Positions 1 to 34,746 of a stretch of DNA of 34,746 nt are shown in pieces. This DNA is from Desulfobacteraceae bacterium (GTDB lineage Bacteria; Desulfobacterota; Syntrophobacteria; Syntrophobacterales; Syntrophobacteraceae), in the NCBI GenBank assembly GCA_021372635.1, contig JAJFUA010000203.1:1-34746 (forward strand), given 5' to 3'. A program made the position numbers and the translations under genes. Within the stretch, counting starts at the first letter, position 1. Each line of letters opens with the position of its first letter. Below the pieces are notes generated by a model that made no database searches, was not told the DNA's origin, and saw nothing but the letters and a program-made list of their open reading frames with translations.

Positions 1-468
1 GACGGAAATGAATATCGCCAGGGGTGCCGTGATCAGCGTAAACGGGAAAATCAGCAGCGGCAGTACGGCAAGGGAAAGGGCGATGCAGTCGTACAGCACG
101 CGGTTGCCGACCAGGCCCGGCATCCGCCCGCACCGTTTCGCTCGTTCGAAGCAAACGGGGCAGAGCCTTTCCGATGCCATGGGTATGTCGCACAGCGAGC
201 AGATGAACCGGCCGCACATCGAGCAGACCACTTCGGCACGCTTGTCGGGGTGATAGAAGCAACTCGCCTCGTCTTCCCGGCGCAGTGCCTCTCCCCACTG
301 CGTCACCTGGTCTCGAAACAATGCCGGAAACACTCCGATTTGAAGCGCCGCCTTGCACCAGGGGCACCGCAATGCCTCCGCGGAAGCTGCCGCTCCGGGC
401 GGAGGAGCCAGGCTGGACCCGCACCGGGAGCAGCCGATCTCTGCCTCGAGAATGGCCCCGCCCATCAT
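1..468 (-). CDS. Cysteine-rich zinc-binding membrane protein (partial, runs off left edge)
   Basis: An open frame of 156 codons runs from an ATG at 468 to the window edge with no stop, so the C-terminus is missing. It carries paired metal-ligand motifs: C13/C16 with C35/C38, then C70/H73, C82/C85, C90/C93 and C103/C106. The second block, roughly residues 70-106, resembles the B-box-like Cys/His module often placed in front of bacterial membrane domains. From about residue 124 the chain becomes strongly hydrophobic and is probably a first membrane segment. Its ATG overlaps the TGA of the upstream RDD gene (ATGA), so the two are probably translationally coupled. I infer a zinc-stabilised cytoplasmic head on a membrane protein; the function is unknown. 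A second in-frame ATG follows immediately. Confidence 0.75.
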   Translation of the reverse strand, partial: MMGGAILEAEIGCSRCGSSLAPPPGAAASAEALRCPWCKAALQIGVFPALFRDQVTQWGEALRREDEASCFYHPDKRAEVVCSMCGRFICSLCDIPMASERLCPVCFERAKRCGRMPGLVGNRVLYDCIALSLAVLPLLIFPFTLITAPLAIFISV

Positions 469-1247
469 TTGCGTATCACTCGAGTGTCGCAGATCCTGTC
501 GTGGAGCGCGCGTTTTTCCAGGTCGAAAGCCGCCATGATGTATCCGATGAGCAGGATGATGGAACTCAGCATCTCGGCGAAATACCTGCCGCATGCCCTC
601 GCGTAGCTCACCCTCTCGCCGTCCGGTCTCACAATCATGAGGCCGCAGGCCATCTTGCCCGGCGTCGCCTGGAACTTGCCGACGAAATACACCGTGTAAG
701 CCAGGGGGATGAAGATGTTGACGAGCAGGGAGATTACCTGACCGGGGATTCCGGACTGGAATACCGCATGGAGCGGAATGGTCAGGACATAGGTGATGAA
801 GACGGTCACCAGTCCGTCCAGGAATTTGGCTCCGAAACGGATCCAGAAGCCTGCGTAGATCATGTCGCCGGCACGCACGCCCTGCTGAGCCATCTGGAGA
901 TAGGACGGCTTGCAGGCGGGGCAGACCCACGTGTCGGCGTCGAAGCGGATCATGCTCGACGGGGGAAACGAATTCCTGCATACCGCGCAGTATCGGAAGG
1001 CTGTCTCCCGGCTGTCCTGAGGGGAATCTCCGGGCGAGGGGGCATTGCCGGGAGGGGCGGAAACGGCGGCGGGCCTGGAATAGGACGGCGCCGCGGATGA
1101 CGGCGGAGGAGAAGAAATCTCCACTGTATCCTTTTGAACGAAGAATTTTTCCCGGCACTTCGGGCAGCGCACATTGGTGCCCTGATCCGGAATCAGCGAA
1201 TCGTCAATCGAACCCTTGCCGCCGCACTTGGGACACTCGATCCTCAT
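465..1247 (-). CDS. Zinc-ribbon / RDD-family membrane protein
   Basis: A 260-residue protein. The N-terminus is an MJ0042-type zinc ribbon (C5/C8 with C28/C31). A Pro/Ser/Ala-rich linker (about 45-75) and a second ribbon (C86/C89 with C108/C111) follow. From about residue 128 it matches the RDD family: an early Arg in GFWIRFGAKFLDG, two or more hydrophobic membrane segments, a TPGKMACGL motif, and a terminal Asp/Arg-containing stretch (LHDRICDTRVI). RDD proteins are poorly characterised inner-membrane proteins, some proposed as ion or solute transporters, so I infer no substrate. A GGAG directly abuts the ATG, which is too close to be ideal; AGGG lies slightly farther upstream. The stop overlaps the start of the next gene. 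Confidence 0.85.
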   Translation of the reverse strand: MRIECPKCGGKGSIDDSLIPDQGTNVRCPKCREKFFVQKDTVEISSPPPSSAAPSYSRPAAVSAPPGNAPSPGDSPQDSRETAFRYCAVCRNSFPPSSMIRFDADTWVCPACKPSYLQMAQQGVRAGDMIYAGFWIRFGAKFLDGLVTVFITYVLTIPLHAVFQSGIPGQVISLLVNIFIPLAYTVYFVGKFQATPGKMACGLMIVRPDGERVSYARACGRYFAEMLSSIILLIGYIMAAFDLEKRALHDRICDTRVIRK

Positions 1248-1793
1248 CTCCTTTACCCTTTCGTCGTCTGAATGAACCGATTCCGGAGAATTGCCGGTAG
1301 ATGCATATGAAATAGAATCAAGCAGACTTCCTGCATGGCTCAGATCCCCACAAAGGCGTGCCGGATTACCCGCTTATCGGCATTCGACCGCAGGAACTTT
1401 AATTCCCGGCTCTGAGCGCAGAAAGACCCGGTTTGCTTCCGGACTCTCGCGCATTTGCGGGAGAAGGACTTTTACGGCCTGCCCGGTGGGCTAAGCGGGA
1501 CTTGTTCCGTGCCGGATGAACCCGGCTCGACAGCTAAAGTACTAGAACGAGGCGAACCTGTCTATCATGGGATTTCGGAGAGTGAAAGGAGGAGAGAAAA
1601 GAGGCATTCTTAGGGCATCGTGCAGCGTGTCCGTCGCGAAGGCTGCCCGTTCGGAACAGGCGTGCCGGTTTCAGGAGCGGTTACGGAGCACAAGGGTTCG
1701 GAAGGCATTTCCCGATGCCGGTGGGGTGATGCCGCCTGCCGGCATCGGGCCTGCTCTTTCGGGGAAAGACCTGCAATTTGGCCCGGGCATCTC
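1248..1793. other. 546-bp intergenic region
   Basis: No convincing gene is seen. The short open frames here have no family resemblance, no good ribosome site and no support on either strand. The region must hold the leader of the RDD gene (right to left) and the 3' end of the glycine-rich protein transcript. The only clear structure is the stem-loop at 1711-1749, listed separately. Confidence 0.6.
1711..1749. terminator. Strong stem-loop downstream of the glycine-rich protein gene
   Basis: CCCGATGCCGG (1711-1721) is the exact reverse complement of CCGGCATCGGG (1739-1749), an 11-bp GC-rich stem with a 17-nt loop. The loop holds an extra GATGCCG that could pair with the same 3' arm in a competing fold. 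It lies 45 nt past the stop of the minus-strand gene ending at 1794. No T-run follows on the minus strand, so it may act as an mRNA 3'-end stabiliser or a factor-dependent terminator rather than a classical intrinsic one. Confidence 0.45.
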
Positions 1794-2735
1794 CTAGTAG
1801 CCGGGAGGTGCGTTGACAACAACGTACGTGACGCCGCTCGCCGCATACGCCGGTTGGTACCAGGTCCCAGCACACTGATAGTAGGAAACTCCCCCGACCA
1901 CGACGGTGGTGCTCGTGCAGGGGAGGGACGCAAAGGACGCCGCGGTTATGGTCGTGCCGATGGCGTAAGCCGTGACGGCAGCCGCTGTACCGACCGCCAC
2001 CGCGCCCCAGTAATCGCCGTGATAGCCGTCCCAGTGTTCGTCGTGGTGATAATCGCCGTGATAGTCATTGACGGCGTCCTGGCGTTGGCCCTGCCGATCC
2101 GTGCGCTGTTCCTGGCGAGTTCCCTGCCGTTCGGTACGTTGATCCTGCCTGGTTCCCTGCCGCTCGGTACGCTGCTCCTGGCGGTCGGTCCGCACATCGC
2201 TCCTGTCTCCCGATCCTTGAGCCCGGGTGTCCTGCCGCGTATCCCTGGTATCTGCGCGTGCCTGCGTCCGTTCCGTGCGTTGCCCCTGTCCCTGGGAGCG
2301 CATATCGGAGCGCTGGCCGGATCTCTGGGACGAAAGGTCCTGAACTCCCGCCTGTCGGCCTGGCGTCCCGGAAGACTGGATGCCCTGGCGGCCCGCGGGT
2401 TGCTGCGACACCCTTGAAGCTCCGCCTGCTTGACCGGTTCCTGGCCGCTGCGAAGTCGACGCGCTTCCGATGCCGCTCGGCCGGCCGCCGTACCCCGAGG
2501 GCGACCTGGATGACGAAAAGCCGCCGCTGCTGGCCGGTCCGGACCGTGAGAAGCTCTGGCCTCCTCCACCACGCCCCCCGCCGCCTCCTCCTCCTCCACC
2601 ACGCCCGCCGCCTCCGCCTCCTCCTCCTCCTCCTCCTCGGCCGCCCCGGGCCTCAACCTCGGCGGCTACAAGGAACAATACGAAAAAAACGACCGCTCCC
2701 AGGGAAATCACTCGAATCGGTATGCTGCGTCTCAT
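1794..2735 (-). CDS. Glycine-rich, Arg/Gln-repeat envelope protein (DUF6515-like C-terminus)
   Basis: A 313-residue protein. Residues 1-29 form a signal peptide or anchor. An almost pure glycine block broken by single arginines spans about 31-60, then a Ser/Arg/Gly/Gln-rich region. Three tandem 11-residue repeats of the type QRTERQGTRQD occupy about 187-219, and a His/Tyr/Asp stretch follows. A hydrophobic segment (about 244-270) precedes a C-terminal domain with two cysteines (C273, C288) and an aromatic VSYYQCAGTWYQ motif like DUF6515-type proteins. The chosen ATG at 2735 overlaps the TGA of the preceding DUF2092-like gene, giving translational coupling; a longer upstream frame only shadows that gene. 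Likely exported or cell-surface. No enzymatic motif is visible and the family call is tentative. Confidence 0.75.
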   Translation of the reverse strand: MRRSIPIRVISLGAVVFFVLFLVAAEVEARGGRGGGGGGGGGGGRGGGGGGGGGRGGGGQSFSRSGPASSGGFSSSRSPSGYGGRPSGIGSASTSQRPGTGQAGGASRVSQQPAGRQGIQSSGTPGRQAGVQDLSSQRSGQRSDMRSQGQGQRTERTQARADTRDTRQDTRAQGSGDRSDVRTDRQEQRTERQGTRQDQRTERQGTRQEQRTDRQGQRQDAVNDYHGDYHHDEHWDGYHGDYWGAVAVGTAAAVTAYAIGTTITAASFASLPCTSTTVVVGGVSYYQCAGTWYQPAYAASGVTYVVVNAPPGY

Positions 2736-3550
2736 TTCTTGCCTCCCTTTTTCGCTTTCCTGGCCTGCGGTTTCACCACATCGAGCTGTGCGAGGAAAGC
2801 AATCCCCTGATATCCTTCCGGGGGAGAGAAGGAAAACGACCCTTCGGGCGGGTTCGCAGAGAAATCCCATCCGTTCAGGTTTGCCCGGAACTGCGGCTGT
2901 CCCGGCGCTTTTTTGTAGGTGATCACGACGCGGCGGGGCAACGGGTCTCCCTGGGACTGGATCCAGACCTGAAAATCCACATCCCCGGAGCGCGCCGCCA
3001 GGTGAGCGCACGGGACATCCGTGATCGTCGACTGTTCTACAAATGCGACGGAACGTACCCTGGTATTGAGATCCACCGGCAGGGTGGTGAGGTACATCAT
3101 GGCCAGGGGCAGCTGAAGCCCCAGGTCCGCTACAAGAAAATGTATGGCATCATCCACGCTGCCGGGTTTGCTCACCCTGGCGTAAACCTTCTGGCCGGGG
3201 CTCACGACCGTGAGTTCCTGACCGTCGAACAAGGCGACGGTCTTTTCGCCGTCGCTGCGCTCGGTGTCCACCCGCATACGATCCGGTCGGACCAGGGTAA
3301 TCTTGCGGGATTCCCCGAACTCGATTTTCTGACCGGATTTCTGCACCACATCGTACTCTGCGTTCATGTTGAAGCTGAACTGCTTCGCGGTGGAGAGAAA
3401 GTCGGCCATCCGCATGAGCAGAACCTGCGCGTCAGGCTGATCGTCGGGAGCGCCCGAAGCGGGTTCCTGCACCGCGAAGCCGGGGGCCGCGCACAGGAGC
3501 GCGGCCAACATCCAGATTGCCGATAATAGACGTTTTTGCCGTTGGATCAT
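2732..3550 (-). CDS. DUF2092-like periplasmic protein
   Basis: A 272-residue protein starting at the ATG at 3550, which has AAGGAGG 5 nt upstream; an in-frame ATG at 3652 lacks this signal and would add 34 unrelated residues before the signal peptide. Residues 1-27 (charged start, hydrophobic core, APGFA end) form a Sec signal peptide. The mature part is beta-rich and resembles DUF2092, a LolA/outer-membrane-lipoprotein-carrier-like fold: a KQFSFNMNAEYDVVQKSGQ strand pair, an RPDRMRVDTE strand, and a DGQELTVVSPGQKVYA segment. The C-terminus is lysine-rich. It probably handles a lipid or hydrophobic ligand in the periplasm, by fold analogy only. It is co-translated with the glycine-rich protein. 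Confidence 0.8.
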   Translation of the reverse strand: MIQRQKRLLSAIWMLAALLCAAPGFAVQEPASGAPDDQPDAQVLLMRMADFLSTAKQFSFNMNAEYDVVQKSGQKIEFGESRKITLVRPDRMRVDTERSDGEKTVALFDGQELTVVSPGQKVYARVSKPGSVDDAIHFLVADLGLQLPLAMMYLTTLPVDLNTRVRSVAFVEQSTITDVPCAHLAARSGDVDFQVWIQSQGDPLPRRVVITYKKAPGQPQFRANLNGWDFSANPPEGSFSFSPPEGYQGIAFLAQLDVVKPQARKAKKGGKK

Positions 3551-3709
3551 CCAGGCCTCCTTGGTAGCATGACAAGGTTGCAGTTGCTTTTTTCTCCGAC
3601 TGTGGGCCGGTATATCCCGCCGGCTGTGCAATCCATGCCTGCCGGCGTTCACAGGATGTGAGCAAGGAGCAAGTCTCCTGTGCGGAATGCATTCGCATTC
3701 AGTTGACCG

Positions 3710-5218
3710 TCACTGGCTGCAGCTCGGTTGTCGTTCAAAATCCTCGTCTTTCCGGAGGTCCTCCAGCAGTCTTTTGAAATCCTTGGAGTTGGTGAGGATG
3801 CGGTGGGCGGCGTCCTTGAGCCTGTCCACTTCTTCCGGCTTCAGGACGAAGGAAGTGGGAAGCCTCTTGAAGTAGTTGCGTTCCCCCTCATCGTCCAAGG
3901 CGTCGAAACTTACCTCCATCAGGTAGAAATCGACATCGCCGCAGGAGCCAGGTTCCAGGGAGATAGCCTTTGTGCCGCAGCGGCCCCCGCGGATCTCGTC
4001 GGCCCATCGGCTGAAGCTTTCCCTCAGAAGCGCCAGCGTTTCCACGTTGTAGCGCCAGATCCCGATGGAAGAGAACGAATCGAGCATGGCTCTGAACGGC
4101 GGGATTCTTTCGAAACGGTCCCATTTCGTGTCCGTGGCGGTTTCGGCGTTCACCACCACGAAGACGATCTTGTGTACGTTCTTCATTCCGGCGTAGCTCA
4201 GTGTCGTCCAGGGGTCGCCAAAGAGTGTGACCCGTTCGAGAATCGCCCTGAGACCCAGGTTGTCCGCGACGCCTCCATCCACGAGATGGATATACGGCTT
4301 GCTTTTGGAGTCCAGGAACGGCAGCAGGCTGTTGGCAAGATCGAAGCGGCGCGAAGAGATGTCCCTGGGGGGCTGCATGGCTTCATGCAACGCTTTGGGC
4401 ATTTCATAGCCGCACCTGCCGGCGTAATTGCGCAGCGTGATCGGGCTCAAAACGATGGGGACGGCCGAAGATGCGGCGCAGGCCCGCGCCACCGGAAAGC
4501 TGAGGAGGTCGGAACAGATTACGTCGAAGGTATCCTGGTTGAAGGCAAAACGGGTTCCATGCACCATATCGGTGGCGTTGATGAGGATTATGGGCTTACT
4601 GTGGGCGAGCAGGTCGGCGAAGGTGGCGCCGTCGAACACGTTCTTGTCGTAGTATTCCGCTGCCAGATCGCTGCGGTCGAAGTAGGGGGAAAGAAGCTTT
4701 CCCCAGTTGTAGGGATTGAAGACGATCGCATTCCTGAGTTCGGCCTGAATGTTCTTTTTCAGGAACCTGCTCTCGAAATCCGTAAAGGTGTGGTCGCGAA
4801 ACAGCCCGTAATAGGCTGCCGTGAAGCTCCCGCCCGAAACCCCGGAGATCATGTCCACCTGGTCCAGCAGGCGTTTCTTGCTGCCGTGGATGCTCACCTC
4901 CGTATCCCTCAGGGTTTCGAGTACGCCGTAGGAAAAGGCGGCGGCCCGTGTCCCCCCGCCGGAGAAGGTGAGCAGAACCAGCAGTTCATCGCCATTTTCG
5001 TTCTCGCCGAGCTTGCTTCCCCGGTAGCCTGCCTGGGGGTCCCACCGGTCCGAGGCTTTATTGACCGGATAGTGAAGGGAGCATCCGGACGTCGCGGCCA
5101 GAAATACCGCGAGGCAGATGCAGACCAGGATCTTCAGCCGGACCTGCGGAAAAAGGCCTGCGGCCGGCAATGCGTCTCCGATGCCTCCATGCATTGCATG
5201 ACTCCTGTTGCTTGGCAT
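3710..5218 (-). CDS. Patatin-like phospholipase lipoprotein
   Basis: A 502-residue protein with a patatin fold. The oxyanion-hole motif SGGGTRAAAF lies at about 86-95, the nucleophile elbow GVSGG at 126-130 with Ser128, and the catalytic Asp in VDGG at 314, completing the Ser-Asp dyad. The N-terminus is a lipoprotein signal (hydrophobic 29-42, lipobox ending at Cys46), so the enzyme is probably membrane-anchored in the envelope. It should hydrolyse acyl esters of (phospho)lipids. A second in-frame ATG eight codons later (5194) has AGGAG 7 nt upstream and may be the real start. The gene lies 46 nt after the stand-alone receiver and may share its transcript, hence the palindromic operator at 5812. 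Confidence 0.85.
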   Translation of the reverse strand: MPSNRSHAMHGGIGDALPAAGLFPQVRLKILVCICLAVFLAATSGCSLHYPVNKASDRWDPQAGYRGSKLGENENGDELLVLLTFSGGGTRAAAFSYGVLETLRDTEVSIHGSKKRLLDQVDMISGVSGGSFTAAYYGLFRDHTFTDFESRFLKKNIQAELRNAIVFNPYNWGKLLSPYFDRSDLAAEYYDKNVFDGATFADLLAHSKPIILINATDMVHGTRFAFNQDTFDVICSDLLSFPVARACAASSAVPIVLSPITLRNYAGRCGYEMPKALHEAMQPPRDISSRRFDLANSLLPFLDSKSKPYIHLVDGGVADNLGLRAILERVTLFGDPWTTLSYAGMKNVHKIVFVVVNAETATDTKWDRFERIPPFRAMLDSFSSIGIWRYNVETLALLRESFSRWADEIRGGRCGTKAISLEPGSCGDVDFYLMEVSFDALDDEGERNYFKRLPTSFVLKPEEVDRLKDAAHRILTNSKDFKRLLEDLRKDEDFERQPSCSQ

Positions 5219-5264
5219 TTTTCCCTCTGTAATTCGTGTGCAGGGGCTTTACGCATATGCGTCG

Positions 5265-5663
5265 TCACCCGGTTGCGTTGCCCGCGCTCTTCATTCGCAC
5301 CTGGGAACGGACGACTGCGTCGAGCAGGGAATGCTCCTCGAAGGGCTTCCGCAGGAAGGCGACCGCTCCTGCCCGTTCGGCCATCTCCAGCCACCGGGGT
5401 TCATCGTGGGCGGTCATGAAGATTACCGGGCATTTCACCCCGGAAGCGGAGAGCCGGGCGTACAGATCGAGGCCCGACAGACCCGGCAGGCAGATGTCCA
5501 GCACGAGGCAGACGTTGCCCCTTGCGAAGCTGGACACCAGCAGGTCCTCGGCGGATTCGAAGGTGAGCACCCGGTATCCGTTGGACACGAGCAACCTTTT
5601 CATGGCCTTTCGCACCGACTCATCGTCGTCAACAACAAGCACAGTGAGGGGCTTTTCATCCAC
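5265..5663 (-). CDS. Stand-alone response-regulator receiver protein
   Basis: A single CheY/FixJ-type receiver domain of 132 residues with no output domain. Visible are the acidic pair in VVDDDE, the phospho-acceptor Asp56 (VLDICLPG), the Thr switch in FMTAHD and the conserved Lys106 (LRKPF). I prefer the GTG at 5663: GGTGA stands 7 nt upstream, and with this start the Asp and Lys fall at the same positions as in the neighbouring FixJ-like regulator. A longer frame from an ATG at 5768 has a poor ribosome site and an unrelated leader. It probably relays or buffers phosphate from the adjacent kinase. It lies downstream of the palindrome at 5812 and just ahead of the patatin gene. Confidence 0.8.
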   Translation of the reverse strand: MDEKPLTVLVVDDDESVRKAMKRLLVSNGYRVLTFESAEDLLVSSFARGNVCLVLDICLPGLSGLDLYARLSASGVKCPVIFMTAHDEPRWLEMAERAGAVAFLRKPFEEHSLLDAVVRSQVRMKSAGNATG

Positions 5664-5811
5664 GAAGCACTCACCTTTTCTGGCAGGCTCTTTCGACAAC
5701 CGGTCAAACGGCGTCAGGCTGTACGGAAAAGTTCTGCCGGACAAAACAGGCAGGGCGGAGAGGCTCATTCTTCGAGTGTTGAGACTTTAACGAAATTCAG
5801 GGGAGGGGGAT

Positions 5812-5829
5812 ATTGGACTTTGGTCCAAT
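5812..5829 (-). promoter_or_regulatory. Palindromic operator, copy 1 (upstream of the stand-alone receiver)
   Basis: The plus strand reads ATTGGACTTTGGTCCAAT: two 8-bp arms around a 2-bp centre with one mismatch. It starts 8 nt... past the 5838 end of the FixJ-like gene and lies 149 nt ahead of the receiver GTG. On the minus strand it is followed by ATC and, 22 nt past its end, by TAAAGT, a weak -10-like hexamer. Two near-identical copies occur at 21384 and 30099. I infer an activator or repressor site; the binding protein is unknown. Confidence 0.65.
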
Positions 5830-5837
5830 GCGGCAAA

Positions 5838-6464
5838 CTACCGATGAGGGAAGCGAATATTCAGCTTTTCGGCAAAGCGTACGAGGTCTGCCAAAGACCC
5901 GGCTCCCATCTTCTCGAGGATGCGGGCACGGTGCACCTTGATCGTTTTTTCGCTGGTGCCGAGTTCGAAGGCGACCTGCTTGTTCAGCATTCCGGTCACC
6001 ACCAGGGCAAAGACCTCGGTCTCGCGGGGCGTCAAGGTCTTCAGACGCTCGCGCAGCTTCGCCATTTCCCTTTGCTCGCTCTTTGCCCTGTGGTCTGCGG
6101 CCACCGCCCCGGCGACGATGTCAAGCAGATCCTCTTCCATGAAGGGTTTCTGAAGAAAATCGACCGCTCCGGCTTTCATGGCCCGGACGCTCAGGGGGAT
6201 CGTTCCATGGCCGGTGATGAAAATGACGGGGAATCTTATCTCACGGTCGACCAGCCGCTCCTGCAGTTCGAGACCGCCCAGTTCAGGCATCCTGACGTCG
6301 AGAATGAGGCAGCCCGGGCCGCTGGTGTGCTGAAAATTCAAGAATTCGAGGGCGGAAGAAAAGGTCACGACCTCGTAGCCGGCCGACCGGAGGAGCCTGT
6401 CCATGGACCTGAGAACGGCCGGGTCGTCATCGACCACGTATATGACGGGTTTTTCACCTCTCAC
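5838..6464 (-). CDS. FixJ-family two-component response regulator
   Basis: A 208-residue regulator with a receiver domain (about 6-120: acidic pair in VVDDDP, phospho-acceptor Asp56 in LILDVRMP, Thr in FITGHG, Lys106 in LQKPF). After a short linker comes a LuxR-type helix-turn-helix (about 142-205; TPRETEVFALV and TSEKTIKVHRARILEKM). It should bind DNA when phosphorylated by the upstream kinase. The start is the GTG at 6464, which overlaps the kinase TGA (GTGA), so the pair is translationally coupled. An open frame extending farther upstream merely overlaps the kinase C-terminus in another frame. The regulator is the best local candidate for recognising the palindrome that begins just past its own stop codon, but nothing in the sequence proves this. 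Confidence 0.9.
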   Translation of the reverse strand: MRGEKPVIYVVDDDPAVLRSMDRLLRSAGYEVVTFSSALEFLNFQHTSGPGCLILDVRMPELGGLELQERLVDREIRFPVIFITGHGTIPLSVRAMKAGAVDFLQKPFMEEDLLDIVAGAVAADHRAKSEQREMAKLRERLKTLTPRETEVFALVVTGMLNKQVAFELGTSEKTIKVHRARILEKMGAGSLADLVRFAEKLNIRFPHR

Positions 6465-8773
6465 GGATGCGCCTCTCCGTCCACGGGCAGAGTGAAATAG
6501 AATGTGGCGCCGCCTTCCCTGTTGTTTTCGGCCCATACGGCACCCCCATGAGCTTTGACGATGGTGCGGCTGATCGAGAGTCCCATGCCCAATCCTTCCG
6601 GCTTCGTGGTGAAAAAGGGCTCGAAGATGTGCGCCATGTCCTTCCCGCCGATGCCGGTCCCCGAGTCCTTGATGGAAACCATGGCTGTTCGGCCGTCCTT
6701 CATGGCGGTCTTCAGGAGCAGTACCCGCAGGGCCGGAGGGGTATTGCTCATGGCGGCGATCGCGTTCATCAGCATGTTCAGCACGACCTGCTGCAACTGA
6801 ACGCGATCCGCCCATAAGGGCGGGATTCGAGAATCCAGTTCGGTCACGATGGAAATCTTGCCGAGCAGTGAGGCATTCTGGACGAGTGCGACGGTTTCCC
6901 CGACGACGTCGCCGAGAGTCACCGATTCGCGCCGTGGAGCATCCTTTTTGACGAGAGTCCGCAATCTTCGGATCACTTCACCGGCTCTCCTGCCATCCTG
7001 GACGATGTCGACGAGAATTTTGCCCACCTCGTCCAGATCGGGAGGGGAGCCGGAAAGAAATCGCTGTGCTGCCAGGGAGTTGCAGAGAATGGCCGTCATC
7101 GGCTGGTTGATTTCGTGCGCCAGGGACGATGCCAGTTCCCCGACGGTGACGATCCGCGCCATGTGGGTGAGTTCTTCTCGGCGCATCTGCGCCTCAAGTT
7201 CGGCAGCCTTGCGCTGACTGATATCCGAGTGAGAGACGACGACGCCTCCTCCGGGATTCCTGAAGGGTACCACTTTCATGGTAAACCATCGGGATTCAAA
7301 GGGAGGATCGCAGACATATTCAAACGAGAAGGTTTCGCTTTTCCCGTCCAGGACCGAGAGAATTCCGTTGAGGGCCTGTCCCGCAGAATCGTTGGGCATT
7401 CGGATGGACTGTCTGCAAGACTCCAGGTAATTGCCCCCGGGGCTCAGACCGGTCGGCAAAGGAGACCCGTTCGGGGCGGGAAATCGTTCCCAGGCTTCGT
7501 TGGCGGCGAGAATGAATCCGTTTCCGTCGAGGATGACAATGCGACTCTTCAAGGAGGCCAGCACCGACCGGTTGAACTCTTCGGATACCTTCGTGAAGTC
7601 GGCCACCGTCCGGTACATGGATTCCGTTTCTCTGAGGGAGTATTCGATCCGGCGCCGTTTCCGGAGGCTGACGACCAGAGCGGATATGAGCAACGCCTGA
7701 ACGATCAGGAGGGAGAAAAAACCGACGATCCGCCACCGGTACGTTTCCCATGCGGAGAATGTCCGATAGCGGACCTCGCTGCCTTCGGGCAGGCTTTCTT
7801 CGCCGATTCCCCATCGCCTGAGTTCCCGCGCATCGAAGACGTATCGGCTGGCGCTTTCCTCGACAGGCCCCACCGTACCCGGCTGTTCCCCGGCCAGAAC
7901 GCGGAGCGCAACCCGCGCCAGGACCGCTCCCAGGGAGGAGTAGCTGAGCAGACGGCCGCCCACGATTCCGGATCCCATGTACGGTTCGGCAACGCTGTAG
8001 ATGGGCGTGTTCGTCCGGCTGGAGAGAACGGCGAGAGCGTCGGGGGATTTGTAGGTCCTGCCGGTGCCGTCCTGGAAAAGGGAGATGTAGAGCACGAGGG
8101 AGTTTTCGGGAAGACTCGACAGGCGCTGGACGAAATCGTCCATGGAAAGCCTGCTGAGATACCGGATTTCGATTCGGGTCTCAAGGTTTCGAAGGGCTTC
8201 CCGCGTCATCCTTTCCAGGGACTGATCGAAGCGGGATGCCCCGGTCACGACATAAACCCTGCGGGTGCCTGGGTGCAGGCGCATGGCCGTGGCCATGGTT
8301 CCTTCGATGTCCAGCCCGCCGGTCACTACGGCCGCGACTGGTGGCAGCGCCGGACCGCCGAGCATTATCGGATCCTGCTCGCAGAGAATCACGGGGACGT
8401 TCTTAAAGGATTCCGGGCTGTATTCCGACAGGAATTTGAGGGATGGGCGCAAATCGGCTACGATGAGGTCGACTCTGACGATGGAATATTTCTCGCGGTA
8501 TAGCTCCATGAGCCTGTCGTGGTATCGCTCGTCCGGGAACCTGGTCAGGTCCATACATTCCACGTAGAATTCGAATTCGTAGTCCTTCGATGCCGTCAGC
8601 GTTTTCCGGAATCCGGTGTCGAGATTGATGAACCCGGGCATGTTGCTTTCGTACGGGTAGAGGACGAGGATCCTCTTTCTCTGCACCGCTGCGGATGAAT
8701 CCGGGAAGAAAACGGAAAACAGCAGCAGGCACAAAAGTGTGGCAGAGATTTTCGGATTGATCAGAGGTCTCAT
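6461..8773 (-). CDS. Sensor histidine kinase with ABC-type substrate-binding sensor domain
   Basis: A 770-residue hybrid sensor. Residues 1-29 are a signal/anchor segment. Residues about 33-345 resemble the ABC_sub_bind (LuxQ/YtfQ-like periplasmic-binding) fold, with alternating strand/helix pattern and KRILVLYPYES at its start. A membrane helix (about 348-370) leads to a PAS-like domain (about 400-520), a HisKA dimerisation domain with His553 in LAHEINQPM, and an HATPase domain: N box around Asn670, G1 DSGTGIG, F box FEPFFTTKPEG, G2 GLGMGLSI. The H-box and FixJ partner make it FixL/TodS-like. It should sense an extracytoplasmic small molecule; the ligand cannot be read from sequence. No strong ribosome site precedes the ATG. 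Confidence 0.9.
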   Translation of the reverse strand: MRPLINPKISATLLCLLLFSVFFPDSSAAVQRKRILVLYPYESNMPGFINLDTGFRKTLTASKDYEFEFYVECMDLTRFPDERYHDRLMELYREKYSIVRVDLIVADLRPSLKFLSEYSPESFKNVPVILCEQDPIMLGGPALPPVAAVVTGGLDIEGTMATAMRLHPGTRRVYVVTGASRFDQSLERMTREALRNLETRIEIRYLSRLSMDDFVQRLSSLPENSLVLYISLFQDGTGRTYKSPDALAVLSSRTNTPIYSVAEPYMGSGIVGGRLLSYSSLGAVLARVALRVLAGEQPGTVGPVEESASRYVFDARELRRWGIGEESLPEGSEVRYRTFSAWETYRWRIVGFFSLLIVQALLISALVVSLRKRRRIEYSLRETESMYRTVADFTKVSEEFNRSVLASLKSRIVILDGNGFILAANEAWERFPAPNGSPLPTGLSPGGNYLESCRQSIRMPNDSAGQALNGILSVLDGKSETFSFEYVCDPPFESRWFTMKVVPFRNPGGGVVVSHSDISQRKAAELEAQMRREELTHMARIVTVGELASSLAHEINQPMTAILCNSLAAQRFLSGSPPDLDEVGKILVDIVQDGRRAGEVIRRLRTLVKKDAPRRESVTLGDVVGETVALVQNASLLGKISIVTELDSRIPPLWADRVQLQQVVLNMLMNAIAAMSNTPPALRVLLLKTAMKDGRTAMVSIKDSGTGIGGKDMAHIFEPFFTTKPEGLGMGLSISRTIVKAHGGAVWAENNREGGATFYFTLPVDGEAHP

Positions 8774-9322
8774 AAGTATCTTGACTCGGGGCTAAACCGG
8801 GAAACGGAACGTTCCACTCGCGCACACAAATTGGTTGCAGAAATTCGGTATCCCTTAATCTAACAATTTAAAGAACGAATGCAATGCGAAAACGGGATTT
8901 CATTATCCGCTATCTATGGCTCCTTGCGGAAATGGAATGGTGTCGGCAAACACTGCGTTTTCGGCTGGAGAACTTGTTGGAATCCCCGGGGAGAACGTGT
9001 GGCCGGCGATCCGGCTCCCTTGTCGGGCTCCGGAGTCCATTGGCTCGATCATTTTACAGACGAGGGAGGATGAGGCTTTTGACGATCGATGCGCCATGTC
9101 CCTCTTCTACAAAACGGGCAGGTATAGTATCGTGCCGACTGGTGCCTGTCGGCAGTTGAAGTTTGATGGAAAGAGGGGCGGCAGCGGCATTTTTGACCCT
9201 TGCGGGCAAGGCTTCCGTGATGGCGTGAAAGTCCCGGGAGGCCCCCCCTCTGGCGGCCGGCGAAGTGGTCCTCGACGCCGGTACCTGCAATCGTATCATT
9301 ATGGGCATGCGGAGGTCAGTTC
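8774..9322. other. 549-bp divergent intergenic region
   Basis: This gap separates the minus-strand kinase from the plus-strand DUF6909-like gene and should carry promoters in both directions. Short open frames on both strands (for example 8884-9159 on plus, 9054-9308 on minus) overlap each other, are rich in Arg/Ser/Pro and resemble no family. I see no RNA gene. A possible kinase promoter and a 10-bp palindrome (GGAACGTTCC, 8806-8815) are the only notable sites. Confidence 0.6.
8857..8884 (-). promoter_or_regulatory. Possible sigma-70-like promoter for the kinase gene
   Basis: On the minus strand TTGCAT (8884-8879) is separated by 16 nt from TAGATT (8862-8857). Both hexamers are partial matches to the bacterial consensus, in an AT-rich island of an otherwise GC-rich region, about 85 nt before the kinase ATG. 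The palindrome GGAACGTTCC at 8806-8815 would lie in the leader. Confidence 0.3.
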
Positions 9323-11023
9323 ATGGAAGAGACTACGAGATCGAATGCGGCGAGGCTGGCGATTCACAATTTCAGGATTGCCGCGGATGCCCTTCTCCTG
9401 ATGGGCCGCTTCAAGATGAACGGACGATCCGGGCAGGTCCTGCAGGATGCCTTGAAAACGCTCAGTCCCGAAATCTACGGAACAATGAACGATCCCAGGC
9501 GAATAGAGTTGAAGGGGCTTGAATACGTGATGGACAGGCTGCCGCGCGGAATCGAAGAATGCAGCAGGTTCATCATGACCTCGGAGGCGGATCTCGAATT
9601 CACCCCATTTGAGATGCTGGAACCGCCGAAGCGCAGGAGAACGTCCTACCGGATCAACGAGAAAGAGATGTGCTTCGTGATTACTCGCGGCTTCAGCGAG
9701 ATCTACGATATCCTTACGCACCTGACCTTCCTCTATATCGAAGCGGTGAATATCCACAACCGGATGACCGACGATGAAGGGAATCTGACCACGGAGTGGA
9801 AAGAGCTTCAAAGCTTCATGGAAAATATTGAAGAATCCGATGCCGGCAAGCTCAATCGCGCCCTGTGGAACATGAGTATCATTCTTGGCAGAACATTTCA
9901 CGAGACGAAAGAAACTTTCGAGTATTTCGAAAAATCCAGGAGAGAGATGAACGCGAGCAACGGGTTATTCGAGATTGTCCTGAAGCTCGGGAAGGTGATG
10001 GAAAAGATCGTCAACAAGGAGGCGGACTTTGAAATCCAGTTCACTCCGGACCTGAGTCATATGATCCTGCACCAGGTGTGCGGGAAGAAATGGGCGGCCA
10101 CGATCAAGAAGAAACTTCTGGACCTGAATCTGTACGACCGGCCGCTGCACATTATCAGCTCGAATCTGCACAGCGTTCTCAATCTCTTGTACGGGTATGC
10201 CGCCGTGGGGGCCGGCCGGGAAAATGAACTCTCCGGCGATCTGTACCTGCTGATGCAGAAGCTTCGCCACAGGGCCGCGGAAGTGAAGGATTATGCGATC
10301 CGACACGGTTTTCACGAGATTCCGGATTCCTGCGGTGCGCAAACCGACTGCCAGATCATCGACGCAGCCGCAATCGACCTGGAGGGCATTCATCCCGACT
10401 TACGGATCGACAGGGAAGAGGTGGAAAAGGAAAAGCCTGTCCTGCTCGTGATGGACTATGCGTTCGGGACTCAGGCTTTCGAGTTGATCGATTCGCTGCT
10501 ACAGCCCACAATCGTGAACGGGGAGGAGAGGAACCTGGACCTTCGCTCCATGTCGGTCATGGGCAAGGCCGGGACGATTCGGGGGAAAAAGGGCGACATC
10601 ATGATCGCCACTTCCCACGTTCTCGAGGGCTCCGCGCACAATTACATCCTGGACAACGATCTGAAAAAGGAAGATTTCGACGGATACGGGGACGTCTTTG
10701 CGGGGCCCGTGGTGACCGTGCTCGGCACATCGCTCCAGAACCGCGACGTACTGGAGACATTCAGGAATACGAGCTGGAAAGCCGTGGGCCTGGAGATGGA
10801 AGGCGGGCATTACCAGAGGGCCATCAGTGCCGCCATGATTCGGCAGCACATTTCGAAACATGTGAAAGTGCGGTATGCCTACTATGCTTCGGACAACCCG
10901 CTCGAAAGCGGCCAGACACTGGCTTCGGGAAGCCTGGGAGAAGCGGGGATAAAACCGACCTACCTGATTACGAAGTGCATACTGGAGAAGATCCTGCAGG
11001 GGCGGACGGGGGAAAGGGAGTGA
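9323..11023 (+). CDS. DUF6909-like protein with nucleoside-phosphorylase-like C-terminal region
   Basis: A 566-residue cytoplasmic protein with GGAGG about 7 nt before its ATG; no signal peptide or membrane helix. The N-terminal half matches from memory the DUF6909 family (SPEIYG, GLEYVMDRLPRGIEECSRF, RRRTSYRI, RGFSEIYDILTHLTFLYIEA). The C-terminal part (about 380-560) looks like the purine/uridine phosphorylase superfamily: a VLLVMDYAFG strand, a MGKAGTIRGKKGDIMIAT segment, and the EMEGGHY motif, which corresponds to the MEG/MEA signature contacting ribose in nucleoside phosphorylases. A nucleoside or nucleotide substrate is therefore plausible but unproven. It is the only plus-strand gene here, convergent with aspA across a strong stem-loop. 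Confidence 0.8.
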   Translation: MEETTRSNAARLAIHNFRIAADALLLMGRFKMNGRSGQVLQDALKTLSPEIYGTMNDPRRIELKGLEYVMDRLPRGIEECSRFIMTSEADLEFTPFEMLEPPKRRRTSYRINEKEMCFVITRGFSEIYDILTHLTFLYIEAVNIHNRMTDDEGNLTTEWKELQSFMENIEESDAGKLNRALWNMSIILGRTFHETKETFEYFEKSRREMNASNGLFEIVLKLGKVMEKIVNKEADFEIQFTPDLSHMILHQVCGKKWAATIKKKLLDLNLYDRPLHIISSNLHSVLNLLYGYAAVGAGRENELSGDLYLLMQKLRHRAAEVKDYAIRHGFHEIPDSCGAQTDCQIIDAAAIDLEGIHPDLRIDREEVEKEKPVLLVMDYAFGTQAFELIDSLLQPTIVNGEERNLDLRSMSVMGKAGTIRGKKGDIMIATSHVLEGSAHNYILDNDLKKEDFDGYGDVFAGPVVTVLGTSLQNRDVLETFRNTSWKAVGLEMEGGHYQRAISAAMIRQHISKHVKVRYAYYASDNPLESGQTLASGSLGEAGIKPTYLITKCILEKILQGRTGERE

Positions 11024-11118
11024 CCTTCCCCACCGCTCTGCGGCCCGGGGCCTTGATGGGGGGATTTCACCGTCGGGGAGCGCACTTTCCCCCGTTGATC
11101 CGTGCCGACTTGTGCTAC

Positions 11119-11160
11119 CGGACGCCTCTTCCGCTCTTTCGAGGGCGCAAGAGGCGTCCG
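11119..11160. terminator. Convergent stem-loop between the DUF6909-like gene and aspA
   Basis: CGGACGCCTCTT (11119-11130) pairs perfectly with AAGAGGCGTCCG (11149-11160), a 12-bp stem with an 18-nt loop that can pair further inside. It lies 95 nt after the plus-strand stop and 5 nt after the minus-strand aspA stop, so it can end transcription from both sides. Neither flank has a good T-run. Confidence 0.65.
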
Positions 11161-11164
11161 TGTT

Positions 11165-13066
11165 CTATGCCTTGCCCATAGCGGGAACCTGGCGGGGATG
11201 CGTCATGCGTTCGGGGCTCAGAATATCCTCGAGGGCTTCCCGGGAAAGCCAGCCTTTTTCCAGGGTCAGTTCATAGACGCTGCGGCCGGTTTCCAGCGCC
11301 TCCCTGGCGACGGCCACGGATTTCTCGTACCCAAGCACCGGGTTCAAGGCGGTAACCAGTCCAATGCTGTTTTCGACGAACTGCCTGCATCGTTCGCGGT
11401 GGGCCTTGATCCCCGTGATGCACCGGCTTGCGAGAACGATGCATGCGTTCTTGAGAATCATGAGCCCGTGGAGCAGGTCGTAGATCAGTATGGGCTCCGC
11501 CATGTTCAGTTCCAGTTCGCTGGCCTCCGACGCCATGGAGATGGTCATGTCGTAGCCGATGATCTGGTAGCACACCTGGTTGACCATTTCGGGAATCACG
11601 GGGTTGACCTTGCCCGGCATGATGGAGGACCCCGGCTGCATTGCCGGGAGGGTGATTTCGTACAGGCCGCATCGCGGGCCGGAGGAGAGCCAGCGCAGGT
11701 CGTTGCAGATCTTGGAAATCTGCACGGCGGCGCGCTTCATGTTCCCCGACATCTGGGCAAAGGAGCCTCCTTCCTGGGTGGCTTCCACCAGGTTGGCCGC
11801 CTTGCGCACGGGGATTCCGCTGACCTCGGCCAGGTGTTGCGTCACCAGGTCGGCATATCCCGGCGGACTGTTCAACCCGGTGCCGATGGCCGTGGCGCCC
11901 ATGTTGATGTCGTGAAGCTCCGTCGCGGCGTGTTCCAGACTCCTCATGGAGCTTCCGATCATGACGGCGTAGGCTCCGAATTCCTGGCCCAGGGTCATCG
12001 GTACCGCATCCTGGTTTTCCGTCCGTCCCATCTTCAGGACATCGGCAAATTCGGCCGCCTTGGCTTCCAGCGCGGTTTTGAGTTCGCCCATGGCGCCAAG
12101 GGTGTCCTTCAGCGAGAGGATGACCGCAAGCTTTGCCGCGGTCGGGTAGGCATCGTTGGTCGACTGGGAGCAGTTGACGTCGTCGTTGGGATGCAGGTAC
12201 CGGTACTGGCCTTTTTCATGCCCCATGATTTCGAGTGCCCGGTTTGCGATGACCTCGTTGGCGTTCATGTTGGTGGATGTGCCCGCACCTCCCTGAATCA
12301 TGTCCACCACGAACTGATCGTGCAGCTTTCCGGCGAGTATCTCGTCGCAGGCGGTGCAGATCGCGTCCATCTTTTCCCGGGCGAGACCCCCCAGGCCGGC
12401 GTTGGCCAGTGCGGCGGCTTTTTTCACATAGGCCAGGGAGTTGACGAAGTGGGCGAAATTCTTGAGGGGAGTGCCCGAAATGGGGAAGTTTTCCAGGGCG
12501 CGGAGCGTCTGTACTCCGTAGTAGGCGTGGTTGGGGATTTCGCGTTCCCCGAGGAGGTCGTGCTCCATGCGCACATTTCGAATAAGCTGGTCGGTGGCCC
12601 CGGCAGCCATGAGCTTTTCCGTGGCGTACCGGAGACGATCGTTCAGCCTCCGTGCCACCTGTGCGACGATGCGGTAGAAGGCATCCGAATTGGTCCGGCG
12701 GACCCCCTCCCAGACGTCTTTGGCAACCTCCAGCACGGTTGCCCCCCTGGGGGTGTACGCGCTGACCGTGTGGGGTGAGTCGTCCAGAAGGGCCACTTCT
12801 CCGATCATCGCTCCGACTCCGAGATTGGCCAGGTGGACCTGGGAACCGTGCAGTCCCCTGACGATTTCGACTTCCCCCTCTTCCACGACTCCGAACCACA
12901 GCCGGGGCGTCGACTCGTGAAACAGCCACGAACCTGCCGGATAGACCTTTCTCACCCCCTGGGAGAAGATGATGCGAAGATAACTCTCATGGATCCCCGT
13001 GGCGGATGCCGCGTGTTGGATGATCTGTTCCACGAGACTGCCTGGTTTTTCGGGTTCCGTCTGCAT
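11165..13066 (-). CDS. aspA: Aspartate ammonia-lyase with N-terminal cyclic-nucleotide-binding-like domain
   Basis: A 633-residue fusion. Residues about 30-150 form a CRP/PKA-type cNMP-binding beta-barrel (GSWLFHE, GVVEEGEVEIV, IGEVALLDDSP). Residues about 164-630 are a complete class II lyase closer to aspartase than to fumarase: RMEHDLLGEREIPNHAYYGVQT, GTSTNMNANEVIANRALE, the SQSTNDAYPTA loop, and signature GSSIMPGKVNP at 479-489 with catalytic Ser481. It should convert L-aspartate to fumarate and ammonia. In the barrel the phosphate-binding Glu90 is kept, but His99 stands where cAMP-binders have Arg, so a different ligand or none may bind. AAGGAG lies 7 nt before the ATG. It follows the dicarboxylate carrier by 39 nt, suggesting aspartate import feeding fumarate respiration or succinate exchange. 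Confidence 0.88.
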   Translation of the reverse strand: MQTEPEKPGSLVEQIIQHAASATGIHESYLRIIFSQGVRKVYPAGSWLFHESTPRLWFGVVEEGEVEIVRGLHGSQVHLANLGVGAMIGEVALLDDSPHTVSAYTPRGATVLEVAKDVWEGVRRTNSDAFYRIVAQVARRLNDRLRYATEKLMAAGATDQLIRNVRMEHDLLGEREIPNHAYYGVQTLRALENFPISGTPLKNFAHFVNSLAYVKKAAALANAGLGGLAREKMDAICTACDEILAGKLHDQFVVDMIQGGAGTSTNMNANEVIANRALEIMGHEKGQYRYLHPNDDVNCSQSTNDAYPTAAKLAVILSLKDTLGAMGELKTALEAKAAEFADVLKMGRTENQDAVPMTLGQEFGAYAVMIGSSMRSLEHAATELHDINMGATAIGTGLNSPPGYADLVTQHLAEVSGIPVRKAANLVEATQEGGSFAQMSGNMKRAAVQISKICNDLRWLSSGPRCGLYEITLPAMQPGSSIMPGKVNPVIPEMVNQVCYQIIGYDMTISMASEASELELNMAEPILIYDLLHGLMILKNACIVLASRCITGIKAHRERCRQFVENSIGLVTALNPVLGYEKSVAVAREALETGRSVYELTLEKGWLSREALEDILSPERMTHPRQVPAMGKA

Positions 13067-13105
13067 AGGCTTACTCCTTTTGCCGTGGTGACGACCGTCT
13101 GTTCG

Positions 13106-14454
13106 CTAGAAGAAGAGCCCGGCAAGGACCAGGCCGGCTGTTACGGCGCAGGCGGTTGATACCAGCCCGGGCAGCATGAATGAATGGTTCAGAACATATT
13201 TCCCGATGCGCGTGGTGCCGCTGCGGTCGAAGTTGATGGCGGCGATAATGGTGCCGTAGGTGGGCAGAAAGAAGTATCCGTTGACCGCGGGCCACATGGC
13301 GATCAGGTATTGGGACGGGATTCCGAGGCTGATTCCGAGAGGCATGAGCGCCCGCGTCGTCGCCGCCTGGCTGAAGAGCAGCACCGAGGCAAAGAAAAGG
13401 CCGAAGGCGAACGAAATCGGGTAAGCCGTCGTAAGGTCTCCGATAAGTCCGATGATCACCTTCTCGTTTCCCTTGATGAACGTATCGCCCAGCCAGGCCA
13501 GTCCGAAAATGCCTATGACCGCCGTAAGTCCCGCCTGGGAGGAGTTGGTCCTGGTGACGCTTGCGGCGGGGACCTTCGTGAGCACCAGGATGAGGGCTGC
13601 GATGGAGAGCATCACGATCTGAATGCTGGTGGCCATATCAAGGGGAACCATCGCGTTTCCCTTGAGGATCTGCGGGCGAAGCACGGGGAAGAGCCCTGCC
13701 AGGACGATGAAGCCGACACCAGCCAGAAAGATCATGGCGCTCGTTTTCCCTGTTGCCGGCAATTCGCGCTTTACCTTGACCGTTGTCACGGCGGCCGTTC
13801 CGCCCTCGCAGGCCGAAAGCAGGGCATTTTCCGCCATGCGCCGGTTGTACTCCGGATCGTCTTTCAGTTCCTTGCCCACCCTGGTCTGAACGAGTGCGGC
13901 AATGAAAACGCCGATCAGGGTGGCCGGTATGGCGACCAGGATGATGTGCACCAGGCCCAGCCCAGCCGGTTCGAAAAGGGCGATCATGGCCGCCATGGCC
14001 GCTGAAACGGGGGAGGCCGTGATGGCCTGCTGCGAGGCGATGGTCGAGACCGCTATGGGCCTTTCCGGACGAATGCCGTTCTCGTGGGCGACTTCGTATA
14101 TGATCGGCAGGAGAGGGTAGAAGACATGGCCGGTGCCTGCGCCGAGGGTGAATATATAGGATACGATCGGCGCGACGATGGTGATTTGCCGGGGGTTCTT
14201 CCGGATGATTCTTTCAGCGGCGTGCACCAGGTACTCGATCCCCCCGGCGGCTTCCATGACGGCGGTGGCCATGATGACCGCCAGGACGATGAGCATGACG
14301 TCCACCGGAGGGGCCGTGGGGGGAGGCCGAAAAAGTAGGAAAGGACGAGGACGCCGACGCCTCCCCAAAGCCCCAGCCCGACACCGCCGGATCGGCTTCC
14401 CATCAGGATGGCGCCAACGACGACCGCAAATTCGATGAGAATCTTCAACCCCAT
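13106..14454 (-). CDS. dcuB: DcuB-like anaerobic C4-dicarboxylate antiporter, interrupted by a -1 frameshift
   Basis: The product should exchange aspartate, fumarate or malate for succinate across the inner membrane. The first 46 residues are read from the ATG at 14454 (AAGGAAG just upstream): ILMGSRSGGVGLGLWGGVGV and SYFFGLPP are typical of the Dcu N-terminus. The remaining roughly 403 residues (PPVDVMLIVLAVI, GTGHVFYPLLPIIYEVA, IRPERPIA, FDRSGTTRIGKYVLNHSF) lie in the -1 frame. The frames meet at a C6 run on the coding strand (14318-14323). One more C would restore a protein of about 449 residues, close to the family length. Causes could be a sequencing error, a real mutation, or slippage at C-CCC-CCA. 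The sequence is closer to DcuB than DcuA. It lies between the binding protein and aspA. Confidence 0.8.
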
Positions 14455-14507
14455 GAGCTTCCTTTCTTTATCCGATGGCAGGGGCCCGGGGACCGCTCCG
14501 GATTCTG

Positions 14508-15329
14508 TCAGGGATTTCCGCGCAAGGTCTTCAGGCTCGATTCCATCTCAGCCAGGTACTTCTGCCGTAACTTTTCGTAGGTCCCATCCTCTTTCATCCT
14601 GGCGAGCTGCCTGTTGATCCAGTTGAGAAATTCCGTGTCGCCCTTCCGCACGGCAAGGGCATAAGGATGCGGGTTGAAGGGCGGACCTGCGGCCTTGAGG
14701 CCCGGGTTCTTTCGAGCCAGGAAAAGAGCCGTCATGTCGTCGGTGCAGACCACATCCACGCTTTTGGCCTTTAAGGCTTCGACCGCTTCTCCGAGGGTTG
14801 CGAAGCCGGTTCGGATCGATCGAGGGGCGATCTGCTCCAGGTCCTTTTCCTGGATCGCTCCCTTGAGCACGCCCACTTTTTTCCCCTCGAGGTCCTTGAG
14901 GCCGCTTACGGCGATGTCGCCGGCAACGAGGAGCAGGGATTCCGAAAGGAAATAGGGTTCCGAGAATTCCAGAACCTGCTTTCGCTGTTCGGTAATGGTC
15001 ATCGCAGCTGCGATGACGTCGATCCAGCGGCTATAGAGAAACGGGATGCGGCTTCCCGACGTTACGGAAACCAGTTCGAGCCTCCCGTCGGCGTCGAAAA
15101 GCTTTTGGGCAAGATAACCGGCCATTTCGACGTCAAGGCCCTGCTGGATGCCCGATTCGTCGACGTATCCGAACGGCGGAAAATCGCTCCTGACCCCGAC
15201 GAGCAGTTTTCCTCTCTGCCGGGCGTCGTCCAGTCCGCCGGCCGCCGCCCGGTTTCCCGCGGCAACGGCAATGCCTATTGCGATCACAAGGACAATGCTT
15301 GTCCGGAGCATCGAAAATCGCAGGTTCAT
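14508..15329 (-). CDS. Periplasmic amino-acid-type solute-binding protein (SBP_bac_3)
   Basis: A 273-residue protein starting at the ATG at 15329, with AAGGAG 7 nt upstream; a longer frame to 15437 lacks this. A signal peptide (about 1-30) is followed by a family 3 binding fold: LLVGVRSDFPPFGYVDESG, GLDVEMAGYLAQKLF, the RWIDVIAAAMTITEQRKQVLEFSEPYF segment, and a hinge region with VDVVCTDDMTALFL. Family 3 proteins bind polar amino acids or opines and usually feed an ABC transporter, but no permease or ATPase gene is nearby. It lies 22 nt after the efflux outer-membrane gene and 53 nt before the dicarboxylate carrier. Capturing aspartate or a related acid for the neighbours is an inference from context. 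Confidence 0.85.
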   Translation of the reverse strand: MNLRFSMLRTSIVLVIAIGIAVAAGNRAAAGGLDDARQRGKLLVGVRSDFPPFGYVDESGIQQGLDVEMAGYLAQKLFDADGRLELVSVTSGSRIPFLYSRWIDVIAAAMTITEQRKQVLEFSEPYFLSESLLLVAGDIAVSGLKDLEGKKVGVLKGAIQEKDLEQIAPRSIRTGFATLGEAVEALKAKSVDVVCTDDMTALFLARKNPGLKAAGPPFNPHPYALAVRKGDTEFLNWINRQLARMKEDGTYEKLRQKYLAEMESSLKTLRGNP

Positions 15330-15351
15330 GCCCTCACTCCTTTTCACGGTG

Positions 15352-16791
15352 CTATTGGTTTTCCCGCTTTGCAGCGCCGGGCTGTTCGCCTTCGCGCCAG
15401 CCGCCTCCCAACGCCTTGTAGAGCTGGACGGTGGCAAGGTACTGGTTCAGTTCGGTTCGAGCCAGGGTTGTCTCGGCTGGGAAGAGATTCTGCTGATTCT
15501 GAAGCACCTCGAAATAACTCGCTTTCCCGGATACGTAGCGCTTCAGGGAGACCTGGACCGCCTCCTCGTAGGCTTTTACCGCCCGGGACTGCTGGATGCG
15601 GGTCGCCGCATACTTCTGCCGGGAGATGAGCGCGTTGGACACTTCCTGGAAAGCGTTGAGAGCCGTTTGCTCGTAGACCAGCCTGGCCTCCTCGCAGGCG
15701 GCTTTCGCCTGCCGGTACTGGGCAACCAGCGTTCCTCCCTGGAAGAGAGGACCGGACATGGTGCCTGCGACGGCCCACAGGCTGGCGGTCCCGTCCGTGA
15801 AAGACGACAGTTCGGGGCTGACCTGGCCGAGAAGCGTGGTCAGCCCGATTTTTGGGAAGAAATTCGTCAGTGCGATGCCGATCTGTGCATTGGCGGCACG
15901 CAGATTCTGTTCCGCCTGCCGGATATCGGGGCGGCGTTCCAGCAACTCCGAGGGCAGTCCGGCGGGGATTTCCGGCGGGTTGGCCTGATCGAGCAGATGG
16001 GCTTTGCGTTCGACCGGCCCTGGGTTGCGCCCCAGGAGAACGTTGATCTGGTTTTCCTTGAGCACGATTTGACGCTCCAGGTCGGGAATGTTGGCTGAAA
16101 CCGAACCCACCAGGGCTTCGGCGCTTGCGGTTTCCAGCTTCGAGGCCGCTCCCCCTTCCAGCCGGAGGGTGAACATCCTCAGGGTGTCCTCGAAGGACTT
16201 GGTGTTTTTCCTGGAGATCGCCAACTCGAGGTCGAGTTCGAGCAGTTCGAAATAGGCCTGTGCCACGGAACTCACCAGGGAGACGACTACGGCCCGCCGT
16301 CCTTCTTCGGTCGCCAGGTATTGCGCACGGGCCGCTTCATTCTGACGCCGGATCCGTCCCCAGAAATCCATCTCCCAGAACACGCTCAGGTTGATAAGCG
16401 CTGAATCCTCCGTGCTGCCGCCGTTGGGGCTGGGGCTCGTCAGGAAGCTGTTCCTGCCCTTGGCGACGGTTGCATCGTAGGCGGCCTGGGGGAAGAACTG
16501 TCCCCTTGCCTGTGCGGCAATCTGGCGCGCCTGTTCGACGCGCATCACTGCGGCGCGCAGGTCGTAGTTCTTCTCCAGGGCTTCGGCGATGAGCCGCCGC
16601 AGCGTTTCATCCTTGAAGATGGTCCACCACGGGAGGTCGGCGATCGACCCCTGTTCCGCCGGCGTAAGGGCGCTCCGGAAGTTTGCGGGGGCATCGACCG
16701 CTGGACGCTTGTAGTCCGGACCCAGGGCGCAGCCGCAAATGCAAAGGGCCAGAAGAACCCAGAGAGACGCAAGTGTTCCGAGTCTTTCCAT
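15352..16791 (-). CDS. RND efflux outer-membrane lipoprotein (NodT/OprM family)
   Basis: A 479-residue outer-membrane factor. The lipoprotein signal ends in LCICGC with acylated Cys21, followed by the family opening ALGPDYKRP. Two repeated helical-hairpin halves are recognisable (PWWTIFKDETLRRLIAEALEKNYDLRAA and RRPDIRQAEQNLRAANAQIGIALTNFFP), which form the trimeric TolC-like barrel and periplasmic tunnel. It is the exit duct of the tripartite pump encoded upstream. Its ATG follows the transporter stop by 2 nt. The C-terminal hydrophilic tail is short. NodT/CusC-type and OprM-type members cannot be told apart here. Confidence 0.92.
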   Translation of the reverse strand: MERLGTLASLWVLLALCICGCALGPDYKRPAVDAPANFRSALTPAEQGSIADLPWWTIFKDETLRRLIAEALEKNYDLRAAVMRVEQARQIAAQARGQFFPQAAYDATVAKGRNSFLTSPSPNGGSTEDSALINLSVFWEMDFWGRIRRQNEAARAQYLATEEGRRAVVVSLVSSVAQAYFELLELDLELAISRKNTKSFEDTLRMFTLRLEGGAASKLETASAEALVGSVSANIPDLERQIVLKENQINVLLGRNPGPVERKAHLLDQANPPEIPAGLPSELLERRPDIRQAEQNLRAANAQIGIALTNFFPKIGLTTLLGQVSPELSSFTDGTASLWAVAGTMSGPLFQGGTLVAQYRQAKAACEEARLVYEQTALNAFQEVSNALISRQKYAATRIQQSRAVKAYEEAVQVSLKRYVSGKASYFEVLQNQQNLFPAETTLARTELNQYLATVQLYKALGGGWREGEQPGAAKRENQ

Positions 16792-16793
16792 CG

Positions 16794-19700
16794 CTAGTGC
16801 CCTCCACCGAGACTGTCTGTTGCCGGTTGGTCATCCCGGGGCGAATGCCGCTCCACGCCTCGGTGGGACAGCTTTTCGACCACGTAGAAGGTTACGGGGA
16901 TAAGAAAGATGGCGATAAAGCTCGCCATCGCCATCCCACCGATGACGGCGAAACCCATCACCTGGCGGGAAAGCGCCCCGGCGCCGCTCGCTTTGGCCAG
17001 CGGGACGCAGCCCAGGATGAAGGCGAAGGAAGTCATGAGGATCGGCCGGAGGCGCAGGCGCGCACCTTCCAGTGCGGCCTCGACGAGCGGTTTGCCCTGA
17101 TCGTAGCCCATCTTGGCAAATTCCACGATGAGGATGGCGTTTTTCGCGGCAAGCCCGATGAGCATGACCAGGCCGATCTGAGCATACACATTGTTTTCGA
17201 AGCTGCCGACCCACAGGCCCATGAAAGCTCCGGCCACGGCCACCGGCGTACCGAGCAGCACGCTGAACGGCAGACTCCAGCTCTCATACTGGGCGGCGAG
17301 AATGAGAAAGACGCAAAGCAGCGAAAAACCGAAGATCACGGCCGGGGAAACGCCTTCCTGCGCCTTTTTTTCCTGGAAGCTCATCCCGAGGTAATCGAAG
17401 CCCATTTCCCTCGGCATCGTCTGGGCAAAAACCTGCTCCATGGCCGCCATTGCCTGTGCGGAGCTGAAACCGGGTTTTGCGTTGGCGTTGACCTGCGCGG
17501 ATCGGTAGAGGTTGTAGCGCATCGTGAATTCGGGGCCTGCCGTTCCGTGGATGCCTGCCACGGCGGAGAGAGGCACCATGTTGCCGTCGCTGTTGCGTAC
17601 GAAGAACTGTTCCATGTTGTCAGCACGGGTGCGGTAATCACCCTCCGCCTGCACGTATATCTGCCACTGACGTCCGAAACGATTGAAATAATTGACGAAG
17701 ATGCCTCCCATGAAACACTGGAGCGTCTGGTAAACATCTTTAAGGGGCACTCCCTGCTTCAAGACCTTGTCGCGGTCCACGTTCACCGCCACCTGTGGGA
17801 CTACGGGACGAAACGTGGTGGACACGGACGCCAGTTCAGGTCTTTCCCGGGCGGCCGCGACAAATTTCTGAACGTTCTCGGCCAGGAAGCCAATATCCTT
17901 GCCCGCCCGGTCCTCCAGGATGAAGGTTACCCCACCCGCCGCTCCGATACCTGGGATGGCCGGCGGTGAAAAGCCGAAACCGATGGCCCCGGTGATGTCG
18001 CGGAATCTGCTGTTGATGTGGCCCATGACGGCCTCGTACTTTTCCTCCGGCTTTTTCCTCAACTTCCAGTCTTCGAGAGTGATGAAGAAAAAGCCGCTGT
18101 AGGTGTTCTGCACCTGGCTCAGCATGCTGTAGCCGACGATGGAGGAATAGTATTTCACCCCCGGGGTTGTCTTTAGAATCTCTTCGGCCTGTTTCATGAT
18201 TTCGTCGGTGCGCTGCAGCGAGGCGGCGTCGGGCAGCTGTACTCCTGCGTACAGGTATCCCTGGTCCTCTTCCGGCAGAAAGCTCATGGGAATGCTTCTG
18301 CCGAGCAAAGCGGCAAGCACGGTGATACCCGCGAGGAGCAGCAGGGACACGGCGCTCTTGCGGATCAGCAGGCCGCAGATTCCCACATAGCCCCCGGTGG
18401 CCCGGTCGAAGACCCGGTTGAACCATCGGAAGAATATGGCCAGAGGGCCTCGGGACTCCTTCTTCGGCCGCAGCAGCAACGAGGCGAGAGCGGGGCTCAG
18501 GGTAAGCGCGTTGAATGCGGAAATGACCACCGATACGGCGATGGTGACCGCGAACTGCTGATAGAGACGTCCAGTGATGCCGGGAATGAACGCGGTCGGC
18601 ACAAAGACCGCCGAGAGGATGATGGCGATGGCGATGACCGGCCCGGATACCTCCTCCATGGCTTTCAAGGTGGCGTCCTTGGGGGACATCCCGTGTTCGA
18701 TGTGGTGCTCCACCGCTTCCACCACCACGATGGCGTCGTCCACCACGAGACCGATGGCGAGCACCAGGCCGAAGAGCGACAGGGTGTTGATGGAAAAGCC
18801 GAAGAGGGGAAAAAGGGCGAAGGTGCCCACGAGGGAGACGGGCACGGCGAGCAGCGGAATCAGGGTGGCGCGCCATCCCTGGAGAAACAGGAACACCACG
18901 ATGATGACCAGCGCCAGGGCCTCCAGCAGCGTTTGTTTGATTTCTTTCATGCCCTCGGTGACGGCCAGGGTCGTGTCGAGTGCGACGACGTAGTCGAGGT
19001 CCTGGGGAAAACTCACCTTGAGGCGTTCCATGAGCTTTTTCGCGCCGTCTGCGGCTTCGATGGCGTTGGTTCCCGGCAGCTGGTAAAGTGCGACCAGGGC
19101 CGCCGGCTTGCCGTTCAGCCGGCCGATGAGGTTGTATGTCTGGGAGCCGAGTTCGATCCGGGCGACATCGCTGAGTCGCACGAAGGACCCATCCGGCTGT
19201 GCCCGTACGATGATCTCTCCGAATTCGTCCTCCCTCTGCAACCGCCCCTGCGCACGGACCGCGTAGGTGTACTCCTGGCCGGCGGGTACGGGCTCCGCTC
19301 CGATCTGCCCCGCCGGGTTCACCGTATTCTGCGTCTGGATGGCGTTGACGATTTCCGGAATGGTGATGTTGAGCTTTGCCAGTTGGTCGGGTTTAACCCA
19401 GAACCTCATGGAATACTGGCCCGCCCCGAAAATGGTGACGCTGGCGATTCCCGGTACCCGGGTCATCTGGTCGTTGATGTTGATGTAGCTGTAGTTGGCC
19501 AGGAAAATGCCGTCGTACGTGCCGTTGGGAGAAAAAAGGGCAAACATGATGAGCGGGGCGGAAGTGGACTTCTGCACCGTCACGCCATAGTCGCGAACGT
19601 CCGAAGGCAGTTGAGACTCGGCCTGCGACTCGCGCATCTGCGCGAGGATCTGGTCCGTGTTTGGATCGGTCTTTACGTCGAAGTTGACGTACAGAGTCAT

Positions 19701-19961
19701 CTGCCCGTTGTTCGCATTGAGGGAATACATGTAATTCATGTTGTCCACGCCGGACATCTGCTGCTCGATGGGAGTCGCCACGGACTGCTCGACCGTGAGA
19801 GCGTCGGCGCCGGTGTAGGTGGTCTTGACCTGTATTTCCGGGGGGACGATGTTGGGAAACTGCGCGATGGGCAGACCCGACATCGCGACCAGGCCGATGA
19901 TGACCATCAGGATGGAAATCACCATGGCCACGATGGGACGATTGATGAAGAATCTGGCCAT
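16794..19961 (-). CDS. RND multidrug efflux transporter, HAE1 (AcrB/MexB) family
   Basis: A 1055-residue inner-membrane proton/drug antiporter of normal family length. It shows the N-terminal ARFFINRPIVAMVISILM helix, twelve predicted membrane helices in two halves, and two large periplasmic loops. The proton-relay residues are in place: Asp408/Asp409 in GLVVDDAIVVVEA (helix 4) and Lys940 in GLAAKNAILIVEFAK (helix 10), matching AcrB numbering closely. Hydrophobic or amphiphilic substrates are expected, as for the HAE1 family; the lack of the metal-efflux (CusA) signature argues against heavy metals. The gene starts 3 nt after the adaptor stop and ends 2 nt before the outer-membrane gene, so the three are a classic MFP-RND-OMF operon. 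Confidence 0.95.
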   Translation of the reverse strand: MARFFINRPIVAMVISILMVIIGLVAMSGLPIAQFPNIVPPEIQVKTTYTGADALTVEQSVATPIEQQMSGVDNMNYMYSLNANNGQMTLYVNFDVKTDPNTDQILAQMRESQAESQLPSDVRDYGVTVQKSTSAPLIMFALFSPNGTYDGIFLANYSYININDQMTRVPGIASVTIFGAGQYSMRFWVKPDQLAKLNITIPEIVNAIQTQNTVNPAGQIGAEPVPAGQEYTYAVRAQGRLQREDEFGEIIVRAQPDGSFVRLSDVARIELGSQTYNLIGRLNGKPAALVALYQLPGTNAIEAADGAKKLMERLKVSFPQDLDYVVALDTTLAVTEGMKEIKQTLLEALALVIIVVFLFLQGWRATLIPLLAVPVSLVGTFALFPLFGFSINTLSLFGLVLAIGLVVDDAIVVVEAVEHHIEHGMSPKDATLKAMEEVSGPVIAIAIILSAVFVPTAFIPGITGRLYQQFAVTIAVSVVISAFNALTLSPALASLLLRPKKESRGPLAIFFRWFNRVFDRATGGYVGICGLLIRKSAVSLLLLAGITVLAALLGRSIPMSFLPEEDQGYLYAGVQLPDAASLQRTDEIMKQAEEILKTTPGVKYYSSIVGYSMLSQVQNTYSGFFFITLEDWKLRKKPEEKYEAVMGHINSRFRDITGAIGFGFSPPAIPGIGAAGGVTFILEDRAGKDIGFLAENVQKFVAAARERPELASVSTTFRPVVPQVAVNVDRDKVLKQGVPLKDVYQTLQCFMGGIFVNYFNRFGRQWQIYVQAEGDYRTRADNMEQFFVRNSDGNMVPLSAVAGIHGTAGPEFTMRYNLYRSAQVNANAKPGFSSAQAMAAMEQVFAQTMPREMGFDYLGMSFQEKKAQEGVSPAVIFGFSLLCVFLILAAQYESWSLPFSVLLGTPVAVAGAFMGLWVGSFENNVYAQIGLVMLIGLAAKNAILIVEFAKMGYDQGKPLVEAALEGARLRLRPILMTSFAFILGCVPLAKASGAGALSRQVMGFAVIGGMAMASFIAIFLIPVTFYVVEKLSHRGVERHSPRDDQPATDSLGGGH

Positions 19962-19964
19962 GGA

Positions 19965-21188
19965 TCACTCCTTTTTGGGAGCCTGGGGCCTGGACTCCGG
20001 TTCCATGAGCTTCGGGTTGACCTGCATGCCCCCCTTGACCTTCTGAATGCCTTCCACGATCACGCGGTCACCCGGTTCCAGGCCGCTGGAGATGACCCAG
20101 AGGTTGTCCACCCGTTCACCGGTTTTTACGGGACGGATGCCGACCTTGTTGTCCGGGCCCACCACCGCGACCTGGTAGTTGCCTTGAAGCTCCATGACGG
20201 CCCGTTGTGGGACCATGATGGCGCCCTTTTTAGTGTCCATTGCGGTACGGACCCGGCCGTACTGCCCCGGGCGCAGAAGATTCCCGGGGTTGGGGAATAT
20301 GACCGCTATGCGTATCGTCCCGGTCTTTACGTCCACCTGCCGCTCGGCGAAGGAGAACGTTCCCTTCTCGGGATAAACGCTGCCGTCCGACAGAAGGAGG
20401 TCCAGCCTGGCTCGCTCGGACTCGCTCCGGTTGCCGCTCTTCGCGATTTCACGGGCGAGGGACATGTACTGCTGCTCGCTGATGGGAAAAATCACCTTGA
20501 TGGGGTCGACGGTGGAGACGGTGGTCAGCTCCCCGGTCTGCGTCGGGCCGACCAGGTCGCCGATCTGGGCATTGGCGCTGCCGGCGATGCCGTCCACGGG
20601 CGAAGTGATCCTGGTGAAGCTCAGATTCAGCCTGGCCTGTTCCACGTTCGCCTCCGCGGCCTGGACACCGGCTTTGGCTGCAAGATTGGCCTGGATGGCG
20701 TCGTCGAGTTCCTGCTGACTGATGGCGCTTTCCTTGGCGAGCGGCCGGTAGCGTTTGACGTCCAATTCGGTTTTCCCGAGTCTGGCTTTTGCCATGGCCA
20801 ATTGGGCTTCCGCCTGATCCATCGCGGCCTTGAACGTCCTCGGGTCGATTTCGAACATGAGTTCGCCCTTCTTGACGGTCGCCCCTTCCTTGTAGAGCTG
20901 CTTCGACAGGTAGCCGGTCACCTGCGCGCGGATGGTGGCGTTCACCAGGCCTTCGGTGGTGCCGATCCATTCGGAATAAACGGGCACGTCCTTCTGCGTT
21001 ACGGCCATGACCTCGACTTCGGGAACGGGCGTCGTCTGTGCCTGAGCCCTCTCCGGCAGTCCTCCCGGGAGAACGAGAAGGCCCGCGGTCAGGATGACGC
21101 CAAAGAAGGCATTTTGTGCGGGAAGAGGCCGAAAGAGGCCGTACACACTCGACCGACGCCGAACCACAGAATTCTTTCCGTCTCGCAT
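19965..21188 (-). CDS. RND efflux periplasmic adaptor (membrane fusion protein)
   Basis: A 407-residue adaptor. I start it at the ATG at 21188, which has AAGGAG 7 nt upstream; the longer frame to 21299 adds leader without a ribosome site. A signal segment (about 24-50, no obvious lipobox) is followed by the lipoyl half-motif (ATIRAQVTGYLSKQLYKEGATVKKGELMFEIDP), an alpha-helical hairpin (about 102-170), the second lipoyl half (FTRITSPVDGIAGSANAQIGDLV), a beta-barrel and a membrane-proximal domain (GLEPGDRVIVEGIQKVKGG). It links the inner-membrane pump to the outer-membrane duct. As first gene of the block it is preceded, 196 nt upstream, by palindrome copy 2. Confidence 0.93.
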   Translation of the reverse strand: MRDGKNSVVRRRSSVYGLFRPLPAQNAFFGVILTAGLLVLPGGLPERAQAQTTPVPEVEVMAVTQKDVPVYSEWIGTTEGLVNATIRAQVTGYLSKQLYKEGATVKKGELMFEIDPRTFKAAMDQAEAQLAMAKARLGKTELDVKRYRPLAKESAISQQELDDAIQANLAAKAGVQAAEANVEQARLNLSFTRITSPVDGIAGSANAQIGDLVGPTQTGELTTVSTVDPIKVIFPISEQQYMSLAREIAKSGNRSESERARLDLLLSDGSVYPEKGTFSFAERQVDVKTGTIRIAVIFPNPGNLLRPGQYGRVRTAMDTKKGAIMVPQRAVMELQGNYQVAVVGPDNKVGIRPVKTGERVDNLWVISSGLEPGDRVIVEGIQKVKGGMQVNPKLMEPESRPQAPKKE

Positions 21189-21383
21189 AAGTTTACTCCT
21201 TGGCAGTTTCGACCCTAGAGAGTTGACGTGCTGATTGGATTGGACCGATTCTCCCTGGCGCGGGATGGAACGAACGTATGATCCACCAGGGCCGGGCATC
21301 GTCGCAGATGCCGTCCTGGCGGGATGGTGAATCAGAACAAGGTTGACGAGGAAAAGATTACAGGAAACCGCTTATGGAATGAT

Positions 21384-21401
21384 ATTGGACTTTGGTCCAA
21401 C
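21384..21401 (-). promoter_or_regulatory. Palindromic operator, copy 2 (upstream of the RND block)
   Basis: The plus strand reads ATTGGACTTTGGTCCAAC, differing from copy 1 only in the last base. It lies 21 nt past the potassium-channel stop and 196 nt before the adaptor ATG. On the minus strand it is followed by ATC and, after 23 nt, by TAATCT with a TG directly in front, an extended -10-like element, at 21360-21355. Confidence 0.65.
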
Positions 21402-21422
21402 AATGGGAAGGCGAAGGGCCGT

Positions 21423-22136
21423 TCAGACCGGATGTGCCGTATCCGGGGGCGGGGCGCCGTCGTCGTCGCGGCCGCTCTTGCCCTGATAAAGGCTGACCAG
21501 GCGGGCCACGACCACGACGAGATACATCTGGCCGCACATGGCTTCGACTATCGCCAGGGCACGGGCCAGGCCGCTGATGGGGATGACGTCGCCGTAGCCC
21601 AGGGTTCCGAGCGTGACGAAGCTGAAATAGATCGTGTGGGCCAGCGTGCTGTCCTGGTTTTCGGCAAAGGATGTTCCCTGGAAGAAAAACGACTGCGGCC
21701 ACAGCTCCTCGAACACGCAGAAGAGCAGTCCACACGTGATGCCGAGCAGGAGGTACACGTCGAGGGCGGCAAAGATGCGTTCGCCGGTCACCTTGCCCTC
21801 TCTCAGAACGTGGCGGAGGATGGTGAACCCGGAGAACAGGCAGATCGCTACGCTGCCCCCATGGCTTGTCGCCAGGAAAGGATGGTAGTCGAACCAGTCG
21901 TGAGCGCCTCTTACCGCAAACACCACCACCATGGTCGCCAGTCCTGCAAAGCTTCCGAAGTCCACCAGGGTGATCACGGCCGCGGCCAGGATGTTAAATC
22001 CCAGGAAAATCTCCAGAAACCGGGTGTCCCATCCCAGTGCTCCGAGGAGCGGAGCCGCCACTATGGTGAAAAGCAGCGAGAAGAAAAGGTACGCGAAACG
22101 CCGCTGCCTGTAGTGATCTGCCAGTTTCTGAAACAC
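21423..22136 (-). CDS. Potassium-channel-like protein (Ion_trans_2)
   Basis: A 237-residue membrane protein with a GTG start at 22136 preceded by GGGGGAA. Four hydrophobic segments (about 14-35, 41-58, 63-78 and 92-110) precede a final two-helix pore unit: helix about 122-143, pore loop with selectivity filter TLGYGD at 178-183, and helix about 190-217. The filter is the canonical potassium signature. The cytoplasmic C-terminus is short (about 20 residues, Asp/Pro-rich), with no RCK/TrkA_N or cyclic-nucleotide domain. No arginine-rich voltage sensor is evident. It probably mediates passive potassium flux. Its stop codon sits just ahead of palindrome copy 2, which belongs to the next unit. Confidence 0.85.
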   Translation of the reverse strand: MFQKLADHYRQRRFAYLFFSLLFTIVAAPLLGALGWDTRFLEIFLGFNILAAAVITLVDFGSFAGLATMVVVFAVRGAHDWFDYHPFLATSHGGSVAICLFSGFTILRHVLREGKVTGERIFAALDVYLLLGITCGLLFCVFEELWPQSFFFQGTSFAENQDSTLAHTIYFSFVTLGTLGYGDVIPISGLARALAIVEAMCGQMYLVVVVARLVSLYQGKSGRDDDGAPPPDTAHPV

Positions 22137-22200
22137 GGTTCCCCCGCCTTTTCCCGTCTCCGTAGCTCTTCCTCCCTGTCAGGGCACCCTCGAAGTTTTT

Positions 22201-22229
22201 ATGGTAGAATGAAAATAGCCGGGAAACAA
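22201..22229 (-). promoter_or_regulatory. Possible sigma-70-like promoter for the potassium-channel gene
   Basis: On the minus strand TTGTTT (22229-22224) and TACCAT (22206-22201) are spaced by exactly 17 nt in an AT-rich patch about 65 nt before the GTG start. The hexamers match the consensus only partly. Confidence 0.35.
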
Positions 22230-22390
22230 TGGAGAAATAAGCTGCCAGTCCGGGCCGCGGGGAAGCCCTGACGTAGCTCTTGATCATGTGGCGCAGGTTC
22301 CATCGCATCTCGAACTCCTGCCATTCGTCATATCCATTCCAGGAAGTGAAATCCCCGGTCCGGAAGATCTTGCAGCGGTCCACCCGGCAA

Positions 22391-25114
<2,724 letters not shown>

Positions 25115-25236
25115 GGCATCTGCTCCTTTCAATGAAAACAGCCGGTTGGTTGCGGGTTTCGGGGTTGCCGGGGAATTCAGTCGAAGAACCGTTTTGCAGG
25201 AAGGTCGGCTGAAGTGCGGAAACGGTTTTGGAGCGG

Positions 25237-27630
25237 CTATCCGGATTTCTTCTTGTCCGTCGCTTTTGCGAGCGCCTCCGCTTCGGCCTGGGCCAGGGCC
25301 GCCGCGGCCGCCGCACCCGCCGCCTCCAGCGGCAGGTTCCGCCCTCCGGAGGCAGGCGCGGGCTCTCCCTCTGTGGGAGGTTGAGGCGGCAGGTACACCG
25401 TCACGTTCCGGTGTGCGAACTCGATGCCCTTTTCCCTGAAGGCCTTCTGAATCCGCTGGAAAACCTCCCTGCGCAGGACGTACTGTTCTCCGGGAATGCA
25501 CTTGAACTTCACCCGTATGATCATGGCCGAATCGTCCATGGCCCGAATCCCGGCCGACTTGATATCGCTCAGCAATCCTTTGGCGAACTCCTCTTCGGCC
25601 ATGATTCGCTGGTTGATCTTCTTGACGATCTTGCGGATCACGTCGGGGTCGGTATCGAAGCGGACCCGGATATCGAGCTTTTCTATGATGTAGTCGCGGG
25701 TGAAATTCTGCACCATTTTCAGATCCCCGAAAGGGACGATGAAAACCTGGCCCCGCGGATGCCGAAGCCTGAGCGACCGGATGGAGATCTGTTCGACCGT
25801 GCCCTTGGCGGTGCCGGCCTCCACGTAGTCTCCCACCCGGAAAGCATCGTCCACGAGGAAGAAGACCCCGGAAATGATATCTTTCACCAGGGTCTGGGAC
25901 CCGAATCCGATGGCAAGCCCCACGACCCCCGCGCCGGCGAGGAGGGGGGCGATGTTCACGCCGAGCGAGGCGAGAATGCTGAAGCCGATGACGAGGAAAA
26001 GGAAAACCATGATGAACTTGCGAAGCAGCATGAGAAGCGTTCCGGTGCGGGACCCTCCGGAACCTCCCTCTTCGGCATCATCGCTTTGAAGGGGCATTCC
26101 CTCCTCGATTTTCCTGTCGATGAGGGTTTTGACTATTTCCCATGCCAACAGCCCGAGAACGAACGCGATGAGAATGCCGAGCACGTTCCTGGCGAAAATC
26201 CGGCCGATGTCGATGCGGATGCCCCAGAAGTCCAGGACCGCGAAGAAAAGGAAGATCAGGAGCACCAGGCGGAATGTCTTGCGGATCAGCGGAAAGAAAA
26301 CGTCCATGCCTTTTGGCCGGTGCGCGTCCGGTATTTGCCGGGGTTCCTCCGTCCTCCCTGCCGGTTCTTCCTTCCAGTCCTCGTCCGATCCGGAAAGGTC
26401 GATGATCTCCCTCGGCGGTCCCCCGATCCGGGAAAGAATCTGCTTCAGCCACTGGTCCGCTCCGATGCAGAGGGGAACGAGAAAGAGGCTCAGGACGAGC
26501 TTGAAAATCGTCGCATCCGCATGGGTGAGGACCCTGACCCACCAGGCCATGCCGACCGCCAGGGCCAGCAGGATCGCCGGATAATGCCAAAGGGCTGCGA
26601 AGCTTTGGCGAAAAGACCCTGTGGCCATTGTTTCCGCGCCGGCGGCGGGAAGGATCAGCGCGGCCACCCGGCGCCGGATTCGCCAGATCATCACGGAAAG
26701 GACGATGCTCATGACGGGGCCGGCGGTTGAGTAAACGAGCAGGAACAGATCGCGGTCCGCGCCGGATTGCTGCAGTGCTAAAGCCATGATGGCAACGGGA
26801 AGCACCGAGGCGGCCAGCACGACGATCCATTTGTAGAGAAGGCGCGCGTCTGAATCGGACATGTCGATCGGGCGCAGTTCGGCGCTTCCGGGAGAGACAA
26901 CCCAGCGGGCGGCCAAAACGACCATCCGAAAGTAGTACGTGCAGATTATGGCGCTCGAGACGAGGTAGGCGGGCTGCCCGCGTCCCTGCAGAAGGAAATA
27001 GGCGATGAAGGTGGACAGCATGTAGACGGCGAACCCGAGAGCGTCCAGGATCATCCCGGAAAGGAAGATGCCGGCTTTCTCCCACCCTGCGTGGGGTATT
27101 TTGCCGAGCAGTTGCCGCCTTATCTTTTGGGTCGTTCGCAGCAGGAGGCGTTCCACGGCCAGGCCGACGAGAACGATGAGAAGGAAGGATACCAGGGCCG
27201 TGAAGAGCCGCCCGGGTCCCTTACCCCCGGCGAGCTTTTCCCAGGTGTCCGAATCCGCCGACGTGCGCGCTTCGGATATGATCCCCGAAAGCTGGCCGGA
27301 GAGGGCGGAAAGAGTTCTCTGGCCTTCATAGAACCCGAAGACGAACCCTTTTTCCCTGATGCCGACCTGTTCCTTCGATCCCGCCCCGCGCGCCGCGGCC
27401 TTCGCCTTGAGTTCGGAGGCGAGCAGGCGTCTCGCCTGCTCGTCGCTGATGCCGGCAAGATACCCGTCGACCTTCTCGGGGGCAAGGTCGGGGGGAATCT
27501 TGTCTTCCTTGGGAGCGGCTTTTGCCTTGACCTTCCCGAGTCCCTGGGACCAGCCGGACCAGGGGACGAGAAGCAGGGCACATGCGAGAAGAAGAACGAC
27601 TGCGAAGGCGGCTTGCGGTCTGCGGAACAT
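25237..27630 (-). CDS. Large mechanosensitive channel of the MscS family (MscK/YbdG-like)
   Basis: A 797-residue membrane protein with AGAGGAG 7 nt before the ATG. A signal peptide (about 1-29) is followed by a periplasmic stretch (about 30-135), then many hydrophobic helices (about 135-530). The conserved MscS core begins with the pore helix LLAGAGVVGLAIGFGSQTLVKDIISGVFFLVDD, continues with the beta domain (VGDYVEAGTAKGTVEQISIRSLRLRHPRGQVFIVPFG) and ends with the alpha/beta cage. An Ala-rich, then Lys-rich C-terminal tail (about 770-797) is an extra. It should release solutes upon hypo-osmotic shock. The gene ends 122 nt before the glycosidase start. Confidence 0.92.
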   Translation of the reverse strand: MFRRPQAAFAVVLLLACALLLVPWSGWSQGLGKVKAKAAPKEDKIPPDLAPEKVDGYLAGISDEQARRLLASELKAKAAARGAGSKEQVGIREKGFVFGFYEGQRTLSALSGQLSGIISEARTSADSDTWEKLAGGKGPGRLFTALVSFLLIVLVGLAVERLLLRTTQKIRRQLLGKIPHAGWEKAGIFLSGMILDALGFAVYMLSTFIAYFLLQGRGQPAYLVSSAIICTYYFRMVVLAARWVVSPGSAELRPIDMSDSDARLLYKWIVVLAASVLPVAIMALALQQSGADRDLFLLVYSTAGPVMSIVLSVMIWRIRRRVAALILPAAGAETMATGSFRQSFAALWHYPAILLALAVGMAWWVRVLTHADATIFKLVLSLFLVPLCIGADQWLKQILSRIGGPPREIIDLSGSDEDWKEEPAGRTEEPRQIPDAHRPKGMDVFFPLIRKTFRLVLLIFLFFAVLDFWGIRIDIGRIFARNVLGILIAFVLGLLAWEIVKTLIDRKIEEGMPLQSDDAEEGGSGGSRTGTLLMLLRKFIMVFLFLVIGFSILASLGVNIAPLLAGAGVVGLAIGFGSQTLVKDIISGVFFLVDDAFRVGDYVEAGTAKGTVEQISIRSLRLRHPRGQVFIVPFGDLKMVQNFTRDYIIEKLDIRVRFDTDPDVIRKIVKKINQRIMAEEEFAKGLLSDIKSAGIRAMDDSAMIIRVKFKCIPGEQYVLRREVFQRIQKAFREKGIEFAHRNVTVYLPPQPPTEGEPAPASGGRNLPLEAAGAAAAAALAQAEAEALAKATDKKKSG

Positions 27631-27730
27631 AGTTCGACTCCTCTGTTTCTCGTTGACCGTCCGGTCGATCCGGCCTTCACCTCAAGCGGAATCACCGTTC
27701 GGCGAACATTCCGGCCGCGAACCGCACGCG

Positions 27731-27755
27731 AAAAATACGCCCGGGGCCTCCGGGC
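27731..27755 (-). terminator. Intrinsic terminator of the AOR operon
   Basis: On the minus strand a 6-bp GC stem GCCCGG/CCGGGC with a 5-nt loop (27755-27739) is followed by GTA and five T's (27735-27731). It lies about 10 nt past the AOR stop and has the classical rho-independent form. Confidence 0.75.
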
Positions 27756-27764
27756 CGATGCGGA

Positions 27765-29534
27765 TCATCCGCTCTTCCCTGCGGTCGGATCCGGATCGAG
27801 GCCGCCAAGAGCCAGAATCGCATCGGCGTAGGCATTCTTGAGCGCCTCCAGGTAAGCGGCGTCTATCCTGCCCCGCCAGGTCTCCACTTCGAGAAAACGT
27901 TTCGGTATCGTGACGGCATGCGGGTCGAAACCGGTGCCGAGACGCATTCTCCATCGCAGTTGCTGGATGTCGCCGGCAACTGCGGGGAGCCGGTCGGCGA
28001 GAGTGACATAGCCGACGGAGCGCAGGCATTCGGAGATGACCTCGCTTCCGTAGACGCCCCTGGCGAACAGGCAGCTTACCAGGGAAGTGAGGAGCACCCT
28101 GGCCTGCTCGTCCTGTACCAGGAACCGGACCGCCCCGTCCACATCGGGTTCTTTGTTCTTCTGATCGTAGGAATAGCCCCCCGCGTCCAGGTGCGAGTGC
28201 CGGAGGCCGAGGGCCTGGGATACGAAAAAGACCTCGCCCGTTGCGTACCCTCCCATTTCCTGGCCGAGTACACAGGCGAAATCCACCCCCCCGTAGTGCC
28301 GGGCAACCTTCAGGGTCCCCTGTGCGAGGAGCGCGTAGAAGTCGTTGGAGGCCGCGCCCAGGTGGTGGACCGCCCGGCAGTAGGCTTCCTTGTCCCCGAA
28401 CCTCAGCGGCACGAGGGTCTCCTTCAGAGAGACGATTCCCTTTTCGAAGGCTTCCGTCGCCCAGGCCAGGGCGACGCCTGCCGACATGACGTCGAGCCCC
28501 TCCCTCTCCATGGTGTCGAGGATGGAGAGCACGGAGAATGCGTCGGTTACCCGGAGCATCGCCCCGGCTGCAAAGATCGGTTCGTGATCGTAGGATACCT
28601 GCCGGTAGAGGTAGCGGTTCTCTTCCATGAACCTTTCGCGGACGAAACCGAGGTGGATGCACCCGACGGGGCACCCGGCGCAGGCCGCGTTGCGCAGCAG
28701 CGTGTCCCGGGCGAAGGTCTCTCCCGTGATCCCTTCGATGTCCGGATCGGACGTCTTCTGGAGATTCTGAATGGGAAGGGCGTGGATGCCGTTCAGGACC
28801 GCCATGTTGATGGGAGTGCCGTAATTGTGGTACTTCTCCATCATGTCCGTGTCCGTCATCTTCCGGTACACCTCTTCGAAGAGGCCGGGATACGCTTTTC
28901 CTTCGGGAAGCGGGAACGAGCCGTCGCCCATGATGACGATGCCCTTCAGATTTTTCGCACCCATTGCCGCGCCGCAGCCGAGCCTTCCGAAATGGCGGTA
29001 GGTGTCCACGTTGATGCAGGCCATGGCCGAGCCGTTCTCGCCCGCGGGCCCGATCCGGAGAATGCTCCGGTGTCCCGCTCCGTGGTACATGCGCCGGAGT
29101 GTCTTGCCCGTCTTGAGCAGGTCCATGCCCCGGAGAAAATGGACGTCTTTGAGATCGAGGTGTTTCGACCCGATGGAAAGGCAGGAGAGGACGGGGGCCT
29201 TTCCGCGTATGACCAGCCCGTCGTAGTCCGCGAAGCGGAGGGACAGGGCGGACCGCCCCCCTGCGTGACTTTCCGCGTACTGGTCGTGATAGGGCGATTT
29301 GAAGGCGCAGACGGTTTTGCTCATGAGCGGAAAGTAGCCGGTGAGCGGACCGATGGTGAAGATGAGCGGTTGTCCGGGATCGTCCCAGGGCCGGTCGGGA
29401 AGCCCGTATTTCCGGAAGAGCATTGCCGCCAGGCCGCTCCCGCCCATAAAGGCGTCCCGGCCGTCGAGCGTTTCGATGCCGCCCCGGCCGGTGGCGAGGT
29501 CCACGTGGAGGATTTTGAAATGATCCCTGATCAT
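27765..29534 (-). CDS. Aldehyde ferredoxin oxidoreductase family protein (tungsten/molybdo-bispterin)
   Basis: A 589-residue enzyme of the AOR family; P. furiosus AOR is about 605. The N-terminal domain shows GGSGLAAMLFRKYGL and the ESHAGGRSALSLRFADYDGLVIRGKA stretch that binds the pterin cofactor. The [4Fe-4S] ligands are Cys285, Cys288 and Cys292 (CAGCPVGC) and Cys488 (SLVSCLFARG). It should oxidise aldehydes to acids, or run in reverse, passing electrons to ferredoxin. AOR-type acyl-CoA or other relatives (BamB) are possible alternatives. GGAGGTGA precedes the ATG, which overlaps the TGA of the ferredoxin gene (ATGA). No FAD subunit is encoded beside it. The unit ends at a clear terminator. 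Confidence 0.9.
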   Translation of the reverse strand: MIRDHFKILHVDLATGRGGIETLDGRDAFMGGSGLAAMLFRKYGLPDRPWDDPGQPLIFTIGPLTGYFPLMSKTVCAFKSPYHDQYAESHAGGRSALSLRFADYDGLVIRGKAPVLSCLSIGSKHLDLKDVHFLRGMDLLKTGKTLRRMYHGAGHRSILRIGPAGENGSAMACINVDTYRHFGRLGCGAAMGAKNLKGIVIMGDGSFPLPEGKAYPGLFEEVYRKMTDTDMMEKYHNYGTPINMAVLNGIHALPIQNLQKTSDPDIEGITGETFARDTLLRNAACAGCPVGCIHLGFVRERFMEENRYLYRQVSYDHEPIFAAGAMLRVTDAFSVLSILDTMEREGLDVMSAGVALAWATEAFEKGIVSLKETLVPLRFGDKEAYCRAVHHLGAASNDFYALLAQGTLKVARHYGGVDFACVLGQEMGGYATGEVFFVSQALGLRHSHLDAGGYSYDQKNKEPDVDGAVRFLVQDEQARVLLTSLVSCLFARGVYGSEVISECLRSVGYVTLADRLPAVAGDIQQLRWRMRLGTGFDPHAVTIPKRFLEVETWRGRIDAAYLEALKNAYADAILALGGLDPDPTAGKSG

Positions 29535-29974
29535 GAGGTCACCTCCCGTTCCGCGCCGGCGTCGTTGGCCGATCCTTCGGGATCGGCGAAGTCCAGGCAG
29601 TCGTGAGGGCAGAACGGTACGCAGCGCCCGCAGTGGATGCACACGAAGGGCTCTCCCGAAGCGTCGAGAAAAACGGCGTCCACCGGGCAGGCGCGGGCGC
29701 ACTCGCCGCAGTGAATGCAGAGGCTCTTCCTGACCACCACGCCACCGCCCCTGCGCTGTGTATAGGCCCCGGTCGGGCAGGCCGCCGCGCACGGCGCGGG
29801 CAGGCAGGCCAGGCACGTACGCGCTTCGAAGCCGGTGGAGAGTCCTCCGGAGGAGGATATGCGGATTCCGGCCATATCCCAGGAAAGGGCCTTGTGCACC
29901 AATCTCGCGCAGGCCATGGAACAGGAATGGCAGCCGATGCAGCGCTCCATTCGCGGAGCGGTCAGATTCTTCAT
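29531..29974 (-). CDS. Four-cluster ferredoxin, electron-transfer partner of AOR
   Basis: A 147-residue polyferredoxin with the ATG at 29974 (GGGAG 6 nt upstream); the upstream extension to 30115 has no ribosome site and reads through the operator. Sixteen cysteines form four [4Fe-4S] sites: C12/15/18/22, C54/57/62/66, C86/89/92/96 and C112/115/118/122. It resembles the small AorA-type and HycB/DmsB-type iron-sulfur subunits. It should shuttle electrons from the AOR subunit to a soluble or membrane acceptor. It is translationally coupled to AOR and lies 125 nt downstream of palindrome copy 3. Confidence 0.88.
   Translation of the reverse strand: MKNLTAPRMERCIGCHSCSMACARLVHKALSWDMAGIRISSSGGLSTGFEARTCLACLPAPCAAACPTGAYTQRRGGGVVVRKSLCIHCGECARACPVDAVFLDASGEPFVCIHCGRCVPFCPHDCLDFADPEGSANDAGAEREVTS
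29569..29586 (-). other. Short stem with UUCG/CGAA tetraloop at the ferredoxin 3' end
   Basis: CCGATCC (29569-29575) pairs with GGATCGG (29580-29586) around a 4-nt loop (TTCG on plus, CGAA in the minus-strand transcript). It lies inside the last codons of the ferredoxin, about 35 nt before the AOR start. It could slow ribosomes or influence coupling, but it may simply reflect the coding sequence. Confidence 0.3.
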
Positions 29975-30098
29975 GAATGACTCCCGGTTTCCGTTCCCGG
30001 AGGTGCGCCGTCCGGGCGTGCGGCTTGCCAGCCGCGCCCCGGCGATCTCCAGGTGCTGTTTGCCCCTGTATATTAAGGAAATCATCTCCAGGCGGGAT

Positions 30099-30116
30099 AT
30101 TGGACCTTGGTCCAAT
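30099..30116 (-). promoter_or_regulatory. Palindromic operator, copy 3 (upstream of the ferredoxin/AOR pair)
   Basis: ATTGGACC-TT-GGTCCAAT is a perfect 8+2+8 palindrome. It lies 17 nt past the SYLF gene stop and 125 nt before the ferredoxin ATG. On the minus strand it is followed by ATC and, after 23 nt, by TAATAT (30075-30070), the best -10-like hexamer of the three copies. The dyad centre would fall near -44, as expected for an activator contacting RNA polymerase. Confidence 0.7.
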
Positions 30117-30133
30117 ACGGTCGTGCCCGGCGA

Positions 30134-30691
30134 TTACTTGTTGATCCTGGTGATCTTCGTGCCCTGAAGGCCAAGGCCGGCCATCAGCCCCTTCTGGTCG
30201 AAGAAGAACGCATAGATCCCCGAATGCAGCGTCGTGGTGGTCAGCGCCTTGGCCTTGCCGACGTCGACGACGACGATGCTGGGACCGGTCCCCAGTTCCC
30301 ATCCGCCGGTCTTGTTGATCCATTCGATGGCCGCCTCGTCCATCAGGAACAGGACGTAGCCGTACTTCTGCAGCCCCGCCTGGAGCCCGTAGGAAGCCTG
30401 GACGGTATTGTAGTAGCCGGCCGTCTTTCCGTTCATGAACAGGACGCCTTCGCCGAACTGGCCTCCGACGATGAAACCTCCCTTGACGATGTTCGGAAAC
30501 ACGAGAATGGCTTTTGCGCCCTGCCCCAGCATGGCGGCCGAGGTCGAATTCGCATACAGCTTCTGAAGGGCGCCGTAGGCGTTCCGGTAGATTTCCGAGG
30601 CGGATGCTCCGGAGGCCGGAGGCGGGGCGACGAGCGAGCCTGCGGCGGCGAACAGGAGAAAAAATACAAGAATCAGGGAAGAAGTTCTCAT
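30134..30691 (-). CDS. SYLF-domain (Ysc84-like) lipid-binding protein
   Basis: A 185-residue protein with the ATG at 30691 (GAGG about 8 nt upstream). A signal peptide (about 1-29) precedes a SYLF/YSC84 domain: SAAMLGQGAKAILVFPNIVKGGFIVGGQFGEGVLF, the VQASYGLQAGLQ stretch, and GTGPSIVVVDVGKAKALTTTT with the typical GLMAGLGLQG end. The family binds phosphoinositides or other lipids in eukaryotes; the bacterial role is envelope-related but poorly known. It is followed by the operator of the ferredoxin/AOR unit. Confidence 0.85.
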   Translation of the reverse strand: MRTSSLILVFFLLFAAAGSLVAPPPASGASASEIYRNAYGALQKLYANSTSAAMLGQGAKAILVFPNIVKGGFIVGGQFGEGVLFMNGKTAGYYNTVQASYGLQAGLQKYGYVLFLMDEAAIEWINKTGGWELGTGPSIVVVDVGKAKALTTTTLHSGIYAFFFDQKGLMAGLGLQGTKITRINK

Positions 30692-30814
30692 GGTCAAATC
30701 CTCATCCTGTATGGGTTGGCGTTCCAAACCCCGGCGAAGCGCAGGGGAAAATACCGGGGACGGGAGAGGGTACCGGCACTGCCGGCGGCTTTCGCATTCC
30801 GGCCGGCTTGCGGG

Positions 30815-31309
30815 TTATTCCTTCGCCTGGGCGAGTGGAATGGTCCGCGCGGCCTCGTACATCAGGGCTGCCTGAATCTTGTTCTCTATCTGGTAATAAC
30901 GTGCCACTTTCACGTCCGGCAGGATTTTCCGGAACTTGGGGAGGTACACCTGGTGCAGTTTGAGCCGCAGGGCCTCGGTAGTCAGGTAGTCGTCGAGAAG
31001 CTTCCTTGCGGTGTCGTTGTCCAGCTTTTCGAAGGAATTCCTGTAATCGCCGATCATCTTGAGGGTCCGGGAACGCAGGAGGAAGAGTTCGTCCTGGAAA
31101 CGGTCGTACAGCGGCCAGAACTTTTTCCCTTCACTCTCGGTGAGCTTCATGTTTTCCGCGACCAGGAGCTTCTTGTCGGCGCGCATCTTGTCGACGACGA
31201 GCTGCATGTTGTCTTCGGCCTTTTCCTGGGCGGATGCCGGCATGACGACCGGCCCGGCGAGTGCCGCAATCAGAAAGAGACTCAGAATCATCGTGTGCTT
31301 CGTGGTCAT
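30815..31309 (-). CDS. Small helical periplasmic protein (Spy/CpxP-like)
   Basis: A 164-residue protein with AAAGGAG about 7 nt before the ATG. Residues 1-27 are a signal peptide (VVMPASAQ end). The mature part is almost all amphipathic helix and rich in Lys/Glu/Leu: LTESEGKKFWPLYDRFQDEL resembles the LT-x-x-Q/E motifs of Spy/CpxP-type chaperones and of unnamed exported proteins. No catalytic residue is visible. It sits 123 nt before the SYLF gene and 42 nt after the YdiK-type gene, so the three may share a transcript. A periplasmic chaperone or stress function is an inference. Confidence 0.65.
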   Translation of the reverse strand: MTTKHTMILSLFLIAALAGPVVMPASAQEKAEDNMQLVVDKMRADKKLLVAENMKLTESEGKKFWPLYDRFQDELFLLRSRTLKMIGDYRNSFEKLDNDTARKLLDDYLTTEALRLKLHQVYLPKFRKILPDVKVARYYQIENKIQAALMYEAARTIPLAQAKE

Positions 31310-31351
31310 TATCCTTCTCCTTTCTGCCTGGTTTCTGGAAAGCCTGATTCC

Positions 31352-32446
31352 TCAGACCTGCTCTGCCGATGGGGGTTGCCCGACCTGTCCGCTGTTTTCC
31401 CCGTCCTTCTCATCGACCCACGCCGACAGCAGCGTGTGGGTTACGGCGAGAACCACCGGTCCGATGAAGATGCCTATGATGCCGAAGGCGGCCAGGCCGC
31501 CGATGACGCCCGTGAAGATGAGCGGGAGAGGGAGGTCCGCGCCTTTCCTGATGAGAAGAGGGCGCAGAAAATTGTCCATGGTGGAGGCCATGAGGCTCCA
31601 CAGGAGGAGGAACGTCCCCCATCCGCTGCTGCCCGACCAGTAGAGCCAGATCACCGCCGGGAGCAGGACGGGCAGGGGGCCCGCCTGGGCGATGGCCAGC
31701 ATGAACATGATGGCGGTCAGGATGGCCGCAAACGGTATGCCGGCGATGAACAGGCCGATGCATCCCACCGCGGACTGAGCAAGGGCGGTCACCAGGACGC
31801 CCAGCGCGACTCCGCGCAGAGCCTGCCCGGCCAGGCGGACGCAGTTTTCCCCCTGCTGTCCGGCAAGCCGGCAGCCGAAGCGCTTCAGCCATTCCGCCAC
31901 ATTCTCGCCCCTTGCGTAAAGGAGGGCGGCGAACACGATGGTCAGCAGAAACTGCAAAACCAGGACCCCGTAGCTGCCCATTTCGGAGATGAACCATCCG
32001 AGTGCCTTGCCGCCGTACGGGGCCAGTTTCTGAACGATTTCATGCATGCCCGTCGTGCCGATCTTCTCCCATGCCGTCACCAGGTTCGAACCCACGAGGG
32101 GCACGGAGGACAGCCGGGCCGGGGGAGGCGGCACCTGGAGGGTGGAAAGGGTTTTCACCCATCCGGCTATCCGCTCGGCGTTCGTGACGATGGTCCCGAT
32201 GGCCAGCCAGAGCGGCACCACCAGGACGCACAGGAGCACGAAGGTCATCACCGCCACGGCGAGCCACCTGCGGCCGAAGAGGCGGTTCTGGATGGACACC
32301 ATCAGGGGCCAGGTGGCCGTTACGATGGTTGCCGCCCAGACCAGTGCGCCCAGAAACGGCTTGAGGATCCAGAGGGAAGTCCCGATGAGAGTGCCGATGA
32401 AGATCACCGCGAGAAACGTCCTGGTGATGTCCCTTTGTCCCTGCAT
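31352..32446 (-). CDS. ydiK: AI-2E-family transporter (YdiK-like)
   Basis: A 364-residue inner-membrane protein with AAAGGAA before the ATG. It has seven or eight hydrophobic helices. The N-terminus (FLAVIFIGTLIGTSLWILKPFL, TATWPLMV, FGRRWLAV) and the C-terminal block (ALRGVALGVLVTALAQS, GPLPVLLPAVIWLYWSG, LIRKGADLPLPLIFTGVIGGLAAFG) match E. coli YdiK closely. Members of the family have been linked to autoinducer export (TqsA) or Na+/H+ antiport, so the substrate is uncertain. It precedes the Spy/CpxP-like gene by 42 nt. Confidence 0.85.
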   Translation of the reverse strand: MQGQRDITRTFLAVIFIGTLIGTSLWILKPFLGALVWAATIVTATWPLMVSIQNRLFGRRWLAVAVMTFVLLCVLVVPLWLAIGTIVTNAERIAGWVKTLSTLQVPPPPARLSSVPLVGSNLVTAWEKIGTTGMHEIVQKLAPYGGKALGWFISEMGSYGVLVLQFLLTIVFAALLYARGENVAEWLKRFGCRLAGQQGENCVRLAGQALRGVALGVLVTALAQSAVGCIGLFIAGIPFAAILTAIMFMLAIAQAGPLPVLLPAVIWLYWSGSSGWGTFLLLWSLMASTMDNFLRPLLIRKGADLPLPLIFTGVIGGLAAFGIIGIFIGPVVLAVTHTLLSAWVDEKDGENSGQVGQPPSAEQV

Positions 32447-32499
32447 TCTGTGTGTTCCTTTCGCCTTGATGACAGCGCGCGTCCCGGCGGCTGTCCCGT

Positions 32500-32514
32500 C
32501 CGCCGAAGAGGCGG
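32500..32514 (-). terminator. Short GC stem just past the glycogen phosphorylase stop
   Basis: CCGCC (32500-32504) pairs with GGCGG (32510-32514) around a 5-nt loop, 11 nt past the minus-strand stop. No T-run follows, so a terminator role is weak. Confidence 0.25.
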
Positions 32515-32525
32515 TCAGGTCCCTG

Positions 32526-34746
32526 TCAATCCAGGATCACGGGGACGGCCCTGGCATGCCAGATGTCCCGGCAGTATTCCCTGATGGCCCGGTCGGAGGA
32601 GAACTTGCCCATCCGGGCCGTGTTGAGGATGGACATGCGGGTCCATCGATCCCTGTCCCGGTACGCTTCGTCCACCTGCCTCTGCGCCTGCGCGTAGGAG
32701 GCGAAGTCCGCGCAGACGAGGAACGGGTCCTGGTAGAGCAGGGAATCCGTCAGCGGCTGGAAGAGACCCCGGTCTCCGTTCGAAAAATGGCCCGAACGGA
32801 TGCGGTCGACAGCTTCCCGCAGTTCGGGGTCGTTCCGGTAATAGTCCATGGGGTGGTAGCCGCTGCACTGTAAGGAATGCACCTCTTCGGCCGTGAGTCC
32901 GAAGAGGAAGAAATTCTCCGCACCGACTTCCTCCCTGATTTCGATGTTGGCCCCGTCCAGGGTGCCGATGGTGAGCGCTCCGTTCATGGCGAACTTCATG
33001 TTGCCGGTTCCGGAGGCTTCCTTGCCGGCCGTGGAAATCTGCTCCGACAGGTCGGCGGCGGGATAGATGAATTTCGCGTTCTTGACGTTGAAGTCGGGGA
33101 AGAAGACGACTTTGATCCTCCCGCCGACGTCCGGATCGCTGTTGACCACGCCGGCGACGCAGTTGATCAGTTTGATGATCCGCTTCGCCATGAAATATCC
33201 GGGCGCGGCCTTCCCGCCGAAGATGAACGTCCGGGGATGCATGTCGAAGGCCGGATCCTTCTTGACACGGTTGTAGAGGGCGACGATGTGGAGGATGTTC
33301 AGGTGCTGGCGCTTGTACTCGTGGAATCTCTTCACCTGGATATCGAAAAGGGACGTCGGATCGACTACGATTCCCGTGCGATCGAGAATCTGCGCGGCGA
33401 GCTTTTTCTTGTTTTCGAACTTCACCCGGCGCCATTCTTCCCGGAAGGCGTCGTCTTCGGCGAATTTTTCGATCTGCCTGAGTTCTTCCGGCCTGCTGAT
33501 CCAGGAATCGCCGATCCTGCCGCCGAGGAGTCCGCTCAGGCCTGGATTGCTCAGCACCATGAACCGGCGCGGGGTGACCCCGTTGGTCTTGTTGCTGAAC
33601 TTCTCCGGCGTCATCTCGTGGAAATCCCGCAGAACGTCCTGTTCGAGAAGACGGGTGTGAAGTCCGGCAACTCCGTTGATCGCATGACTTCCCACGCAGG
33701 CCAGGTGCGCCATGCGCACGTAGCGTTCGCCGCTTTCGTCGATGAGCGACATCCGGGCCACCCGTGCTTCGTCCCCTGGAAACCTGGCCCGGACTTCGTC
33801 CAGGAACCGCCGGTTGATCTCCAGGATGATTTCCATGTGCCGGGGAAGCAGTTCCGCGAACAGGTCGACCGGCCATTTTTCGAGGGCTTCCGGAAGGAGC
33901 GTGTGATTGGTGTAGCCGAAGGTGCCGCAGGTGATTTCCCAGGCGGTCTCCCAGTCCACCTCGTTTTCGTCCACGAGCAGGCGCATCAGTTCGGCGACGC
34001 CGATGGCGGGGTGCGTGTCGTTGAGCTGGATGGCGAACCGGCTGGGGAACCGCCGCAGGTCTCCCCCCATCAACCCGTGGATGCGCAGCATGTCCCGCAG
34101 GGAGCACGAAACGAAGAAGTACTGCTGTTCGAGCCGCAGCTGCTTGCCCTGGATCGGTTCGTCGTTGGGGTAGAGGACCTTGGTGATGTTTTCGGAGTAT
34201 ATCTTGTCTTCCACGGCGCGGTAGTAGTCGCCCGCGTTGAACGCTTCGAACTCGAAGGATTCGACCGCTTCGGCCTTCCAGAGCCGGAGAAGGTTGCAGG
34301 TGTTCACCCGGTACCCCAGAATGGGCGTGTCGTAAGCGATCCCCTTCACGGTTCTGTGGGGAATCCAGCGCACCTTGTACCGGCCTCGCTCGTCCACGTA
34401 ATGTTCGGTTTTCCCGCCGAAACTCACCGGGCAGGTGATTTCCGGCCGAGCCAGTTCCCACGGATTGCCCAGCCTGAGCCACTGGTCCGTGCGTTCCACC
34501 TGCCAGCCGTCACGGATCTCCTGGTCGAAGATGCCGAACTCGTAGCGGATGCCGTACCCGATGGCGGGGATTTCCAGGGTCGCGAGCGAATCGAGATAGC
34601 AGGCTGCCAGCCGTCCCAGGCCCCCGTTGCCGAGGCCGGGTTCCTCCTCCTGGTCGAAGAGTGCCTGCATGTCGATGTTTTCCTTTTCCGCCGTTTTCAG
34701 AATTTCCCCGTACAGGCCCAGGTTGATCAGGTTGTTTTCCAGGTGC
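32526..34746 (-). CDS. glgP: Glycogen/starch phosphorylase (5' end outside the window)
   Basis: A GT35 phosphorylase, open to the right edge, with about 739 residues visible; the true N-terminus lies outside. Seen in order: the N-terminal [13 protein letters not shown] and [17 protein letters not shown] motifs, [11 protein letters not shown], the active-site INDTHPA-like [29 protein letters not shown], and the pyridoxal-phosphate lysine in [15 protein letters not shown]. It should release glucose-1-phosphate from alpha-1,4-glucans. The start codon is not visible, and the internal ATG at 34670 is not the real start. It ends 78 nt before the ydiK-like gene. Confidence 0.95.

Follow-up and report, generated by a model that had tools for sequence, protein, structure and literature searches.

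A conserved fusion of a CRP-type cyclic-nucleotide-binding domain to aspartase, found mostly in Desulfobacterota, and its possible control by a ligand

Introduction

Aspartase catalyses the reaction L-aspartate = fumarate + NH3. In canonical cyclic-nucleotide-binding (CNB) domains the conserved Glu of the PBC contacts the ribose and the PBC Arg contacts the cyclic phosphate; which ligands are bound by such domains beyond cAMP and cGMP is an open question. To our knowledge, few metabolic enzymes carry direct CNB fusions. Among the systems closest to the locus described here, E. coli dcuA and aspA belong to one operon, an arrangement indicative of L-aspartate use (PMC10634366). On the side of the CNB domain, Kannan et al. 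described a loop glycine, Gly169, that is co-conserved with the PBC arginine Arg209 (PMC2246266), and for His/Met variants, CooA and CprK they reported that an altered PBC is, or may be, accompanied by a different ligand (PMC2246266). PDZ-GEF has such a His/Met re-specialised pocket in a CNB domain for which no ligand is known (PMC2246266), and the trypanosome protein kinase A (PKA), which no longer has the PBC Arg, takes nucleosides as ligands (PMC10959531).

Gene and domain organization

The window, the whole stretch of 34,746 nucleotides of a Desulfobacteraceae bacterium that was analysed (GCA_021372635.1, contig JAJFUA010000203.1), carries a gene in which an aspartase is preceded by a CNB domain. 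Its parts are:

11165..13066, minus strand: CNB-aspartase gene, 633 amino acids, a single open frame with its ATG at 13066 and its stop codon at 11165-11167
12617..13066, minus strand: CNB (CRP-type) domain, residues 1-150, from the PF00027 match, the AlphaFold2 models and the structural neighbours MtbCRP, CAP and GlxR
12578..12616, minus strand: flexible linker, residues 151-163, with pLDDT below 50
11168..12577, minus strand: aspartase domain, residues 164-633, with the SS loop GSSIMPGKVNP, from profile matches, residue mapping and superposition

The ATG is preceded by a Shine-Dalgarno sequence, AGGAG, at 13078-13074 of the minus strand. Residues 40-124 match Pfam cNMP_binding (PF00027; E-value=7e-11, 42.4 bits against a curated cut-off of 27.5), residues 173-504 match Lyase_1 (E-value=9e-92) and residues 570-623 match FumaraseC_C. 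This split between a CNB model and both lyase models bears out the fusion that had been read in an earlier note from the sequence alone; the coordinates given there are also correct, and the gene lies on the minus strand. The protein narrowly passes the NCBIfam aspA model (TIGR00839; 681.9 bits, cut-off 681.2) and scores 724.8 bits against PRK12273 (cut-off 510); the scores of the aspA model, together with a tree position outside the FumC-like clade, rule out a fumarase. The window protein and 50 family proteins match no models other than cNMP_binding and the two for the lyase; there is no helix-turn-helix domain and no match to the GNAT acetyltransferase models.

The full-length AlphaFold2 model, for which 50 family members served as input, contains a complete CNB fold with N-terminal helices, a beta-roll, a PBC helix (residues 90-93) and the B and C helices (residues 116-154). 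Across residues 11-140 the block means of pLDDT are mostly 74-92, with one loop at 61, and pLDDT falls below 50 at residues 151-153 and 155-163 of the linker. Modelled alone, the CNB domain resembles MtbCRP, Thermus CAP and GlxR (Z 16-17, rmsd 3.1-3.6, over 136-147 residues), while the modelled lyase superposes onto solved aspartases of 52-55% identity. Because the linker is poorly predicted, the placement of the CNB domain on the lyase is not given by the model.

Distribution of the family

The fused enzyme is genuine and conserved. When 84,980 species genomes were scanned with patterns drawn solely from the CNB region, 50 loci came back, and in all of them (50/50, including one decayed copy and one truncated at a contig end) the CNB domain sits on an aspartase gene. 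Whole-genome searches and this pattern scan together define a coherent family of about 50 genes, mostly from Desulfobacterota, most of the hosts being sulfate reducers. All 50 aligned family proteins match cNMP_binding, Lyase_1 and FumaraseC_C. The fusion is present in the isolates Desulfobacter vibrioformis, D. latus, Desulfosarcina alkanivorans (complete genome), Desulfogranum and Desulfobulbus alkaliphilus, and Desulfopila aestuarii has two copies; a few fusions come from metagenome-assembled genomes (MAGs) labelled Acidobacteria, Planctomycetes, Anaerolineae and Actinobacteria, the taxon labels being quoted as given. An assembly artefact or chimera is ruled out by the 50 homologous loci, which are spread over isolates and MAGs, and a viral origin was rejected after a scan of viral contigs gave no relatives. 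In the open-access literature searched, no publication on a CNB- or cNMP-aspartase architecture was found, an absence that is weak evidence; the architecture lists of InterPro may already contain such fusions, unstudied.

The source genome and many relatives also possess unfused aspartases that lack a CNB domain. The one in the source genome (L002, G000:C253) is 61% identical and lies beside a Dcu gene fragment. In Desulforhopalus singaporensis (L142, about 5990-6530) the CNB-aspartase gene has decayed, with stop codons and frame breaks.

In a tree of the lyase domains the window protein belongs to a well-supported clade (support 99), designated group I. A second set of fusions, group II (L038, L040, L041, L076 and the remnant L093), lies close to the aspartases of E. 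coli and Elizabethkingia. With L093 scored as fused, since it retains a truncated CNB remnant, the AU test against a single common clade of all fusions gave p 0.016, which disfavours one clade; two fusion events are favoured by this result, not proven, the distant set having probably arisen separately. In L093 (1-600) a transposase-like fragment apparently replaces the N-terminal half of the CNB domain, and an open frame with the partial domain remains. One further unfused protein, L069 (G399, minus strand), which carries the motif GRTEMQD and an N-terminus resembling a signal peptide, is placed in or beside the CNB-aspartase clade. It is possibly a periplasmic aspartase in which the CNB domain was lost or never present.

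Lyase active site

The window protein and all 47 group I lyases share the catalytic and substrate residues Thr101, Ser140, Thr141, Asn142, Thr187, Ser318, Lys324 and Asn326 of AspB. At one further position of the active site the expected His or Gln is replaced in the window protein:

12017..12019, minus strand: codon of Glu350, the substrate-amine contact (His188 of Bacillus AspB, Gln191 of E. coli AspA), from residue mapping

Glu occupies this position in 43 of the 47 group I lyases (the others, L119, L139, L143 and L144, have Gln) and also in L069. His188 of AspB touches the substrate amine (PMC11744663), and since the contact is to the amine, ammonium handling may be tuned by Glu350. The position was not counted as aspartase-defining because it varies even among known aspartases, and Glu350 is predicted not to exclude aspartase activity. 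Six residues, His206, Met369, Met439, Ser516, Met522 and His533, do not vary within group I and are uncommon outside it; these are candidates for contact with the CNB domain.

Binding pocket of the CNB domain

Three codons mark the pocket:

12902..12904, minus strand: Arg55, in the beta2-beta3 loop at a position that is mostly Gly in canonical CNB domains; Arg in 47/49 group I homologues
12797..12799, minus strand: Glu90, the conserved PBC Glu; Glu in 47/49 group I homologues
12770..12772, minus strand: His99, at the position of the cAMP-phosphate Arg; His in 49/49 group I homologues, Arg in 28/36 other CNB domains

In alignments to PKG and to the Streptomyces CNB domain 2pqq, His99 takes the place of the PBC Arg and Arg55 that of the Gly of the beta2-beta3 loop. 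The canonical PBC Glu is present, and the PBC Arg and its co-conserved loop Gly are both absent; the retention of Glu90 and the His at the phosphate site had been recognized correctly in the earlier note. In the same profile, 36 other CNB domains, mainly the most window-like ones of relatives and so not a random sample, have Arg (28) or, in two cases, His at position 99, Gly at position 52 in 34, Gly (19) or, once, Arg at position 55, and Tyr or Phe at position 59 in 33. The positions near His99 have changed together in group I, from Gly to Ser52, from Gly to Arg55 and from Tyr to Gly59. Nine columns are invariant in the 49 group I CNB domains (His99, Ser52, Pro54, Gly59, Gly64, Gly71, Gly85, Gly108 and Arg144), and Trp57 is present in 48 of them. 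In the intact group II proteins the residue at the Arg position is His in three of four and Tyr in the fourth.

Sequence varies more in the CNB domain than in the lyase, with 51% identity to the closest homologue over the CNB domain as against 77% overall, and the barrel pocket is among the most conserved parts of the CNB domain in the 49 homologues. The term degenerate, which the earlier note had applied to the barrel, is contradicted by the fixed set of substitutions and the conserved pocket; that note had also named a lack of pocket conservation among homologues of the same architecture as part of what would refute its idea, and conservation is what was found. A fixed re-specialisation of the pocket makes canonical binding of cAMP by this domain unlikely and a different ligand likely, and we infer that Arg55 would take over part of the ligand contact. 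The conservation of the pocket could instead stem from constraints of the fold or of assembly.

Gene neighbourhood

Two genes upstream of the CNB-aspartase gene lie on the same strand:

13106..14454, minus strand: Dcu-type C4-dicarboxylate transporter gene (PF03605), 39 nt upstream of the aspartase gene
14508..15437, minus strand: gene for a periplasmic solute-binding protein of the amino-acid type (SBP_bac_3), from profile matches, probably of the same gene cluster

Of the 46 homologous loci with enough sequence, 31 have a Dcu gene as the immediate upstream neighbour in the same orientation. The encoded proteins are about 60-75% identical to that of the window in a few loci and about 40% in most, which indicates that the pairing has persisted across differing transporters. 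In the window the Dcu frame is broken in a run of C residues (14318-14323), near codon 45, by a mutation or an assembly error; the homologue in L095 is intact. A gene of the SBP_bac_3 type also adjoins the module in L095, L102, L107, L112, L114, L117 and L129.

Just 3' of the aspartase stop codon the minus strand contains a strong hairpin (11107-11161; -33.7 kcal/mol, z -4.3) that is not followed by a T run. Beyond it a DUF6909 gene (9323-11023, plus strand) is convergent to the aspartase gene; it was rejected as a partner on account of this orientation and of the lack of any homologue in the 50 homologous loci. Elsewhere in the source genome there are six class III nucleotide cyclase genes, and since these are present the organism probably makes cyclic nucleotides.

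Proposed function

On balance we favour a ligand-gated aspartase that works in an aspartate/fumarate exchange module and responds to a ligand other than canonically held cAMP; we infer the allostery, the type of ligand and the sign of its effect. An aspartase of the tetrameric type, paired with the adjacent Dcu antiporter, would serve the exchange of aspartate and fumarate, and so of nitrogen and C4-dicarboxylate. The CNB pocket, having kept the ribose-type Glu, lost the cyclic-phosphate Arg and gained the invariant His99 and, in the facing beta2-beta3 loop, Arg55, would accept a nucleoside, a nucleotide or another anionic metabolite. The state of the ligand would be relayed to the lyase through the C-helix and the linker, and aspartase activity raised or lowered. 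Against this reading stand the unfused aspartases of the source genome and of many relatives, which have no such domain.

That the domain senses nothing, and is a structural or assembly module for oligomerisation or for docking to Dcu or another protein, we consider unlikely. The conserved residues would then form an interface, and the block W47/S52/P54/R55/W57/G59 with R70-G71-H73-G74, which includes positions that vary in other CNB domains, could be one; the adjacency of Dcu fits such a role, and PDZ-GEF offers a precedent for a CNB domain with no ligand. Against it stand the retention of Glu90 in nearly all group I members and the fact that the changes fall at classical ligand-contact positions, and in 15 of the 46 testable loci the pocket is kept where no Dcu gene is adjacent.

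It is more improbable still that the enzyme is regulated by cyclic nucleotides in the normal manner, with His99, Arg55 or both standing in for the PBC Arg in the binding of cAMP or cGMP. Such binding would agree with the retained Glu90, with the place of Arg55 in the PBC-facing loop by alignment, with the six cyclase genes of the same genome and with the binding of cAMP by the nearest structural neighbours; however, the PBC Arg is replaced in every homologue, where in PKA a Lys at this site lowers the affinity for cAMP nearly ten-fold (PMC2246266), and the loop Gly co-conserved with that Arg has gone too. A functionless, degenerate passenger is barely credible: the greater variability of the CNB domain would suit it, but nine invariant columns in 49 sequences, His99 among them, a scoring CNB domain in 50 of 50 proteins and a fusion kept across orders and phyla do not.

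Within the favoured reading, that of a ligand-gated aspartase, a bolder form is put forward tentatively, as somewhat doubtful. The reciprocal exchange of Arg for His99 and of Gly for Arg55, with Ser52 and Gly59, may define a new class of sensor for a non-cyclic metabolite or an unusual nucleotide, which would gate the aspartase of sulfate reducers and, with Dcu, set the direction of aspartate/fumarate exchange. Ligand control of this family would tie the flow of nitrogen and C4-dicarboxylates in sulfate-reducing bacteria to a signal. The protein joins a metabolic enzyme and a CNB domain in one soluble, assayable chain, so that activity would report on the ligand, and the family is marked by a sharp, testable set of residues and has cultured isolates.

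Comparison with known systems

The lyase domain, the SS loop, the catalytic residues and a frequent pairing with Dcu are common to the window enzyme and the described aspartases (AspA of E. coli, 1JSW, and of Elizabethkingia, 6WNG; Bacillus AspB, 1J3U/3R6V), to which it adds the N-terminal CNB domain and the linker, Glu350 in most members and a length of about 630 as against 470 residues. E. coli aspartase is reportedly controlled by the PII protein GlnB (Schubert et al., 2021); there a nutrient signal acts through a separate protein, whereas here the domain is in cis and of another fold.

With the CRP/FNR regulators (MtbCRP, 3H3U; GlxR, 4CYD; E. coli CRP) the CNB fold is shared, the C-helix included (Z 15-17), but the window protein has no DNA-binding domain and differs in the changes of Arg to His99, of the loop Gly to Arg55 and of Tyr to Gly59. 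CooA, the CO sensor, likewise has a His at the equivalent of the PBC Arg (PMC2246266). CooA is a heme-binding transcription factor; in the window CNB domain the ribose-type Glu is kept. In the trypanosome PKA regulatory subunit the PBC Arg is lost too and specificity has moved off cAMP, although the shift is brought about there by a PBC Glu, with no His, and in the context of a eukaryotic kinase. The arrangement of domains is matched by the mycobacterial acetyltransferase Pat (4OLL) and by PycTIR (8JSK), in which a CNB domain is also N-terminal to the enzyme or effector domain that it controls; their catalytic domains are different, the window pocket lacks the canonical Arg, and it is only in the CNB part that the window protein resembles Pat.
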